64,000 nucleotides of DNA from Acidimicrobiales bacterium mtb01 (lineage in GTDB: Bacteria > Actinomycetota > Acidimicrobiia > Acidimicrobiales > Ilumatobacteraceae), in contig NBNI01000007.1 of NCBI GenBank assembly GCA_004379135.1, positions 545,501 to 609,500 on the forward strand, in the 5' to 3' direction. Shown here piece after piece: positions 1-64,000 of this stretch; the first letter of the stretch is position 1, and every line of letters begins with the position of its first letter. Below the pieces are notes generated by a model, which saw only the letters and a program-made list of their open reading frames with translations, was not told the DNA's origin and did no database searches. The position numbers were made by a program, and so were the translations under genes.

Positions 1-14
1 CCGATGAGGCCCCT

Positions 15-830
15 ATGACCGAGCGCAAGAAAGTCTCCGTGCCCGACCTCGCGGCTTGGCGGGAAGCCGGTCGTCGAATCTCGATGATCACGGCCTACGA
101 CTACACCTTCGCACGCCTGGTCGATCTCGCCGGAGTCGACATGATCCTGGTCGGCGACTCGTTGGCGATGGTCGTTCAGGGCGAACGCAACACCATTCCC
201 GTCGAGCTCGACGAGATGGCGTACCACGTCCGGTGCGTCGCCCGGGCGCGGACCAAGGCCCTCGTGGTGGGCGATCTTCCATTCGGTTCGTACCAGGCGA
301 GCGCTCAGCAGGCCGTCGAATCGTCGATTCGTTTGATGAAGGAAGGCGCCGAGGCGGTGAAGTTGGAGGGTGGAGTCACCGTCGCCTCCTCCATCGCCAC
401 GATCACCGCCGCCGACATCCCCGTCGTCGGGCACATCGGCCTCACACCGCAGAGCTACCACCGCATGGGCGGTCACCGCGTCCAGGGTCGTACCGCCGGC
501 TACGAACCCGGTGGTCGCGAGCGGCTCCTCGAGGATGCGCACGCCGTCGAGCAGTCGGGAGCCTGCGCGGTGGTGATCGAAGGTGTTCCGCTCGATCTCG
601 CCGCCGAGATCACCGACAAGGTGAGCATCCCGACCATCGGCATCGGTGCGGGTCCGAAGTGTTCGGGTCAAGTCCTCGTGATGCACGACGTTCTCGGGTT
701 GTGCGAAGCCGAATTCCGCTTCGCCAAGAAGTACGCCGACCTTCGTTCCAGCGTCATCGATGCCACCAGTGCCTTCGTCGACGAGGTGCGCAACGGCACG
801 TGGCCCGATCTCGAGCATTCGTTCACCTGA
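15..830 (+). CDS. panB: 3-methyl-2-oxobutanoate hydroxymethyltransferase
   Basis: This enzyme transfers a hydroxymethyl group from 5,10-methylene-tetrahydrofolate to 2-oxoisovalerate, giving ketopantoate, the first committed step of pantothenate (vitamin B5) and CoA synthesis. It acts in the cytosol. The 271-residue protein has the usual length. It shows the PanB signatures MITAYDYTFARLVD near residue 23, VGDSLAMVVQG near 46, VKLEGG near 115, HIGLTPQSYH near 141 and IGIGAGPKCSGQVLV near 210, which together carry the Mg- and ketoacid-binding residues. The ATG at 15 is the first in frame, but only 14 bases precede it, so its promoter lies outside the window. panC follows after 4 nt and the two surely form one transcript. 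Confidence 0.96.
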   Translation: MTERKKVSVPDLAAWREAGRRISMITAYDYTFARLVDLAGVDMILVGDSLAMVVQGERNTIPVELDEMAYHVRCVARARTKALVVGDLPFGSYQASAQQAVESSIRLMKEGAEAVKLEGGVTVASSIATITAADIPVVGHIGLTPQSYHRMGGHRVQGRTAGYEPGGRERLLEDAHAVEQSGACAVVIEGVPLDLAAEITDKVSIPTIGIGAGPKCSGQVLVMHDVLGLCEAEFRFAKKYADLRSSVIDATSAFVDEVRNGTWPDLEHSFT

Positions 831-834
831 CATC

Positions 835-1665
835 GTGCGAGTCGTCCACTCGCCAGCCGACGCTTCGCTCGCATCCGATCGTCTTCGAACCACGGGTCGA
901 GTGGTCATGGTGCCCACGATGGGAGCCCTCCACGACGGCCACGTGAGCCTGATGGACCGGGCTCGCGCGCTCGGCGACCACGTCGTGGTGTCGATCTTCG
1001 TCAATCCGCTCCAATTCGGAGACGCGTCCGATCTGGCGAAGTATCCATCCGACCTCGACGGCGACCTCGACATCTGCCGACGCGCCGGTGTCGACCTCGT
1101 CTGGGCGCCGTCCATCGATCACATGTATCCGGACGGGTTCGCGACGCGCGTGTCGGTCACCGGAGTCTCCGAGCCTTTCGAGGGTCGCCACCGCCCCGGT
1201 CACTTCGATGGCGTCGCCACTGTCGTGACCAAACTCTTCGCGGTGATCAGACCCGACGGAGCGGTGTTCGGCGCCAAGGACTTCCAGCAGGTCGCGGTCA
1301 TCAAGCGCCTCTCCGCCGATCTCGGCCTTCCCGTCGGCATCGACGTCGCACCGACCGTTCGCGATCACGACGGCTTGGCGCTGTCGAGCCGCAACGCCCG
1401 CCTCGACCCGGCATCACGATCACGGGCCCTGGCCATTCCCCGTTCTTTGACCGCAGTCGAGAAGGCCTGGCGTTCCGGAGTGCGACACACCGACGAACTC
1501 GAAACGATCCTGGCCGCTGAACTCCTCGGTCTCGACGTCGACTACGCCTCCGTCGTCGATCCTCAGACCTTGTCGACCCGTCGCGATGATCATGCCCCCG
1601 CGGTAGCACTCGTCGCCGCCACGGTGGGCAGCGTCCGCTTAATCGACAACACCGTTCTCGACTGA
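835..1665 (+). CDS. panC: pantothenate synthetase (pantoate-beta-alanine ligase)
   Basis: PanC joins pantoate and beta-alanine with ATP to make pantothenate. The nucleotidyl-transferase motif VMVPTMGALHDGH is at about residues 23-35. The substrate-binding stretches FVNPLQFG, FEGRHRPGHFDGVATVV, FGAKDFQQ and LALSSRN follow in the family order. I place the start at the GTG at 835, four bases after the panB stop. This puts the ATP-binding loop at the usual distance from the N-terminus and gives 276 residues, the normal family length. A longer upstream in-frame opening overlaps panB and adds no conserved sequence. Translation is probably coupled to panB. Confidence 0.94.
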   Translation: MRVVHSPADASLASDRLRTTGRVVMVPTMGALHDGHVSLMDRARALGDHVVVSIFVNPLQFGDASDLAKYPSDLDGDLDICRRAGVDLVWAPSIDHMYPDGFATRVSVTGVSEPFEGRHRPGHFDGVATVVTKLFAVIRPDGAVFGAKDFQQVAVIKRLSADLGLPVGIDVAPTVRDHDGLALSSRNARLDPASRSRALAIPRSLTAVEKAWRSGVRHTDELETILAAELLGLDVDYASVVDPQTLSTRRDDHAPAVALVAATVGSVRLIDNTVLD

Positions 1666-1702
1666 TCCGTCGATCGCGCCGGATCCTTCGGCGACCCTGA
1701 CG

Positions 1703-1708
1703 TACAGT
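1703..1708 (+). promoter_or_regulatory. -10 box of leaderless promoter for the FAD oxidoreductase
   Basis: TACAGT fits TANNNT and ends 7 nt before the GTG start at 1716, so transcription would begin at or next to the start codon. No Shine-Dalgarno sequence is present. Confidence 0.55.
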
Positions 1709-1715
1709 CGGTGCG

Positions 1716-3068
1716 GTGGACACCTGCTTGTGGAAGGACGTCGTCAGCGACGTTCCTCGAGAGTCAGGCGGGGATCGTGGGACCTTGCCACCAGACGTCG
1801 ATGTCGCCATCGTCGGTGCGGGCTTCACCGGCCTCTGGACGGCTCACTACCTGAATCTCGCATCACCGGACACGACCATCCTCGTCATCGAATCGAATCG
1901 CGTGGGCCACGGGGCGAGCGGTCGCAACGGCGGCTGGTGCTCGTCAATTCTTCCGATGTCCCTCGATCAGGTCGCCGAGATGTCGTCGCGCGACGACGCG
2001 ATCCGTCTGCAGCTCCTGATGTACGACACCGTCGACGAAGTCGGACGCCAGGCCGCCTCGTTCGGAATCGAATGCGGATTCCGGAAGGGTGGTTACATCG
2101 GGGCCATTCGCGACAATCGCCAGATGGAGCGCGCCCACGATTCGATGCGCGAGGCCGCACGGTGGGGTCTCGACGGCGAACATGTGCAACTCCTCGACGC
2201 CGATTCGGCCCGAATCCGGATCGGCGCGACTCGTCTCCACGGTGCGCTCTTCCACCCCGACTGCGCGGTCATCCAGCCCTACCGCCTCGTGACCGGTCTG
2301 GCCGAGTCGCTTCGTCGTCGCGGCGTCGTCATCGCCGAGGACACAGTCGCGTCCGATCTCGAGGAGCGAACCGTTCGAACCTCGCGCGGTGACGTGCGAG
2401 CCGGCCGGGTGGTTCGCGCGACCGAGGCCTACTCGACACGATGGAAGTCCGAGCGGCGGCGGGTCATACCCCTCTATTCGATGATGATCGCCACCGAGCC
2501 CCTCGACGAATCGATCTGGTCGACGATCGGTCTCGCCGAACGCGAGACGTTCAACGACCTTCGTCGCATGGTCATCTACGGACAGCGCACCGACGACGGC
2601 CGGATCGCCTTCGGTGGTCGCGGTGCCCCGTACCACTTCGGTTCACGAATCTCAACCTCCTTCGATCGGCACGAACCGACGAAAGCGGCCCTCACAACGG
2701 CTCTCCAGGAGATGTTCCCCGCCCTGCGGGACGTCGCGGTCACGCATCATTGGGGTGGGCCGCTCGCGGCCGCGCGCGATTGGACGATGTCGGTCGGCAG
2801 CGACGAAGGGATCCTCCGCGGCGGCGCTTACGTGGGCGACGGTGTCGCCACCAGCAACCTGGTCGGTCGCATCCTCGCCGACCTCGTTCTCGATCGCGAC
2901 ACCGAATTAATGCGGCTTCCCATCGTTGGTCACCGCTCGCCGACGTGGGAACCCGAGCCGTTGCGCTGGATCGGAATCAACTCGCTGGCGGCTCTGGCCA
3001 AGTGGAGCGACACCCGCCGTCCGGGTTCGACGCTCGCGGGCCGGATCGTCGATTCGTTCGTGGGCTGA
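1716..3068 (+). CDS. FAD-dependent oxidoreductase, DAO family
   Basis: This is a flavoprotein amine or amino-acid oxidase/dehydrogenase of the DadA/PuuB-like DAO family. The Rossmann dinucleotide motif VDVAIVGAGFTGLWTA begins near residue 28. It is followed by an acidic ribose-binding residue in LVIESNRVGHGASGRNGG; the GASGRNGG loop is typical of gamma-glutamylputrescine-oxidase-like members. A C-terminal FAD contact GGAYVGDGVATSNLVGR lies near 365. The 450-residue length is normal. The GTG start has no ribosome binding site but a -10 box 7 nt upstream. The substrate cannot be read from sequence; a secondary amine or D-amino acid would fit the family. It ends one base before the convergent proA. 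Confidence 0.8.
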   Translation: MDTCLWKDVVSDVPRESGGDRGTLPPDVDVAIVGAGFTGLWTAHYLNLASPDTTILVIESNRVGHGASGRNGGWCSSILPMSLDQVAEMSSRDDAIRLQLLMYDTVDEVGRQAASFGIECGFRKGGYIGAIRDNRQMERAHDSMREAARWGLDGEHVQLLDADSARIRIGATRLHGALFHPDCAVIQPYRLVTGLAESLRRRGVVIAEDTVASDLEERTVRTSRGDVRAGRVVRATEAYSTRWKSERRRVIPLYSMMIATEPLDESIWSTIGLAERETFNDLRRMVIYGQRTDDGRIAFGGRGAPYHFGSRISTSFDRHEPTKAALTTALQEMFPALRDVAVTHHWGGPLAAARDWTMSVGSDEGILRGGAYVGDGVATSNLVGRILADLVLDRDTELMRLPIVGHRSPTWEPEPLRWIGINSLAALAKWSDTRRPGSTLAGRIVDSFVG

Positions 3069-3069
3069 C

Positions 3070-4530
3070 TCAGCGCCGCTGGGTCGGATCGGTGTGACGG
3101 GCCACGTAGCGCACCGCGAAGACGCCATCGCCCGACAGGATTCCACCGCGACCGAACAATCGACCGTTCTGCCAATTCGACAGACCGAGTTCGGGTCGTC
3201 CCAACGCGTATTGGCCGTCGACCCAACGGGTGAAACCGTCTCCGACGAAGGGTGCTTCGATCGTCCGGTAGAACTCGTCGAACAGGTCTTCGTCATTCGA
3301 AATGAGCGACGCCACGAACCACGGACTGTGGGCGTTGCACAACCCGACCGCTTCGGCGACGGAATCGACGAGCCGAAGCGCCAATTCGGGTCGGTCGTCC
3401 CACTCGTACTCGTGAGCGAGGAACGAATCGTCGTCGTGCTCGACGATCTCGACCCCGAGCAACGTGTTTCGATCGATCGACGTACCGGAACGAACACGCA
3501 GCACGGGCGCCACCGATCTCCTCTCACCCGCCAGTCGTATTCCCCGGAGCACCGCCGACAACTGTTCGGCTCGCTCACGAACGACGCACACGACGTTCAA
3601 CGTGTTGCACACCTTGCGATCGAGCGATGCGTCGACGACCGCTTCGAGCGCCGAGACATCGGCGTCGGGCGCGATCACCATCCACGCGCCGCCGGTACCG
3701 TGGAGACTCACGGGAACGCCCGCCTGCCGGGCGACCGCGCCGAGTTGGCTCACCGCCTCACCGCTGCCGCGGGCCACCGCCAAGGCGATGCGGCGATCGG
3801 AGAACAAGGCGTGTCCGGCCGACCGTTCGGCCGAATCCACGAGAGCGACCGCGTTCTCGGGCAGACCGGCGGCGATCAACGACGGCTGGACCACCTCGGC
3901 CATCAGTGCTCGGGCGGTACGGAGAGCATCGCTGCCGATCCGGAAGACGACCGAATTCCCGCTTCGCAGGACTCCGGTCGCGTCGGCGAAGACGTTCGGA
4001 CGGCCCTCGAAGACGAACGCCACGACTCCGAGCGGGGCGCGACGTTCCTCCACCGTCCACGTCGAGTGTTCGACGACGGACACCCGGTGATCGCGCGAGA
4101 CGTCGATGTGCCGCCACAAGCGGACTCCTTCGATCATGTCGCGACGCATCTTGTCGCCGAGTTCGAGCCTCGTGATCGAACGTCCACGCGACCGGGCGTC
4201 GGCGACGTCGTCCTCATTGGCCCGAAGTACCGTCGACATCGTCCGATCGTCGGCGAGACGCGACGCCATCTCGTCGTAGAAGCGATCGAGACTCCGATCG
4301 CTCACCGCCGACAGATCGACGAAGGCACCTCGGGCGCGAGTGACGGCCGAATCGACGAGAGCGGACACCGCGGCCGGGATCCGAATCAGGTCACCCGTTT
4401 CCTGGACGACCACCAATCGATCGCCGGACACGAACGATGCGGCCAATTCGGGCGGAACGACCGCCACGCGATCGCCCCCGAAAGGCACCAGTTGTCCGGC
4501 TTCGAGGCGAGTCAGACGATCGTTCGACAC
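3070..4530 (-). CDS. proA: glutamate-5-semialdehyde dehydrogenase (gamma-glutamyl phosphate reductase)
   Basis: ProA reduces gamma-glutamyl phosphate with NADPH to glutamate semialdehyde in proline biosynthesis. The protein is an aldehyde-dehydrogenase-fold enzyme with the ProA-type segments PLGVVAFVFEGRPNVFADATG, RSGNSVVFRIGSDA, SLDRKVCNTLNVVCV (catalytic Cys) and a C-terminal GRGGILSGDGVFAVR. With the GTG start at 4530 it has 486 residues, about 60 more than typical ProA. The extra lies in the first 70 residues, which are poorly conserved. The start is chosen because a TACGCT -10 box ends 6 nt upstream. No proB is in the window. The alternative is a divergent ProA-like dehydrogenase, which I think less likely. 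Confidence 0.82.
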   Translation of the reverse strand: MSNDRLTRLEAGQLVPFGGDRVAVVPPELAASFVSGDRLVVVQETGDLIRIPAAVSALVDSAVTRARGAFVDLSAVSDRSLDRFYDEMASRLADDRTMSTVLRANEDDVADARSRGRSITRLELGDKMRRDMIEGVRLWRHIDVSRDHRVSVVEHSTWTVEERRAPLGVVAFVFEGRPNVFADATGVLRSGNSVVFRIGSDALRTARALMAEVVQPSLIAAGLPENAVALVDSAERSAGHALFSDRRIALAVARGSGEAVSQLGAVARQAGVPVSLHGTGGAWMVIAPDADVSALEAVVDASLDRKVCNTLNVVCVVRERAEQLSAVLRGIRLAGERRSVAPVLRVRSGTSIDRNTLLGVEIVEHDDDSFLAHEYEWDDRPELALRLVDSVAEAVGLCNAHSPWFVASLISNDEDLFDEFYRTIEAPFVGDGFTRWVDGQYALGRPELGLSNWQNGRLFGRGGILSGDGVFAVRYVARHTDPTQRR

Positions 4531-4535
4531 GGGAT

Positions 4536-4542
4536 TAGCGTA
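4536..4542. promoter_or_regulatory. overlapping divergent -10 boxes (proA / metallo-hydrolase)
   Basis: Seven bases carry two -10 hexamers. On the plus strand TAGCGT (4536-4541) ends 7 nt before the ATG at 4549. On the minus strand TACGCT (4542-4537) ends 6 nt before the GTG at 4530. Both genes would be leaderless, and RNA polymerase could occupy only one promoter at a time. Confidence 0.55.
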
Positions 4543-4548
4543 GGGCCG

Positions 4549-5265
4549 ATGTCCGACGACGACCTCTACTTTCGACAGTTGCTGTCCGGCCACGATTTCG
4601 CCGCCGGCGATCCGTTGGCCGTGCAAATGGCCAATTTCGTCTATCTCATCGGTGATCGGCGCGCCGGCGAGTGCGTGATCGTCGACCCGGCGTACGGCGT
4701 CGACGATCTGGTCGACATCGTGGAGGCCGACGGCCTACGGGTGACCGGAGTTCTCGCCACGCACTACCACCCCGACCACGTCGGAGGTTCGATGATGGGC
4801 TACCGCATCGAGGGTGTCGCCCGGTTGCTCGAACGAGTTCAGGTTCCGATCCACGTGAACCAGAACGAGGTTCCCTGGGTGACGCGGACCACCGGCCTGA
4901 GCGAGTCGGATCTCACCGCTCACGCGGCCGGCGACACGCTGCGGGTCGGCGCGGTCGACATCGACCTCGTGCACACTCCCGGTCACACCCCGGGGAGCCA
5001 GTGCTTCCACGTCCACGGTTGTCTCATTTCCGGCGACACGTTGTTCCTCGACGGCTGCGGTCGAACCGACCTGCCCGGGAGCAACCCCGATGACATGTTC
5101 GAAAGCCTTCAACGTCTCGACGCCATGCCCGCATCGACGGTCGTGTATCCGGGCCACCGCTACTCACCGCCTCCGTCGGAGACCCTCGAGCAAGTGCGCT
5201 CCCACAACTTCGTGCTGAAGCCGAAGTCGAAGGAGCAATGGCTCACGATCTTCGGCGGCGGTTGA
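4549..5265 (+). CDS. metallo-beta-lactamase-fold hydrolase (glyoxalase II / persulfide dioxygenase-like)
   Basis: This is a metallo-hydrolase with the complete metal site. It has HYHPDH near residue 72, a second His in HTPGHTPGSQ, an Asp in ISGDTLFLDGCGRTDLPG, and a last His in VYPGHRY. The SGDTLF...GRTD arrangement is shared by glyoxalase II and ETHE1-like persulfide dioxygenases, so it probably acts on a glutathione-like thioester or a low-molecular-weight thiol persulfide; the exact substrate is unknown. It has 238 residues and no signal peptide. The ATG at 4549 is supported by a -10 box 7 nt upstream. The gene abuts the convergent TSUP permease with no intervening base. Confidence 0.8.
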   Translation: MSDDDLYFRQLLSGHDFAAGDPLAVQMANFVYLIGDRRAGECVIVDPAYGVDDLVDIVEADGLRVTGVLATHYHPDHVGGSMMGYRIEGVARLLERVQVPIHVNQNEVPWVTRTTGLSESDLTAHAAGDTLRVGAVDIDLVHTPGHTPGSQCFHVHGCLISGDTLFLDGCGRTDLPGSNPDDMFESLQRLDAMPASTVVYPGHRYSPPPSETLEQVRSHNFVLKPKSKEQWLTIFGGG

Positions 5266-5991
5266 TCAGAGCGCGGCGACCACCGCCGACAAGCCGGCCA
5301 CGGCCAAAAGACCGATCACCAGATGACGGGCACTGCCCTCGGTGACTCGTCGTCGCAAGCGAGATCCCAAGGCGACTCCGACCACGAGACAGGGAATCCC
5401 GAGTGCGCTGCGAACACTGATATCGGCTGCAAGCTCTCCCGTCACGAGGAATCCGATCAGCGACGCCGCATTGGCCACGGTGAACACCATGCTCAGCGTG
5501 GCCCGAAAGGCGGCGATGGGCATCCGACGGGCCTGGAGCACGAACACCAGTGGTGGGCCGTTCGTCGAGAGCGACGACGCCAACGCGCCGCTCACGGTAC
5601 CGGCGATCCATTCGGGTCCGTTTCCCGGACGGGTGAGGCGGAAGTCGCGGGCCAACACCACCGTTGCGGCGAGGACGCTGACGCCCAGGATGAAGCGCAA
5701 CGTCGACTCGGGTACCTGAGTGAAGACGATCAGGCCGATCGGAATGCCGGTCAATGTTCCGATCAGGAGGCGGCGAGCCGTCGGCCAGTCGACCGCCCGC
5801 CGGCTCTCCACGGCCTGGAAGCCACTCGTGATCAGGCCGAGCCAGGTCGCGACGATCACAGCGTCGTGGGTCTCGAGGGCCAGGGCCATGATCGGGACAC
5901 TCAGGAGCGAGAACCCGAAACCGGCGGTGTACTGCGCCGTGGAGGCCACCAGAACGGCCACCAGCATGACGGCGATCTCCGAACCCGTCAT
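5266..5991 (-). CDS. TSUP-family membrane permease (TauE/SafE)
   Basis: This is a polytopic inner-membrane protein of the TSUP (formerly DUF81, TauE/SafE) family, which moves organosulfur compounds, sulfite or other small organic anions. The 241 residues contain about eight hydrophobic segments. The first half carries the conserved YTAGFGFSLLSVPIMAL stretch, and the second carries the repeat-like GTVSGALASSLSTNGPPLVFVL. The ATG at 5991 is preceded by GGAG at a spacing of 5. It is transcribed away from the amidohydrolase block starting at 6074, and the two promoters share an 82-bp divergent region. The substrate cannot be told from sequence. Confidence 0.82.
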   Translation of the reverse strand: MTGSEIAVMLVAVLVASTAQYTAGFGFSLLSVPIMALALETHDAVIVATWLGLITSGFQAVESRRAVDWPTARRLLIGTLTGIPIGLIVFTQVPESTLRFILGVSVLAATVVLARDFRLTRPGNGPEWIAGTVSGALASSLSTNGPPLVFVLQARRMPIAAFRATLSMVFTVANAASLIGFLVTGELAADISVRSALGIPCLVVGVALGSRLRRRVTEGSARHLVIGLLAVAGLSAVVAAL

Positions 5992-6050
5992 CGCCGCTCC
6001 ACCCCGCCACTATGCCCGGCCCGAGCCCTGGAATGTCGGGAGCGTCTTGT

Positions 6051-6067
6051 TTGACAAATTGTAAACT
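6051..6067 (+). promoter_or_regulatory. leaderless promoter with operator-like inverted repeat TTGACAAATTGTAAA
   Basis: TAAACT (6062-6067) is a -10 box ending 6 nt before the GTG at 6074. It is overlapped by TTGACAAATTGTAAA (6051-6065), an imperfect palindrome (TT.ACAA-A-TTGT.AA). A near copy, TTGACAAAACGTAAA, precedes the LLM gene at 11979. A repressor bound here would cover the -10 box. Confidence 0.55.
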
Positions 6068-6073
6068 CGACCC

Positions 6074-7339
6074 GTGTCGTCACTGGGAGGGGTCCGAGTG
6101 TCCGGAGCGCGCCTCTTGGCGCGCCTCGACGACTTGGCCCAGGTGGGCCCGATCGAGGGTGGAGGGTCGTGTCGCCTGGCCCTGACCGACGCCGACCGCG
6201 ACGGTCGCGATCTCGTCATCACCTGGATGCGCGACCTCGGTCTCGAGGTCGTGATCGACTCGGTCGGGAACGTAGTGGGCACCTGGAACGTGGGCAGCGG
6301 AAGCGCCGTCATGACCGGTTCGCACATCGACACCGTGCGAACCGGCGGACGATACGACGGCAACCTCGGAGTCCTGGCCGGGATCGAAGTGATCGAGACG
6401 CTCATGCAGGCCGGGCTGACTCCCCCGCGTCCCTTGGCGGTGGCGTTCTTCACCAACGAGGAAGGAGCCCGTTTCCAGCCCGACATGCTCGGTTCGCTCG
6501 TCTTCGTCGGCGGGATGACGGTCGAAGAGGCTCTCGACGCGCGGGCCATCGACGGACCGCGCCTGGGCGACGAACTGCGTCGCATCGGCTACGCGGGCGC
6601 TCATCCGTGCCCGTCGCCATCTCCGCATGCGTTCGTCGAATTGCACATCGAACAGGGGCCTCGACTCGAAACCGACGACATCCGCTTCGGTTCGGTCACC
6701 GGCGTACAAGGCATCTCGTGGCAGGAAGTCACCATCACCGGACAGAGCAACCACGCCGGAACGACGCCGATGTCGCTGCGACACGACCCGGCGCTCGTGT
6801 CGGCGCGCATCGTGGTGTTCTTGCGCGACCTGGCGTCTCGATACGGCGGAGACCAGGTGTGCACGGTCGGCAAGATCGACCTCGTGCCGAATCTCGTGAA
6901 CGTCGTCCCCCGATCCGCCACGCTCACTCTCGACGTGCGCAACACCGACGAGTCGATCCTGCGTCGAGCCGAGGCCGAGATCGCCACCTTCCTTGATCAG
7001 GTGGCCGGTGATGAGGGCGTGACCATCGAGACCCGGCGGCTGGCCCGCTTCGAACCGGTCGAATTCGACGGACGCGTCGTCGATCTGATCGAGGACGCGA
7101 TCTCGCACCGTGGCCACAGCAACATGCGACTTCCCTCCGGCGCCGGTCACGATGCGCAGATGCTCGCTCGGGTGTGCCCGACGGCGATGATCTTCACTCA
7201 GTCGCACCTCGGCATCAGCCACAATCCGGCCGAGTTCACCGACCCGGACGACCTGGTCGAGGGAACCGACATCCTGCTCGAAGTCATGTGGCGGCTCGCT
7301 CACACCGATTTCGACGCCGCCCCCGGCGGAAATTCCTAG
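6074..7339 (+). CDS. M20-family amidase: N-carbamoyl-L-amino acid hydrolase / allantoate amidohydrolase type
   Basis: This is a cytosolic metal-dependent amidohydrolase that removes a carbamoyl or ureido group, releasing CO2 and ammonia. Metal ligands are visible in GSHIDTV and GGRYDGNLGV (residues ~78-98), FFTNEEGARF (~130) and VELHIEQGPRLE (~190). The dimerisation/substrate loop QSNHAGTTPMSLRHDP and the terminal GAGHDAQM complete the family pattern. The 421 residues match the usual ~410. L-carbamoylase, beta-ureidopropionase and allantoate amidohydrolase cannot be separated by eye. The GTG start has no ribosome binding site; a -10 box ends 6 nt upstream. The D-carbamoylase gene follows after 15 nt with its own ribosome binding site, so the two are an operon. 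Confidence 0.85.
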   Translation: MSSLGGVRVSGARLLARLDDLAQVGPIEGGGSCRLALTDADRDGRDLVITWMRDLGLEVVIDSVGNVVGTWNVGSGSAVMTGSHIDTVRTGGRYDGNLGVLAGIEVIETLMQAGLTPPRPLAVAFFTNEEGARFQPDMLGSLVFVGGMTVEEALDARAIDGPRLGDELRRIGYAGAHPCPSPSPHAFVELHIEQGPRLETDDIRFGSVTGVQGISWQEVTITGQSNHAGTTPMSLRHDPALVSARIVVFLRDLASRYGGDQVCTVGKIDLVPNLVNVVPRSATLTLDVRNTDESILRRAEAEIATFLDQVAGDEGVTIETRRLARFEPVEFDGRVVDLIEDAISHRGHSNMRLPSGAGHDAQMLARVCPTAMIFTQSHLGISHNPAEFTDPDDLVEGTDILLEVMWRLAHTDFDAAPGGNS

Positions 7340-7354
7340 GCCAGAGGAGACATC

Positions 7355-8332
7355 GTGTCCACTCACTTCACTCACGACATCGGGACGCGGCGCATCGTGA
7401 ACGTCGGCGCGGCCCAATTGGGACCGATCGATCGCGACCACTCGCGCGCCGACGTCATCGAGCGACTTCTCGTCCTTCTTCGCCGCGCATCCGAGCGAGG
7501 TGTCGAACTCGTCGTGTTCCCCGAACTCGCGCTCACGACGTTCTTCCCTCGCTGGTTCATCTCCAACATCGGCGAGTCCGACCACTGGTACGAGACGGCG
7601 ATGCCGAACGACGCCACCAAGCCGCTCTTCGACGAGGCGCGCCGACTCGGCGTCGGATTCAGTCTCGGGTACGCCGAACTGACCGAACCCGACGAGCGCG
7701 GCGACCGCCACCGTTACAACACGCAGATCCTGGTCGAACGAAACGGGTCAGTAGTGGGCAAGTACCGCAAGGTGCACATTCCGGGCCACGAGACCAACGA
7801 ACCCGACCGCCCCTTCCAGCACGCCGAGCGCTACTACTTCGAGCCGAGCCCCGAGGGCTTTCCGGTCTGGCGCGCGTTCGGTGGAATCGTCGGAATGATG
7901 ATCTGCAACGACCGGCGCTGGCCCGAGTCGTACCGCGAGATGGGACTCCAGGGCGTGGAGATGATCCTGTGCGGATACAACACGCCGATCCACTACGTGC
8001 CCGATCCTTCCCAGGACATCCTGCAGGGTTTTCACAACGCACTCGTCATGCAGTCGGGCGCGTACCAGAACGGGACCTGGGTGGTGGGAGTCGCCAAGGG
8101 GGGCGTCGAGGAGGGTGTCGACTCGCTCGGCCAGTCGTGCATCATCGCGCCGTCGGGCCAGATCGTGGCCCAGACCATCACCACCGGAGACGAACTGATC
8201 AGCGCCGATTGCGACCTCGAATGGTGTCGTCGATACAAGGAGACCTTGTTCGACTTCGACCGCTATCGCCGGCCCGAGGTCTACACCCGTCTCACGAATC
8301 AACGCGGCGTCGTCGAGCCGCCGAGGAGTTGA
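7355..8332 (+). CDS. N-carbamoyl-D-amino acid hydrolase (D-carbamoylase), nitrilase superfamily
   Basis: This enzyme hydrolyses N-carbamoyl-D-amino acids, the product of hydantoinase, to the D-amino acid, CO2 and ammonia. The Glu-Lys-Cys triad is complete: Glu57 in FPELALTTFFPRW, Lys139 in GKYRKVHIPGH and Cys184 in MMICNDRRWPE. The stretches YNTQILV, RPFQHAERYYFEP, GYNTPIH and QSGAYQNGTW match the Agrobacterium D-carbamoylase type much better than other nitrilase branches. The 325 residues are slightly longer than the usual 304. GTG at 7355 follows an AGAGGAG ribosome binding site. It lies between an L-carbamoylase-type gene and the fused Mo hydroxylase, but no hydantoinase is present in the window. 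Confidence 0.87.
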   Translation: MSTHFTHDIGTRRIVNVGAAQLGPIDRDHSRADVIERLLVLLRRASERGVELVVFPELALTTFFPRWFISNIGESDHWYETAMPNDATKPLFDEARRLGVGFSLGYAELTEPDERGDRHRYNTQILVERNGSVVGKYRKVHIPGHETNEPDRPFQHAERYYFEPSPEGFPVWRAFGGIVGMMICNDRRWPESYREMGLQGVEMILCGYNTPIHYVPDPSQDILQGFHNALVMQSGAYQNGTWVVGVAKGGVEEGVDSLGQSCIIAPSGQIVAQTITTGDELISADCDLEWCRRYKETLFDFDRYRRPEVYTRLTNQRGVVEPPRS

Positions 8333-8333
8333 A

Positions 8334-10928
8334 ATGACCGACATGATCACGACACCCGTGTCGCTCGTCGTCAACGGACGCGAGGTCACCGTCCGGGGCG
8401 ACCATCCCCACCTGCTGTCGGCTCTACGCGACGAACTCGACGTCACATCACCCAAGGACGGGTGCTCGCCGTCGGGTCAGTGCGGATGCTGCACCGTCCT
8501 CGTCGACGGCCGTCCCGTCGTGAGCTGCCAGCAGCCGCTCGCCAAGGTCGCCGGCAAGACGATCACCACTCTCGAAGGATTGCCTCAGGACGAACGCGAC
8601 ACCTACGCCGACGCGTTCGCCGCCTGCGGAGGCCTGCAGTGCGGCTTCTGCATCCCCGGCATCGTGATGCGCGCCAAGGCGCAGGTCGACAAGAAGGGGT
8701 CCGACCTCAAGCGCGATGACATGGCGCGGCATCTCGGCGCCCATCTCTGCCGTTGCACCGGCTACGTGAAGGTTCTCGACGCGATCGACGCCGTGGCCAA
8801 GGGAGTGAAGCTCACACCCACCGCGCCCGGGGGGATCGGCAGCCGCGGCGTCAAGTACGAGGCCAAGGAACTCACGCTCGGCGACCGCGGATACGTCGAT
8901 GACATCCGGATTCCCGGAATGCTGCACGCCGCGCTCCATCTCACGTCGCACGCGCGGGCCGACGTCGTCGCCATCGATGCATCGGCTGCGCTCGAAGTAC
9001 CCGGAGTGGTCACGGTCTTCACGGCGGCCGACGTTCCGGCCGAACTCAAAGTGGGACTCATCCACAAGGACTGGCCGATCATGATCCCGATCGGCGGTCG
9101 CACCAGTTACGCCGGTGACGTCATCGCCGTCGTCGTGGCCGAGACGCGCCAGATCGCCCGCCACGCCGCCACTCTGGTCCGCGTCGACTACACGGCCCTT
9201 CCCGCCATCACCGACGCGGTGCAAGCCAAGGACTCGACCGACATCGCCGTGTGGGGCACCGACTCCAACGTCCTGAGCACGAGCAAGTACCGCCGAGGTG
9301 ACGTGGAAGACGCCTTGGCCGCCTCGACCCATGTCGTCTCGGAGGTCTTCCAGACGCAGCGAATCGAACACGCCTTCCTCGAACCCGAGAGTTCGCTCGC
9401 CGTTCCGAGCGTTCGCGACGGACGCCGACACCTTCACGTGTATTCCGGCGGCCAGGGCGTGTGGGACGACCGCAACGACATCGCTCGCGTTCTCGGCATC
9501 GGGAACGATCAGGTCACGGTCGAACTCGTGACCAACGGCGGAGCCTTCGGCGGCAAGGAGGACATGAGCAATCAGGCCCAGGCCGCCCTGGCCGCCTGGA
9601 TCCTCGACCGTCCCGTGAAGTGCACGCTGTCTCGCGAGGAATCACTCCTCATGCACGCCAAGCGTCATCCGATCCGCATGGAGTACACCGCGGGTTGCGA
9701 CGGGAGCGGACGCCTCACCGCGCTCCGTGTCCGGGCGATCGGCGATAGCGGTGCCTACGCGAGCGTCGGCATGAAGGTTCTCGAACGCATGGCCGGTCAC
9801 GCATCGGGGCCGTACCAACTCCCCACGATCGACGTGGAGGCCGTGGCCGTACGCACCAACAATCCGGTGTGCGGAGCGTTCCGGGGCTTCGGAGCGAACC
9901 AGGCGCAGTTCGCCATGGAAGGCGTCATGGACCGGCTCGCCGAGGTTGTCGGTATCGACGGATGGCGGATGCGCAAGCTCAACGTGATTCGTCCGGGAAT
10001 GGTGTGGGGACCCGGGCAGATCATGGACGACGGCTGTCTCGGTGCCGAGCGCTGCCTCGACGAGATCAAACCGCACTTCGACGCGGCCATCGCGAGCGGC
10101 GATGCCGTCGGGCTCGGTCTCGGCCTCAAGAACAGCGGCTTGGGCAACGGCTTCAAGGAAGTCACCGGAGCGGTCGTGCACTTCCGCGCCGACGGCGTGG
10201 TCGAGGTCCGCCACGGGTGGACCGAGATGGGTCAGGGAATCAACACCGTCGCCCTGCAGGTGGTCGTCGAGGAGTTGGGCATCGCTCCCGAACGGATTCG
10301 CGTGATCGTCGACACCACCCGCGAGTTGGGTTTCGGCCAGACCACCGGATCGCGCGGGACCCTGATGGGGGCCGGCGCCGTGCGGGCGGCTTGCCTGGCC
10401 GCCAAGGAAGCGGGCTGTGCGGTCGGCATCGATCACCACGGCGAGTACCGAGTCGACTGGACCCAGAAACTCGGCGAAGTCGAGAACCCGACCATCCACT
10501 CCACGTTCGGCTACGCCGCGCAGTTGGTCCGCGTCGACCGCGACACCGGGAAGGTGAAGCATGTCGTCGCCGCACACGACGTGGGACGAGCCGTGAATCC
10601 GACTCTCTGCGAAGGCCAGATCGAAGGATCGGTGCACATGGGCCTCGGTTACGCGCTTTCCGAGGACTTCCCCTCCGATCCCGAGACCGGATATCCCACC
10701 AACATGACGCTTCGTTCGCTCGGAATCCTCCGCGCCAAGGACGTCCCGTCGATGGACGTGATCCTCGTCGAGTCGCCGCAACCGAACGCACCGTACGGAA
10801 TCAAGGGTGTCGGAGAGATCGGTCTGGTTCCGACGGCCGGAGCAGTCGCCGCCGCGTTGCACGATTGGGACGGCACTTGGCGCACCGTCCTCCCGATGCG
10901 CGCGACGAACGACGACGACGAACAGTGA
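8334..10928 (+). CDS. xanthine-dehydrogenase-like molybdenum hydroxylase, fused [2Fe-2S] and Mo subunits
   Basis: This is a molybdenum hydroxylase that would oxidise a nitrogen heterocycle. Residues 1-160 form the iron-sulfur part, with plant-ferredoxin cysteines in SGQCGCCTVLVDG and the second cluster in CGGLQCGFCIPG and CRCTGYVKVLDA. Residues ~175-864 form the Mo-cofactor part, with GGAFGGKEDMSN, CGAFRGFGANQAQFAMEG, TEMGQGINTV and KGVGEIGLVP, the last carrying the probable catalytic Glu. There is no FAD domain. This two-domain order resembles the selenium-dependent XDH/XdhD branch, whose genes often neighbour ssnA, as here. ATG at 8334 follows GAGGAG at a good spacing. The next gene overlaps by 4 nt. 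The substrate is unknown. Confidence 0.85.
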   Translation: MTDMITTPVSLVVNGREVTVRGDHPHLLSALRDELDVTSPKDGCSPSGQCGCCTVLVDGRPVVSCQQPLAKVAGKTITTLEGLPQDERDTYADAFAACGGLQCGFCIPGIVMRAKAQVDKKGSDLKRDDMARHLGAHLCRCTGYVKVLDAIDAVAKGVKLTPTAPGGIGSRGVKYEAKELTLGDRGYVDDIRIPGMLHAALHLTSHARADVVAIDASAALEVPGVVTVFTAADVPAELKVGLIHKDWPIMIPIGGRTSYAGDVIAVVVAETRQIARHAATLVRVDYTALPAITDAVQAKDSTDIAVWGTDSNVLSTSKYRRGDVEDALAASTHVVSEVFQTQRIEHAFLEPESSLAVPSVRDGRRHLHVYSGGQGVWDDRNDIARVLGIGNDQVTVELVTNGGAFGGKEDMSNQAQAALAAWILDRPVKCTLSREESLLMHAKRHPIRMEYTAGCDGSGRLTALRVRAIGDSGAYASVGMKVLERMAGHASGPYQLPTIDVEAVAVRTNNPVCGAFRGFGANQAQFAMEGVMDRLAEVVGIDGWRMRKLNVIRPGMVWGPGQIMDDGCLGAERCLDEIKPHFDAAIASGDAVGLGLGLKNSGLGNGFKEVTGAVVHFRADGVVEVRHGWTEMGQGINTVALQVVVEELGIAPERIRVIVDTTRELGFGQTTGSRGTLMGAGAVRAACLAAKEAGCAVGIDHHGEYRVDWTQKLGEVENPTIHSTFGYAAQLVRVDRDTGKVKHVVAAHDVGRAVNPTLCEGQIEGSVHMGLGYALSEDFPSDPETGYPTNMTLRSLGILRAKDVPSMDVILVESPQPNAPYGIKGVGEIGLVPTAGAVAAALHDWDGTWRTVLPMRATNDDDEQ

Positions 10929-11953
10929 CTCGTTCGACGACGCCCGGATTGGTGTGCGCGCACCATCATCTGTACTCGACGCTCGCGCGTGGGATGCCAG
11001 CGCCACCGAGCCAGCCGCACGACTTCCTGAGCACGCTGCAGCAGATCTGGTGGCGCCTCGACGCCGCTCTCGATCTCGACACGATCTATTGGTCGGCCAA
11101 GCTCGGTGCGGTCGAAGCACTGTGTTCCGGCACGACCGGAATCATCGACCACCACGAGAGCCCGAACGCCATCGACGGCAGTCTCGACGTCATCGCGCAG
11201 GCCTGCGAGGAGGTGGGTGTACGGGTCGTCTGCGCCTACGGAGTGACCGACCGCCACGGAAAGGAAGCCGGTCGCCGCGGATTGCGCGAGAACGAGCGAT
11301 TCATCAGGGCCGGCGGACGCGGCATGGTGGGAGTGCACGCCGCGTTCACGTGCGGAGACGACCTTCTTCACGATGCGGCCGGACTGGCGACCGATCTCGG
11401 AGTGGGTGTCCACATCCATGTTGCCGAAGGACTCGACGACGTCGATGCCGGCGGTCGATTGTCGTCGCTCGCCACGGACGACTGGCTCCTCGTGCATTGC
11501 GTGCACCTCGATCGCGATCTCCGCGGAACCATCGCGCACAACCCGCGCAGCAACATGAACAACTCGGTCGGATACGCGCGGCCGGCCGAGCGCTCGAACC
11601 CCATCGTCCTCGGAACCGACGGCATCGGAGCCGACATGCTCGAGGAATTCCGTCTCGCGTACGTGGCGGCCCGCAACGACGACATCAAGCGCTCCCCCGA
11701 CGACGCCTGGGCCTGGCTGGCGGCTTCCTGGGATCTGCTCCCGGAGTGTCGCCGCGACGTCGTCACGTGGAACTACGACCACGTCGATTCACCGTGGCAC
11801 GTCGCCTTCACCCCGGGAATCCGCGCGATCGACGTCGTCCGCGAGGACGGCGAGGTTCTCCTGTCCGATGGCCGACCGACCCGTGTCGACATCGACGAGG
11901 TTCGTCGCAAGGCGGCCGAGGCCAGCGCTCGACTCCATTCCGCATTGGCTTGA
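10925..11953 (+). CDS. SsnA-like metal-dependent amidohydrolase lacking the N-terminal beta-sandwich half
   Basis: This is a TIM-barrel amidohydrolase/aminohydrolase, probably a deaminase of a purine-like base (the SsnA / 8-oxoguanine-deaminase / AtzB side of the superfamily). Metal ligands are intact: the HxH pair (His13, His15) in PGLVCAHHHLYS, then VHIHVAEG, LLVHCVHL and an Asp in VLGTDGIGAD. The protein begins only a few residues before the HxH motif, so the usual ~60-residue N-terminal strands that pair with the C-terminal ones are absent, although the C-terminal strands (AIDVVREDGEVLLSDGR) are kept. The upstream in-frame sequence is shadow of the Mo hydroxylase, and the GTG at 10925 overlaps its stop (GTGA). 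The length is 342 versus about 440 for SsnA. Confidence 0.75.
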   Translation: MTRSTTPGLVCAHHHLYSTLARGMPAPPSQPHDFLSTLQQIWWRLDAALDLDTIYWSAKLGAVEALCSGTTGIIDHHESPNAIDGSLDVIAQACEEVGVRVVCAYGVTDRHGKEAGRRGLRENERFIRAGGRGMVGVHAAFTCGDDLLHDAAGLATDLGVGVHIHVAEGLDDVDAGGRLSSLATDDWLLVHCVHLDRDLRGTIAHNPRSNMNNSVGYARPAERSNPIVLGTDGIGADMLEEFRLAYVAARNDDIKRSPDDAWAWLAASWDLLPECRRDVVTWNYDHVDSPWHVAFTPGIRAIDVVREDGEVLLSDGRPTRVDIDEVRRKAAEASARLHSALA

Positions 11954-11972
11954 CAAAACGTAAAGGTACGAT
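11950..11972 (+). promoter_or_regulatory. leaderless promoter with TTGACAAAACGTAAA element
   Basis: TACGAT (11967-11972) ends 6 nt before the ATG at 11979. Just upstream is TTGACAAAACGTAAA (11950-11964), a near copy of the element at 6051-6065. It overlaps the stop codon of the preceding amidohydrolase. This suggests the downstream LLM/Mo-hydroxylase genes form a second transcript under the same regulator. Confidence 0.5.
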
Positions 11973-11978
11973 TCGACC

Positions 11979-12995
11979 ATGACCGCTCATCAGCCCGTCG
12001 CCATCTATCTCCAGGATGCCCACCGCATCCGGGAAGGCATGGAGTTCGCGCAGTACGCCGAGCAACGCGGTTTCGACGCCGTGTGGCAGGCCGAGAGCCG
12101 TCTCGTCCGGGAAGCCACCGTCCCGATGGCCGCCTTCGCCAGCGTCACGAACACCATCAAGGTGGGCAGCGGCGTGGTCGACTGCTGGAGCCGCAACCCG
12201 GCCCGCCTGGCCGCGACCTTCTCGACCCTCGACGATCTGGCTCCCGGCCGCGTGATCCTCGGCATCGGTGCTTGGTGGGACCCGCTGGCCCAGAAGGTCG
12301 GCATCGATCGGTCCAAGCCGCTCCGCGTCATGCGCGAGATCGTGACCACGGTTCGCGCTCTCCTCAACAACGAGAACGTCACGTTCCACGGTGAGTACGT
12401 GCATCTCGACGGGGTCGAACTCGATTACGTGTACCAGGAGCGCCGCCCCAAGGACGTCCCGATCTACATCGGCGCGACCGGGATGCAGATGATGGAACTC
12501 ACCGGGGAGATCGCCGACGGCGCGGTTCTCAACTACCTGGTGTCCCCCGATTACAACGACCAGGCGGTCGAAGCGCTCGCGAAGGGCGCCGCCAAGGCCG
12601 GGCGGTCCCTCGACGACATCGATCGTCCGCAGTTGGTCGTGTGCAGCGTCCACGAAGATCGCCAGACCGCGCTCGACATGGCTCGCCTGATGGTGACGCA
12701 GTACCTGGGCCAGCAGCCGCACATCATGAAGGCATCGGGAGTCCCCCAGTCGTTGCTCGACAAGGTTGGCGAGGTGCTCACCTGGCCGGCCACACACGAA
12801 CAAGTCGAGAGGGCCAGCCGCCTGGTGCCCGACGAGATCGTCCAGATGCTCACCGCGAGCGGGACGCCTTCCGAGGCGCGGGCCAAGGTCGCGCACTACA
12901 TCGAGCACGGGTGCACGTGCCCCATCCTCTATCCGCTCGGCGACGTGAAGGCCATGATCGACGCCTTCAGCGGATGGGACGGTTCGCCTCGATGA
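11979..12995 (+). CDS. LLM-class oxidoreductase, probably F420-dependent
   Basis: This is a luciferase-like TIM-barrel oxidoreductase of the F420-dependent (methylene-tetrahydromethanopterin-reductase-like) branch. It shows [14 protein letters not shown] near residue 26, [30 protein letters not shown] (the family's cofactor-loop region, 64-93) and [42 protein letters not shown] lies near 165. It has 338 residues and no signal peptide. The start is the ATG 6 nt after a -10 box. The FAD subunit of the next Mo hydroxylase overlaps it by 4 nt (ATGA), tying the two functionally. Its substrate is not predictable; a ring-reducing or ring-oxidising step on the same heterocycle is a reasonable inference. 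Confidence 0.8.
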
Positions 12996-13828
12996 GCGTC
13001 GCGCTTCCCACCAGTGTCGACGAGGTCGTCGATCTGCTCGTCCGCAATCCGAGCGCCACTCTTCTCGCCGGCGGAACCGATCTGATGGTCGAAGTGAACC
13101 TGCACGGTCGCCGTCCGACCGATGTCGTGGCTCTCAACCGCGTCGCCGAACTGCGCACCTGGTCGGTCGACTCGTCTCGACGAACGGTCACCATCGGATC
13201 GGGTGTTCCGTACGCCGAGATGGAAACCGGGGAGTTGGCCCGTCTGCTGCCGGCTCTCGCCGAAGCGGCGCGCACGGTGGGTTCGCCGCAGATCCGAGCG
13301 GCCGGAACTCTTGGTGGCAATCTCGGAACCTGTTCGCCCGCCGGCGACGGACTTCCCGTCTTGGCGGCCCTCGAAGCATCCATCGATGTGGTCGGACCGA
13401 ACGGATCACGACAGGTTCACTTCGCCGATTTCATGGTCGGCGTCAAGCGCAACTCTCTCCGGCCATCCGAGTTCGTCCGATCGGTGACGTTTCCGCTGAA
13501 CGACGGCTGGCAGGGTTACGCCAAGGTCGGAACGCGCAACGCCATGGTCATTGCCACCGCTTCGGTGTGTCTCGTTCGCACGAACGATCACGTCGCAGTC
13601 GCCCTTGGTGCGGTGGGCCCCACCATCATCCGCGCGAACGGGGCCGAGGCCTGGCTCGCCGCGAACCACCGGATGTCGTCACCGCCATCGAACGACACCC
13701 TCGCCGAATTCGGACGGCTCGTTCGGGAAGCATCCCGACCGATCGACGACCACCGTTCGACCGCCGCTTACCGACGCCACGCCGTCGGTGTCCTCGCCCA
13801 ACGACTCCTCACGAGGTCCTACTCATGA
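12992..13828 (+). CDS. xanthine dehydrogenase-type FAD-binding subunit
   Basis: This is the medium subunit of a molybdenum hydroxylase, passing electrons from the iron-sulfur centres to FAD. The flavin-binding signatures are [13 protein letters not shown] at about 23-35 and [24 protein letters not shown] at about 103-126, followed by [14 protein letters not shown]. It has 278 residues, normal for CoxM/XdhB/NdhF-type subunits. The ATG overlaps the LLM gene stop by 4 nt, and its own stop is overlapped by the FeS subunit. Together with the next two genes it forms a complete three-subunit enzyme. Confidence 0.9.
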
Positions 13829-14343
13829 CAGCCATCGGCTCCGAGATCTACTCGCTGAACGTCAACGGCCGCGAACTTCCCGTGCGTGATTCCTGGATCG
13901 GCGAAAGCCTCCTCTTCGTCCTGCGCGAACGCCTCGGCCTTCCCGGAGCCAAGGGAGCCTGCGAACAAGGCGAATGCGGCAGTTGCACGGTGATCATCGA
14001 CGACAAGGCCGTGTGTTCATGTCTCGTGCTGGCCGCATCGGCGCAAGGCGCGGCCATCCGCACGGTTGAAGGTCTCGGACCCGACGGTCGGCTCAGCGAC
14101 GTGCAGCAGTCGTTCCTCGACGCCGGCGGGGTCCAGTGCGGCTTCTGCACTCCTGGCTTCATCGTCGCGGTTCACCACCTTCTCGACGGCAATCCCGATC
14201 CATCCGATCTGGAGATCAAGGAGGCGCTGTCGGGCAACATCTGTCGCTGCACGGGCTACGGACGAATCCTCGATGCCGTGAAGCAGGTGGCGGTGTCGCG
14301 CCGCAGCGGTTCGCGCGGCGATTCGAAGGAAGGTGCGCGATGA
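13825..14343 (+). CDS. xanthine dehydrogenase-type [2Fe-2S] subunit
   Basis: This is the small subunit of the three-part molybdenum hydroxylase, with two [2Fe-2S] centres. The N-terminal ferredoxin fold has CEQGECGSCTVIIDD, and the C-terminal helical cluster has GVQCGFCTPGF and NICRCTGYGRILDAV. The 172 residues include a basic, low-complexity tail (SRRSGSRGDSKEGAR) that is probably just translational readout into the overlap with the next gene. ATGA overlaps occur on both sides. I rejected the longer upstream open frame because it only shadows the FAD subunit. Confidence 0.92.
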   Translation: MTAIGSEIYSLNVNGRELPVRDSWIGESLLFVLRERLGLPGAKGACEQGECGSCTVIIDDKAVCSCLVLAASAQGAAIRTVEGLGPDGRLSDVQQSFLDAGGVQCGFCTPGFIVAVHHLLDGNPDPSDLEIKEALSGNICRCTGYGRILDAVKQVAVSRRSGSRGDSKEGAR

Positions 14344-16616
14344 GCGTTTCGGTCGCTGCACCGCCGCGGGCCGGCACCCTCGGCACGAACGCCTCCCGTC
14401 CCGACGGGATCGCCAAGGTCCAGGGCGGATTCGCGTTCTCGAGCGACATGTGGGCCGAGAACATGCTGTGGGGAGCCACGTTGCGCAGTCCGCACCCGTT
14501 CGCGCGCATCGTCAGTATCGACGTGTCGGCCGCCTGGAAGATCAATGGTGTCGAGACGATCGTGACGGCCGACGACGTTCCGGGCGTGAACGCCTACGGA
14601 CTCATCGTCCAGGATCAACCCGTCTTCGCCCGGGTGGGCGATCTGGTGAGGTACAGCGGCGAACCGATCGCCGCCGTCGCCGCCGATCATCCCGAGACCT
14701 GCAAGCGGGCCCTCGAGGCGATCAAGGTCGAATACGAGGTGTTCGACCCGGTCGTCGACCCGGAGGAATGCATCGCGGGTCGTGCACCCGAGATCCATCC
14801 GCACGGCAACGTCTTTCGCCATCAGCGCATCGTGACCGGCGATCCGTCCGTCACGGGGGACGTCGTGGTCGAAGGCGACTACGAGATCGGCATGCAGGAC
14901 CAGGCATTCCTCGGCCTCGAAGCGGCCCTCGCCATTCCCGATTCGGGCGGCGATGGCGTCGAGTTGTACATCGCCACCCAATGGCTGCACGAGGATCGCA
15001 AGCAGATCGCGGCCTGTCTCGGCTTGCCCGAGGACAAGGTTCGCCTCGTCCTCGGTGGCGTCGGCGGTGCTTTCGGCGCGCGCGAGGACATCTCTCTGCA
15101 GGTCCACACGTGCTTGCTCGCCCTCCGTACCGGACGCCCGGTGCGCATCGCGTACGGACGCGAGGAGTCGTTCTACGGACACGTCCACCGCCACCCGGCT
15201 CGGATCTGGATGCGTCACCACGCGACGCGTGACGGACGCATCGTCAAGATCGAAAGTCGCATGGTCTTCGACGGAGGCGCCTATTGCAGCACCTCCCCCG
15301 CGGTTCTCATCAACGGCATCACCCACACTCAAGGTCCGTACAAGTGCGACAACGCCGTGGTCGACGGCTTCGCCGTGCGCACCAACAACCCGCCGTGTGG
15401 GGCGATGCGCGGTTTCGGCGTCGTGCAGGCCTGCTACGCCCACGAGAGCCAGATGGACAAGCTGGCCGCGGCATGCGGTGTCGATCCGGTCGAGATCCGA
15501 TTGCTCAACGCGATGGAGACGGGCGACAAGCTGATCACCGGCCAGGTCGTCGACAGCGTCGCCCCTGTCGAAGAATGCATCCGCGCCACCGCGGCCATTC
15601 CCCTTCCCCCCGATCTGCCTTCCGACGCCGACTTCCGCGACATTCCGGGCGGATCGGGACGCACGGCCGATCGGTCGCACATCCGGCGCGGGATCGGCTG
15701 GGGAGTCAGCATCAAGAATCTCATGTACAGCGAGGGGTTCGACGACTACTCGACCGCACGCTGCCGCATCTCCAACGGCGTGGTCTCGATCAAGTTCGCC
15801 ACCGCCGAAGTCGGACAGGGATTCGTCATGTTGGCGCAGCAGATCGCCCGAACAGTGTTGGGGGTCGACGAGGTGCTCCTCGACACGATCGACACCCAGG
15901 TTGGTTCGGCCGGTTCCACCTCGGCGAGTCGCCAGACATGGATGAGCGGCGGCGCCGTCAACGCGGCGTGCGTGGCCGTCCGCGACAAGGTGCTCGCGCA
16001 CGTCGCCCAGTACAACGACCTGGACGCCGAGAACCTCGTCGTCGACGGAACCGAGATCGTCGACATCCGGGGTACTTTCCGCAAACCTGTCGCCGAGGTC
16101 ATTCGTCATCTCGAAGTCGACGAGACGGCCGAGTACCACCACCCGCCCACCGAAGATCTCGACGAGAACGGACAGGGCAACTGCCACGTCGCGTTCGCCT
16201 TCGTCGCGCATCGCGCCGTCGTCGACGTCGATCCCGAACTCGGACTCGTGAAGGTCGTCCAGGTCGCCACGGCCCAGGACGTCGGTCGCGTGCTCAACCC
16301 GCTCTCGTGCGTGGGTCAGGTTGAAGGTGGTATCGCGCAGGGACTCGGGCTCGCCGTCATGGAGGAGATCGTCGTCACCAACGGCAAGGTCCGCAATCCG
16401 AGCTTCACCGACTACTTGCTGCCCACGTTCCTCGACGCACCCGATGTCGAGGCCGTCTTCATCGAGGAGTTCGAGCCGAAGTCTCCGTTGGGCGCCAAAG
16501 GCGTGGGTGAGCCCCCGTGCATCTCGGTCACGCCGGCCATCGCCAACGCCATTCGCAACGCCACCGGGCGCGAACTACCGCGAGTTCCGATCAGGCCGTA
16601 CGACGTCTGCCTCTGA
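14340..16616 (+). CDS. xanthine dehydrogenase-type molybdopterin-binding large subunit
   Basis: This is the catalytic subunit holding the Mo-pterin cofactor (XdhA/CoxL/NdhL-like). The 758 residues carry the standard motifs: ITVADDVPG-type N-terminal domain, LGGVGGAFGARED near 236, CGAMRGFGVVQACYAHESQMD near 350, ATAEVGQGFVMLAQQ near 490 and GAKGVGEPPCISV near 720, with the probable catalytic Glu. It lacks the CO-dehydrogenase AYXCSFR loop, so it is not a CoxL of form I. It probably hydroxylates an N-heterocycle or aldehyde. It is co-translated with the FeS subunit (ATGA). The gene ends 12 bases before the convergent carboxyltransferase. Confidence 0.9.
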   Translation: MSVSVAAPPRAGTLGTNASRPDGIAKVQGGFAFSSDMWAENMLWGATLRSPHPFARIVSIDVSAAWKINGVETIVTADDVPGVNAYGLIVQDQPVFARVGDLVRYSGEPIAAVAADHPETCKRALEAIKVEYEVFDPVVDPEECIAGRAPEIHPHGNVFRHQRIVTGDPSVTGDVVVEGDYEIGMQDQAFLGLEAALAIPDSGGDGVELYIATQWLHEDRKQIAACLGLPEDKVRLVLGGVGGAFGAREDISLQVHTCLLALRTGRPVRIAYGREESFYGHVHRHPARIWMRHHATRDGRIVKIESRMVFDGGAYCSTSPAVLINGITHTQGPYKCDNAVVDGFAVRTNNPPCGAMRGFGVVQACYAHESQMDKLAAACGVDPVEIRLLNAMETGDKLITGQVVDSVAPVEECIRATAAIPLPPDLPSDADFRDIPGGSGRTADRSHIRRGIGWGVSIKNLMYSEGFDDYSTARCRISNGVVSIKFATAEVGQGFVMLAQQIARTVLGVDEVLLDTIDTQVGSAGSTSASRQTWMSGGAVNAACVAVRDKVLAHVAQYNDLDAENLVVDGTEIVDIRGTFRKPVAEVIRHLEVDETAEYHHPPTEDLDENGQGNCHVAFAFVAHRAVVDVDPELGLVKVVQVATAQDVGRVLNPLSCVGQVEGGIAQGLGLAVMEEIVVTNGKVRNPSFTDYLLPTFLDAPDVEAVFIEEFEPKSPLGAKGVGEPPCISVTPAIANAIRNATGRELPRVPIRPYDVCL

Positions 16617-16628
16617 ACCCGTGGACGA

Positions 16629-18443
16629 TCACCAGGTGTCGACGTTGGGCCGCTTCTTGCCCTGACGTGCGTACGTCGGCGCCGAATCGAAAACCGCCGT
16701 GATCCAGCGGCGGGTGTCGGCCGGATCGATCACGTCGTCGATCTCGAAGTGCGTAGACACCGACAGTGCCTTGCCGTGCTCGTACATGCGGTCGACCATC
16801 TGCTGGAACGTCGCCTCTCGCTCGGTCGGATCGGTGATGGCTGCCAGCTCGTTCCGGTAACCGAGACGAACCGCACCCTCCAGTCCCATCCCGCCGAACT
16901 CACCCGTGGGCCAGGCCACGCAGGCCAAGGGCGCCTTCGTCGAGCCGGCCATCATCGCCTGGGCACCCAGCCCGTACGACTTGCGCACCACGACCGATAC
17001 CACAGGAACCGTCACGTTGACTCCGGTGACGAAGAGTCGGCTGCAATGGCGAACCAACGCGGTCTCTTCGACCTCGGGACCCACCATCATTCCGGGGGTG
17101 TCGACCAGGGTCACGATCGGCAGATCGAACGCGTCGCACAACTGCATGAAGCGGGCCGCCTTGTCGGCGCCGTCGCTGTCGATCGCACCGGCCAGGTGGA
17201 GCGGGTTGTTGGCGACCACTCCCACCGGTCGCCCGTCGACACGAGCGAGCGCGGTGATCATCCCGACTCCGAAGTCGCGACGCAACTCCAGCACCGAATC
17301 GTTGTCGAAGAGACCATCGACGACGTCGTGCATGTCGTAGGCCTTCTTGCGATTCGCCGGCACGACCTCGCGCAGTCGCGTCTGGTCGGGTGACGATCTC
17401 TCGACGGTAATCCCTTGGAAGTACGAGAGGTACTTCTTGGCCAAACGCACGGCGTCGGCATCGTCCCTCGCAACCAGATCGACGACTCCATTGTGTCGTT
17501 GCACCGCCAACGGGCCAATCGCAGTAGGTTCGAACACACCGAGACCGCCGCCCTCGATCATGGCCGGGCCGCCCATGCCAATGTTCGAGCCCTCCAGGGC
17601 GATGACGACGTCGCAGCAGCCCAGGATGGCCGCATTGCCGGCGAAGCAATAACCCCCGGTGATCCCGACCAGCGGCACCAATCCGGACAGCCGCGCGAAG
17701 TCGTGGAACGCCCAGCAATCGAGACCCGACACTCCGAGGCCATCGGTGTCCCCGGGTCGTCCGCCGCCGCCTTCGGCGAAGAACACCACGGGAACGCGAA
17801 GACGTTCGGCGACGTCGAACAAGCGATCCTTCTTGCGGTGGTTCTGCTGTCCTTGTGTTCCGGCCAGCACCGTGTAGTCGTACGACATCGCCACGACCCG
17901 CGATTCGCGACCGGGAAAAAGCGCACCGTTCACTCGACCCAGTCCGCCCACCAAACCGTCGGCCGGGGTCCGGGCGATCAGATCGTCGACACCGCGGCGA
18001 CGGCGCTGAGCGGCGATCACCAACGGTCCGTATTCGACGAACGAGTCCTCGTCGACGAGATCGGCCACGTTCTCGCGGGCGGTCCGACGACCCGACGAAT
18101 GGCGACGGCTGGTCGCCTCGCCGCGCGCGCCGTCGAGACCGGCCCGATGCCGCGCAATCACGTCGGTCAGATCGGCCCGCGGGCCATCGTCGTGCGCCCC
18201 GACCGACGCGTCGTCCGACGAGAATTCGGCCTCCTCGACGTCGACCAGAACGGTGCCGGCCATGACCGTGTCGCCGACTCGCACCTTCACATCCACCACT
18301 CGGGAGGGTCGGTCGACGGTGACGTCGTGTTGCATCTTCATCGATTCGAGAACGACCACGGCGCCCCCGGCTCTGACGAGCGATCCAGCCGATGCGACAG
18401 TGAGCACCGTGCCTTGCATCGGTGCCTCGATCGACGACGACAT
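16629..18443 (-). CDS. biotinyl-carboxyltransferase fusion, acyl-CoA carboxylase type
   Basis: This is a carboxyltransferase of the acyl-CoA carboxylase (PccB/AccD) family with its own biotin carrier. Residues 1-72 are a biotinyl domain with VVVLESMKMQHDV, in which Lys36 is the expected biotinylation site. A linker of about 45 residues rich in Asp, Ala and Arg follows. From about residue 118 come the two crotonase-like carboxyltransferase halves, with RTARENVADLVDEDSFVEYG, FFAEGGGGRPGD, GITGGYCFAGNAAILGCCD and LVDTPGMMVGPEVEE. Normally the biotinyl domain sits on the biotin carboxylase. Here none is encoded nearby, so that subunit must come from elsewhere. It has 604 residues. The start overlaps the P450 stop by one base (TGATG). 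Confidence 0.85.
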   Translation of the reverse strand: MSSSIEAPMQGTVLTVASAGSLVRAGGAVVVLESMKMQHDVTVDRPSRVVDVKVRVGDTVMAGTVLVDVEEAEFSSDDASVGAHDDGPRADLTDVIARHRAGLDGARGEATSRRHSSGRRTARENVADLVDEDSFVEYGPLVIAAQRRRRGVDDLIARTPADGLVGGLGRVNGALFPGRESRVVAMSYDYTVLAGTQGQQNHRKKDRLFDVAERLRVPVVFFAEGGGGRPGDTDGLGVSGLDCWAFHDFARLSGLVPLVGITGGYCFAGNAAILGCCDVVIALEGSNIGMGGPAMIEGGGLGVFEPTAIGPLAVQRHNGVVDLVARDDADAVRLAKKYLSYFQGITVERSSPDQTRLREVVPANRKKAYDMHDVVDGLFDNDSVLELRRDFGVGMITALARVDGRPVGVVANNPLHLAGAIDSDGADKAARFMQLCDAFDLPIVTLVDTPGMMVGPEVEETALVRHCSRLFVTGVNVTVPVVSVVVRKSYGLGAQAMMAGSTKAPLACVAWPTGEFGGMGLEGAVRLGYRNELAAITDPTEREATFQQMVDRMYEHGKALSVSTHFEIDDVIDPADTRRWITAVFDSAPTYARQGKKRPNVDTW

Positions 18444-19684
18444 CAGAAGCGGACGCGTGCCTCGCGGGGGCCGCGCACCTGGCCGCCGGCCCAGGTGACC
18501 GACGACGGATCGATCAACTCGAACTCTGGAATGCGCGCGATGAACGTCTCGATCGCGACGCGGAGTTCCATGCGCGCAAGATTCGATCCGGCGCATCGGT
18601 GGATGCCGGCTCCGAACGCGACATGGCGGTTCAGCTGACGATCGATGATCACCTGATCGGCGTTCTCGAAGACCTCCGGATCGCGATTGGCCCCCGGGAA
18701 ATTCATGAGGACGCGCTCGCCGGCCTTCATCGGGCAACCTTCGTACTCGACGTCTTCCAGGAGGCGCCGCGCCATCGTGACGGGCGAATAGGCGCGCAGG
18801 AACTCCTCGACCGCGGTGTCCATCAACTCGGGTCGCTCCACCAAGCGACGTCGATCGTCGGGATGCGAGGCCAGATGCCACAACGACGAGCCGATGGCCG
18901 ACCAGGTGGTGTCGACGCCCGCGATCAGCAACAGACTGCACATACCGATGATGACCGACTCCTCGATGGGCGCGCCGTCGACCTCGGTGTGCAGCAACTC
19001 GGAGATCAGGTCGTCGGATGGATTCATCCTTCGATCGGCGAGCGCGTTCTGGAAGAAGCCGACGACTCCCATGACACCGCGCCGACGACGCTCGGGGTCG
19101 TAGGCGAATTCGAGAACGTCCCGCACCCAACCGGTGAACGTGTCGCTCAATTCGGGGGGAACGCCGAGGATGTGGGCGATCACCCGCACCGGTATCTGCT
19201 GGGCGTAGTCGGCGGCGACGTCGGCCTGACCCGAAGCGATGAAACCATCGATCAACTTGTCGCACAGTGCGCGCGTCATCGGCTCGTAGGACGCGGTCTT
19301 CTGCGGGCTCATCCAGGGCAGGATCAGCCGCCTGGTCCACGTGTGCAGAGGCGGGTCGGCGCTGATGGGAGGCACGCCGTAGGGCAGAATCGCGACCGGT
19401 GCGGGGCCTGTCCCCGATGCCCCATCCAGGCCGACCGGCGGAATCACGGCGATCCCGCCTCCGGACGGAAAGCGTTCGATATCGCGCGCGATACGCGTGA
19501 CGTCTTCGTACTTCGTGGGCAACCAGGATCCGCCCCATCGGTCGGTGTGCGCCACCGGACAGCGATCGCGCAAATCGTCCCAGACGGCAAACGGGTTGCG
19601 AACGTACTCTGGATCGAAGATGTCGTAGTCGGTGGCCCAGTCGCTGACGGGCTGACGGTCGGGGGCGCTGGTGGTGTCGGTCAT
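18443..19684 (-). CDS. cytochrome P450
   Basis: This is a soluble bacterial heme monooxygenase of 413 residues. The I-helix oxygen-activation motif is in LLIAGVDTTWSAIG, the K-helix ExxR in VEEFLRAYSP, and the heme-ligand loop in VAFGAGIHRCAGSNLARME near 345-363 with the axial Cys. No ferredoxin or reductase gene is nearby, so redox partners must be supplied from elsewhere. GGAG precedes the ATG. It lies in a minus-strand operon after an LLM oxidoreductase and an alpha/beta hydrolase and before the biotinyl-carboxyltransferase. This combination suggests oxidation, ester or lactone cleavage and carboxylation of a hydrophobic acid, but that is inference. Confidence 0.93.
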   Translation of the reverse strand: MTDTTSAPDRQPVSDWATDYDIFDPEYVRNPFAVWDDLRDRCPVAHTDRWGGSWLPTKYEDVTRIARDIERFPSGGGIAVIPPVGLDGASGTGPAPVAILPYGVPPISADPPLHTWTRRLILPWMSPQKTASYEPMTRALCDKLIDGFIASGQADVAADYAQQIPVRVIAHILGVPPELSDTFTGWVRDVLEFAYDPERRRRGVMGVVGFFQNALADRRMNPSDDLISELLHTEVDGAPIEESVIIGMCSLLLIAGVDTTWSAIGSSLWHLASHPDDRRRLVERPELMDTAVEEFLRAYSPVTMARRLLEDVEYEGCPMKAGERVLMNFPGANRDPEVFENADQVIIDRQLNRHVAFGAGIHRCAGSNLARMELRVAIETFIARIPEFELIDPSSVTWAGGQVRGPREARVRF

Positions 19685-19696
19685 CGGAATCTCCGG

Positions 19697-20512
19697 TTAC
19701 GACTGTAGGGCGAATCGTGCGACTTCGTCGGCCAGACGCGGCCAGAAGTGGCGGGGCCAGTCGTGACCCATGCCCTCGATCGCGACGAACTTCGCACCGG
19801 GCACGACCTCGGCCGTACGACGGCCGCCGGAGATGTCGATCAGCGTGTCGGCGGTGCCGTGCAACACGAGGAACGGAACCGTGACGCCACGCAGACGCTC
19901 GGTCCGCGAACGATCGGCGCGCGCGGCGCGATACTGGCGAGCGACTCCATCGGGACGACAGGCCCGGTCGAACAACTCGCCCGCGATCTGCTCCTGCGCG
20001 TCCCATTCGACGAAGCCCGGACTCCCCCACACCTTCTGGCCGGCCAGATGGAGTTCGATCGCCTTGCTCCGATCGGTCGAGCCGGGAGTGAGGAGAAGCT
20101 CGCGGGCCTCGTCGGTCGGGGCGCCGACCTCGCGGTCGCCCGTCGTCGACATGACCGACGTGATCGAATGGGCTCGGTGGGGATGTTCGATGCCGATGGT
20201 CTGCACGATCATGCCGCCCAATGACGCCCCGAAGAAGTGGGCCTTGGCATCGCCGACCGCGTCGAGGACCGCGATGGCATCCGACGCCATGTCGCCGAGG
20301 GTGTAGCCGTCCGGGCCGTCGCTCGACAATCCGACGTCTCGATTGTCGAAGCGCACGACGCGAAATCCGCGCGCCACGAACTCCTCGATCAGACCCGGCC
20401 GATAGGCGATGCACTGATTGCCCAGACCGTTCACGAGAACGAGGAGCGGATCGGAATCGCGACCGAAGACCTCGTAGTGGATGTGGATCGAACCGTTACT
20501 CGTCTTCGGCAT
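19697..20512 (-). CDS. alpha/beta-hydrolase
   Basis: This is a serine hydrolase of the alpha/beta fold, 271 residues. The oxyanion region is LLVLVNGLGNQ near 26. The nucleophile elbow is FFGASLGGMI near 95, with Ser in G-x-S-x-G. The acid is the Asp in LHGTADTLID near 222, and the His is in GMGHDWPRHFWP near 250. Members include esterases, lactonases and haloalkane or epoxide hydrolase relatives; the substrate is unknown. The gene starts with ATG after GGAGG located in the tail of the upstream LLM gene. It ends with TAA, one of very few TAA stops in the window. Confidence 0.85.
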   Translation of the reverse strand: MPKTSNGSIHIHYEVFGRDSDPLLVLVNGLGNQCIAYRPGLIEEFVARGFRVVRFDNRDVGLSSDGPDGYTLGDMASDAIAVLDAVGDAKAHFFGASLGGMIVQTIGIEHPHRAHSITSVMSTTGDREVGAPTDEARELLLTPGSTDRSKAIELHLAGQKVWGSPGFVEWDAQEQIAGELFDRACRPDGVARQYRAARADRSRTERLRGVTVPFLVLHGTADTLIDISGGRRTAEVVPGAKFVAIEGMGHDWPRHFWPRLADEVARFALQS

Positions 20513-20513
20513 G

Positions 20514-21587
20514 TCAACCTCCTGGATTGGCCGCGAGATGATCGAAGAATCCGACTGGTCGGGTGCGCGCGTACTCCACGACGATCGGTTCGAGGTCGCG
20601 CGGACTCGCGCCGTGCAGGATCACTCCATCGGCGCCCAGATCGAACTGCGCCCGGATCTTGCGAACGCAGTTCTCGGGTGATCCGGTCGCGGCCGGAGCC
20701 AACCACTCGTCCGGAATGAGCGTCGCGACGTGCTCGAGTTGTTCGGTGGTCGCCACGCCGTCGAGCGCGCCCCTGAAAGTTCGCACGAACTCGTCCTGTC
20801 GGAAGCGTTCGAGGACGGCCGGGTCCCAGGAGTTGGTGCTCACCATCAAGTCGCCGTAGGCCTGGAGGTAGGTGGCCAGTCGGCCGACCGTCTTCTTGAG
20901 GCGCACGTCCTCAGGAATGTGGTCGCCGATCGTGGCGAAACACGACCAGACGCGAACCGATGCGGGGTCGCGACCGGCCCGCTCGGCCGCCTCCTTCACC
21001 GTACGAACGCATCGAACAAGCGTTTCGTCGGTGAAGAACGTGTGCAGGATCACGCAGTCGAACGCGCGCCCAGCCAGTTCGAGCGTGTTGCGACCGAAGG
21101 CCGTGATTCCCAACGGGATCTTCTCGTCGAAGGATGGATCGAGGGCCAGGACGGGAAACTTCCCGATCGGTCCATCGTGTCCCACGATCACTTCGCCGGC
21201 GAACAGTCGGCGCATCACGGAGGCGAAGTCCTCCATCTGCGCCGTCGTGATCTTGGGCAAACCGAAGGCCGAGAACATCGGGGCGATACCTCGACCGATT
21301 CCGAGGCAGAAGCGTCCGCCGGTCAATCGGTGCATCGTGGTCGCGTAGGACGCCGTGACCAGTGGGTGGCGCGTGTTGTGATTGGTGGCGGCGGTGGCGA
21401 TGCCCAACTTCTCCGAGACCGCCCCCACGGCCCCAGAAAGCGTGACAGCTTCCTTGATGTTGAAGCGCTCCGAGATGAAACACGAGCCGAGGCCGAGACG
21501 TTCTCCGTCACGGACCTCCTCGATCAGATCGCGCGGCCCGCGCGGTGCACCCGGAAGCGTGTAGAAACCCAGCTCGTTCATCGACAT
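20514..21587 (-). CDS. LLM-class F420-type oxidoreductase
   Basis: This is the first gene of the minus-strand operon ending at 16629. The 357-residue TIM-barrel flavin/F420 oxidoreductase has GERLGLGSCFISERFNIKEA near 30-48, IATAATNHNTRHPLVTASYATTMHRLTGGRFCLGIGRG near 62-99 and ITAFGRNTLELAGRAFDCVILH near 160. A C-terminal domain ends in GADGVILHGASPRDLEPIV. The ATG at 21587 follows a G-rich GGGGG segment. A second ATG two codons on would also serve. The reaction cannot be assigned. The next gene starts one base after its stop. Confidence 0.8.
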   Translation of the reverse strand: MSMNELGFYTLPGAPRGPRDLIEEVRDGERLGLGSCFISERFNIKEAVTLSGAVGAVSEKLGIATAATNHNTRHPLVTASYATTMHRLTGGRFCLGIGRGIAPMFSAFGLPKITTAQMEDFASVMRRLFAGEVIVGHDGPIGKFPVLALDPSFDEKIPLGITAFGRNTLELAGRAFDCVILHTFFTDETLVRCVRTVKEAAERAGRDPASVRVWSCFATIGDHIPEDVRLKKTVGRLATYLQAYGDLMVSTNSWDPAVLERFRQDEFVRTFRGALDGVATTEQLEHVATLIPDEWLAPAATGSPENCVRKIRAQFDLGADGVILHGASPRDLEPIVVEYARTRPVGFFDHLAANPGG

Positions 21588-21652
21588 GTGCGCCCCCTGA
21601 CCGGACCAGTATCGCCGATCGATTCACCACGACCCGGGTCGACGCGTCCCGG

Positions 21653-21658
21653 TAGGGT
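21653..21658 (+). promoter_or_regulatory. -10 box of leaderless promoter for the cupin gene
   Basis: TAGGGT ends 6 nt before the GTG start at 21665, and no ribosome binding site is present. Confidence 0.5.
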
Positions 21659-21664
21659 CGTCCC

Positions 21665-22696
21665 GTGCTCGCCGCCGGCATCGTGATCAAGTCGCCCGAT
21701 ATCGACGCCCCGATGTCGTACCTGCTCGATCAGGGATTCCGCGTCGAGCGAATCTTTCCCGCCGATGCCCCACGGTCGGCCACGCTCTCGGGACACGGCT
21801 GCCGGGTGCACCTCGAGACCGTCGAGGCCCGCGACGCCGATGCGGTGATCCGCCTCTCGAGCGACGACATCACCGAGTTCCGATCCGACCGGCTGACCGA
21901 CGGCACCACCGTCGAATGGTCGCCCGCACACGAGCCGCTCGTTCTCCCTCCCCTCGTTTCACGATTCGTCGTCACCGAACCAGCCGATGGATGGCACGTG
22001 GGTCGGGCTGGCATGCAGTACCGCGACCTCGTCCCCGACCGCCAGGGCGGCGCCGTCATCGCGTCCCACATCCGGATTCCCGAAGCCGGACCCGTTCCCG
22101 ATTACGTGCATTTCCACGATGTCGTTTTCCAATTGATCTTCTGCCACAAGGGTTGGGCCAAGTTGGTCTACGAGGACCAAGGCGAACCGTTCGTACTCGC
22201 GGCCGGCGACTGCGTGATCCAACCGCCCCGAATCCGCCACCGAGTCCTCGAGAGTTCAGCCGACTTGCACGTGGTCGAACTCGGATATCCGGCCGAGCAC
22301 ATCACCTTCGCCGACCCGAACACCCGTCTGCCCACCGGCGAACGTCGACCCGATCGCGAGTGGTCGGGTCAGCGATTCGTGCACTTCGTCGCAGCCGACG
22401 CCACGTGGACCGCGAACTCGCCGGGTTGGGACACGGCCGACACCGGCATCCGTCTCGGGACCGCCGGGGTCGCCGACGTGAAGGTGCATCGCGTCGACGA
22501 AGGAACCGCCCGCTTCGTCGAAGTCGAACGAAACGAATTCCGATTCCTGTTCGTCCTCGAAGGCCGCGGATCCGCGCTGGTCGGTGGGCGTCGAGTCGAC
22601 CTGGTCGAGTCGACGGCACTCGTCGTTCCGGTGGGCGAATCGGCCGAGGTCTCGGGACCCCTCACCCTGCTCGACGTGTCGATCCCGACGAACTGA
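21665..22696 (+). CDS. cupin-domain protein with an N-terminal VOC-like segment
   Basis: This is a 343-residue protein of unknown function. Residues 1-60 (IVIKSPDIDAPMSYLLDQGF...GHGCRVHLET) resemble half of a glyoxalase/VOC repeat. Residues ~125-205 form a cupin, with DYVHFHDVVFQLIFCHKG giving metal-type histidines and AAGDCVIQPPRIRHRVLE the second motif. Residues ~265-340 look like a second, degenerate cupin (FRFLFVLEGRGSALVGG). Such bicupins include dioxygenases, isomerases and non-enzymatic sensors. The gene is transcribed on its own, divergent from the LLM operon and convergent with the sulfatase. The VOC reading is tentative. Confidence 0.7.
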   Translation: MLAAGIVIKSPDIDAPMSYLLDQGFRVERIFPADAPRSATLSGHGCRVHLETVEARDADAVIRLSSDDITEFRSDRLTDGTTVEWSPAHEPLVLPPLVSRFVVTEPADGWHVGRAGMQYRDLVPDRQGGAVIASHIRIPEAGPVPDYVHFHDVVFQLIFCHKGWAKLVYEDQGEPFVLAAGDCVIQPPRIRHRVLESSADLHVVELGYPAEHITFADPNTRLPTGERRPDREWSGQRFVHFVAADATWTANSPGWDTADTGIRLGTAGVADVKVHRVDEGTARFVEVERNEFRFLFVLEGRGSALVGGRRVDLVESTALVVPVGESAEVSGPLTLLDVSIPTN

Positions 22697-22738
22697 TCGG
22701 ATCGTCCGAGCTGATCGACGGGTCCGAGCGACGTCGGA

Positions 22739-25018
22739 TCACTGTCGACCCATCTGCGCACGTCCCTCCGACGCCGCCACGTCGGCCTCGCTTCCGGCGC
22801 GAACCAAGCGAATCTCCAACCGGTCGAGCCGACCCTCGAACGGGAACCCGTCGCGTCGGCGTGCGTACGAGTCGGCGACCGGCGATCCGTGGTCGTACCC
22901 GACCGATGGGCCGACGCTGCTCATGGTTCGCATCACGAACGGAATCGCCAAGCGGCCGACATCGCGACCGTCGATCAGCAAGGTCGCCGATCCGGCCTTG
23001 CCTTCGCGACGGAAGGCCAAGGAGAGGATCGATCGACCATCGGGGACGCTCTCGGACGAACGAACGACGTGATGTTCGCCGAAGATGTTGTAATCGAACA
23101 CGAGGCGATCGTCCTCGACGTACACGCTCATGCCCGAGTTCTCTGTTCCGGACGCGTAGATCACGCCTCCTTGTCCGGGCGCGAGCGAAACGTGCGCCTC
23201 GAGATCCCAGCTCCGTCCGCCCAGTGCGGCGGCGGCCTGCGCGGGCAGAGGTGCCATCGGGGGTCGGTAGACGTATGTCCGGTCGACCGGATGCGGCGTG
23301 TGTTCGGCGAATCGGACGCCCATGAGTTCGAGACCGCGGTCGTCGAGAGGAAGGACGCCTTCGCGCTCGGCTTCGGCCCACCACAGATCGATCAGTGCGG
23401 CCAGACGCTCGGGTTCCTTCGCCGCCAGATCGTCGACTTCTGATCGGTCGACCGCCACGTGGTACAGCTCCCAGGTGTCGGCGTCGTACGGAGTTCCGGG
23501 TTGATGGCGGGTCACCGCTTTCCATCCGTCGTGATAGATCGCGCGGTGCCCGTGCATCTCGTAGTACTGCACCTTCTTGCGGCTCGGTGCATCGGCGGCT
23601 CCGAACGTGTAGGTCATGGAGGTTCCCGACACCGGCATCTGCTCGTGCCCTCGGTACACGTCGGGCGGTGTCACACCGAGCACTTCGTAGATGGTGGGCA
23701 CGATGTCGTTCACATGGTGGAACTGATCGCGAACCTCGCCGCGTGCCGCGAGGCCCTTCGGCCAGCGAACGATGCACGGAACGTGGATACCGCCCTCGTG
23801 GGTGTTCTGCTTGTACCACTTGAACGGCGTGTTACCGACCTGGGCCCAGCCCCACGGATAGTTGCTGTGCGAATGCGGACCACCGATCTCGTCGATGCGA
23901 GCGATGGCCTCGTCGGGGGTTTCGATGAGGAAGTTGAAGAACTTCATCTCGTGGAGAACCCCGAACGGACCACCCTCCTGACTCGCGCCGTTGTCGGCGA
24001 GCAGGACGACCATCGTGTCGTCGGCGATTCCGAGGTCGGTGAGGGATTCCATGAGACGACCGATCTGATCGTCGGTGTGATCGAGGAAGGCCGCGTAGGC
24101 CTCCTGGAGTCGACACGCGAGTCGACGCTGATTGTCGGACAGATCGGACCATGCTTCGACGCCGGGATTGCGCGGAGCCAATTCGGTGTCGGCGGGGATC
24201 ACCCCGAGTTCCTTCTGTCGTGCGAACCAGCGTTCGCGCCACACGTCCCAGCCTTCGTCGAACACACCGCGGTACTTCTCAAGGTACCGCTGCGGCGCCT
24301 GATGGGGGGCATGGGTCGCACCGAAGGCCAGGTACATGAAGAACGGCCGGTCGGGACGCACACCCACCGAGTCGTGCACGAACTCGACCGCCTTGTCGAC
24401 GAGATCCTCGCTCAGGTGGTACCCGTCCTCGGGTCGTCCCGGCGGTTCGATCCAGTGGTTGTCGTAGACCAATTCGGGATGGAACTGGTCGGTCTCGCCG
24501 TCGAGGAATCCGTAGAACCGGTCGAAGCCTCGTTGGAGCGGCCACTGGTCGAACGGGCCGGCCGCCGAACAGTCGGTCATCGGGCAGAGATGCCACTTTC
24601 CGAGCGCGAACGTGGCGTATCCGGTGTCGCGCAGCACCTCGGCGATCGTGGCCGCGTTGTTGGAGATGTGTCCGCGCATGTGCGGGTAGCCGGAGTTGAA
24701 GTTGGAGATCGAACGCATTCCGACCGCGTGATGATTCCGTCCGGTCAACAGCGCCGCCCGGGTCGGCGAGCACAGCGGCGTGACGTGGAAGTTCGTGAAG
24801 CGGAGACCTTCGTCGGCCAATCGATCGATGTTCGGCGTGTCGATGGTGGAGCCGTAGCAACCGAGGTGAGAAAAACCCAGGTCGTCGAACAAGATGACGA
24901 TGACGTTCGGCGATCCGGACTTCGGATGGGCGCGGGTCGGCCACCACGGTTCGGACTCGGCATGGGTACGACCGATTCGGCCCTGGAAACCTTCGTATTC
25001 CTCGATGCGCTTGCTCAC
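22739..25018 (-). CDS. arylsulfatase-type sulfatase (formylglycine-dependent)
   Basis: This is a type I sulfatase hydrolysing a sulfate ester. The metal site begins with NVIVILFDDLGFSHLGCYG, and the signature CSPTRAALLTGR carries the Cys (residue 83) that must be converted to formylglycine. FALGKWHLCP and later VLLADNGASQEGG complete the active-site pattern. The 759 residues include an extra C-terminal region of about 200 residues after the sulfatase core, ending in a beta-rich LamG-like stretch (VYVEDDRLVFDYNIFGEHH). I see no signal peptide, so it is probably cytosolic. I chose GTG at 25018, five bases after GGGGGAG; GTG at 25024 sits too close. No formylglycine-generating enzyme is in the window. 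Confidence 0.9.
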   Translation of the reverse strand: MSKRIEEYEGFQGRIGRTHAESEPWWPTRAHPKSGSPNVIVILFDDLGFSHLGCYGSTIDTPNIDRLADEGLRFTNFHVTPLCSPTRAALLTGRNHHAVGMRSISNFNSGYPHMRGHISNNAATIAEVLRDTGYATFALGKWHLCPMTDCSAAGPFDQWPLQRGFDRFYGFLDGETDQFHPELVYDNHWIEPPGRPEDGYHLSEDLVDKAVEFVHDSVGVRPDRPFFMYLAFGATHAPHQAPQRYLEKYRGVFDEGWDVWRERWFARQKELGVIPADTELAPRNPGVEAWSDLSDNQRRLACRLQEAYAAFLDHTDDQIGRLMESLTDLGIADDTMVVLLADNGASQEGGPFGVLHEMKFFNFLIETPDEAIARIDEIGGPHSHSNYPWGWAQVGNTPFKWYKQNTHEGGIHVPCIVRWPKGLAARGEVRDQFHHVNDIVPTIYEVLGVTPPDVYRGHEQMPVSGTSMTYTFGAADAPSRKKVQYYEMHGHRAIYHDGWKAVTRHQPGTPYDADTWELYHVAVDRSEVDDLAAKEPERLAALIDLWWAEAEREGVLPLDDRGLELMGVRFAEHTPHPVDRTYVYRPPMAPLPAQAAAALGGRSWDLEAHVSLAPGQGGVIYASGTENSGMSVYVEDDRLVFDYNIFGEHHVVRSSESVPDGRSILSLAFRREGKAGSATLLIDGRDVGRLAIPFVMRTMSSVGPSVGYDHGSPVADSYARRRDGFPFEGRLDRLEIRLVRAGSEADVAASEGRAQMGRQ

Positions 25019-25055
25019 GGTCACTCCCCCTTCGGCCGACCTTAGTGGCGTGAAC

Positions 25056-25061
25056 TACTTT
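25056..25061 (+). promoter_or_regulatory. -10 box of leaderless promoter for SDR gene
   Basis: TACTTT ends 6 nt before the ATG at 25068. No ribosome binding site is visible. Confidence 0.5.
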
Positions 25062-25067
25062 CGTCCC

Positions 25068-25805
25068 ATGAATCCTTCACCGGTCGCCATCGTCGCCGAC
25101 GGACGCTTCTACGTCGGCCCCGACCTCTGTCGGCAGCTCGCTTCACGTGGTTTCGACCTCGTCGTGGGCGACGCCGACGAATCCCTCGCCACCGATATCG
25201 CCGACCTCGGACGCCGTCTCGTCTCGGTGACCGGCGGATCCGATCTGGCCGGCTCCGGGGCCTCCACTCTCGTCGAAACGGCTCAGCGCGAATTCGGACG
25301 CATCGACTCGGCGGTCGCTTTCTCCGGCGACATCGTCACCGGACGATTCACCAAGTCCTCGGTCGAGGACCTGCGGCGAGTTCTCGTCGGATGCGTCGAA
25401 GCTCCCTACAACTTCCTGCGGGCGGTCGTTCCGGTGATGACCGAGGCCGCCCAGGGCCAAGTGCTCATCATCACCAGCGCGTCGGCGGCCCGCCCCACAC
25501 CCGGAGCACCGTTGTATTCGGCGGCGCGAGCCGGCGCCACCATGCTCGTGAAGAACGTGGCCGACGAAGTCGCGCGCACCGGAGTGCAGGTGAACGCGAT
25601 CGGCACCAACTTCATGGATTTCCCGGCCTTCTTGAAATCGAGCGGCGCGACCGATCCGGAGGTTCGCGCCAAGATCGAAGCCCAGGTTCCCATGCGGCGC
25701 CTCGGCACCATGACCGAGTTCGCTTCGTTCTGCATGGCTTTCCTCGACGGCAGCAGTCGCTTCACCACCGGACAGTTCGTGGCCTACGCCGGCGGCTGGG
25801 CCTGA
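25068..25805 (+). CDS. degenerate SDR-family protein
   Basis: This is a Rossmann-fold protein of the short-chain dehydrogenase family, 245 residues, with altered catalytic and cofactor sites. The usual TGxxxGxG is replaced by ADGRFYVGP near residue 10, the NNAG position reads AFSGD, and the YxxxK pair is YSAAR near 152, with Arg for Lys. The Ser in ITSASAA and the C-terminal FTTGQFVAYAGGWA are kept. It could be a weakly active or non-catalytic subunit, for example a partner like the B chain in heteromeric SDR dehydrogenases. It starts a four-gene plus-strand run with the acyl-CoA dehydrogenase 10 nt downstream. The longer upstream frame shadows the sulfatase. Confidence 0.75.
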   Translation: MNPSPVAIVADGRFYVGPDLCRQLASRGFDLVVGDADESLATDIADLGRRLVSVTGGSDLAGSGASTLVETAQREFGRIDSAVAFSGDIVTGRFTKSSVEDLRRVLVGCVEAPYNFLRAVVPVMTEAAQGQVLIITSASAARPTPGAPLYSAARAGATMLVKNVADEVARTGVQVNAIGTNFMDFPAFLKSSGATDPEVRAKIEAQVPMRRLGTMTEFASFCMAFLDGSSRFTTGQFVAYAGGWA

Positions 25806-25815
25806 GGATCCGCTG

Positions 25816-26964
25816 ATGGACCGCACGCTGTACGACGACGAGCACCTCGCCTTCGGAGAGAGTTTCCGCACCTTCATCGCCAAGGAGATCGCTCCCGATT
25901 ACCTGCGCTGGGAGGAGGAGGGAATCGCTCCGCGCGATCTCTACGCGAAGGCCGGCGCGAACGGATTCCTCGGTATGGCGATTCCCGAGGAGTACGGAGG
26001 CGGTGGGAGCACCGACTTCCGCTTCAACGCGATCCTCGGCGAGGAATTGGCCCTCGCCGGCATCGGCGGAGCCGGTAACGGCATCACGTTGCACAACGAC
26101 ATCACCACGCCCTACTTCACCGACATCTGCAACGACGAGCAGAAGCGTCGCTGGCTGCCCGGCATCGCCGACGGAACGCTCATCACCGCAATCGCCATGA
26201 CCGAACCCGGAACCGGCAGTGATCTGGCCAGCATCGCGACCACGGCCCGCCGCGACGGCGATCGCTACATCCTCAACGGTTCGAAGACGTTCATCACCAA
26301 CGGGATCAACAGCGACATCGTCATCGTCGCGGCCAAGACCGATCCGTCGCAACGACACACCGGCATGTCGCTTCTGGTGGTCGAGCGCGGAATGGCCGGC
26401 TTCGAGCGCGGTCGCAATCTCGACAAGATCGGTCAGACCAGCGCCGACACGGCCGAACTGTTCTTCAACGACGTCGAGATCCCCGTCGAGAACCGACTCG
26501 GCGACGAGGGCAGGGCATTCCACTACCTCACCGGGAACCTCGCCCAGGAGCGACTCTCGATCGCCCTGGCCAGTCTGGCCTCGGCCCGTGCCTGCGTGAC
26601 CTGGACACTCGAGTACGTGAAGGATCGCAAGGCCTTCGGAACCACCATCGGTTCGTTCCAGAACACCAAGTTCGTCCTGGCCGAACAGCGAACCGAAGTC
26701 GACGTGGCCTAAGCCTACGTGGACGCCTGCGTGCTGGCGCTCAACTCGGGTCGACTCTCCGCGGCCGAAGCGGCGGCCGCCAAGTACTGGTGCACCGAAT
26801 TGCTCAAGCGGGTGGCCGACAAGTGCCTCCAGCTCTTCGGCGGCTACGGGTACATGCGCGAGTATCCGATCGCCCGAGCCTGGGCCGACGCGCGCATCAC
26901 CACCATCTACGGCGGCACCACCGAAGTGATGAAGAGCATCATCGCCAAGGACATGGGACTCTGA
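25816..26964 (+). pseudogene. acyl-CoA dehydrogenase interrupted by an in-frame TAA
   Basis: The reading frame encodes a full acyl-CoA dehydrogenase (382 codons) except for TAA at 26710-26712 (codon 299). The context reads RTEVDVA-stop-AYVDACVLALNSG, where relatives normally have Gln, so a CAA to TAA transition explains it. Upstream the flavoenzyme motifs are present: AIPEEYGGGG, AIAMTEPGTGSDLASI, LNGSKTFITNG and YVKDRKAFGTTIGSFQNTK. Downstream come FGGYGYMREYPIARAWADARITTIYGGTTEVMKSIIAKDMGL, so the frame has not decayed otherwise. The product would lose the last helices and be inactive. It is either a recent pseudogene, a strain mutation or a base error; TAA reassignment is unlikely because TAA ends the hydrolase at 19697. 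Confidence 0.85.
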
Positions 26965-26968
26965 CGCC

Positions 26969-27817
26969 GTGCCGGTCGCGCTGATCACCGGAGCCGCGGT
27001 GGGCTTCGGCCGCGGGTTGGCCCGCGTCTTCGCCCGGGCCGGCCACTCGTTGGCACTCATCGACGTCCGCCCCGAACTCGACGGCACCGCTGACGAGCTC
27101 CGCCGCTCCGGTGTCGACGTCCTCGCGGTGCGCGGCGACGTGACCGACGATTCGTCGGTCCGCTCACTGGTCGAACGCACCATCGACGCGTTCGGTCGGA
27201 TCGACCTTCTGATCAACAACGCGGGGCAGGTGCGATTCACATCGATCGATCTGCCCATCGAAACGGCGATCTCCCATCTCGAGGATTTGTGGCGGGTCAA
27301 CACGCGAGCGCCCTACGTGCTCGGTCGACTCGTCATTCCGCACATGATCGAGACCGGTGGCGGCCACATCGTCAACATCGCCACCGACCACATCCACACC
27401 TGCGGCTACCCGGTCGCCCTGTCGCACGTTGGATCCGAGTCCTGCGCATGGGCCGGCGCACCGCGCCGACCGCTCGGACCGGGCCCGTTCGACGCCTACG
27501 ACGCTTCCAAGTGGGCCCTCAATGGATTCACGCAGACATGGGCCCACGAACTCGCCAAGCATCGCATTCGGGTCAACAACATCTGCCTCGGTGCCACCGA
27601 CAGCGAGATGATGCGCGAAGCCGTGCTGGTCGGCCGCGGGCGGCCGGCCACGCAGAAGGAGATCGACTCGTGGATGCCCACCGAAGCGGTCGCCGACGTG
27701 GTTCGCCAGCTCCACGACGAAGGACCGGACGGTCGCACGGGCGACAACGTCGGCATCTGGTTGGGTCACCCGATCGTCCTGCCGCCGCCGCACGGGGTCT
27801 TGGGCCGTCGCGGCTGA
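26969..27817 (+). CDS. SDR-family oxidoreductase
   Basis: This is an intact short-chain dehydrogenase/reductase, 282 residues. The cofactor motif LITGAAVGFGRGLA is at the N-terminus, followed by GDVTDD, LLINNAGQVRF near 85, HIVNIATDHIH (Ser-equivalent region changed to Thr) and the YDASKWALNGF catalytic Tyr/Lys near 177. An insertion of about 20 residues (GYPVALSHVGSESCAWAGAPRR) precedes the active-site Tyr. The GTG start lies 4 bases after the acyl-CoA dehydrogenase stop, suggesting co-translation. The substrate is unknown; a hydroxyacyl-CoA or alcohol is plausible given its neighbours. Confidence 0.85.
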   Translation: MPVALITGAAVGFGRGLARVFARAGHSLALIDVRPELDGTADELRRSGVDVLAVRGDVTDDSSVRSLVERTIDAFGRIDLLINNAGQVRFTSIDLPIETAISHLEDLWRVNTRAPYVLGRLVIPHMIETGGGHIVNIATDHIHTCGYPVALSHVGSESCAWAGAPRRPLGPGPFDAYDASKWALNGFTQTWAHELAKHRIRVNNICLGATDSEMMREAVLVGRGRPATQKEIDSWMPTEAVADVVRQLHDEGPDGRTGDNVGIWLGHPIVLPPPHGVLGRRG

Positions 27818-27824
27818 CCGGGCG

Positions 27825-27830
27825 TACGAT
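27825..27830 (+). promoter_or_regulatory. -10 box of leaderless promoter for the Rieske oxygenase
   Basis: TACGAT ends 6 nt before the ATG at 27837 and lies just after the SDR stop, so the Rieske-thrH pair may have its own transcript. Confidence 0.5.
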
Positions 27831-27836
27831 GGGCGC

Positions 27837-28838
27837 ATGCCTCGCGCCCTCGCCGCCCGCTGGTACTCCGATCACGATCAGTACCAGATCGAACGCCGGG
27901 CCATCTGGGGCACCGACTGGTTGATGTTCGGCGTGACCGCCGAACTCGCACAACCGGGCCAATACGTGGCCGACGAAATCGCCGGCTACCCGCTCCTGGT
28001 GGTGGTCGACCCCGACGGCGGATTGCGCGGATTCCACAACGTGTGCCCGCACCGCGCCGGCGTCATCCAATGGCCGGGCTGCGGCAAGACCGGCAATCTC
28101 GTGTGCCGCTACCACGGTTGGGCCTTCGCGTGGGACGGTTCGCTGAAGTCGGCCCGCGACTTCGGCGAGGTCCCGTCGGTCGACGAGCACTCGCTTCGAC
28201 CGATCCGTGTCGAAACCTGGGGACCGCTCGTCTTCGTGAACCTCGACGAGAACGCCCCATCCTTGGCCTCGACCCTCGGATCGCTCGACGGTGCGGTACG
28301 GCAGCACGACTTCTCCACCTTCTCGTACGGCATGCGAGTCACCCGCACGCTCGAATGCAATTGGAAGACGTATGTCGACAACTACCTCGAGGGCTATCAC
28401 GTCCCCCTCCTGCACCCGCTCCTCAATTCGGCCGTCGACATGAAGACCTACACGGTCGAGGTTCCCGATGAGACCTACTGCATCCACCGGGCCGGCCAGG
28501 TCGACGGATCCGCATCGGCCGGGGTGTGGGTGTTCCGGTATCCGAACCTCGCCATCAACGTCTACTCCGACGGCATGAACATCGAACGCATCGTCCCGTT
28601 GTCGTCCACCCGGACCGCCGTCGTGTACGACTACTTCGCGCACGACACTTCCGAGGAGAAGATGGCGTCCATGGTCGAGATGTCCAACGTCACGCTCGAC
28701 GAGGATCAGACCATCGCCGAACTCGTCCAACGCAACCTCGATGCCGGCGTCTACGAGGCCGGTCCGTTGAGTCCTCGCCACGAGAATGCGTTGGCCTGGT
28801 TCCAGCAGCGCGTGCGCCAGTCGACGGGTGCTCGCTGA
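27837..28838 (+). CDS. Rieske non-heme iron oxygenase, alpha subunit (ring-hydroxylating / N-demethylase type)
   Basis: This is the oxygenase component of a two- or three-part Rieske system. The Rieske [2Fe-2S] site is CPHRAGVIQWPGCGKTGNLVCRYHGWAF near 67-95. The mononuclear iron site is in NWKTYVDNYLEGYHVPLLHP near 175-195, with two His, and a later acidic ligand. The 333-residue single chain resembles choline/glycine-betaine/carnitine-type monooxygenases (GbcA, CntA) rather than naphthalene dioxygenases. No ferredoxin or reductase partner gene is adjacent. Its stop overlaps the thrH start by one base (TGATG). Confidence 0.85.
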   Translation: MPRALAARWYSDHDQYQIERRAIWGTDWLMFGVTAELAQPGQYVADEIAGYPLLVVVDPDGGLRGFHNVCPHRAGVIQWPGCGKTGNLVCRYHGWAFAWDGSLKSARDFGEVPSVDEHSLRPIRVETWGPLVFVNLDENAPSLASTLGSLDGAVRQHDFSTFSYGMRVTRTLECNWKTYVDNYLEGYHVPLLHPLLNSAVDMKTYTVEVPDETYCIHRAGQVDGSASAGVWVFRYPNLAINVYSDGMNIERIVPLSSTRTAVVYDYFAHDTSEEKMASMVEMSNVTLDEDQTIAELVQRNLDAGVYEAGPLSPRHENALAWFQQRVRQSTGAR

Positions 28839-29458
28839 TGGCCGTCGCGTCCACTCGCACACAGACCGTGGTGACCCTCGATCTCGAGGGTGTCCTCGTT
28901 CCGGAGATCTGGATCGCGGTCGCCGAAACCACGGGTATCCCCGAACTGCGACGAACGACACGTGACGAACCCGACTACGACGTCCTCATGCGCGGACGGT
29001 TGCAGATCCTCGACCGCCACGGATTGACGATGTCGAAGATCTCGTCGGTGATCGGAACTCTCGATCCTTTGCCGGGCGCTCGCGCGTTCCTCGACGAGCT
29101 GCGCTCCCGGACCCAGGTACTGATCCTGTCCGACACGTTCGAGCAATTCGGCCAGCCGCTGATGCGCCTCCTTGGCATGCCGACGCTGCTCTGCCATCGC
29201 CTGGTCGTCGACGACGATCGCATCGTCGACTACGAACTGCGCATGAACGATCAGAAACGCCACGCCGTCGCGGCGCTGAAAGCGCTCAACTACCGCGTGG
29301 TCGCCGCCGGTGACTCGTACAACGACACCGCGATGCTCGCCGAGGCCGACGCCGGATTCCTCTTCCACGCGCCCGAGAACGTTCGTCGCGAGTTCCCGCA
29401 ATTCGATGCGCACGACGAGTACGACGAATTGCTGGCAGCGATCCTCGGCCACATCTGA
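28838..29458 (+). CDS. thrH: phosphoserine phosphatase / homoserine phosphotransferase
   Basis: This is a HAD-superfamily enzyme that dephosphorylates phosphoserine and can transfer the phosphate to homoserine. The nucleophile motif is LDLEGVLVPEIWIA near 14, matching Pseudomonas ThrH closely. PDYDVLMRGRLQILDRHG, VLILSDTFEQFGQPLMRLLG, TLLCHRL and RVVAAGDSYNDTAMLAEADAGFLFHAPENV follow in the same order. It has 206 residues, as in the family. The ATG overlaps the Rieske gene stop, so expression is linked. It ends 18 nt before the convergent protease. A role in serine/threonine metabolism is known; why it sits with a Rieske oxygenase is unclear. Confidence 0.92.
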   Translation: MAVASTRTQTVVTLDLEGVLVPEIWIAVAETTGIPELRRTTRDEPDYDVLMRGRLQILDRHGLTMSKISSVIGTLDPLPGARAFLDELRSRTQVLILSDTFEQFGQPLMRLLGMPTLLCHRLVVDDDRIVDYELRMNDQKRHAVAALKALNYRVVAAGDSYNDTAMLAEADAGFLFHAPENVRREFPQFDAHDEYDELLAAILGHI

Positions 29459-29476
29459 GATCCAAGGCTCGATCGT

Positions 29477-31204
29477 TCAACAGGAAGCGAGCGACTCGAT
29501 CGGTTCGGCCAGAGCCGCCGGTCCGCCGAAGATGGCCAGGCTGTCGACTCCGAGTCGGGCGATCTGCGAGCGAACCGTGCCAGGCACGCAGTTCGACGGC
29601 ACGAGCATCAGCGGCGACACGGGATCGAGCGACGAGAACGGAACGGCCGCCAACGCATCGGGGAAGTTCGCCGCCGTGGCCAGGGCCGCCCACTTGGAGA
29701 TTGACAGTCCCTCCCACACCGCCGCCGAGCGATCCGAGACGTCGGCGGCGTCGATGGGCAGGACGTTGGCGATGGCCTTCAGGCTCGTGACGAGGGAGGC
29801 CGAGAAGGTTGCCGGAGGGCCGACCGTACGAATGGTCGAGGGCGCCAGCGAGGCGATCAGCTGACGCGTCGCCTCGGGCAGGGGCGCGAGTCCATCCACC
29901 AGCACGAAGGGCCGCCCGTACACCGCGGCCGCCGTGGACGCGATGAGCGGATCGGCGAAGTCGCGTCCGCTGGCCACCCACACGACCGGACTCGTGCGAC
30001 CGACCCAGGCGGTCTGGGTGAACTGTCGCGCGGTGTCGTAGCGGTCGATCCCTCCGACGCGGATCACTTCGCCCGTGACGACGGATCGGAGTTGATCGAA
30101 CACGGCCGCCGACACGGCCGCGGTTCCTCCGGCCACGTACACCTTGCTCGGCGCCAACCGCTGCAATTCGAGCCGCGTGCTGGACGGCACGCCGTTGGCG
30201 TCGACCAGGAGCACCGGCGCGCCGAAGCGCGACGCCGCGGCACCGGCGGCCAAGGCATCGGGGAACTTGGCACCGGTGGCGATGAACACCTCGTCGGTCG
30301 TGCGCCAATCGGCCGACACCGCGGCCGCGGTCTCGTACCGATCGGCACCGAAGATACGCGTCACCTGCAGGCCGCCCGTGATGGCCGAACCTCCGCCGAG
30401 TTGCAGACCGGTCACCGATCTCATCCAGGCCAATCCGGACGGTACCCAGGCCGACACCGAATGTCCGTTGCACCCGACCGGGCCATAACTCGTGAGGCCC
30501 ACGACTCGGTAACGCCCGTCGGTTCCGAGCGCCACGACCGGACCCCCGGAGTCACCGTTGCACGCGAAAGTGGCCGGTGCGATGGCGCACAACGCGGTCG
30601 ACGAGTCGTACACGTTGCCGAGCGACAAATCGAGAGTGGCGCACTCGGAGTCGGCCACCACCGACAGGTTTCCGCTCTGCAGGGTCGCGCTCACCGCGCC
30701 GCCGGCGGTGGTGCGCCCCCAGCCGAGCACGGTGACCGGAGCACCGGTACGCCAGGCCCAGGTGTCGTCGTACGACGCGACACTCGGAATCGACGCGGCG
30801 TCGATCGGCGCGGGCGCGTCCAGTTGATACAAGCCGAAGTCGTAGCGGATCGACAGGCTGGTGATCGAGAAGTACGGGTGCGATCGCCCGGACGCCCCGC
30901 CGCGCGAAACGAGCGACGACACGGCGGTCGAACCGGAGAAGATCTCGGCCCGACCCGTCGCGCTCACGCAGTGGCCGGCCGTCGCGACCCATTGCGGAGA
31001 GATGAAGACGCCCGTGCACAGCGATCCGTCATCGCCGAGAATTCGCGCGACCACCGGCGCCCACAGTCCGTCGGCCAACGATCCACCGACGACATACGGT
31101 TGAACGGGGGTCGGATCGTGATCAACCTCGGCCGCAACAGCGACCCAACCGAAGAGCAGCTGAATGGCTGCGAGGAGGGCGAGAACTCGCCGGAAACGAA
31201 TCAC
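29477..31204 (-). CDS. secreted trypsin-like serine protease with three cell-wall-binding (CWB2) repeats
   Basis: This is an exported chymotrypsin-fold protease. The signal peptide (RFRR, then LALLAAIQLLFGWVAVAA) spans residues 1-25. The catalytic triad is His in WVATAGHCVS, Asp in RYDFGLYQLD and Ser in CNGDSGGPVVA. From about residue 285 there are three CWB2 repeats, each with RxxGxDRYxTA- or FPDALAA-type motifs, which in Gram-positives hold proteins on the cell surface. I place the start at GTG 31204, the base after the CCA encoded by tRNA-Leu. It gives an ideal signal peptide and 575 residues; the longer frame runs into the tRNA gene. The transcript is probably released by tRNA 3' processing. 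Confidence 0.85.
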   Translation of the reverse strand: MIRFRRVLALLAAIQLLFGWVAVAAEVDHDPTPVQPYVVGGSLADGLWAPVVARILGDDGSLCTGVFISPQWVATAGHCVSATGRAEIFSGSTAVSSLVSRGGASGRSHPYFSITSLSIRYDFGLYQLDAPAPIDAASIPSVASYDDTWAWRTGAPVTVLGWGRTTAGGAVSATLQSGNLSVVADSECATLDLSLGNVYDSSTALCAIAPATFACNGDSGGPVVALGTDGRYRVVGLTSYGPVGCNGHSVSAWVPSGLAWMRSVTGLQLGGGSAITGGLQVTRIFGADRYETAAAVSADWRTTDEVFIATGAKFPDALAAGAAASRFGAPVLLVDANGVPSSTRLELQRLAPSKVYVAGGTAAVSAAVFDQLRSVVTGEVIRVGGIDRYDTARQFTQTAWVGRTSPVVWVASGRDFADPLIASTAAAVYGRPFVLVDGLAPLPEATRQLIASLAPSTIRTVGPPATFSASLVTSLKAIANVLPIDAADVSDRSAAVWEGLSISKWAALATAANFPDALAAVPFSSLDPVSPLMLVPSNCVPGTVRSQIARLGVDSLAIFGGPAALAEPIESLASC

Positions 31205-31291
31205 TGGTGTCGAAGGGGGGACTTGAACCCCCACGATCTTACGATCACTAGCCCCTCAAGCTAGCGCGTCTGCCTATTCCGCCACTTCGAC
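31205..31291 (-). tRNA. tRNA-Leu (anticodon GAG) with encoded CCA
   Basis: This is a class II tRNA of 84 nt plus encoded CCA (31205-31207). The acceptor stem GTCGAAG pairs with CTTCGAC. The anticodon stem CTAGC/GCTAG encloses TTGAGGG, giving anticodon GAG (leucine CUC/CUU codons). The long variable arm TGATCGTAAGATCGT has a hairpin stem, and the T arm is GGGGG-TTCAAGT-CCCCC. A TATCGT -10 box lies 11 nt upstream. The 3' CCA touches the GTG start of the protease gene. Confidence 0.96.
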
Positions 31292-31302
31292 GTGGAATGA
31301 GA

Positions 31303-31308
31303 ACGATA
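31303..31308 (-). promoter_or_regulatory. -10 box for tRNA-Leu (and probably the protease)
   Basis: TATCGT on the minus strand ends 11 nt before the mature tRNA 5' end. It lies between the secG stop and the tRNA. Confidence 0.4.
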
Positions 31309-31322
31309 CAGCCGGGTCCCGG

Positions 31323-31562
31323 TCACCGCACGAGGAGAAAGCCCAGGCTGAGGACGGAAACCGTCCAGACCAGAGCGAACACGAACGTGATGCGATTGAG
31401 GTTCCGCTCGGCCGCCGCCGACCCGAGAGCCGCACCGCCACCTCCGCCGAACATGTCGGAGAGACCGCCGCCCTTGCCGCTGTGCATGAGGATGCCGGCG
31501 ATCATGCCGATCGTCGACACGATGTTGATGACGACCATGAGGTACATGATGATGTCGCGCAC
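31323..31562 (-). CDS. secG: preprotein translocase subunit SecG
   Basis: SecG is a small accessory subunit of the SecYEG channel that assists protein export. The 79 residues have two membrane helices (IIMYLMVVINIVSTIGMIAGILMH and ITFVFALVWTVSVLSLGFLLV). Between them is the conserved cytoplasmic loop GKGGGLSDMFGGG. The start is taken as GTG at 31562; a TAGGAT box ends 8 nt upstream. In most actinobacteria secG follows tpiA directly, but here the opp operon lies between them, 19 nt upstream of secG. Confidence 0.92.
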   Translation of the reverse strand: MRDIIMYLMVVINIVSTIGMIAGILMHSGKGGGLSDMFGGGGGAALGSAAAERNLNRITFVFALVWTVSVLSLGFLLVR

Positions 31563-31570
31563 GGCCGACG

Positions 31571-31576
31571 ATCCTA
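31571..31576 (-). promoter_or_regulatory. -10 box for secG
   Basis: TAGGAT on the minus strand ends 8 nt before the GTG at 31562. It lies in the 19-nt gap after oppF, so secG may be transcribed separately. Confidence 0.4.
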
Positions 31577-31581
31577 CTGCC

Positions 31582-32556
31582 TCAGTCGGGAAAGTGGCAG
31601 GCCACGGGGTGCCCCTGCCCACGATCGACCAGGGCTGGTTCCTCGACCGCGCAGTGGTCCTGGGCCTTCGGACAACGGGTCCGGAAGCGGCAACCCGAAG
31701 GAGGATCGATCGGGCTCGGCACATCGCCCTCGAGCATGATCCGCCGCCGACCTCGCTCGACACCCGGATCGGGCACCGGAATGGCCGACAACAGGGCCCG
31801 GGTGTACGGATGCGACGCTCGTTCGTACAGGGTTTCAGCGGTGGCGACTTCGACCAACTTGCCGAGATACATCACGGCCACGTTGTGCGACACGTGCCGA
31901 ACGACCGAGAGGTCGTGGGCGATGAACACGTAGGCAAGGCCGAGTTGGTCCTGCAGGTCGGCCAACAGGTTCACGACTCCGGCCTGGATGCTGACGTCGA
32001 GCGCCGACACCGGTTCGTCGAGGACCAGGAGTTTCGGGTTGGACGCGAGTGCTCGCGCGATTCCGATGCGCTGGCGTTGACCACCGCTGAACTCGTGCGG
32101 GAACCGCCGCGAGTGATCGGGCGACAAGCCGACCAGTTCGAGCAACTCCTTCACACGGGCTCGATGATCACCGGGAATCCTCTGCACTTCGAGAGGCTCG
32201 GCGATCGAAGTTCCGACGGTGAGTCGAGGATCGAGGGATGCGTACGGATCCTGGAAGACGATCTGCATGTCGCGTCGCAATTCGCGCAGCCGCTCGGCGC
32301 GCATCCCGACCAGTTCTTCTCCCTGGAAGCGAACCGACCCGGCCGTGGGTTCGATCAGGCGAAGGATGCAGCGGCCGACGGTCGTCTTGCCCGAACCGGA
32401 CTCCCCGACCAGACCCAAGGTCTCGCCCGGACGGACCGAGAACGAGACGTTGGAAACGGCTTGAACCGTGTTCTTGTAGGCGCGCACTCCACGAGCGGTC
32501 TTGACCGTGAAGTGCTTCACGAGGCCGTCGACGGCGAGAATCGGCTCGACGGTCAT
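31582..32556 (-). CDS. oppF: oligopeptide ABC transporter ATP-binding protein OppF
   Basis: This is the second ATPase of a peptide/nickel-type (PepT) importer. It has Walker [16 protein letters not shown] near residue 53, signature [16 protein letters not shown] near 160, Walker [15 protein letters not shown] near 180 and the switch His in [12 protein letters not shown]. The family C-terminal oligopeptide-binding tail [21 protein letters not shown] carries the Cys pattern of OppD/OppF. It has 324 residues. ATG at 32556 overlaps the oppD stop by 4 nt. Confidence 0.92.
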
Positions 32557-33530
32557 GGCCCCACCGATCGCAGTTCGTCGGCCCGCAGGCACGCCGACTC
32601 CAGATCACCCACAACACGGAGCGTTGGAACCTCGAGCGAACATCGATCGATCGCGTGCGGACACCGAACCCGGAACGCACAACCAGAGGGGGGTTCGATC
32701 ATGTTGGGAGGCGAACCTGGGATCGGGACGAGTCGATCGCGGCCGACGCTCGGAAGCGATCGAAGAAGACCCTGCGTGTACGGATGCGAGGGGTGGTCGT
32801 AGAGCGCGGCCACCGGACCCCGTTCGACGACGCGTCCGGCGTACATGCCCTGCACTCGATCGGCCACGCGGGCAACCACCCCGAGATCGTGGGTGATGAG
32901 GACGATGGCCGCCTGACGTTCGGACTGGATCTTCTGGAGGATTTCGAGGATCTGGGCCTGGACGGTCACGTCGAGGGCCGTCGTCGGCTCGTCGGCGATC
33001 AGGACGTCGGGGTCGTTGGCGATCGCCATGGCGATCATCACACGCTGACGCATGCCGCCCGAGAACTCGTGCGGATATTGACGAGCCCGCTCCCGCGGTT
33101 GCGGGATTCCGACGTCGTTCAGCAGCTCGATGGCGCGCTCCATGGCCGCCGCCTTGCTCATCGACTGATGGGCCCGGATCATCTCCACGATCTGGTGACC
33201 GATGCGGTGGGTCGGGTTCAGCGCCGACAGCGGATCCTGGAAGATCATGGCCACCTTGCGACCACGAACTTCACGCAGCACCTGGCGCGGCGCTCCGACC
33301 AACTCGGTGCCGTTGACAGTGGCCGAACCGGAGATGCGCGCACCTTTGGGCAACAGACCCATGAGCCCGAGGAAGGTCACCGACTTGCCCGATCCGGATT
33401 CGCCGACCACTCCGACGATCTCGCCCGCCCGCACGTCGAGGTCGATTCCCCGAACGGCCTGCACGTCGCCGAAAAGCGTGGGGAACGTGACCCGAAAATC
33501 TCGCAACGAGAGGACGACTTCGTTGGTCAT
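32553..33530 (-). CDS. oppD: oligopeptide ABC transporter ATP-binding protein OppD
   Basis: This is the first ATPase of the peptide importer, 325 residues. Walker A is [14 protein letters not shown], the ABC signature is [16 protein letters not shown] and Walker B is [14 protein letters not shown]. The switch is [15 protein letters not shown], and the C-terminal Cys-containing tail is [20 protein letters not shown] start at ATG 33530, which overlaps the oppC stop by one base (TGATG). The longer upstream frame only shadows oppC. Confidence 0.92.
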
Positions 33531-34486
33531 CAGCGGTTTCCGTCCAACTTCGGATCGGTCGCGTCGCGCAGGCCGTCGCCCACGAAATTCACGCACAGCG
33601 ACACCAGGATCAGGATCACGCACGGGAAGACGACCAGCCACCAATACCCGGGCAAGAGGGCTCCCTTGGCACCTCCGACCAACTTGCCGAGCGAGGTGGC
33701 GCCGGCGCCCGGCTGGGGACCGTAACCGAAGAACCCGAGAGTCGCCTCGGCGATGATGTTGCCCGACACCGCGAAGGTGAGGGCCACGAGGATCGGACCA
33801 GCCGAGTTCGGCAGCAGGTGGCGAAGGACGATGCGCGTGTTGCTCGCGCCGAGGGCTCGGGCTGCTTCGACGAACTCGCGTTCCTTGAGTGCGAGAACCT
33901 GCCCGCGCATCAGACGAGCAACGCCCATCCAGCCGAACAGCACGAACAGGATCACCACGAATCGAATCGAGGTGGGATTGCCGACGATCGGTTTGAGCCA
34001 GGGAACGTTCGACATCACGCTCCGCAACACGAGCAATGTGACCAGGAAGGGGAAGGCGAGGAACAGGTCGGTGACCCGCATCAGCAGATCGTCGATCCAG
34101 CCGCCGCGCAATCCTGCCACCGCACCGATGGCCACACCGAGGATCGTTCCGAAGAAGGCCGAGGCCAAACCGATCAGGATCGACACCCGCAGTCCGTAGA
34201 TGAGGCGGCTGTAGAGGTCACGACCGATGTCGTCGGTACCCAGCCAGGCGATTCCGCGGGGACTCAGGAATGAATTCGGCTTCTCTGGGCTCGTCTTGAA
34301 GACGGCTTCATTGACTCCGTAACGCGCGGTGAAGGGGGCCAACAGGATGAACAGCACCATGATGCCGAGGATGATCAGAGAGATCAGCGCGGCTCGGTGC
34401 TTGACGAAGCGGCGAACCGCCATGCGCCGTGGCGACATGGACTCGGCTCGCAAGCCGACCGCGGAATCGACGGATTCTTCAGCCAA
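33530..34486 (-). CDS. oppC: oligopeptide ABC transporter permease OppC
   Basis: This is an inner-membrane permease of the PepT importer, 318 residues. An N-terminal helix ([19 protein letters not shown]) is followed by a periplasmic stretch with [23 protein letters not shown] and five more helices. The EAA loop that docks the ATPases reads [24 protein letters not shown]. The start is TTG at 34486, inside the oppB tail, with GAGGA six bases upstream. Overlap with oppB is 8 nt. Confidence 0.9.
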   Translation of the reverse strand: [318 protein letters not shown]

Positions 34487-35462
34487 GGCGGATCCTCGGG
34501 TCCAGGACCGCGTACAGAACGTCTGCCAACAGGTTGAAAGCGATCACCACGAGGGTGAAGAAGAACATCCACGGCATCATCTGCGGGAAGTCGCCGTTGT
34601 CGTAGGCACCGAGGAAGAAGTCGCCCAGACCCGGATACGAGAAGATCCGCTCGGTGATGATCAGGCCACCGAGAATCGCCCCGATGTCGATGGCGGCCAC
34701 CGTCACGATGGGAATGAGGGCGTTGCGGAGCGCGTGGCGGACGAGCACTCGGCGTTCGCTGATGCCCTTCGACCGGGCCGTGCGCATGTATTCGCTGTTC
34801 AGAACTTCGAGCAGCGAGGCTCGCATGTACCGCGCGTACACGGCCACGACCTGGATGACCACCACCGTGACCGGCAGGATCATGTGTTTGATCATGAGGA
34901 CGAGGTCGAAGCCTCGATGGCCCGGTGGATACACGCCGGAGGTCGGCAGGAGTGATTGACCGAACCACTTGCTCCAGTAGACGGCGAAGAGGAGCTGCAG
35001 CAGAAGTGCCGACACGTACGGCGGGGTGGAAATGGCCACGAACGAGCTCGTGCTCACCGTGGCGTCACGCAGACCGCCCGGCTTGAGGGCCACGAAGATT
35101 CCGAACGACAGACCGATCAGGATGCCAAGGAAGGTCGCCGTAAGGCCGAGCCTGAGGGTGTTGAACATCGCGTCGCGGAACTCGGGCCACACCTCGCGGC
35201 TGCCCTTGATGCTGCGGGGCCAGTCGAAGGTGACGAAACCCTGCAGCCATTGCAAGTATCCGCGGACGTAGCCCCCGAAACCTTCGTAGAGGCCGTTGGT
35301 CTCGATGTACTGCTGGATCTTCTTCTCGGACGCGCGCTGGTTGACCCGGAGGTAACTGGCGAGCGGGTCGGTACCGACTCGTAGGGCCACGTACACGACG
35401 AACGTGATGATCAGCGTCATGGGCAGGGCCCACATCAAACGCCGCATCACGAATCTGAACAC
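34479..35462 (-). CDS. oppB: oligopeptide ABC transporter permease OppB
   Basis: This is a six-helix permease of the peptide importer. The first helix is MWALPMTLIITFVVYVALRV. A long periplasmic segment follows it (ASEKKIQQYIETNGLYEGFGGYVRGYLQW), which is larger than in many OppB. The EAA loop is EYMRTARSKGISERRVLVRHALRNAL. I choose GTG at 35462 (327 residues) because GGGGGA lies five bases upstream and the resulting N-terminus (FRFVMRRLMWAL) is typical. The ATG at 35486 is possible but has no ribosome binding site. Confidence 0.88.
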   Translation of the reverse strand: MFRFVMRRLMWALPMTLIITFVVYVALRVGTDPLASYLRVNQRASEKKIQQYIETNGLYEGFGGYVRGYLQWLQGFVTFDWPRSIKGSREVWPEFRDAMFNTLRLGLTATFLGILIGLSFGIFVALKPGGLRDATVSTSSFVAISTPPYVSALLLQLLFAVYWSKWFGQSLLPTSGVYPPGHRGFDLVLMIKHMILPVTVVVIQVVAVYARYMRASLLEVLNSEYMRTARSKGISERRVLVRHALRNALIPIVTVAAIDIGAILGGLIITERIFSYPGLGDFFLGAYDNGDFPQMMPWMFFFTLVVIAFNLLADVLYAVLDPRIRLG

Positions 35463-35506
35463 CGATCCCCCATCCCCTCGATACATATTCGAGCATAAAC
35501 GAGAAC

Positions 35507-35534
35507 GAGGGGCCGGTCGAAAGACCGGCCCCTC
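35507..35534 (-). terminator. intercistronic hairpin between oppA and oppB
   Basis: A perfect 12-bp stem (GAGGGGCCGGTC / GACCGGCCCCTC) closes a 4-nt loop. It begins 23 nt after the oppA stop, and on the transcript strand is followed by GTTCTCGTTTATG, a weak T-rich tract. It could partly end transcription after oppA or protect the oppA mRNA 3' end, giving more binding protein than permease, as is common in such operons. Confidence 0.75.
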
Positions 35535-35557
35535 GCCCTACGGGTATTGCAACGAGA

Positions 35558-37297
35558 TCAGAGGATCTCGACGACCGGCTCCTTGGTCACGAGGTTCGTG
35601 ATCACGAGCTTTCCGTCATTGGTGGTGTCCCACACGTTCGGGAGGATGGGGAAGGCGGTGAGCCATACCATCCACGACGAGTTGGCGCACTCGGTGACCG
35701 GGTTCAAGCACTCCGGCCACTGCTCGGCACCGAGGACGATCTGACCGTCGCCATCGACGTCTTCCCACTTCGAGAAGTTGTTGAATGCGCGGTAGTTGTT
35801 GAGTTCGGCATCGACCGGACCAGCGAGGCGATCGGTGCGCCAGAAGCCCGACTTCGGGAACTGGAACAGCGGAAGCATCACGTAGTCACCGGCCATCAGC
35901 TTGAGCGCGTCCTTGACGAGCTGAGCGCGCTCGGCTTCGTCGACGGTCACGTCCGACTTCTCGAGGAGAGCGCTCGCTTCCTCGTTGCACCAACCAGTTG
36001 AGTTCTGACCCTGCTGGCTGTTGGCCTCGCTCGGAATCTGCGCACAGGTGAACGAACTCACGAGGTACGCCGGGTCCGGCGGGGCGGTGCTGATGTACAT
36101 GGCCATGTCGTAGTCGAGGGCTGGCAGACGCTGCTGGAAGTAGCAAGCGGCATCGCAGTTGTCGGCGACGACGTTGAAGCCGGCTGCCTGGAGCAGCGGG
36201 ATCAGGAAGGCCTGGGTGTTCTCACGGCGGGTGTTGCCGGTGTTGATGATCCAGCGGATCGTCGGGGCGTTGCCGTCCTTGGCCCAGTAGCCCTCGCCGT
36301 TCTTGGTCCAGCCGTTGGCCTCGAGGAGAGCGACTGCTCCCTCGGGATCGAACTGGTCGGCGAACGCCTCATCGCAGTACTGGCCGGGAACGATCGGACC
36401 GCAATTGAGGAGCTTGCCCTTGCCTTCGGAGAGCGGGATGTAGATCTGCTCGAAGACGGCGTCGCGGTCGATCGACTTGGCGAAGGCCTCGCGGAAGATC
36501 GGATCGGAGAACGGACCGCCGCGGGCCGGATCGGCCTGCAGGTAGAAGCCTTCGTAGTCGCCACCGAAGTCGATCTTGCTGGTGACGTTCGCGTCGCTCA
36601 GAGCGTCGGAAATACCGGCGAAGAACTGCGGGTAGATGAAGTCGACTTCACCGGCGAGCAGAGCGGCGCTCTGCGTGTCGAAGTCGGCGAACGGAACAGC
36701 AACGACGCGCTCGACCGTCGGGGCGTCGCCCCAATAGTTGGGGTTCGGCACGTAGACGAGCTGGTCGGGACTGAACGACTCCATCATCCACTCGCGGCCC
36801 GACACCTGGTTGAGCGATGCGAAATCACCCGAGATGTCGTTGCAGTCGGCCACGGCGCTGGCCTGGATCAGGCCGCCGAAGAGGAGCTTGTACGGCGCGT
36901 ACACGGCATTGAAGGTCACGACGACCTGCTTGCTGCTCTCGCCGGCTTCGATCGAGATGATCTTGTCGTAACCCGTGGTGCTGATCGACCCCGGGGTGTT
37001 GAGAGTGGCGTTCACGGAGCACTGGAAGTCGGCCACCGTGATGGGGCACCCGTCCTGCCACACGGCATCGGGGCTGATGTCGAAGGTGATCTTCATGGCG
37101 GCGTCGCCTTCGGCTCCGCCAGCACCACCTTCGAGAACATCGGGACCGCAATCAGCGGCCGGGGCCTCGGTGGCGGGTGCCTCCGAGGCGGGAGTGCTGG
37201 CTTCGCTACCCGAATCGCCGTCGTCGCCGCCGCAGGCAGCGAGAATGAGAGCGACTCCCGTGGCGAAAGCGAGCACCTTGCTCGTTTTCTTGGACAT
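35558..37297 (-). CDS. oppA: oligopeptide ABC transporter substrate-binding lipoprotein
   Basis: This is the surface receptor of the peptide importer, SBP_bac_5 family, 579 residues. The lipoprotein signal peptide is MSKKTSKVLAFATGVALILAAC, with the lipobox Cys at 22. A Ser/Ala/Glu-rich linker (residues ~24-50) tethers the binding domain. The domain includes FDISPDAVWQDGCPITVADF and later FREAFAKSIDRDAVFEQIYIP, typical of family 5 proteins. It has many Cys (for example in CNDISGDF, CGPIVPGQYCDEAF and CDAACYFQQ), suggesting disulfides. AGGAGG precedes the ATG by four bases. The ligand may be peptides or another polar compound. Confidence 0.9.
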   Translation of the reverse strand: MSKKTSKVLAFATGVALILAACGGDDGDSGSEASTPASEAPATEAPAADCGPDVLEGGAGGAEGDAAMKITFDISPDAVWQDGCPITVADFQCSVNATLNTPGSISTTGYDKIISIEAGESSKQVVVTFNAVYAPYKLLFGGLIQASAVADCNDISGDFASLNQVSGREWMMESFSPDQLVYVPNPNYWGDAPTVERVVAVPFADFDTQSAALLAGEVDFIYPQFFAGISDALSDANVTSKIDFGGDYEGFYLQADPARGGPFSDPIFREAFAKSIDRDAVFEQIYIPLSEGKGKLLNCGPIVPGQYCDEAFADQFDPEGAVALLEANGWTKNGEGYWAKDGNAPTIRWIINTGNTRRENTQAFLIPLLQAAGFNVVADNCDAACYFQQRLPALDYDMAMYISTAPPDPAYLVSSFTCAQIPSEANSQQGQNSTGWCNEEASALLEKSDVTVDEAERAQLVKDALKLMAGDYVMLPLFQFPKSGFWRTDRLAGPVDAELNNYRAFNNFSKWEDVDGDGQIVLGAEQWPECLNPVTECANSSWMVWLTAFPILPNVWDTTNDGKLVITNLVTKEPVVEIL

Positions 37298-37395
37298 GGA
37301 ACCTCCTGGTCAGGTGGTGGAGGGATACGGGTCGAACGACCACGGGGTCTCCCCCCGCCCGCTGACCATCCTCCCCGGTGGACGCGGCGTCGGAC

Positions 37396-37401
37396 AGGTT
37401 A
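37396..37401 (-). promoter_or_regulatory. possible -10 box for the opp operon
   Basis: TAACCT on the minus strand in the 145-nt gap between tpiA and oppA would give a leader of roughly 90 nt. No clear -35 box is present. I see no terminator with a T tract in this gap after tpiA. Confidence 0.3.
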
Positions 37402-37442
37402 TCAGCGGTCAACCGGCAGGTGGACGGGTGCCGCGGCCGAGG

Positions 37443-38234
37443 TCAGGAAGAGTGAGACGGGTACTGCACGATGCGGGCGAATTCGTCGGGATCGAGACTG
37501 GCTCCGCCGACCAGGGCACCGTCGATGTCGGGCTGGGCCATGAGTTCGGCCACATTGCCGGCCTTGACCGAGCCACCGTACTGAATCCGCACCGTACGGG
37601 CGGTTTCGGCTCCCCACTTCTCCCCGATCACACGGCGGATCGCACCGCACACGTCCTGGGCATCGGCCGCGGTCGCCGTCAGACCCGTGCCGATGGCCCA
37701 GATGGGTTCATAGGCCACGACCAGATCGGCCACCTGGGAAGCGTTCCGCCCCGCCAGTGATCCGAGGACCTGACCGGACACCCGATCGAGGGTCTGCCCG
37801 GCCTCGCGCTCCCCCTGGGTCTCTCCGACGCAGACGATGGGGGTCATCTTGTGGGACTGCACGGCGGCCGCCTTCTTGGCGACGACGTCGTCGGTCTCGC
37901 CGAAGAACTGGCGCCGCTCGCTGTGGCCGCAGATGACGTATCGAACGCCCAACTTGGCGAGGAACGCGGGCGACACCTCTCCCGTGAAGGCGCCCTTCTC
38001 CTCCTGATGGGTGTTCTGGGCACCCAGAGCGAACTGGAGCTCGTCGGCCTCGATCAGCGTCTGGACACTACGGATGTCGGTGAAGGGTGGATGAAGACTG
38101 ACGTCCACCTTGGCGAAGTCGTCCTTCGTGACGAGGTAACTCAACTTCTGGACCAACTGGATGGCCTCGTAATGGTTCAGGTTCATCTTCCAGTTGCCGC
38201 TGATGAGCGGGCGTCGGTCGTGTTCAGCGGGCAT
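37443..38234 (-). CDS. tpiA: triosephosphate isomerase
   Basis: This enzyme interconverts dihydroxyacetone phosphate and glyceraldehyde 3-phosphate. All active-site elements are present: Asn/Lys in SGNWKMN near residue 12, His in YVICGHSERRQFFGET near 97, and Glu with loop 6 in VAYEPIWAIGTG near 169. The phosphate-binding IQYGGSVKAGN and LVGGASLD follow. It has 263 residues. The ATG at 38234 lies inside the pgk tail (11-nt overlap), so gap-pgk-tpiA is one translational unit. Confidence 0.97.
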   Translation of the reverse strand: MPAEHDRRPLISGNWKMNLNHYEAIQLVQKLSYLVTKDDFAKVDVSLHPPFTDIRSVQTLIEADELQFALGAQNTHQEEKGAFTGEVSPAFLAKLGVRYVICGHSERRQFFGETDDVVAKKAAAVQSHKMTPIVCVGETQGEREAGQTLDRVSGQVLGSLAGRNASQVADLVVAYEPIWAIGTGLTATAADAQDVCGAIRRVIGEKWGAETARTVRIQYGGSVKAGNVAELMAQPDIDGALVGGASLDPDEFARIVQYPSHSS

Positions 38235-39354
38235 TGGGGGCCTTTCTCAGGGCGTCGAGACCAGGAAGATCGCCGAGTTCGAGCAATTCGAGCGACGCGC
38301 CTCCGCCGGTGGACACGTGGTCGATCCGATCGTCGAGACCGAATTGGGCGAGGGCGGCCGCGGAATCACCACCGCCCACGACGGTGAACGCCTTGGTGTC
38401 GGCCATGGCCTGCGCGACGGTGCGCGTGCCGTTGGCGAATCGTTCGTCTTCGAACATTCCCATCGGACCGTTCCAGAAGACCGTGCGCGAATCCATGATG
38501 ATGTCGGTGAACGCCGCCGCCGATCCGGGGCCGATGTCGAAGCCCTTCGCACCGGGCGGAAGTCGACGACCGAACGTCGCGTACCGCCCATCGGCATCGA
38601 CTCCGGTGATGTCCTCCGGCAGATGAATGGGCTTCGGCTGCGCGAGGAGTCGTCGACACGTGTCGACCTGGTCGGGCTCGAAGAGCGAGTCGCCGATCGG
38701 AAGACCCTGCGCCGCCATGAAGGTGAAGCACATCGCCCCGCCGATGACCAGAGCATCGACCACGTCGAGCAACGCCTCGACCACACCCAACTTGTCGGAG
38801 ATCTTCGAGCCACCCAGCACCGCCACGAACGGATGCTTGGGTCGATGACGCAGGTCCAGCAACACTTCGACCTCGCGCCGAAGGAGCTGACCCATCGCCG
38901 AGGGCAATGTGACCGGCGGACCGACGATCGACGCGTGCGCGCGATGCGCCGCGCCGAACGCGTCGTTCACGTACAGATCGATTCCCGACACGAGAGCGGC
39001 GACGAAGGCCGGGTCGTTCTTCTCCTCACCCGGATCGAAGCGGAGGTTCTCGAGGAGCTCGACACCAGGAGCGAGTTCGGCCAATCGGCGACGCACCGGC
39101 TGCATCGAGTACTTCGCTTCCGGAGAGCCCTTGGGGCGACCGAGATGGCTCGCGCAGACGACCGTCGCCCCCCGCGAGGTCAGCCACTCGATGGTGGGCA
39201 GAGCCGCCCGGATCCTGAAGTCGTCCGTGATGACGCGCTCACCCGACGCCGACGTCTCCATCGGCACGTTGAAGTCGGTGCGGACCAGGACGCGCTTGCC
39301 AGCCACGTCTCCGAGATCGTCGAGGGTCGGGATGTCGCGGTACACGACGCTCAC
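38224..39354 (-). CDS. pgk: phosphoglycerate kinase
   Basis: This enzyme transfers phosphate from 1,3-bisphosphoglycerate to ADP. It has RVLVRTDFNVPM near residue 20, the substrate motif SHLGRPKG, ELLENLRFDPGEEKND, LYVNDAFGAAHRAHAS, the hinge VLGGSKISDKLGV and the nucleotide motif VGGGDSAAAL with STGGGASLELLE. At 376 residues it is slightly short (usual ~395-415). GTG at 39354 overlaps the gap stop (GTGA); a GTG three codons downstream is an alternative. Confidence 0.96.
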   Translation of the reverse strand: MSVVYRDIPTLDDLGDVAGKRVLVRTDFNVPMETSASGERVITDDFRIRAALPTIEWLTSRGATVVCASHLGRPKGSPEAKYSMQPVRRRLAELAPGVELLENLRFDPGEEKNDPAFVAALVSGIDLYVNDAFGAAHRAHASIVGPPVTLPSAMGQLLRREVEVLLDLRHRPKHPFVAVLGGSKISDKLGVVEALLDVVDALVIGGAMCFTFMAAQGLPIGDSLFEPDQVDTCRRLLAQPKPIHLPEDITGVDADGRYATFGRRLPPGAKGFDIGPGSAAAFTDIIMDSRTVFWNGPMGMFEDERFANGTRTVAQAMADTKAFTVVGGGDSAAALAQFGLDDRIDHVSTGGGASLELLELGDLPGLDALRKAPNAR

Positions 39355-40370
39355 CGACGCTTGGGGACTTTGGCTCCCGCGAAGAGAGTGGTGTCGACGA
39401 GCCGGTTGCTGTAACCCCACTCGTTGTCGTACCACGCCAAAACCTTCACCATCTTGCCCATGCTCGCCGTGAGGCCGGCGTCGAAGATGCTGCTGTGCGG
39501 GTCGGTCACGATGTCGCTCGACACGATCGGGTCCTCGGTGTAGCGCAGCACTCCCTTGAGCGGACCACTCGCAGCGGCCTTCTTGAACGCGGCATTGATC
39601 TGCTCGACCGTGGCGGCCTTCTTGAGATTGGCGGTGAAGTCGACGATCGAGCCGGTGGGCACCGGTACCCGAAGGGAGGTTCCATCGAGCTTGCCCTTCA
39701 TGCTCTCGAGCACGAGGCTGGTGGCCCGAGCCGCTCCGGTGGAGGTGGGCACGATGTTGATGGCGGCCCCACGAGCCCGACGAAGGTCCTTGTGCGGCCC
39801 GTCGACGAGCATCTGATCGCCGGTGTAGGCGTGCACCGTCTGCATGAGACCCTGCTCGACGCCGAAGTTGTCATCGAGCACCTTGACCAGTGGCACGAAG
39901 CAATTGGTCGTGCAACTGGCGTTCGAGACGACCTTGTGCTTCTTGAAGTCGAAATCCTTGTGGTTGACGCCGAACACGAACGTCGCGTCGGCGTTGTCGC
40001 ACGGCGCCGACACGATCACCAGCGGGGCGCCGCCGGCCAGGTGTGCCGCGGCCGAATCGCGCTTGGTGAAGCTTCCGGTGCTCTCGATGACGACATCGAC
40101 CTTCAGATCGCCCCAAGGAAGACTCTTGGGGTCGCGCTCGCTGAGAACCTTGATCTCGCGACCGTCGACGCTGATGCCGGACTTCGTCGCCTTGATGGTG
40201 AAGGGCAGCTGACCCAGCACCGAGTCGTACTTCAGCAGGTGGGCCATCGTGTCGAGCGAGCCGAGATCGTTGACCGCCACGATCTCGATGTCGGCGCCCC
40301 GGCTGTTGACAGCCCGGAAGAAATTGCGGCCGATCCGACCGAATCCGTTGATACCGACCCGAACTGTCAC
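39351..40370 (-). CDS. gap: glyceraldehyde-3-phosphate dehydrogenase
   Basis: This is glycolytic NAD-dependent GAPDH. The Rossmann motif is VGINGFGRIGRNFFRA. The catalytic Cys is in VSNASCTTNCFVPL near 155, and the catalytic His follows in QTVHAYTGDQ. The phosphate loop TSTGAARA and the C-terminal WYDNEWGYSNRLVDT complete the pattern. It has 339 residues. GTG at 40370 follows GAGGAG at a 6-nt spacing. It is the first gene of gap-pgk-tpiA. Confidence 0.97.
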   Translation of the reverse strand: MTVRVGINGFGRIGRNFFRAVNSRGADIEIVAVNDLGSLDTMAHLLKYDSVLGQLPFTIKATKSGISVDGREIKVLSERDPKSLPWGDLKVDVVIESTGSFTKRDSAAAHLAGGAPLVIVSAPCDNADATFVFGVNHKDFDFKKHKVVSNASCTTNCFVPLVKVLDDNFGVEQGLMQTVHAYTGDQMLVDGPHKDLRRARGAAINIVPTSTGAARATSLVLESMKGKLDGTSLRVPVPTGSIVDFTANLKKAATVEQINAAFKKAAASGPLKGVLRYTEDPIVSSDIVTDPHSSIFDAGLTASMGKMVKVLAWYDNEWGYSNRLVDTTLFAGAKVPKRR

Positions 40371-40427
40371 GGTTCACTCCTCGTTTCTGGGATCCAGCGC
40401 TGGCGCCGTTCCCGGCGTCGCGGCTCG

Positions 40428-40433
40428 AAGTTA
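40428..40433 (-). promoter_or_regulatory. possible -10 box for gap-pgk-tpiA
   Basis: TAACTT on the minus strand lies about 58 nt before the gap start, leaving a leader of about 50 nt with a GAGGAG ribosome binding site (40377-40382). Just upstream, 40441-40456 (GGCCCGGGACCGGGCC) can fold into a short GC hairpin after rapZ without a T tract. Confidence 0.35.
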
Positions 40434-40467
40434 GTTCGTCGGCCCGGGACCGGGCCTCATCAACCCG

Positions 40468-41316
40468 TCACGAACGACTGACGTCACGGTGGCTCGTGCG
40501 GACGGGCTGACCCGAGGAGCGCAGGCGCTGGGCCACCTCCTCGGCCACGACCACCGACCGATGGCGTCCGCCAGTGCAGCCGATCGCGACAGTGAGATAA
40601 CTCTTCCCCTCGGCGGCGTACTCGGGGAGAATGCCTGAGAGCATCTCGACCAGGTCGCCCACGAATTTTCCGGCCGCCGGTCGATCGAGGACGAATCGAC
40701 GTACCGGCTCGTCGTGACCGGTCATTGGTCGCAGTGCTTCGTCCCAATGCGGATTGGGGAGGAACCGGACGTCCATGACGATGTCGGCGTCCATGGGAAG
40801 ACCGTGTTTGAACCCGAACGACTCGACCGCTACCTGGAGTCGCTCGCCGGATCCGTCATCGAAGACTCCCACCAGCCGCGACTTCAACTGGTGGACGTTG
40901 AGCGAAGTCGTGTCGATGACCAGATCGCAATCGCCCTTCATCGCCTCGAGAAGGCCGCGCTCGGCCTCGATCGCTTCGAGGAGGCCGTCGCTCTCCGAGG
41001 CGAAAGGATGCCGACGACGCGTCGCTTCGTACCGCTTCACGAGTTCGGCGGTCGAGGCATCGAGGTAGACGACGCGCACCCGATGCCCTTGGCCACGCAA
41101 GCCGGCCACCTTGGGCATCAGTTCGAGGTGCTGACGACCGGCCACCAGGGCCAAGCGGTCGATGTTCGATCCCGGCGCACTGGCCAACTCGACGATCGTT
41201 TCCACGAGGGTGGTCGGCAGATTGTCGACCACGTACCACCCGAGATCCTCGAGCACGGCCGCGGTAGCGCTTCGCCCGGCTCCGGACAGACCTGTGATCA
41301 CGAGGATGTCAGCCAC
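40468..41316 (-). CDS. rapZ: RNase adapter / nucleotide-binding protein RapZ (YvcJ)
   Basis: This is a P-loop nucleotide-binding protein of the RapZ/YvcJ family, linked to amino-sugar metabolism in proteobacteria and of unclear role in actinobacteria. Walker A is ITGLSGAGRSATA, with the Arg seen in actinobacterial members. WYVVDNLPTTL, YLDASTAELVKRYEATRRRHP and the C-terminal VAIGCTGGRHRSVVVAEEVA with FLPNPHW are diagnostic. It has 282 residues. GTG at 41316 has a TAGCGT box 8 nt upstream. The genes normally following it, yvcK and whiA, are missing; gap comes next. Confidence 0.93.
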   Translation of the reverse strand: MADILVITGLSGAGRSATAAVLEDLGWYVVDNLPTTLVETIVELASAPGSNIDRLALVAGRQHLELMPKVAGLRGQGHRVRVVYLDASTAELVKRYEATRRRHPFASESDGLLEAIEAERGLLEAMKGDCDLVIDTTSLNVHQLKSRLVGVFDDGSGERLQVAVESFGFKHGLPMDADIVMDVRFLPNPHWDEALRPMTGHDEPVRRFVLDRPAAGKFVGDLVEMLSGILPEYAAEGKSYLTVAIGCTGGRHRSVVVAEEVAQRLRSSGQPVRTSHRDVSRS

Positions 41317-41324
41317 TGGACGAC

Positions 41325-41330
41325 ACGCTA
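41325..41330 (-). promoter_or_regulatory. -10 box for rapZ
   Basis: TAGCGT on the minus strand ends 8 nt before the GTG start at 41316, with no ribosome binding site. It lies in the 33-nt gap after the methyltransferase. Confidence 0.4.
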
Positions 41331-41349
41331 CTTCCGTCGCCGTGGGCGT

Positions 41350-42093
41350 TCAGGTCGACTCCGACGACGAACGCTTCACCATGCGCAAGTAGAGAAGACG
41401 CGGGATCGTCGCCGCGGCTTCGTACTCGGCGGCTCGGGCGAGGAATCCGGGCGGAGGTTCGGGTTCTTCCATCCATTCGACGAAGAGTCCGTGTCGGGCC
41501 GCCGCATTCACATAACGACTGAGGGGCCGATGCACGAACGGAATGAAGACGTCCTTCTCCACCTCTTCCACGGTCGTCTGCTCGACCAGATAGTCGCCGA
41601 TCCGCCAGTACTGCTCGGGGGGATCGAGCACCTGATCGTCGATCCAACCCGAACCAGGCGTCTGCAGCAGCGGGTGATTCAGGAAGAAGCAGAAGCGACC
41701 ACCGGGGCGAAGCACCCGCGACACCTCTCGCAGTGCGCTGTCGACGGCGTCGATGTGCTCGAACACGAGACAGGCCACCACCGCGTCGAAGGACTCGTCG
41801 GCGAGGGGCAAGCCGGCCGCCTCGCAGCGGAGAACCTCGACGCCACCACCGCGACGCGCGGCCACGGCGATCTGATTCCAGGTCGGATCGACTCCCAGCA
41901 CGAAATCGGCCCCGCACCGACGGGCCAGCCGAGCCACCTGCCCGTCGCCGCAACCGACGTCCAGGACTCGACGGGCCCCCGTCAACTCTCGCGCCGCGAG
42001 GGGCAGGATCTGTTCGACGTATTCGGGATCGGCACCTTCGGTGAAGCCCTCGATCCACCACGAGGCGTTGCGCTCCCACAGGTCGTCGTCCAC
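41350..42093 (-). CDS. class I SAM-dependent methyltransferase
   Basis: This is a 247-residue methyltransferase of the UbiE/type 11 kind. The SAM-binding motif I is RVLDVGCGDGQVARLA near 42. The acidic motif II is LGVDPTWNQIAVA, and FDAVVACLVFEHIDAVDSALREVSRVLRPGGRFCFFLNHP covers motifs III-IV. The acceptor is unknown. The GTG start at 42093 is set by a TACCCT -10 box 6 nt upstream; the longer frame crosses the divergent promoter region. It is followed by rapZ after 33 nt. Confidence 0.85.
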   Translation of the reverse strand: MDDDLWERNASWWIEGFTEGADPEYVEQILPLAARELTGARRVLDVGCGDGQVARLARRCGADFVLGVDPTWNQIAVAARRGGGVEVLRCEAAGLPLADESFDAVVACLVFEHIDAVDSALREVSRVLRPGGRFCFFLNHPLLQTPGSGWIDDQVLDPPEQYWRIGDYLVEQTTVEEVEKDVFIPFVHRPLSRYVNAAARHGLFVEWMEEPEPPPGFLARAAEYEAAATIPRLLYLRMVKRSSSEST

Positions 42094-42099
42094 CTTCCG

Positions 42100-42105
42100 A
42101 GGGTA
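42100..42105 (-). promoter_or_regulatory. -10 box of leaderless promoter for the methyltransferase
   Basis: TACCCT on the minus strand ends 6 nt before the GTG at 42093. It faces the divergent LLM promoter 20 bp away. Confidence 0.5.
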
Positions 42106-42125
42106 GCCCTGCCGACCGTTCCACC

Positions 42126-42131
42126 TACGGT
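42126..42131 (+). promoter_or_regulatory. -10 box of leaderless promoter for the LLM gene
   Basis: TACGGT ends 6 nt before the ATG at 42138. The two divergent start codons are only 44 bp apart. Confidence 0.5.
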
Positions 42132-42137
42132 GATCGC

Positions 42138-43061
42138 ATGAGCACGACACTCGACTTCTCCGTCTGGCCATCGGCCGAGCGCCCATGGTCCGAAGTGGCC
42201 GACCTCGTCGCCTGGGCCGAATCGACCCATTGGCACGGATTCTGGTTCGCGGATCACTTCATGCCGAACACGGATGACGAACGCGTGGTCGACGGAGACG
42301 TCCATGAGGTGTGGACGGTCCTGTCGGCCGTCGCCGCGGTGTCGTCGTCGTTGCGTCTGGGCTCTCTCGTCAGTCCGACAACGGTGCGCCACCCGGCCGT
42401 GCTGGCGAACATCGCGGCCTCGCTCGATCGCATCTCGAACGGGCGCCTCGTGCTCGGCATCGGAGCCGGTTGGCAGATCAACGAACATCGGGCCTACGGA
42501 TTCGATCTCCTCTCACCCAAGGATCGCGTCGACCGCTTCGACGAGGCCATCCGGATCATCCGTTCGCTGCTCACCGAGCGGCGCACCGATTTCGCGGGTC
42601 GGCACTTCCATCTCACCGATGCCGCCTGTCAACCGACACCCGTTCAGAGTCGACTCCCTCTCCTGGTCGGTACCGGAGGACCGCGCATGACGAGCATCAC
42701 CGTGCGCCATGCCGACGAATGGAACGTATGGGGCACACCGGAGACGGCCGGAGAGAAAGCGGCGATTCTCGATCGCGCCTGCGAGGCCCAGGGTCGCGAA
42801 CCACGCTCGATCCGGCGTTCGGTTCAGGCCTTCTTCTTCCTCGCCGACGATCGCGACAAGGCCGATCGGATCAGAGCCAAGGCGCCGGCCGACCGCAGCG
42901 TCATCGGTGGACCCGACGAGATCAGTGCGGCCATCGCCCGGTATCGCGACCTCGGCTTCGACGAGATCATCGTTCCCGATTTCAGCCTCGGAGCCGGACC
43001 CGACCAGCGGCGGGCCTCTTACGAGCGGTTCGTCACCGAGATCATTCCGAACTTTCGCTGA
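42138..43061 (+). CDS. LLM-class F420-type oxidoreductase
   Basis: This is a third luciferase-like oxidoreductase in the window, 307 residues. It has HWHGFWFADHFMPNT near 31, LRLGSLVSPTTVRHPAVLANIAASLDRISNGRLVLGIGAGWQINEH near 73-117 and LLVGTGGPRMTSITVRHADEWNVWG near 173. The length and motifs are those of F420-dependent members rather than bacterial luciferase. It stands alone: its 3' end overlaps the convergent uvrC by 20 nt, and it is divergent from a methyltransferase. The substrate is unknown. Confidence 0.85.
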   Translation: MSTTLDFSVWPSAERPWSEVADLVAWAESTHWHGFWFADHFMPNTDDERVVDGDVHEVWTVLSAVAAVSSSLRLGSLVSPTTVRHPAVLANIAASLDRISNGRLVLGIGAGWQINEHRAYGFDLLSPKDRVDRFDEAIRIIRSLLTERRTDFAGRHFHLTDAACQPTPVQSRLPLLVGTGGPRMTSITVRHADEWNVWGTPETAGEKAAILDRACEAQGREPRSIRRSVQAFFFLADDRDKADRIRAKAPADRSVIGGPDEISAAIARYRDLGFDEIIVPDFSLGAGPDQRRASYERFVTEIIPNFR

Positions 43062-44931
43062 CCGTGCCGTGGAACTTGGCGTGCACGGCTCGGGCGACCG
43101 AGTCGGGCAGCCAGGTCAGCGCGAGCAGGTCGTCGAGGCCGGCCTTCTTGACCGCGTTCACTCCCCCGAACGCCTTCACCAGCTTCTGCTTGCGGGCCTC
43201 GCCGAGTCCCTCGATGCCATCGAGTGAACTGGCCGTCATTCGTTTGCCTCGCAGTTCGCGGTGGAAGGTGTTGGCGAAGCGATGGGCCTCGTCCCGCACA
43301 CGCTGCAGCATGAAGAGCGCGTCGCTTCCGCGTGGAACCTCCACCGGTTCGTCGCGACCCGGAACGAACACTTCCTCGAATCGCTTCGCCAGGGCGGCAA
43401 CGGGGATCTCCGATTCGAGCCCGAGCGCGGTGACGACCCGATGCGCGACCGACAGCTGCCCCTTTCCGCCATCGACGAGGAGGAGTTGGGGCGGGTACGA
43501 GAAACGGCGCGGACGTTCTTGTTCGTCGGGCTCGTGACTCGCATCCCGCTCGTCGATGTAGGCCTGTAGTCGACGCGTCAGCACCTCTTCCATCGCCGCG
43601 TAGTCGTCGTTCCCCGGAACGTCTCGCACCTTGAACCGGCGATACTCGCGCTTCGACGGCAAGCCGTCCTCGAGCACGACCATCGACCCGACGTAATCGG
43701 TGCCCTGCAGGTGAGCCATGTCGAAGCACTCGATTCGCAACGGCGCCTCCGGAAGCCCCAGCAGGTCCTGCAACTCGGTGAGGGCGCGACTCCGCGTGTT
43801 GTGATCGCTGGCGCGCTTCATCCGATGACGCAGGAAGTCCTCACGCGCGTTCTGGGTGACCATCTCCAGGAGTTCGCGCTTGTCGCCGCGTTGCGGCAGA
43901 CGCACCTCCACTTTCGACCCGCGCCGCTCCGAGAGCCACTCCTCCAGGGCCGCGACCTCGTCGGAAACATCGGGCACGAGAACGAGCCGCGGCACTCCCA
44001 TCGGAGGGCCGTCGCCGTAGGTCTGCTCGATGACTCGGGTGACCAGATCGGCCCGACCCAGGTCCTCCACCTTGTCGACGATCGAACCGCGGCGGCCCAC
44101 CACCCGGCCGTTTCGCACGAAGAAGATCTGCACGGCCGCTTCCAGTTCGTCGTCGGCGATCCCGATCACATCGAGTTCTTCGTCGCGCTCGGCCACGACC
44201 ATCTGCTTCTCGACGGCACGAGCCACCGACGCGAGACGGTCGCGGAGGCGGGCGGCGCGCTCGTATTCGAGGCTCGCGGCGGCCTGGTTCATCTCATTGG
44301 TGAGTCTCGTGACCACGTCGTCGGTGCGCCCATCGAGGAACGAGCAGAGATCGTCGACGTACGCGTCGTATTTCGCGCGTTCGACCTCCCCCACGCACGG
44401 ACCACTGCACTTCTCGATGTGGAAGAGCAAGCAGGGGCGCCCCAGGCGTTGGTGCTGATTGAACTTGGCCGGACTGCAGGTGCGCACGGGAAACGTGCGC
44501 AGAACGAGGTCGAGGGTGTCGCGAATCGCGTATGCGTGCGGAAAGGGGCCGAAGTAGCGCACCCCCGGACGTCGACGGCCGCGAACGACCACGGCTCGGG
44601 GCCATTCCTCGTCGAGGGTGATGGCCAGGAAGGGGTAGCTCTTGTCGTCGCGCAGCCGAACGTTGAAGCGCGGACGGTGCTCCTTGATGAGCGTGTACTC
44701 GAGCATCAGCGCTTCGACCTCGTTGCGCACGGTCATCCACTCCACCGATTCGGCCGCTTCGACCATCTGGGCGGTGCGCGGATGGAGAAGGGCCGGGTCC
44801 TGGAAGTAGTTGGCCAGTCGATTCCGCAGACTCGACGCCTTGCCGACGTAGATCACCCGTCCGAGGGAATCCTTGAACTGGTACGAACCCGGAGCGTCGG
44901 GAATGCTCGCACTGGGCGGACGCTGCACCAT
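43042..44931 (-). CDS. uvrC: excinuclease ABC subunit C
   Basis: UvrC makes both incisions in nucleotide excision repair. The N-terminal GIY-YIG nuclease is at residues ~14-95, with PGSYQF and VIYVGKASSLRNRLANYF. A UVR motif (NQAAASLEYERAARLRDRLASV) lies near 205. The RNase H-like endonuclease has IECFDMAHLQGTDYVGSMVV and LLLVDGGKGQLSVA. Tandem helix-hairpin-helix motifs end the protein (LDGIEGLGEARKQKLVKAFGG). It has 629 residues. The ATG has no ribosome binding site but a TAGGCT box 6 nt upstream. Confidence 0.96.
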   Translation of the reverse strand: MVQRPPSASIPDAPGSYQFKDSLGRVIYVGKASSLRNRLANYFQDPALLHPRTAQMVEAAESVEWMTVRNEVEALMLEYTLIKEHRPRFNVRLRDDKSYPFLAITLDEEWPRAVVVRGRRRPGVRYFGPFPHAYAIRDTLDLVLRTFPVRTCSPAKFNQHQRLGRPCLLFHIEKCSGPCVGEVERAKYDAYVDDLCSFLDGRTDDVVTRLTNEMNQAAASLEYERAARLRDRLASVARAVEKQMVVAERDEELDVIGIADDELEAAVQIFFVRNGRVVGRRGSIVDKVEDLGRADLVTRVIEQTYGDGPPMGVPRLVLVPDVSDEVAALEEWLSERRGSKVEVRLPQRGDKRELLEMVTQNAREDFLRHRMKRASDHNTRSRALTELQDLLGLPEAPLRIECFDMAHLQGTDYVGSMVVLEDGLPSKREYRRFKVRDVPGNDDYAAMEEVLTRRLQAYIDERDASHEPDEQERPRRFSYPPQLLLVDGGKGQLSVAHRVVTALGLESEIPVAALAKRFEEVFVPGRDEPVEVPRGSDALFMLQRVRDEAHRFANTFHRELRGKRMTASSLDGIEGLGEARKQKLVKAFGGVNAVKKAGLDDLLALTWLPDSVARAVHAKFHGTVSESSE

Positions 44932-44937
44932 GACGTG

Positions 44938-44943
44938 AGCCTA
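44938..44943 (-). promoter_or_regulatory. -10 box of leaderless promoter for uvrC
   Basis: TAGGCT on the minus strand ends 6 nt before the ATG at 44931. Confidence 0.5.
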
Positions 44944-44987
44944 AGCACTGCCGGCGGACGGCAGGATGCGTGGCGACGCACGAATCG

Positions 44988-47828
44988 TCAGGCGAGCAAC
45001 GGCGTCAGGAATCGACCGGTGTGGCTCGCCGACACTCCGGCGACGTCCTCCGGGGTTCCCTCGGCCACGATGGTTCCGCCGCCTCGACCACCTTCGGGCC
45101 CGAGATCGATCACCCAATCGGCCGTCTTGATCACGTCGAGACTGTGTTCGATCACCAGGACGGTGTTTCCTTGATCGACCAGACGCGAGAGAACGGTCAG
45201 CAACCGGCGCACGTCCTCGAAATGGAGACCCGTCGTCGGTTCGTCGAGGAGATAGATGGTGTGACCGGTGCTGCGCTTCGCGAGCTCGGTCGCCAACTTG
45301 ACGCGTTGGGCTTCGCCTCCCGACAGCGTCGGCGCCGACTGGCCGAGGCGGACGTAACCGAGGCCGACGTCGACGAGCGTCTGCATATGACGCGCGATCG
45401 CCGGCTGATTGGCGAAGAAGCCGACGGCCTCGCTGATCGGCATGTCGAGCACGTCGGCGATGCTCTTGCCCTTGAACGTGATCTCGAGGGTGTCGCGGTT
45501 GTAACGGGCACCCTTGCAGACCTCGCAGGGCACGTACACGTCGGGGAGGAAGTGCATCTCGATCTTGATCGTGCCGTCACCCGAACAGGCCTCGCACCGG
45601 CCGCCTTGCACGTTGAACGAGAAGCGACCCGGCTGGTATCCCCGCGTCTTGGCTTCGGCCGTGGTCGCGAAGAGTTTGCGGATTCCGTCGAACACTCCGG
45701 TGTAGGTGGCCGGATTCGAACGCGGGGTGCGTCCGATCGGCGACTGATCCATGTCGATCACCTTGTCGAGGTTCTCGATTCCGACGATCTTCTTGTGCCG
45801 GCCGGCCGGGTCCTTCGACTTGTAGATCTTCTGCATGAGGACCGGCAGGAGGATGTCGCGGACGAGAGTGCTCTTGCCGCTGCCGGACACGCCGGTGACC
45901 GTGACGAAGCAGCCGAGTGGAATCCGAACGTCGATGTTCTGAAGGTTGTGCTCGCGAGCTCCGACGATCTCGAGCCACTGGGAACCGGGCGCACGCCGGC
46001 TCGTGGGCACCGGGATCGACTTCTTGCCCGACAAGTACTGACCCGTGAGGGAGTCCTTGACCTTCGTGATGCCCTTCACCGGGCCGCTGTACACGACTTC
46101 CCCGCCGTGTTCGCCCGCCCCCGGACCGATGTCGACGATCCAGTCGCTCTCCCGGATGGTCTCTTCGTCGTGCTCGACGACCAGCACCGTGTTGCCGAGG
46201 TCGCGCAGTCGGAGCAAGGTGTCGATGAGACGACGGTTGTCGCGTTGGTGGAGGCCGATCGAAGGTTCGTCGAGCACGTACAACGTTCCGACCAACCCCG
46301 AGCCGATCTGACTGGCCAGACGAATGCGCTGCGCCTCTCCGCCGGCGAGAGTGCCCGCCGAACGCCCCAGGGTCAGGTAGTCGAGACCCACGTCGAGGAG
46401 GAAGCCCAGACGCGCGTTGATCTCCTTCACGACGCGCTCGGCGATCATGCGGTCGCGGTCGGATAGCGTCAGTTCGGCCAGGAAGCGTGACGAGTCGCCG
46501 ATCGGCATCTCGCACACTTCCGAGATGTTCTTGTCGTTGACGGTGACCGCCAGCGTGGAGGGTTTGAGGCGGGCTCCCTCGCACGCCGTGCAGGGCACCT
46601 CGCGCATGTAACCCTCGTACTGCTCGCGACTCCAGTCGCTCTCGGCGCTCTCGTGCCGGCGTTTGATCCACGGGATCACGCCTTCGAACGTCGTGTTGAA
46701 CTGACGCTGCCGTCCGTAGCGATTCTTGAAGCGGACGGTGATGGTGCCGGGCAGTCCGTTCAACACGATCTTCTGGGCCTTGGCACTCAACTTGTTCCAG
46801 GGTTTGTCCATGTCGATCTTGTGATCGGACGCAACCGACTCGAGGATTCTCTGGAAGAAGCCGGTGTGCGCGCTGCGCCAGGGAGAGATGGCGCCCTCGC
46901 TCAGCGACAGGTCGCCGTCTGGGATCACGAGGTCGGCATCCACCTCGAAGGTGGTTCCGAGGCCGTCGCAGGTCTCGCACGCACCGTACGGCGAGTTGAA
47001 GGAGAAGTTTCGGGGGGCCGGTTCGTCGAAGGACGATCCGCACTTGGGACAAGCCAGGTGCTGGGAGAAGGTCAGTTTCTCGTCGTCGCTCTTGCCGTCG
47101 GTCACGAGCTCGACCTCGGCCACGCCCTCGGCCAGACGCAACGCCGTCTCGAGGCTGTCGGTGAGGCGACGTTGGATGTTGTCGCGTCTGACGAGTCGAT
47201 CGACCACCACCTCGATCGTGTGGTTCTCGTAGCGAGCGAGCTTCTTGTCCGCCTTCAAGAACTCGTTGATGTCGACGACTTCGTCGTCGATGCGGGCACG
47301 CACGAAGCCCTGCCCCGCGATGTCGTTCAGGAGCGTGTCGTATTCGCCCTTGCGGCCGCGCACGACCGGCGCCAGCACCTGGAACCGGGTGCCCTCGGGA
47401 AGGGTCATGATGCGATCGACGATCTGCTGAGGGGTCTGGCGGGCCAGTTTCGTTCCGTCCTTCGGACAGTGCTGGACGCCGATGCGCGCGTAAAGCAGTC
47501 GGAGGTAGTCGTACACCTCGGTGATCGTGCCCACGGTCGATCGCGGGTTTCTACTGGCCGACTTCTGGTCGATGGAGATCGCGGGCGACAGGCCCTCGAT
47601 GACGTCGACGTCCGGCTTGTCCATCTGGCCGAGGAACTGCCGTGCATAAGCGCTCAAGGATTCGACGTAGCGCCTCTGGCCTTCGGCGTAAATGGTGTCG
47701 AAGGCGAGAGACGATTTGCCGCTTCCCGACAGACCGGTGAACACGATCATCTTGTCGCGCGGAAGATCGACGCTCAGGTTCTTGAGATTGTGCTCGCGAG
47801 CACCCCTGACGACCAGACGATCCGACAC
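44988..47828 (-). CDS. uvrA: excinuclease ABC subunit A
   Basis: UvrA is the damage-recognition ATPase of nucleotide excision repair. It has two ABC modules, the first with Walker [17 protein letters not shown] and the second with [17 protein letters not shown], each followed by a signature ([36 protein letters not shown]). The zinc-binding insertions include CPKCGSSF...CETCDGLG and CEACSGDG...CEVCKGAR. It has 946 residues, normal length. GTG at 47828 has a TAATGT box 7 nt upstream and no ribosome binding site. It lies 34 nt after uvrB. Confidence 0.97.
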
Positions 47829-47835
47829 GGCGCCG

Positions 47836-47841
47836 ACATTA
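47836..47841 (-). promoter_or_regulatory. -10 box of leaderless promoter for uvrA
   Basis: TAATGT on the minus strand ends 7 nt before the GTG at 47828. It sits in the 34-nt uvrB-uvrA gap, so uvrA can be induced apart from uvrB. Confidence 0.5.
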
Positions 47842-47862
47842 CCGAGCCGACCCGCGACCCTC

Positions 47863-49911
47863 TCAGCCAGCGTCCTTCAGTTCGCGCCGCAATTCGTTGA
47901 TTTCGTCACGCAGACGCGCCGCATACTCGAATTTCAGGTCGGCGGCCGCCTCGTGCATCTCGTCCTCGAGCGTCCGGATGAGACGGGCCAACTCCTGCTG
48001 CGGCAGCGTCTTGAGTTCGCGCTGCACCTTGTCGCGCTCGCGTTGTCGACGACGATCCTTGCCGGGTACCGGTGCCGATCCGTCGCCGTCGGGCCGCAGG
48101 ATCGAGAGGATGTCGCCGACCGCCTTGCGGATGGTCTGCGGGTTGATCCCGTGCTCGGTGTTGTAGACGAGCTGCTTCTCGCGGCGTCGATTGGTCTCCT
48201 CGATCGCCCGTTGCATGGACGGCGTGACCTGATCGGCATACATGATCACCTGGCCGTCGACGTTTCGTGCGGCGCGACCGATCATCTGGATGAGTGAGGT
48301 CTCCGACCGGAGGAAGCCCTCCTTGTCCGCGTCGAGGATCGCGACCAGGCTCACTTCCGGGAGGTCGAGACCTTCACGGAGAAGGTTGATCCCGACCAGG
48401 ACGTCGAACTCGCCCAGGCGCAGCGACCGCAGGATCTCGATGCGCTGGATCGTGTCGATGTTGCTGTGCAGGTATCGGACACGCATGCCCTGTTCGAGCA
48501 GATAATCGGTGAGGTCCTCGGCCATCTTCTTCGTGAGGGTCGTGACGAGGATGCGGTCACCCATCGTCACCCTCTTCTCGACCTGCTCCATGAGATCGTC
48601 GATCTGGCCCTTGGTGGGCTTCACCAGCACCTCGGGGTCGACGAGACCGGTGGGTCGCACGATCTGCTCGACCACCTGCTGCGATTCCTTCAACTCGTAC
48701 GGGCCGGGAGTGGCCGAGAGGAACACGCACTGGTTGATGCGACCGAGCACCTCTTCGAAGCGCAAAGGTCGGTTGTCGCGCGCGCTCGGGAGCCGGAACC
48801 CGTGCTCGACGAGGACGTCCTTGCGGCTCCGGTCGCCCGCGAACTGGCCGTGCAGCTGCGGAACGGCCACGTGGCTCTCGTCGATCACCAGCAGGTAGTC
48901 GTCGGGAAAGTAGTCGAGAAGGGTGAACGGCGGTTCGCCCGGCTGACGACCGTCGATGTGCATCGAATAGTTCTCGATGCCGTTGCAGTACCCGACCTCC
49001 TGGATCATTTCCAGGTCGTGCTGCGTGCGCATCCGTAGGCGTTGCGCCTCCAGGAGCTTGCCCTCCTTCTCGAAGGCGGCCAGGCGCTCCTGGAGCTCGG
49101 TTTCGATGCCGAGAACGGCGCGGCGCATGCGCTCGTCGCCCGCCACGTAGTGCGTGGCCGGGAAGACGATCACTTCGTTCAGGTCACGCAGATTCTCGCC
49201 GGTGAGCGGATCGATCATCGAGAGCCGATCGACGGTGTCGCCGAACATCTCCACTCGCAACACCGACTCCTCGTAGGCAGGGTGGATCTCGATGGTGTCG
49301 CCGCGCACGCGGAACTTTCCGCGTCCGAGCGTCATGTCGTTGCGGTCGTACTGGAGGTCAACCAGACGGCGGAGGATGCTCCGCATGTCGTAATCGACAC
49401 CCACGTGCAACTCGACCAGTTGACCTCGGTATTCGTCGGGGTCGCCCATTCCGTAGATGCACGACACCGAAGCCACCACGATCGTGTCGCGACGCGTGAG
49501 CAGAGCGGCCGTGGCCGAATGGCGGAGACGATCGATGTCGTCGTTGATCGACGAGTCCTTCTCGATGTAGGTGTCGCTCGACGCGATGTACGCCTCGGGC
49601 TGGTAGTAGTCGTAGTAGCTGACGAAGTACTCGACGCGGTTGTCGGGGAAGAATTCGCGCATCTCCTGGGCCAACTGCGCGGCCAGGCTCTTGTTCGGCG
49701 CGAGAATCAACGTCGGTCGCTGTGTTCGTTCGATCGTCCAGGCGATGGTCGCACTCTTGCCCGAACCGGTGATTCCGAGCAGGGTCTGGAAGCGCAGGCC
49801 GCGCTCGATTCCGTCGGCCAACTTGGCGATGGCGGTCGGCTGGTCGCCCGCCGGCTGGAACTCGGACACCACCCCGAAGACGGGTGCACCGGTGGCGGAC
49901 GATCCGGTCAT
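47863..49911 (-). CDS. uvrB: excinuclease ABC subunit B
   Basis: UvrB is the DNA helicase-like damage verifier of nucleotide excision repair. Walker A is [16 protein letters not shown]. The beta-hairpin region is [29 protein letters not shown], Walker B is LLVIDESHV, and helicase motifs V-VI include [30 protein letters not shown] and [11 protein letters not shown]-terminal UVR domain ([21 protein letters not shown]) binds UvrC. I take ATG at 49911, which overlaps the coaE stop (ATGA), giving 682 residues; the longer frame shadows coaE. Confidence 0.97.
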
Positions 49912-50546
49912 GGAGTCTTCTTCGGTCGCGGAGGTTCGTAGTCGGACGGCAACTGCGGCAACGACGTGAGCCACGCCCACAGTCGATCGATCTGATCGAG
50001 AAGGAATTGTCGATCGCCGCTGTTGTCCACCACGAAGTCGGCGCCCTTCAGACGGTCGTCGCGCGATGCCTGGCGAGCGATCCGTGCGCGGGCATCGTCC
50101 TCGGAGAAGCCGCGATGCTCGACCAACCGGGCCACCTGTGTTTCGACCGGAACGTCGACGACGATCTTGCCCTGCAACCCCTCGCGCGGATTCTCGGTCA
50201 GCAGCGGGATGTCCAGGATCACCACGTTGCTGGTTTCCCGTTGCGCCAGGATCCGATCGTTCATCTCCTTGCCGACGGCCGGATGAACGATCGCGTTGAT
50301 CTTCTTCAGGGCCTCCGGATCGGAAAAGACGATCTGCGCGACGGCCGGCCGGTCGAGTTCGCCCTCGGCGTCGATCACCTGGTCGCCGAAGGCCTCGGCA
50401 AGGGCGGTGAGAACCGGCGATCCGGGCCGTTGCACGTCGCGAACGATCTGGTCGGCGTCCACGATGATGGCCCCGCGGGCCGCCAGCAACTCGGACACCG
50501 TGGTCTTGCCGGAGCCGATTCCGCCCGTGAGGCCGACGAGGATCAT
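49908..50546 (-). CDS. coaE: dephospho-CoA kinase
   Basis: CoaE phosphorylates the 3' hydroxyl of dephospho-CoA, the last step of CoA synthesis. The P-loop [23 protein letters not shown] is at the N-terminus. [26 protein letters not shown] and [32 protein letters not shown] follow as in the family. It has 212 residues. The ATG has a TAGCGT box 7 nt upstream and no ribosome binding site. The coaE-uvrB coupling is the same as in other actinobacteria. Confidence 0.96.
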
Positions 50547-50553
50547 GCGTCCG

Positions 50554-50559
50554 ACGCTA
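50554..50559 (-). promoter_or_regulatory. -10 box of leaderless promoter for coaE-uvrB
   Basis: TAGCGT on the minus strand ends 7 nt before the ATG at 50546. Confidence 0.5.
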
Positions 50560-50611
50560 TTCCCCGCCGAACGGCACCGGCGGACGCCACTACGGTGAAT
50601 GCGGGGAAATC

Positions 50612-51262
50612 ATGACCGGGAGCACTTCGCCTCATCCGATCGACATCGTCCTGGTCGACGATCACGCGATTCTGCGGACCGCTCTTCGTCGCATCCTCGA
50701 GGACCGCGGCCATCGCGTGGTCGGCGAGGCGTCGAATGGCAAGGAGGCAGTAGGGCTCTCCCTGCGAAATCCGACGGCGGTGGTCGTGATGGACGTGTCG
50801 ATGCCCGTGATGGACGGAATCGAGGCCACCCGATCGATCGTCGACGCCGATTCGCGCATCAAGGTTCTCGTCCTCACGATGCATTCGGAGCGGCGGGTGA
50901 TGGACGATGCGTTGCGGGCCGGTGCGCGGGGCTACTGCACGAAGTCGTCGTCGGCCGACGAACTGGTGTCCCTCATCGGTCGGGTCGAGGCCGGCGACGT
51001 GGCGATCTCGGCCGACATGACGAGTCACGAGGTCCGGAACGACGACATCGACCGACGGACCAGCCCGCTCTCCGAACGTGAAACCGAAGTGATCGCGCTG
51101 GTGGCGCGCGGACTCGACAACGACGAGATCGCTCAGATCTTGTTCATCAGCGCCAGAACGGTGAAGAATCACCTGGCCGCGATCTATTCGAAGCTCGACG
51201 TGGACGACAAGACGAAGGCCCTCATCAGGGCGCTTCGGCTCGGACTCGTCGAGATCGAGTGA
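50612..51262 (+). CDS. NarL/FixJ-family response regulator
   Basis: This is a two-component transcription regulator, 216 residues. The receiver domain (residues 8-125) has IVLVDDHAILRTALRRILED, the phospho-acceptor Asp in AVVVMDVSMPVMDGIEAT, Thr in VLVLTMHSERR and Lys in GYCTKSSSADEL. The LuxR-type helix-turn-helix is LSERETEVIALVARGLDNDEIAQILFISARTVKNHLAAIYSKL (residues 152-194). No histidine kinase is nearby. ATG at 50612 follows GGGGA, and a TACGGT element lies about 20 nt upstream. It is divergent from coaE and ends 3 nt before the convergent rpsA. Confidence 0.92.
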   Translation: MTGSTSPHPIDIVLVDDHAILRTALRRILEDRGHRVVGEASNGKEAVGLSLRNPTAVVVMDVSMPVMDGIEATRSIVDADSRIKVLVLTMHSERRVMDDALRAGARGYCTKSSSADELVSLIGRVEAGDVAISADMTSHEVRNDDIDRRTSPLSERETEVIALVARGLDNDEIAQILFISARTVKNHLAAIYSKLDVDDKTKALIRALRLGLVEIE

Positions 51263-51265
51263 CGA

Positions 51266-52543
51266 TCAGGCTTCGGGCGGGTTCGGATTGTCGCCGTAGT
51301 ACTCGGCCCAGGTGGCCTCGCGCGACGCGTCGTCGGCTCCGGCGGTCCAGTTGCCGTGCTCGTCGACCTCGAAGTGCTTGCGGTACTCCTCGGCCAACTC
51401 GCCGCCCTCGGCGGCCTGCTTGATGCTCAGGCTGATGCGGCGACGAGCGAGATCGAGATCGATGATCTTGACCCACAACTCCTCGCCCGGGGTGACGACC
51501 TGTTCGGGGGCGTCCACGTGCTGGGTGCTCATCTCCGAGATGTGCACGAGGCCTTCGATGCCCTCGCCCACCTGCACGAAACTGCCGAAGGGCACCAACT
51601 TGGTCACGCGGCCGTACACCAACTGGCCCACTTCGTGCGACGACGCGAACACTTCCCACGGATCCTTCTGCGTCTGCTTGCGCGACAGGCTGATGCGCTC
51701 GCGGTCGTAGTCGATGTCGAGGACCTTCACGGTCACCTTGTCGCCCACCGCGACCTCGGAACCCGGATGGTCGACGTGGTTCCATGAGAGCTCGCTCACG
51801 TGGATGAGACCATCCATACCGCCAAGATCGACGAAGGCGCCGAACGCCACGACGCTCGAGACGACTCCTTCGCGCACATCACCGACCTTGAGGTTGGAGA
51901 GGAAGCCGTCGCGGGCCTCCTTCTGCGTCTCCTCGAGGTACGCGCGGCGCGACAGCACGACGTTGTTGCGGTTCTTGTCGAGTTCGATGATCTTGGCCTG
52001 CAGGACCTTGCCCACGTAGGGCTGGAGATCGCGCACACGACGCAGTTCGACGAGTGACGCCGGAAGGAATCCGCGCAGACCGATGTCGACGATGAGACCG
52101 CCCTTCACGACCTCGATCACGAGGCCTTCGACCATCTCGTCGGCTTCCTTCTTCTTCTCGATGTTGCCCCACGCACGCTCGTACTGCGCGCGCTTCTTCG
52201 ACAGGATGAGACGGCCTTCCTTGTCCTCCTTCTGGAGGACGAGTGCCTCGACCTGCTCGCCCAACTTCACGATCTCGCTGGGGTCGACGTCGTTGCGAAT
52301 GCTGAGTTCGCGCGACGGGATGACTCCCTCGCTCTTGTATCCGATGTCGAGGAGAACCTCGTCCTTGTCGATCTTGACGACGGTTCCGTGGACCACTTGG
52401 CCGTCCTCCACGTCGACCAAGGTGCCTTCGATCGCTTCGCCGAAGGGCTTGTCGAGGTCGTTTTCAGTGACTTTCCGCGGCGTGTAGTTGCCGTCGGTGT
52501 CGTAGGTGCCCATCGGGCTGGAGGAGGTCAGGAGATCGGACAA
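51266..52543 (-). CDS. rpsA: 30S ribosomal protein S1
   Basis: This is an RNA-binding ribosomal protein with four S1 motifs, at about residues 47-117, 134-200, 221-291 and 308-378. Motifs 3 and 4 are the most regular (GAFVDLGGMDGLIHVSELSW; GSFVQVGEGIEGLVHISEMS). The acidic tail is short, so the 425 residues are fewer than the ~480 usual in actinobacteria. The start is uncertain: TTG at 52543 opens the frame, but neither it nor the ATG at 52513 has a ribosome binding site. The gene neighbours coaE and polA as in Mycobacterium. Confidence 0.93.
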   Translation of the reverse strand: MSDLLTSSSPMGTYDTDGNYTPRKVTENDLDKPFGEAIEGTLVDVEDGQVVHGTVVKIDKDEVLLDIGYKSEGVIPSRELSIRNDVDPSEIVKLGEQVEALVLQKEDKEGRLILSKKRAQYERAWGNIEKKKEADEMVEGLVIEVVKGGLIVDIGLRGFLPASLVELRRVRDLQPYVGKVLQAKIIELDKNRNNVVLSRRAYLEETQKEARDGFLSNLKVGDVREGVVSSVVAFGAFVDLGGMDGLIHVSELSWNHVDHPGSEVAVGDKVTVKVLDIDYDRERISLSRKQTQKDPWEVFASSHEVGQLVYGRVTKLVPFGSFVQVGEGIEGLVHISEMSTQHVDAPEQVVTPGEELWVKIIDLDLARRRISLSIKQAAEGGELAEEYRKHFEVDEHGNWTAGADDASREATWAEYYGDNPNPPEA

Positions 52544-52558
52544 GGGAGAATCGCTTTC

Positions 52559-52586
52559 GGACAGGGACGTTGTAGGGACAGGGACG
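52559..52586 (-). repeat. 11-bp tandem direct repeat in the rpsA leader
   Basis: GGACAGGGACG occurs twice (52559-52569 and 52576-52586), separated by 6 nt. On the rpsA transcript it reads CGTCCCTGTCC twice. It lies between a possible -10 box TATCCT (52616-52611) and the start codon. Confidence 0.7.
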
Positions 52587-52610
52587 CGCTCCCGTAGGGG
52601 GAACCTGGTC

Positions 52611-52616
52611 AGGATA
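52611..52616 (-). promoter_or_regulatory. possible -10 box for rpsA
   Basis: TATCCT on the minus strand, about 68 nt before the TTG start, would give a leader of roughly 60 nt containing the tandem repeat. No clear -35 box is visible. Confidence 0.35.
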
Positions 52617-52633
52617 CCTGCGCCCGGCGCTCG

Positions 52634-53380
52634 TCAGCCCGGTCGGTCCCGTCGGCTCGAACCGACCTTTCGAGCCACGACCAGGAACTCGGGGTGTTCG
52701 GCGTCGGGGGTGCTGCGGCGGTACTCCCCCGGAGCCACCGACCAGATGTGCACGACCTCGGCTCCGGCCCGAGACAGCATCAGGCGCAATTCGCGCGGCG
52801 TGAAGCATCCCGTCCACAGGTCGGCCGCTCGGATCTCACCGGTCGGCGACCGGATCTCGGTGACCTCGTGGCTGACCCCGGTGTCGGCGTCGAATCGGGC
52901 CGTCTCGTGGTAGCGCACCGCGAAGTAGGCGTTGAAGGCCGACAAGGCGATCAGTCCGCCGGGTCGGACCTGATGGACCAGACCGTCGAGAACGACCTGG
53001 TCGTCCCCGTCGCGCGTCATGAGTCCGAACGCGCCCTGACACAGACAGACCGCGGCGTCGGCGTTCCGCGAGGGCTGGATCGACAACTCGCGTGCATCCA
53101 TCCGCTCGAACGTCGCCGGGAGACCCTCCGAGGTGGCCGCATCCCGACCGAGGTCGACGAAGGTCTGCGCGATGTCGATTCCGTGGACCACCGCCCCACG
53201 ACGGGCCAACTCGAGGGCATGGCGTCCCGGGCCGCATCCGACGTCGAGGACGCGCGACTCCGGCCCCAGTTCGAGCGCCTCCCAGAGGAAGTCGATCTCC
53301 TGGCGCGTGCCCTTGGTGAACGAGTACCGCAGATACGCCTCTCCCATGTGGTCGGCCAGTGGCTCGAACCAGTGGCTCAC
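52634..53380 (-). CDS. class I SAM-dependent methyltransferase
   Basis: This is a 248-residue methyltransferase. Motif I is SRVLDVGCGPGRHALELARRG near 43. Motif II is VHGIDIAQTFVDLGRDAA, and DAAVCLCQGAFGLM with VRPGGLIALSAFNAYFAVRY forms the later motifs. The substrate is unknown. GTG at 53380 overlaps the polA stop (GTGA), so it is translated after polA in the pdtaR-polA operon. The longer open frame upstream shadows polA. Confidence 0.87.
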   Translation of the reverse strand: MSHWFEPLADHMGEAYLRYSFTKGTRQEIDFLWEALELGPESRVLDVGCGPGRHALELARRGAVVHGIDIAQTFVDLGRDAATSEGLPATFERMDARELSIQPSRNADAAVCLCQGAFGLMTRDGDDQVVLDGLVHQVRPGGLIALSAFNAYFAVRYHETARFDADTGVSHEVTEIRSPTGEIRAADLWTGCFTPRELRLMLSRAGAEVVHIWSVAPGEYRRSTPDAEHPEFLVVARKVGSSRRDRPG

Positions 53381-56052
53381 CCCTTGGCCGCCGCCCACGA
53401 ATCGCCCCAGGCGAAGTTCACCGCCAAAGGCACGCTGAGTTCGGCGGCCCGCTCCATGAGCCCGATCACCAGCGAACCGACTTCGTCGCGCTCGGATTCG
53501 GGAACTTCGACGATCACCTCGTCGTGCACCTGCAGCACGATCCGGCTGCGACGTCGCGAACGCTCGAGTTCGCGATCGATGCGGACCAGCGCAACCTTGA
53601 AGATGTCGGCGGCCAGACCCTGGATCCCGGCGTTCATGGCCTGGCGTTCGCCGGCCTGGCGAATGCGGAAGTTGTCGTTGAGCAGTTCGGGGATCGGACG
53701 TCGGCGACCGAACAGGGTCTCGGTGTACCCGCGCTGACGGGCTTCGTTCACCGTGCGATCCATGTAGTCGCGGACGTTCGGGAACGCCGTGAAGTACGCG
53801 TCGAGGATCTCGGCCGCCTCGCCCACCGGGATCGCCAATCGTTGAGCGAGTCCGTACGCCTCCATCCCGTAGGCGAGTCCGTAGGAGACCATCTTGGCCT
53901 TCGAACGTTGATCGAAGTTCACGTCCGCTTCTTCGACGCCGAAGACCTGGGCCGCGGTCGTCCGATGCACGTCGCGCCCGCTTCGAAAGGCGTCGATCAG
54001 TCCGGGATCGTCGGCCAGATGTGCGATGCATCGCAATTCGATCTGGTTGTAATCGGCCACCAGCAGCGAGTGGCCCTCGGCTGGGACGAACGCCTCGCGG
54101 AAGACACGCCCTTCGTCGGAGCGAACCGGGATGTTGTGCAGATTCGGATGATCGCTCGACAACCGACCCGTTCGGGCGACGGTCTGATTGAAGGTCGCAT
54201 GGATACGCCCGTCCGCCGCCACTTCGGCCACCAAGCCTTCGCCGTAGGTTCCGCGCAACTTCTCGAACTCGCGATAGCGCAGGAGGGTGTCGATGAATTC
54301 GGGCCACTCATCGCGCAATTTCTCGAGAGTCGCCGCGTCGGTCGAGTATCCGGTCTTCGTCTTCTTCGGCGGGGTGAGCCCCCGTTCCTCGAACAGGATC
54401 CGGCCCAGTTGGGCCGGTGAGTTCGGATTGAACGGTCCACCGGCGAGATCCTGCAGAACCTGCCCGAGCCGCTCGGCTTCCGACGTGAGTCGCCGACCGA
54501 TCTCGCGCAGCCGATCGACGTCCACGCCGATCCCCACATGTTCCATCTTGGCGAGGACTCGCACGAGCGGATTCTCGATGTCGTCGTAGAGCTGACGCAT
54601 CGAGTCGGCCTCGAGCGATGCGGCGAGCGCAGTCGCCAGCGGTGCGACTCCGATCGCGCGGGCAACCGCGTCCTGGGCCGGCGAGATCGCCGATCCGTCG
54701 AGATCGAGCTGACCGGACGGTGTTCCGAGTTCGGGAAGACGCGTGTCGGTGCGGTCGACAAGCAGTCGACCGATCGAGTAGTCGCTCGATCCTGGTTCGA
54801 GGAGATAGGCCGCGATCGCGGTGTCGAGTTCGAGACCGGCCAGATCGAACCCGACCGCCAACCCTGAACGCATGAGAGATTTGACGTCGTGTCCGCGCAC
54901 GCGGTGCGAGGACAGTGCGCGGGCGACGCTCGAATCGGCGAGCAGAGACGACGGAACCCACATGGTGCTCGCGGCCGACAGCGCGACGCCGAGGAGTTCG
55001 GTGCGGCCCGGTTCGCCGTCCCACGCTCCGGCCACGTCGACCACGTCGTGCGTGGAGAGGAACTCCAGGACTTCGCCCGCCGAACGGGCTTCTCGGTACG
55101 ACACGTCGAGAACGGTCTGTTCCGAGGTCGCACCCTCCGGGTCGGCCGACGATCCGGCCTCGACGCCGGCGGCCGCCAGCGCACCCCGGAGACGACCCCA
55201 CATCGTCTTGAACTCGAGGAACTCGAAGAGCCTCTTGAGTTCGGCTTCGTTCGGCGTGATGTGGACGTCGGCCAGATCGAGAGCGACCGGCGCGTCGTGA
55301 CGCAACTTCATGAGGAACTCGTTGTGCCGCGCCAGATCCTGATGATCCTCGAGGGCGCTGCGCAGCTTCGGCGTCTGCTCGGAGGCGTGCGCGAAGATCC
55401 CGTCGAGGGTCAGATACTTCGACACCAACTTGGCGGCGGTCTTCTCCCCCACACCGGGGACCCCGGGCAGGTTGTCGCTCGGGTCGCCACGCAACGCCGC
55501 GTAGGTCGGATACTGCTCGGGAGTGACCCCGGTCCTCTCGAGGATTCCGGCCTCGTCGTACAACGCGTAGTCGGTGACTCCGCGCCGGTTGTAGAGAACG
55601 CGCACGTGCGGGTCGCGAACCAGTTGGTAACTGTCGCGATCACCGGTGACGATCATGACGTCGAAGCCGCCGTCCACCGCACGGTCGGCCACGGTGGCGA
55701 TGATGTCATCGGCTTCGAAGCCCGGAATCTCGATGACGGGGACCCCGAGGGCCGCGAGGACTTCGCGCACGATTCCGAGTTGTTGACGCAGGATGTCCGG
55801 TGCCGACTCGCGTTGCGCCTTGTACTTGGGTTCGGCTTCGTGACGGAACGTCGGCTCGGAACGATCGAAGGCGACCACCAGCCCGGAGGGTCGATGATCC
55901 TTGAGCATGGTCACGAGCATCGACGTGAAGCCGAACACCGCGTTGGTGACCTGCCCACTGGCCGTGACCATGTCGGTCGGAAGACCGAAGAATGCTCGGT
56001 ACGTGAGCGAGTTGCCGTCGAGGAGGAGGAGCCGCGGACGCTCGGCGGTCAC
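53377..56052 (-). CDS. polA: DNA polymerase I
   Basis: PolA fills gaps and removes primers in replication and repair. Residues 1-290 form the 5' nuclease (LLLLDGNSLTYRAFFGLP, GFEADDIIATVADRA, GDPSDNLPGVPGVGEKTAAKLV). Residues ~310-480 correspond to the 3'-5' exonuclease domain but lack the catalytic acidic motif, so proofreading is probably absent, as in mycobacterial and Thermus enzymes. The polymerase domain has DYNQIELRCIAHLA, RSKAKMVSYGLAYGMEAYGLA and QVHDEVIVEVP. The O-helix residue corresponding to Phe762 of E. coli is Tyr. It has 891 residues. GTG at 56052 overlaps the pdtaR stop. Confidence 0.96.
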   Translation of the reverse strand: MTAERPRLLLLDGNSLTYRAFFGLPTDMVTASGQVTNAVFGFTSMLVTMLKDHRPSGLVVAFDRSEPTFRHEAEPKYKAQRESAPDILRQQLGIVREVLAALGVPVIEIPGFEADDIIATVADRAVDGGFDVMIVTGDRDSYQLVRDPHVRVLYNRRGVTDYALYDEAGILERTGVTPEQYPTYAALRGDPSDNLPGVPGVGEKTAAKLVSKYLTLDGIFAHASEQTPKLRSALEDHQDLARHNEFLMKLRHDAPVALDLADVHITPNEAELKRLFEFLEFKTMWGRLRGALAAAGVEAGSSADPEGATSEQTVLDVSYREARSAGEVLEFLSTHDVVDVAGAWDGEPGRTELLGVALSAASTMWVPSSLLADSSVARALSSHRVRGHDVKSLMRSGLAVGFDLAGLELDTAIAAYLLEPGSSDYSIGRLLVDRTDTRLPELGTPSGQLDLDGSAISPAQDAVARAIGVAPLATALAASLEADSMRQLYDDIENPLVRVLAKMEHVGIGVDVDRLREIGRRLTSEAERLGQVLQDLAGGPFNPNSPAQLGRILFEERGLTPPKKTKTGYSTDAATLEKLRDEWPEFIDTLLRYREFEKLRGTYGEGLVAEVAADGRIHATFNQTVARTGRLSSDHPNLHNIPVRSDEGRVFREAFVPAEGHSLLVADYNQIELRCIAHLADDPGLIDAFRSGRDVHRTTAAQVFGVEEADVNFDQRSKAKMVSYGLAYGMEAYGLAQRLAIPVGEAAEILDAYFTAFPNVRDYMDRTVNEARQRGYTETLFGRRRPIPELLNDNFRIRQAGERQAMNAGIQGLAADIFKVALVRIDRELERSRRRSRIVLQVHDEVIVEVPESERDEVGSLVIGLMERAAELSVPLAVNFAWGDSWAAAKG

Positions 56053-56636
56053 GGAACCACTTCGCCCGACAGGATCTTCTCGGCGACGTCCCGCATCCGC
56101 GAACGCTCCTTCATCGCGGTGCGCTGGATGAAGGCGAAGGCGTCCTGCTCCTTGTAGCCGAACTCGTCGATGAGGCGACCCTTGGCCCGATCGATGATCT
56201 TGCGGGCTTCGAGTTGCTCGCCGAGCGCGTCGACATGACCCGACAGGGTCTGGAGCTCGCGGAAGCGCCCGATGGCGACTTCGATGGCCGGGATGAGGTC
56301 GCTCTTCTGGTACGGCTTCACCAAGTAGGCCAGGGCACCGGCGTCACGCGCCTGCTCGACGATCTCGCGTTGCGAGAACGCGGTGAGCACGAGCACGCCG
56401 CAGATCTTCTCGTCGGCGACCCGGCGCGCGACTTCGAGTCCGTCCATGCCTGGCATCTTCACGTCGAGGATGGCCAGATCGGGTCGGAGGGAGCGAATGA
56501 GATCGAGTGCCTGATCACCTCGGCCGGTCTCGCCGACGACGTCGTATCCCTCCTCCTGGAGGGTTTCGGTCAGATCGAGGCGGATGATTGCCTCGTCCTC
56601 GGCGACGACGACACGAATGCTCACGAACTCATTCAA
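56049..56636 (-). CDS. pdtaR: ANTAR-domain response regulator (PdtaR-like)
   Basis: This is a response regulator acting on RNA by anti-termination. The receiver domain (residues 8-122) has VVVAEDEAIIRLDLTETLQ, the Asp in LAILDVKMPGMDGLEVARRV, Thr in VLVLTAFSQRE and Lys in AYLVKPYQKSDL. The C-terminal ANTAR helices are LEARKIIDRAKGRLIDEFGYKEQDAFAFIQRTAM. It has 195 residues. ATG at 56636 is the longest start; GTG at 56624 is possible. Its position directly before polA matches Rv1626 of M. tuberculosis. No cognate kinase is in the window. Confidence 0.92.
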   Translation of the reverse strand: MNEFVSIRVVVAEDEAIIRLDLTETLQEEGYDVVGETGRGDQALDLIRSLRPDLAILDVKMPGMDGLEVARRVADEKICGVLVLTAFSQREIVEQARDAGALAYLVKPYQKSDLIPAIEVAIGRFRELQTLSGHVDALGEQLEARKIIDRAKGRLIDEFGYKEQDAFAFIQRTAMKERSRMRDVAEKILSGEVVP

Positions 56637-56680
56637 CCAAAAGGCCTGCGCCTCCGGCCGTGTCGGTCGGGACAGCCGGA

Positions 56681-56968
56681 TCAGCCGTGGGCCAGCTTTT
56701 CGAGCAACTGGTCCTGACGGGCCTCCAACTCCTGGATTCCGGCCGCCACCTGCTCGCGGTGGGTGCGCATGGCGTCGGCGTGGAGACGCGCCTCGCGATA
56801 CTCGACCGATGACCCGGGGGTCTCCGACACCAGGGCCCGCAACCCGAGATCGTCGGCTTCGTCGCTCAGATGGGCCAGCTGCTCGTCGACGATGCGGAGT
56901 TCCTCTCGCAACCGACGCAGCCGGTCGGACGTCTCACGAAGACGCCTCTCGATCATGCGCTGTCCCAT
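56681..56968 (-). CDS. small coiled-coil protein of unknown function
   Basis: This 95-residue, highly charged protein is predicted by eye to be almost entirely helical. Heptad-like patterns run through RLRETSDRLRRLREELRIVDEQLAHL and AAGIQELEARQDQLLEKLAHG, separated by a short loop (SETPGSSVEYREARL). No enzyme motif or membrane segment is seen. The ATG at 56968 has a TAGACT box 6 nt upstream, and the frame is intact. It lies between a tRNA and pdtaR on the same strand. I do not recognise the family. Confidence 0.7.
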   Translation of the reverse strand: MGQRMIERRLRETSDRLRRLREELRIVDEQLAHLSDEADDLGLRALVSETPGSSVEYREARLHADAMRTHREQVAAGIQELEARQDQLLEKLAHG

Positions 56969-56974
56969 GCGGGG

Positions 56975-56980
56975 AGTCTA
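56975..56980 (-). promoter_or_regulatory. -10 box of leaderless promoter for the coiled-coil gene
   Basis: TAGACT on the minus strand ends 6 nt before the ATG at 56968, downstream of the tRNA. Confidence 0.45.
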
Positions 56981-56995
56981 CGAAGATCTGTCGAG

Positions 56996-57071
56996 TGGTG
57001 CCCCGGGTGGGATTCGAACCCACACCGTACGGAGTTTGAAGCCGCTGCCTCTGCCGTTGGGCTACCGGGGC
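56996..57071 (-). tRNA. atypical class I tRNA, apparent anticodon CAA (Leu?), encoded CCA
   Basis: The 73-nt body plus CCA (56996-56998) has a perfect acceptor stem (GCCCCGG/CCGGGGC) and T arm (GTGGG-TTCGAAT-CCCAC). The D stem has three pairs. The anticodon stem GCGGC/TCCGT has four usable pairs (one G-U) and a C-U mismatch at 31-39, framing the loop TTCAAAC, so the anticodon is CAA. Leucine tRNAs normally have a long variable arm, but here it is only 5 nt. Shifting the loop by one gives TCA, but the stems then fit worse. Amino-acid identity is therefore uncertain. Confidence 0.8.
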
Positions 57072-57122
57072 GCGTGGGTGAGGTTACCTGCCAGTAGTCG
57101 GAGACCCCATCGGCCAGGCGAT

Positions 57123-57128
57123 TATCGT
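57123..57128 (+). promoter_or_regulatory. -10 box of leaderless promoter for the fab operon
   Basis: TATCGT ends 6 nt before the GTG at 57135, in the 63-nt region divergent from the tRNA. Confidence 0.5.
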
Positions 57129-57134
57129 TCGGAC

Positions 57135-58310
57135 GTGCTCGCGTTCACCTTCCCCGGCCAGGGTTCGCAGCGACCCGGGATGGGTCGCCCCTGGGTCGAA
57201 CACGAGAGTTGGGAACTCGTGACCGAGGCATCCGACATCGCCGGACGCGACGTCGGACATCTCCTGCTCGACGCCGATGCCGAGGAGTTGCGCGACACTC
57301 GCAACGCCCAGCTCACCACCTTCGTCTCGAGCCTCATGGTCCTCGACGCCGTCGAGCGCCTCGGTGTCGAACCGAGCTTCTGCGCCGGGCACAGTCTCGG
57401 CGAGTACACCGCGCTCACCGCGGCCGGCGCGCTCGCCTTCGACGACGGTGTTCGACTCGTGAGCGAACGAGCCGCCGCGATGCATGAGGCCGGTCAGGCC
57501 AACCCCGGAACGATGGCGGCCGTGCTCGGACTCGACGACGAACTGGTGGAGGTCGCGTGTCGACGCGCCGACTCCGACGTGTGGGTCGCCAACTTCAACG
57601 CCCCCGGACAAGTGGTGATCGCGGGTTCGCCCGACGGCGTCGCCCGGGCATCGGAGATCGCCAAGGAACTCGGAGCGAAGAAGGCGATGCCTCTGCAGGT
57701 GGCAGGGGCGTTCCACACGCCCTTCATGACACCGGCCCGCGATCGTCTGCGCCAGGCCATCTCCGAGGCCTCGCCCCGCGACACCGAAGTGCCGGTCGTC
57801 AGCAACGTCGATGCGATGGCGCACGCGTCCGGTGACGAGTGGTCGGGTCTGCTTTCGGCTCAGTTGTCCAGCCCGGTTCGCTGGAAGCACTGTCTGCTGA
57901 CTCTCGGTGAACTCGGCGTCACCGGAATCGCCGAGCTCGGTCCGGGTGGTGTGCTCACCGGAATGGCCAAGCGCACTCTCGAATCGGCTCGCACCATCTC
58001 GGTCTCCACTCCGGACGAACTCGACAAATTCATCGAATGGGTCAATGCCGCCTCGCCGACCGGTGCCGCCCAACTCGAGGGCGAGCATCTGTTCGCCACC
58101 GAACGACTGGTCGTGAGCCCTTCGGCCGGCCTCTTCTCCCCGGCTCCGACGGTCGCGGCGGGTGTTCGCGTCGACGTCGGAACAGTCATCGGGCTGGTGG
58201 GCGACACCGAAGTTCGCTCTGCCTTCGCCGGGATCCTTCAGGCCTACATCGCGGTCGACGGCGAGCGGGTCACGGCCCGCCAACCGATCGCCTGGTTGCG
58301 GACGCACTGA
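57135..58310 (+). CDS. fabD: malonyl-CoA:ACP transacylase
   Basis: FabD loads malonyl groups onto acyl carrier protein for type II fatty-acid synthesis. It has LAFTFPGQGSQRPGMG at the N-terminus, the nucleophile Ser in FCAGHSLGEYTALTAAGAL near 85, and the second conserved site QVAGAFHTPFM with the His near 193. The 391 residues exceed the usual ~310. The extra C-terminal ~85 residues (from about 310) include a biotinyl/lipoyl-like stretch PTVAAGVRVDVGTVIGLVGDTEVRSAFAGILQAYIAVDGERV. GTG at 57135 is set by the -10 box 6 nt upstream. It is the first gene of the fab operon. Confidence 0.93.
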   Translation: MLAFTFPGQGSQRPGMGRPWVEHESWELVTEASDIAGRDVGHLLLDADAEELRDTRNAQLTTFVSSLMVLDAVERLGVEPSFCAGHSLGEYTALTAAGALAFDDGVRLVSERAAAMHEAGQANPGTMAAVLGLDDELVEVACRRADSDVWVANFNAPGQVVIAGSPDGVARASEIAKELGAKKAMPLQVAGAFHTPFMTPARDRLRQAISEASPRDTEVPVVSNVDAMAHASGDEWSGLLSAQLSSPVRWKHCLLTLGELGVTGIAELGPGGVLTGMAKRTLESARTISVSTPDELDKFIEWVNAASPTGAAQLEGEHLFATERLVVSPSAGLFSPAPTVAAGVRVDVGTVIGLVGDTEVRSAFAGILQAYIAVDGERVTARQPIAWLRTH

Positions 58311-58311
58311 C

Positions 58312-59262
58312 ATGCCGCGCACTCCCGCCTCGGCCCGCGGCGCGAACATCCTCGGCTGGGGAACCAACCTGCCCGACAAGGTCCTCACCAATCACGACCT
58401 CGAAAAGATGGTCGAGACGAGCCACGACTGGATCGTCGAGCGCTCCGGAATCCACGAACGCCACGTGGGCGGCTCGACCATCGACATGTCGATCGCCGCC
58501 GGCCGCATGGCCATCGAACGATCCGGAATCGACCCGGCGTCGGTCCAAGCGTTGATCCTCGCCACCACCACACCCGACAAGCAGTGGGGCAACTCGGCGG
58601 CGGTACAGGACGCCCTGGGTCTTCGTTGCGGAGTGTTCGAGTTGAACTCGGCGTGCAGCGGCTTCGTGTACGGACTGGTGGCGGCCCACGGCATGATCGC
58701 CGTCGGACTCGACACGATCCTCGTCATCGGCGCCGATTCGCTCTCGCGCATCACCGACTGGACCGACCGCAACACAGCCGTACTTTTCGGCGATGGAGCC
58801 GGTGCAGTCGTGCTGTCGTCGTGCGACGGTCCGGGTGAACTGGTTGCGTGGGACATCGACGCCGACGGTTCGGCCGGACCCATCCTGTGGGCCGAGGTCG
58901 GCGGCACCATCAACATGGAAGGCAAGGAAGTGTTCCGCCGCGCCGTGCGCATCATGGTCGACTCGGCGGAGAAGACGATGGCCCAGGCCGGTGTGACCGG
59001 GGCCGACGTGTCGCTCGTGATCCCGCACCAGGCCAACGTACGCATCATCCAGGCCGCCTGCGATCGTCTCGGCATTCCGATCGAACGGACATCGATCGTC
59101 CTCGACCGCACCGGAAACACGTCGGCCGCGTCGATTCCGCTGGCGCTGGCCGATGCGCTCGACAAGAAGCGCGTCGCTGCGGGCGACCTCGTTCTCCTGG
59201 TGGGTTTCGGCGGCGGCATGACAGCGGCATCGGCCCTTCTGCGTTGGGGGCCGATCTCGTGA
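58312..59262 (+). CDS. fabH: 3-oxoacyl-ACP synthase III
   Basis: FabH starts fatty-acid chains by condensing an acyl-CoA with malonyl-ACP. The catalytic Cys is in ELNSACSGFVYGLVA near 109. The His is in VIPHQANVRIIQAA and the Asn in RTGNTSAASIPLAL; the C-terminal LVGFGGGMTAASALLRW is typical. It has 316 residues. The ATG is one base after the fabD stop, and fabG overlaps its end by 4 nt. Confidence 0.96.
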   Translation: MPRTPASARGANILGWGTNLPDKVLTNHDLEKMVETSHDWIVERSGIHERHVGGSTIDMSIAAGRMAIERSGIDPASVQALILATTTPDKQWGNSAAVQDALGLRCGVFELNSACSGFVYGLVAAHGMIAVGLDTILVIGADSLSRITDWTDRNTAVLFGDGAGAVVLSSCDGPGELVAWDIDADGSAGPILWAEVGGTINMEGKEVFRRAVRIMVDSAEKTMAQAGVTGADVSLVIPHQANVRIIQAACDRLGIPIERTSIVLDRTGNTSAASIPLALADALDKKRVAAGDLVLLVGFGGGMTAASALLRWGPIS

Positions 59263-59963
59263 GTCGGATCGTGCTCGTCACCGGTGGCTCGCGCGGAATC
59301 GGACTGGCCACCGCCCAGCACTTCGCGGCACTCGGTGATCGGGTCGCGGTCACCTACAACTCGTCGCCTCCACCCGACGGGCTTTTCGGCGTGAAGTGCG
59401 ATGTGACGTCGAGTTCCGACGTCGACCGCGCTTTCGCCGCCGTCGAGCAAGAGTTCGGCCCGGTCGAGATCCTCGTCTCCAACGCCGGCATCACCAAGGA
59501 CGGACTCCTGCTGCGCATGGGTGAAGCCGACTTCACCGACGTGATCGACGCCAATCTCAATGCCGCTTACCGAGTCGCCAAACGAGCGGCGCAGGGAATG
59601 CTCCGGGCGCGTCGCGGTCGGATGATCTTCGTGTCGAGCGTTGTCGGGTTGCTCGGTTCGGCCGGCCAGGCCAACTACGCGGCGTCGAAGGCGGGGCTGG
59701 TCGGCCTGGCCCGCAGCATCGCGCGTGAACTCGGCTCGCGATCCATCACCGCCAACGTGGTCGCACCCGGACCGGTGATGACCGACATGATCGCCGCCCT
59801 CTCACCCGAGCGCCAGGAAGCCCTGACCGCCGCGGTTCCCCTCGGTCGGATGGCGTCACCCGAGGAGATCGCCGCCGTCATCGCATTCGTCGCCTCCGAC
59901 GCGGCCGGCTACATCACCGGTGCGGTGATTCCGGTCGACGGAGGCCTCGGAATGGGGCATTGA
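59259..59963 (+). CDS. fabG: 3-oxoacyl-ACP reductase
   Basis: FabG reduces 3-oxoacyl-ACP with NADPH. It is a canonical SDR: cofactor motif [30 protein letters not shown] near 79, Ser in [16 protein letters not shown] near 125 and NYAASKAGL with catalytic Tyr/Lys near 144. [13 protein letters not shown] and [16 protein letters not shown] are at the end. The 234 residues lack about 10 in the first half compared with E. coli FabG, as in MabA-like actinobacterial forms. GTG at 59259 overlaps the fabH stop. Confidence 0.94.
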
Positions 59964-59978
59964 ACCGCTACCGCCGTT

Positions 59979-59984
59979 TACGAT
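59979..59984 (+). promoter_or_regulatory. possible internal promoter for acpP
   Basis: TACGAT is placed to start transcription near 59991, giving a leader of about 19 nt that contains the GGAGG ribosome binding site of acpP (60000-60004). Confidence 0.4.
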
Positions 59985-60009
59985 GAGACCGACCCCTACG
60001 GAGGACACC

Positions 60010-60246
60010 ATGGATCAGGAACTGTTCGCTCGCTTCCGCAAGTGCGCCGTCGACGTGTTGAGCGTCGACGCCGACAAGGTCGTACCCGAGGCCAGCTTCG
60101 GTGACGATCTCGAAGCCGACAGCCTCGACCTCGTCGAACTCGTGATGGCCCTCGAGGAGGAATTCGACATCGAGGTTCCCGAGGAAGAGATCGAAGGTGT
60201 GAAGACCGTCGGTCAGGCCTTCGACCTGATCGTCGGCAAACTCTGA
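60010..60246 (+). CDS. acpP: acyl carrier protein
   Basis: This small acidic carrier holds growing acyl chains on a phosphopantetheine arm. The attachment Ser is residue 38 in [21 protein letters not shown]. It has 78 residues. I use the ATG at 60010 with GGAGG at a good spacing rather than the in-frame ATG at 59983, which would add nine residues. It sits between fabG and fabF, and its stop overlaps the fabF start by one base. Confidence 0.97.
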
Positions 60247-61421
60247 TGCTCGGACGGCGCGTCGCCGTCACTGGACTCGGCGTGGTCGCGCCGTGCGGAG
60301 TCGGTCGCGACGCGTTCTGGGCCGGGCTGCACGGACCCGGTCTGTCGGGCGGTCGATCGACTTCCATCACCGAGTGGGATCCCTCGCCCTATTTCGATTC
60401 ACCCAAGGAAGCTCGTCGAGCCGACCGGGTCGAGCAGTTCGGTCTGGCGGCGGCGGCCGAGGCCTTCGCCCAGGCCGGCGAGGTCGGCGTCGACCCCGAG
60501 CGTTTCGGCGTCGTCGTCGGTACGGGCATCGGCGGACTCAACACGCTCGAAGAGCAAGTGCGCGTTCTGATCGAAAAAGGCGAGCGTCGCGTCTCGCCGT
60601 TCCTCGTTCCGATGATGATGGCCAACGCCACGGGAGCCGCCATCTCCATGCGCTACGGACTGCAGGGACCCAACGAAACGGTGTGCACCGCCTGTGCCGC
60701 GTCGACGCACGCCCTCGGCTACGCCGCTCGCCTGATCGCCATGGGTCGTTGCGACGCGATGATCAGCGGAGGCAGCGAGTCGGCGGCCACACCCGTGTCC
60801 ATGGCCGGATTCGGCAACATGACCGCGCTGTCCACATCGGGCCACAGTCGACCCTTCGACGTCGAACGCGACGGCTTCGTCATGGGCGAAGGCGCGGCGA
60901 TCTTCGTGCTCGAGGAGTGGGAGCACGCGATCGGACGAGGGGCGCGGATTCTCGGCGAGGTTCTCGGCTCGGCCAGCAACGCCGATGCCCACCACATCAC
61001 CGCGCCGTCGCCCGGCGGACGCGGCGCGATCGCATGCATGCGCCTGGCCCTCGCCGACGCCGGGTTGTCGTCCGACGACATCGTCCATGTGAACGCCCAC
61101 GGCACTTCCACGCCGCTGAACGACGCCGCCGAGGCGGCCGCGGTCGCGCACGTGTTCGGCAGTCGTCGCCCGCCCATGACGAGCATCAAGGGCGTCACCG
61201 GACACGCTCTCGGAGCCGCCGGTGCGCTCGAAGCCGCATCGGTTCTGCTCGCTTTCGAACATCGTCTCATTCCGCCCACGGCCGGAACCACGACCGTCGA
61301 TTCCGAGATGGACATCGACCTGGTGATCGGCGAGCCGAGGCCCTGGACGCCCGGACCCAGCATCTCCAACAACTTCGGTTTCGGCGGGCACAACGGCTCG
61401 GTTGTCCTGGCTCCGGCCTGA
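60246..61421 (+). CDS. fabF: 3-oxoacyl-ACP synthase II
   Basis: FabF elongates acyl-ACP with malonyl-ACP. Active-site Cys is in NETVCTACAASTHALGYA near 150, and the two His are in HVNAHGTSTPLND near 285 and KGVTGHALGAAGALEA near 318. SISNNFGFGGHNGSVVLAP is at the C-terminus. It has 391 residues, about 20 fewer than E. coli FabF, mostly at loops. It is the last gene of the plus-strand fab operon and ends 23 nt before the convergent fabZ; no terminator is visible there. Confidence 0.96.
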   Translation: MLGRRVAVTGLGVVAPCGVGRDAFWAGLHGPGLSGGRSTSITEWDPSPYFDSPKEARRADRVEQFGLAAAAEAFAQAGEVGVDPERFGVVVGTGIGGLNTLEEQVRVLIEKGERRVSPFLVPMMMANATGAAISMRYGLQGPNETVCTACAASTHALGYAARLIAMGRCDAMISGGSESAATPVSMAGFGNMTALSTSGHSRPFDVERDGFVMGEGAAIFVLEEWEHAIGRGARILGEVLGSASNADAHHITAPSPGGRGAIACMRLALADAGLSSDDIVHVNAHGTSTPLNDAAEAAAVAHVFGSRRPPMTSIKGVTGHALGAAGALEAASVLLAFEHRLIPPTAGTTTVDSEMDIDLVIGEPRPWTPGPSISNNFGFGGHNGSVVLAPA

Positions 61422-61444
61422 TCGTCCCGGTCACACAAGCCCGG

Positions 61445-61867
61445 TCACACGAGCACGAACATCAACTCGCATTCGCACGCGGTCTGGCCGTCGACGCTCG
61501 CCCGGCCGCTCCCCTTGCCCGCGCGCGACGACATTCGTCCGAGTTCGACGTCGAGAGTGAGCACGTCTCCCGGCACGACCTGACGGCGGAATCGGGCGCC
61601 GTCCAGACCTCCGAAGAGCGGAAGGCGGCCAGCATGGTCGGCCGATGTCAACACCGCCACCGCTCCCAATTGGGCGATGGCCTCGCACATCAGCACGCCC
61701 GGCAGCGTCGGCCGACCCGGAAAGTGTCCGGGAAAGAACCACTCGTCTCCGGACAGACGCCAGATGCCGGTCGCCGAGCGACCGGGTTCGAGGGCAGTCA
61801 ACTCGTCGACGAAGAGGAACGGCGGTCGGTGCGGCAGGACATCGATCGGCCGCGGGAAGTTCGTCAC
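61445..61867 (-). CDS. fabZ: 3-hydroxyacyl-ACP dehydratase, FabZ type
   Basis: This hotdog-fold dehydratase makes the enoyl-ACP in fatty-acid elongation. The diagnostic motifs are LPHRPPFLFVD at the N-terminus, the catalytic His in FFPGHFPGRPTLPGVL near 48, and Glu in MCEAIAQLGAVAVL just after. It has 140 residues. GTG at 61867 overlaps the bcp stop (GTGA), so it is transcribed with bcp rather than with the fab operon that it meets head-on. This is the missing dehydratase of that operon. A lipid A role is unlikely in an actinobacterium. Confidence 0.9.
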   Translation of the reverse strand: MTNFPRPIDVLPHRPPFLFVDELTALEPGRSATGIWRLSGDEWFFPGHFPGRPTLPGVLMCEAIAQLGAVAVLTSADHAGRLPLFGGLDGARFRRQVVPGDVLTLDVELGRMSSRAGKGSGRASVDGQTACECELMFVLV

Positions 61868-62313
61868 TTCAACGCCTTCAACAGGTTCGCCGGCGTGTCC
61901 TTGGGCGAGACCTTGTACCAGGCCTGTTCGATCTTCCCGTCCGGACCGACGAGGAACGCCGACCTCTCGATCCCCATGTACGTGCGGCCGTACATCGACT
62001 TCTGCTTCCAGACGAAGTATTTCTCGGCCACCACGTGTTCGGTGTCGGCCAACAACGGGAACGGCAGTTCGTACTTGTCGGCGAACTTCTCCTGCTTGGC
62101 GGGAGCATCGGGTGAGATCCCGATGATCGCGGTGTCGCCGATCTTCTTGGCGATGTCGCGCAGTCCGCACGACTGCTGGGTGCATCCGGGTGTGTCGGCC
62201 TTCGGATAGAAGTACACGAGCACACGACGACCGACGTACGACGCGAGCGTGACCGTGCTTCCGTTCTGATCGAGGAGCTTGAACGCGGGAGCTTTCTTGC
62301 CGGCTTCGAGCAT
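61864..62313 (-). CDS. bcp: thioredoxin-dependent thiol peroxidase (Bcp/PrxQ peroxiredoxin)
   Basis: This reduces hydrogen peroxide and organic peroxides using thioredoxin. The peroxidatic Cys is in VYFYPKADTPGCTQQSCGLRD, with the resolving Cys five residues on, the PrxQ atypical two-Cys pattern. AFKLLDQNG, VIGISPDAPAKQEKFADKY and FPLLADTEHVVAEKYFVW follow. It has 149 residues. I start at ATG 62313, where a TACAGT box ends 6 nt upstream; the longer frame has no support. Confidence 0.95.
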   Translation of the reverse strand: MLEAGKKAPAFKLLDQNGSTVTLASYVGRRVLVYFYPKADTPGCTQQSCGLRDIAKKIGDTAIIGISPDAPAKQEKFADKYELPFPLLADTEHVVAEKYFVWKQKSMYGRTYMGIERSAFLVGPDGKIEQAWYKVSPKDTPANLLKALK

Positions 62314-62319
62314 GCTCGA

Positions 62320-62325
62320 ACTGTA
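62320..62325 (-). promoter_or_regulatory. -10 box of leaderless promoter for bcp-fabZ
   Basis: TACAGT on the minus strand ends 6 nt before the ATG at 62313. It falls just before the TAG stop of the upstream small gene. Confidence 0.5.
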
Positions 62326-62329
62326 GTGA

Positions 62330-62665
62330 CTAACCGTTGCCGTCGTTCGATCGACGACGTTCGAGCGGCTGCATCCCCCACTTGCCACGGCCGCGTGCGT
62401 GGGCGTGATAGTGATCGGGGATGTTGCGCATGTTGTCGTCGATGTAGATCTCGTCCACGAAGTGCTCGCCGACGACCGACCGGAGAAGATCGTGCAATCT
62501 CTGCTTCACGTCCGCGGGAGGGTTGGGATCGTGCACGCGCCACACGACCATCGGAACCGAACACACCTCGCATTCTGCGATCCAGCACAGATCGTCCTCA
62601 TGAAACCACTCGGACAAACGAGCGGCCTCGCACAGGTCACACGCTCCAGGAGAGGAGTCCGCCAC
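62330..62665 (-). CDS. small Cys/His-rich protein of unknown function
   Basis: This 111-residue soluble protein has two CxxC pairs (ACDLCEAA near 9 and AECEVCSVP near 30), an extra Cys in DDLCWIAE and a His-rich segment IPDHYHAHARGRGKW near 85. The arrangement suggests a metal-bound fold, perhaps zinc. The middle part (DVKQRLHDLLRSVVGEHFVDEIYIDD) looks helical. I do not recognise the family. GTG at 62665 has a degenerate -10 box CAGACT 6 nt upstream. It ends with TAG, 16 nt before bcp. Confidence 0.75.
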   Translation of the reverse strand: MADSSPGACDLCEAARLSEWFHEDDLCWIAECEVCSVPMVVWRVHDPNPPADVKQRLHDLLRSVVGEHFVDEIYIDDNMRNIPDHYHAHARGRGKWGMQPLERRRSNDGNG

Positions 62666-62671
62666 GTTCCG

Positions 62672-62677
62672 AGTCTG
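62672..62677 (-). promoter_or_regulatory. weak -10 box for the small Cys-rich gene
   Basis: CAGACT on the minus strand ends 6 nt before the GTG at 62665. It differs from TANNNT by one base. Confidence 0.35.
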
Positions 62678-62722
62678 ACACGACTCGCAACGAGCAGAAG
62701 GTGACCGGCACGAGGCCGCTCA

Positions 62723-62743
62723 CGACGGCGACTGACGCCGTCG
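62723..62743 (-). terminator. hairpin downstream of the fasciclin gene
   Basis: A perfect 8-bp stem CGACGGCG/CGCCGTCG with a 5-nt loop starts 17 nt after the fasciclin stop. No T tract follows, so it may be a U-less terminator or mRNA-stabilising hairpin. Confidence 0.5.
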
Positions 62744-62759
62744 ACGATTCAGTTGTCGA

Positions 62760-63293
62760 TCAGAGTGCGGCCGGGTCGACGTCCGGGGGAAGAATCACGG
62801 CGTCGATCACATGGATCACACCGTTGCTCGCCGCAACGTCGGCCGCCACCACATTGGCTCCATTCACCTGGACACCACCGTCGTTGGTGGTGACGGCGAT
62901 GGTCTGACCCTCAACGCTCGGAACGTCACCGGCGGTCACATCGGCGGCCATGACCTTGCCGGCGACCACGTGGTAGGTGAGGATCTTCACGAGAACGTCC
63001 TTGTTCTCCGGAAGAAGGAGCTTCTCGAGAATGCCCGCGGGTAACGCCTCGAAGGCGGCGTTGGTGGGAGCGAACACCGTGAACGGGCCGGCTCCCTGCA
63101 GGGTCTCGACGAGACCAGCCGCCTGAACCGCGGCCACCAGGGTCGAGAAGTCGGCGTTGCCACTGGCCACGGCGACGATGTCGCCCGCCTCGGCGGCCGC
63201 CGCGGTGGTCTCGACGTTCGGTTCGTCGTCGCCGCAGGCGGCCAGGACGGTCAGGGCCACGGCGGTTGCCGCAGCCAGGAATGACTTGCGCAT
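62760..63293 (-). CDS. fasciclin-domain surface lipoprotein
   Basis: This is an exported lipoprotein with one fasciclin (FAS1) adhesion domain. The signal peptide [20 protein letters not shown] ends in a lipobox Cys at residue 20. The FAS1 domain begins near 45 with [38 protein letters not shown] (H1 box). It closes with [15 protein letters not shown] and [16 protein letters not shown] (H2 box). It has 177 residues. ATG at 63293 has GGAG at 5-nt spacing; the longer frame adds no signal-like sequence. The 142-nt gap upstream is comparatively A+T-rich and probably holds its promoter. Confidence 0.93.
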
Positions 63294-63435
63294 GGAATCT
63301 CCAATTCGGTTGGGGGGAGTTTCGGACAGGTGCGGGACGAGTCCGTTGAGCATCAGGGATCCTGAAACTCATTTCCTGCCTATCACGCTAAACGACCCTG
63401 CTCACTTATTTAGCAGTAAGTCCTTTGTCACGCTG

Positions 63436-64000
63436 TCAGCGGGTCGGCCAGTGGTGTTCGAGGGCTCCCCGGACCTCGGCGATGTAGTCGCCCACCGCCT
63501 CGGCCCCCGTTTCGAGAAGTCGCCGAACGACAGCCGCCCCCTGGATGACCCCATCGGCGACCCGCGAGGCCTCCACGGCCTGTTCAGCGTTCGACACTCC
63601 GACCCCCACCACCACCGGAACCTCGGTGAGTGGCTTCAAACGACCGGCCAGAGCGGTGGCGGTACCGGCCAAGGTGGCCCGCTCCCCTGTGACCCCGAGC
63701 AGACCGACCGAGTACACGAATCCGCGCGCCCGCTCGCAGATGCGCGGCAGGCGATCGTCGGGTGCGGTGGGAGCGGCCAGCATCACCGTGGCGATGTCGG
63801 CCGCATCGGCCGCCTCGCACCACGGGCCGGCTTCTTCGAGGGGCAGGTCGGGGACGATCGCTCCGGCGATCCCGGCCTGCGACAACTGTGAAGCGAACCG
63901 TTCGTGACCCGCGTGGTGAACGGTGTTGTAGTAGCACATCACGACCAGCGGGACGTCGACGTCGAGTCGGCGAACGTCGTTCAGGATCGACACCGGTGTC
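63436..64000 (-). CDS. trpA: tryptophan synthase alpha subunit (C-terminal part, runs off the window)
   Basis: TrpA cleaves indole-3-glycerol phosphate to indole and glyceraldehyde 3-phosphate. The visible 188 codons cover the barrel from about strand 3 on: LVVMCYYNTVHHAGHERFASQ, the loop-6 region GAIVPDLPLEEAGPW, VMLAAPTAPDDRL, FVYSVGLLGVTGER, VPVVVGVGVSNAEQA and ADGVIQGAAVV. The catalytic Glu near residue 49 lies beyond position 64000. The frame stays open through the window edge; the GTG at 63993 is internal. Other trp genes are presumably upstream outside the window. Confidence 0.93.
   Translation of the reverse strand, partial: TPVSILNDVRRLDVDVPLVVMCYYNTVHHAGHERFASQLSQAGIAGAIVPDLPLEEAGPWCEAADAADIATVMLAAPTAPDDRLPRICERARGFVYSVGLLGVTGERATLAGTATALAGRLKPLTEVPVVVGVGVSNAEQAVEASRVADGVIQGAAVVRRLLETGAEAVGDYIAEVRGALEHHWPTR

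Follow-up and report, generated by a model that had tools for sequence, protein, structure and literature searches.

A GTG start codon of a secreted protease gene directly adjoins the encoded CCA end of tRNA-Leu(GAG) in the 64,000-nucleotide stretch of Acidimicrobiales bacterium mtb01 DNA analysed here (hereafter, the window), and we consider it fairly probable that this is a bacterial form of 'tRNA punctuation', in which the protease gene would be transcribed from the tRNA promoter and a near-leaderless mRNA would be released when the tRNA 3' end is processed. Seen directly in the sequence are the geometry of the junction, the absence of a -10 box and of a Shine-Dalgarno (SD) sequence before the GTG, a -10-like box before the tRNA, the recurrence of the geometry, its alternation with leaderless-type promoters in relatives, and candidate enzyme genes. 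Read-through, the cleavage site, leaderless translation and spacer loss are parts of the model that we infer. In this model, the tRNA-Leu(GAG) promoter would drive a single transcript through the tRNA into the protease gene, and a tRNA 3' endonuclease (RNase Z-like, or the actinobacterial enzyme that cuts between the Cs) would cut just past the discriminator or within CCA. The CCA-adding enzyme would give the tRNA its CCA end back, and the downstream RNA, beginning CA-GUG or CCA-GUG, would be translated as a leaderless mRNA. Such junctions would arise by loss of the tRNA-gene spacer with its terminator or leaderless promoter, for which the tRNA 3' end could stand in. Taken singly, the protease junction is not conserved; it is of interest as one instance of an arrangement that recurs. 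For Acidimicrobiia and related actinobacteria as a whole, we lean slightly towards the view that tRNA 3' processing is a general, evolvable source of leaderless mRNAs, that tRNA ends and leaderless promoters interchange, and that CCA addition lets tRNA and start codon share A76.

The draft genome containing the window amounts to 2.56 Mb in seven contigs and is 97.7% complete. On its minus strand, secG (31571-31323; Pfam PF03840) is followed by tRNA-Leu(GAG) (31291-31205, called by ARAGORN) and then by the 575-codon protease gene (31204-29477). ARAGORN and the sequence agree with the original prediction in placing the encoded CCA at 31207-31205 and the GTG at 31204-31202, with no base between them; the junction reads ...CCTTCGACACCA followed directly by GTGATTCGTTTCCGG... 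on the minus strand. Copies of the tRNA that are 100% identical occur in several genomes of the same genus, and a secG-like end precedes it in many relatives, as judged by eye. Further 5' of secG, on the same strand, lie oligopeptide-type ABC transporter genes (31582-34486), among them one ATPase identified by Pfam, plus another ATPase and a permease recognised by eye. We rejected the idea that CCA followed by GTG is rare in itself: 5 of the 24 CCA-encoding tRNAs of this genome are followed by GTG, so the trinucleotide alone proves little.

The encoded protein (575 aa) has a Trypsin domain (PF00089) and three cell-wall-binding CWB2 stretches (CW_binding_2, PF04122). With a PF00089 match of 101.7 bits, compared with a gathering score of 20.6, and the catalytic motifs TAGHC, DFGL and GDSGGP found by eye, the protease is trypsin-like (S1). 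The residues that follow the GTG at 31204 resemble a Sec signal peptide by eye, in keeping with the original prediction that the signal peptide begins at this codon. The nearest homologue, from the same-genus genome G125, is 68% identical over query residues 37-275 and also starts with GTG. Both proteins carry Gly-Trp at residues 19-20, and the same count of 20 residues from the GTG to the end of this pair supports a start at 31204, which we accept from this comparison; the start chosen originally is thereby borne out.

Leaderless starts seem to be widely used in this genome. We took 743 candidate starts of 172 ORFs, defined by a simple rule rather than a gene caller, in 224 kb of the genome, and found TANNNT at 12 or 13 nt before the start 38 times (25 and 13), with 0-3 occurrences per offset at 6-11 and 17-39 nt. 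For SD-like 4-mers, there was only a weak excess before the candidate starts of the same 172 ORFs and 224 kb. The protease GTG has no TANNNT at 11-14 nt upstream, where the hexamers are CTTCGA, CCTTCG, CCCTTC and CCCCTT, and no SD-like 4-mer within the last 15 nt, consistent with the earlier claim that the junction leaves no room for a promoter or ribosome-binding site. A promoter-made leaderless mRNA is recognised by TANNNT 6-7 nt before the start, and this signal is absent from the protease junction. The tRNA itself is preceded by TATCGT (31303-31308, minus strand), 11 nt 5' of the gene, which we propose as its -10 box; among 30 copies of tRNA-Leu(GAG), a TANNNT box ends 8-15 nt before the tRNA in 28, and at 16 and 19 nt in the other two. 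Among the 28 copies for which the sequence sufficed, 13 have a hairpin with a T-rich tail 3' of the tRNA; it is absent in the window, in G125 and in another same-genus genome, G069. The -10-like box before the tRNA and the missing hairpin and T-rich tail after it point to the protease being read from the tRNA promoter, which is most likely its source of transcription, perhaps with help from secG. Sharing the tRNA promoter, more than the coupling to tRNA maturation suggested originally, may be what is important for protease expression.

A census of tRNA-abutting genes covered the 45 tRNAs of this genome and those of three single-contig genomes: G019 (45 tRNAs; another genus of the family), G298 (47; another family of the order) and G203 (45; another family of the class). 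A plausible gene begins 1-4 nt past the discriminator at 5 of the 45 tRNAs of this genome: tRNA-Leu(GAG) with the protease, Lys(TTT) with a crotonase (PF00378), Ser(GGA) with tadA (TadA NF008113, above cut-off), Phe with an acyltransferase 3 (PF01757), and Glu(CTC) with a 161-aa ORF that has no Pfam match and was kept on codon composition only. Two of the G019 tRNAs are abutted, by an NTP_transferase protein (PF00483), which we take to be GlmU-like, and by a 95-aa ORF, while one of the G203 tRNAs is abutted by an aldehyde dehydrogenase (PF00171). No supported junction was observed among the 47 tRNAs of G298. Five plausible genes at 1-4 nt here, together with the same spacing for other genes in relatives, look like more than chance. 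Seven abutting junctions were checked separately, and none has a -10 inside the tRNA; a G-rich SD-like 4-mer lies in the last 15 nt in three of the seven, namely those of the crotonase, the Glu ORF and the G019 95-aa ORF.

The line between keeping and dropping a census ORF was partly a judgement. The dropped candidates at 1-4 nt with no Pfam match are L318 and L339 (G019 Lys(TTT) and Leu(CAG)), L371 (G298 Tyr) and L065 (Thr(TGT) of this genome); L318 had passed the codon filter and was rejected as it looks like an antisense frame by eye. L320, the G019 Asn ORF, also passed the filter and was dropped, since it crosses a second tRNA and continues into a phage-integrase domain. Its frame has a GTG 14 nt after tRNA-Met, a possible case within the 6-16 nt gap described below, and six further ORFs in this genome, outside the three genes compared below, have a GTG as a candidate start 7-16 nt past the discriminator. 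It was also observed that an encoded CCA is followed by GT in 12 of the 24 CCA-encoding tRNAs of this genome (the five GTG cases included); the corresponding counts are 0 of 21 in G019, 0 of 24 in G298 and 2 of 18 in G203.

Three of these genes were compared across relatives at 110 loci (57 tadA, 22 glmU and 31 95-aa ORF), a non-random collection in which tadA and the 95-aa ORF are represented by their best matches, and glmU by chosen regions from 20 of the 74 matching genomes plus two census loci. A locus was called abutting when an ATG or GTG lay at -1 to 6 nt past the discriminator, and the script accepted no -10 inside the tRNA. By this definition 35 of the 110 loci abut: 24 of 57 for tadA (tRNA-Ser), 5 of 22 for glmU (tRNA-Gln) and 6 of 31 for the 95-aa ORF (tRNA-Leu(CAA)). 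Three of the last group (L440, L451 and L454) are ambiguous, since besides the GTG close to the tRNA they have a later ATG preceded by a leaderless -10; without them, 3 of 31 remain. The 32 unambiguous abutting starts all fall 1-5 nt past the discriminator, with none at 6-16 nt for these three genes; where a non-abutting locus has a tRNA within 400 nt, no in-frame ATG or GTG occurs until at least 17 nt past the tRNA. A strict -10 of their own was found in 3 of 35 abutting loci compared with 33 of 75 others (Fisher p = 1.6e-4, uncorrected for shared ancestry), a contrast in which the three ambiguous loci were counted as abutting and weigh against it. Taken by gene, it is significant for tadA only (p = 6e-4, compared with 1.0 for glmU and 0.16 for the 95-aa ORF). 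When TANNN[TC] was allowed, a -10 was present in 5 of 35 abutting loci and 43 of 75 others.

Abutting tadA loci occur in seven genera of this family as well as in two other families of the class. Abutment of glmU to tRNA-Gln was seen in genera g20, g17, g18 and g12, with one g20 genome, G038, being non-abutting; a glmU-like gene follows tRNA-Gln(TTG) at L096, L337, L407, L416, L417 and L422, at 2-3 nt past the discriminator in five of these loci. The glmU-like gene of this genome is 124 nt from tRNA-Gln(TTG), with a TATAAC box. For the 95-aa ORF, which has no Pfam match and was kept for its conservation in 90 of 101 genomes, a comparison case is offered by the window itself. Here the ORF (56681-56968, minus strand) lies 3' of the second tRNA of the window, tRNA-Leu(CAA) (56996-57071, minus strand, by ARAGORN), in the arrangement TAGACT-N6-ATG, with the leaderless-type -10 box TAGACT at 56975-56980 on the same strand and the ATG 30 nt past the discriminator. 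Elsewhere, the ORF starts one base past the discriminator and has no -10, with ATG in G019 and G038 and GTG in G002. For all three genes, relatives alternate between putative leaderless-type promoters and tRNA abutment, and the adjacency is recurrent; the protease junction is single-genome.

The position of the cut decides what the mRNA would look like. The original prediction had proposed cleavage exactly after CCA, releasing an mRNA that begins with the start codon. The release of a leaderless mRNA by tRNA maturation holds up as a plausible model, but a cut before A76, leaving a leader of 2-3 nt (CA-GUG or CCA-GUG), is probably likelier than one after CCA with its zero-nt leader. The cut before A76 is favoured because in 15 of the 24 abutting tadA loci the A of CCA is also the first base of the ATG (CCATG) and would be lost from the start codon by a cut after CCA; starts one base past the discriminator without an encoded CCA demand the same position. 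A cut past the discriminator or between the Cs would leave CC-AUG or C-AUG at tadA, and the CCA-adding enzyme can restore the tRNA. Cleavage exactly after CCA also disagrees with two dRNA-seq reports, in which most of 12 CCA-encoding tRNAs of S. coelicolor (PMC4681348) and some of those of P. acnes (PMC3848588) are processed between the Cs of CCA. Other CCA-encoding tRNAs of P. acnes are described there as cut a few nt downstream of CCA (PMC3848588), which here would remove the start codon. In the same report, no obvious tRNase Z is noted for P. acnes and the authors leave the cleaving enzyme open, and 29% of its leaderless mRNAs begin with GUG, so a GUG at or near the 5' end would suffice for the protease (PMC3848588). 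The present genome encodes an RNase Z-like protein (NCBIfam ribonuclease Z NF000806, 320.4 bits, below the cut-off of 363; TIGR02651 is also below its cut-off) and a CCA-adding-type domain (PolyA_pol, PF01743). Within the tRNA-Leu(GAG) family, the bases past the discriminator vary between CCA, CGC, CTC, CGA and CAC, so CCA addition must be available.

The best of the alternatives, although an unlikely one, is that ribosomes use an unprocessed tRNA-protease (or secG-tRNA-protease) RNA as the protease message, with the folded tRNA as 5' leader, so that maturation competes with the mRNA instead of making it. The minimum-energy fold of the fusion, which retains the acceptor, anticodon, variable and T arms, and the same-strand secG just 5' of the tRNA would both suit such a transcript. 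However, the GTG would then be used with no SD-like sequence upstream, the clustering of tadA, glmU and 95-aa ORF starts at 1-5 nt with none at 6-16 nt is unexpected if the tRNA stayed attached, and a precursor so close to a tRNA 3' end should be cleaved fast.

Homologues of the protease describe how the junction may have come about. In the family search, 23 of 200 genomes had a match, most of these being remote trypsin relatives; within the genus, 6 of 24 genomes had one, including this genome and G184 (only 29% identical). None of the four clear same-genus homologues shows the junction: G125, G069 and G196 have a spacer, and G135 ends at a contig edge before the start. We therefore rejected conservation of the protease junction, which was found in one genome only; of the original suggestion to look for it in relatives, what stands is the same geometry with other genes. 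G125 has the same tRNA, then 66 nt after CCA, then GTG, with TAGCGT six bases 5' of it; in G069 the protease ATG lies 81 nt past the discriminator, with TACGTT six bases 5' (both boxes by eye); and in G196 the protease is several hundred bases from the tRNA, behind a terminator-like hairpin. A spacer between tRNA and protease looks like the usual state, which this genome would have lost. GTGA occurs in G125 both directly after CCA and at the start codon, and a deletion between two such repeats would yield a junction of the kind seen here.

The same comparison raises the question of whether a recent deletion created the junction and silenced the protease, or whether it is a functionless accident at species level or an error of assembly, which we also judge unlikely. 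Its occurrence in one genome only, its absence from the three readable same-genus homologues and the draft state of the genome (7 contigs) agree with this, but the 575-codon frame is intact with its catalytic motifs retained and the junction is mid-contig (C1, 1.3 Mb). Other genes, tadA among them, abut tRNAs in several genera, so that abutment is compatible with gene retention. A promoter within the tRNA gene, starting a protease mRNA with a short SD-less leader, is less probable again. TAAGAT in the variable arm fits TANNNT by eye, yet it begins 37 nt before the GTG, so the mRNA would not be leaderless and would have no SD; moreover, the tRNA is 100% identical in relatives that have the protease elsewhere or in which it was not found, and tRNA function explains the hexamer. 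That translation truly starts at 31234, at an in-frame GTG within the T arm of the tRNA, is very improbable even with the reading frame open there, given that the T arm and acceptor would read MGVQVPPSTP, that unprocessed tRNA would be needed, and that the G125 homologue, lacking these residues, starts elsewhere.

The preferred reading, tRNA punctuation, can be set beside several known systems. In mitochondria, tRNA excision sets the 5' ends of mRNAs, start codons lie at or next to tRNA ends, and translation is leaderless with no separate promoter. The protease junction is similar in having its start codon at the tRNA end and no promoter of its own, and in the proposed model also in a 5' end set by tRNA excision and in leaderless translation. 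It differs in belonging to a bacterium with free-standing promoters, in which a minority of genes would be involved, in a CCA that can be gene-encoded and overlapping with the start codon, and in that cleavage is a proposed step. In E. coli tRNA-mRNA operons such as secG-leuU and tRNA-tufB, a tRNA and a coding gene share one transcript, and the downstream genes have a leader and an SD. Our model likewise puts tRNA and coding gene in one transcript, with secG beside tRNA-Leu(GAG), whereas the protease GTG has no SD and would have a leader of only 2-3 nt. Promoter-made leaderless mRNAs of Actinobacteria are described in PMC3848588, PMC4681348 and PMC4633059 as having a TANNNT -10, an RTG at or near the 5' end and no SD, and those of mycobacteria are argued to stem from transcription rather than processing (PMC4633059). 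In relatives the protease resembles this type, as do many loci of glmU and the 95-aa ORF; the protease junction, with no -10 at 6-7 nt, does not, and its 5' end would come from processing. Cleavage between the Cs would here give a product beginning two bases before the GTG, and no link to making an mRNA 5' end is drawn in the excerpts of PMC3848588 and PMC4681348. Endonuclease-made leaderless mRNAs are known from E. coli MazF, mentioned in PMC3848588; MazF shares this feature with the protease model and differs in being a stress toxin with other cut sites and no tRNA end. Among the titles and abstract openings searched in PMC, we found no report of bacterial leaderless mRNAs made by tRNA cleavage.

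If correct, the model would bring mitochondrial-style punctuation to free-living bacteria in which leaderless translation is easy, and the expression of ordinary genes, such as those for a tRNA deaminase, GlmU and a protease, would depend on tRNA promoters and on tRNA processing. A gene could then gain expression through loss of its spacer to a tRNA. The model predicts mRNA 5' ends to the base, and would give gene finders a rule for these genomes, namely that the final base of a tRNA may also belong to a start codon.

An example of such sharing in this genome is L099 (G000:C4 near 95350), where the tadA ATG shares the A of the CCA of tRNA-Ser(GGA). A pattern scan of contigs for the CCATG junction found at least 119 stretches. 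Among the 80 loci listed, 22 have a tadA match near the pattern, with tadA in frame with CCATG in 20 of them and out of frame in L202 and L241. These 22 listed loci are titled Actinobacteria, Actinomycetota, Acidimicrobiia (including Ilumatobacter and Ferrithrix) or Bifidobacterium breve. The last title belongs to MAGs at L176, L206 and L212, which carry an acidimicrobial-like tRNA-Ser-tadA junction (L176 by eye, cut by a contig end), and is probably wrong. We also observed ORFs other than tadA, of 308 and 393 aa, starting from the CCATG of tRNA-Ser in a Patescibacteria MAG (L221) and an actinobacterial MAG (L199), respectively, and the arrangement may reach beyond Actinobacteria.
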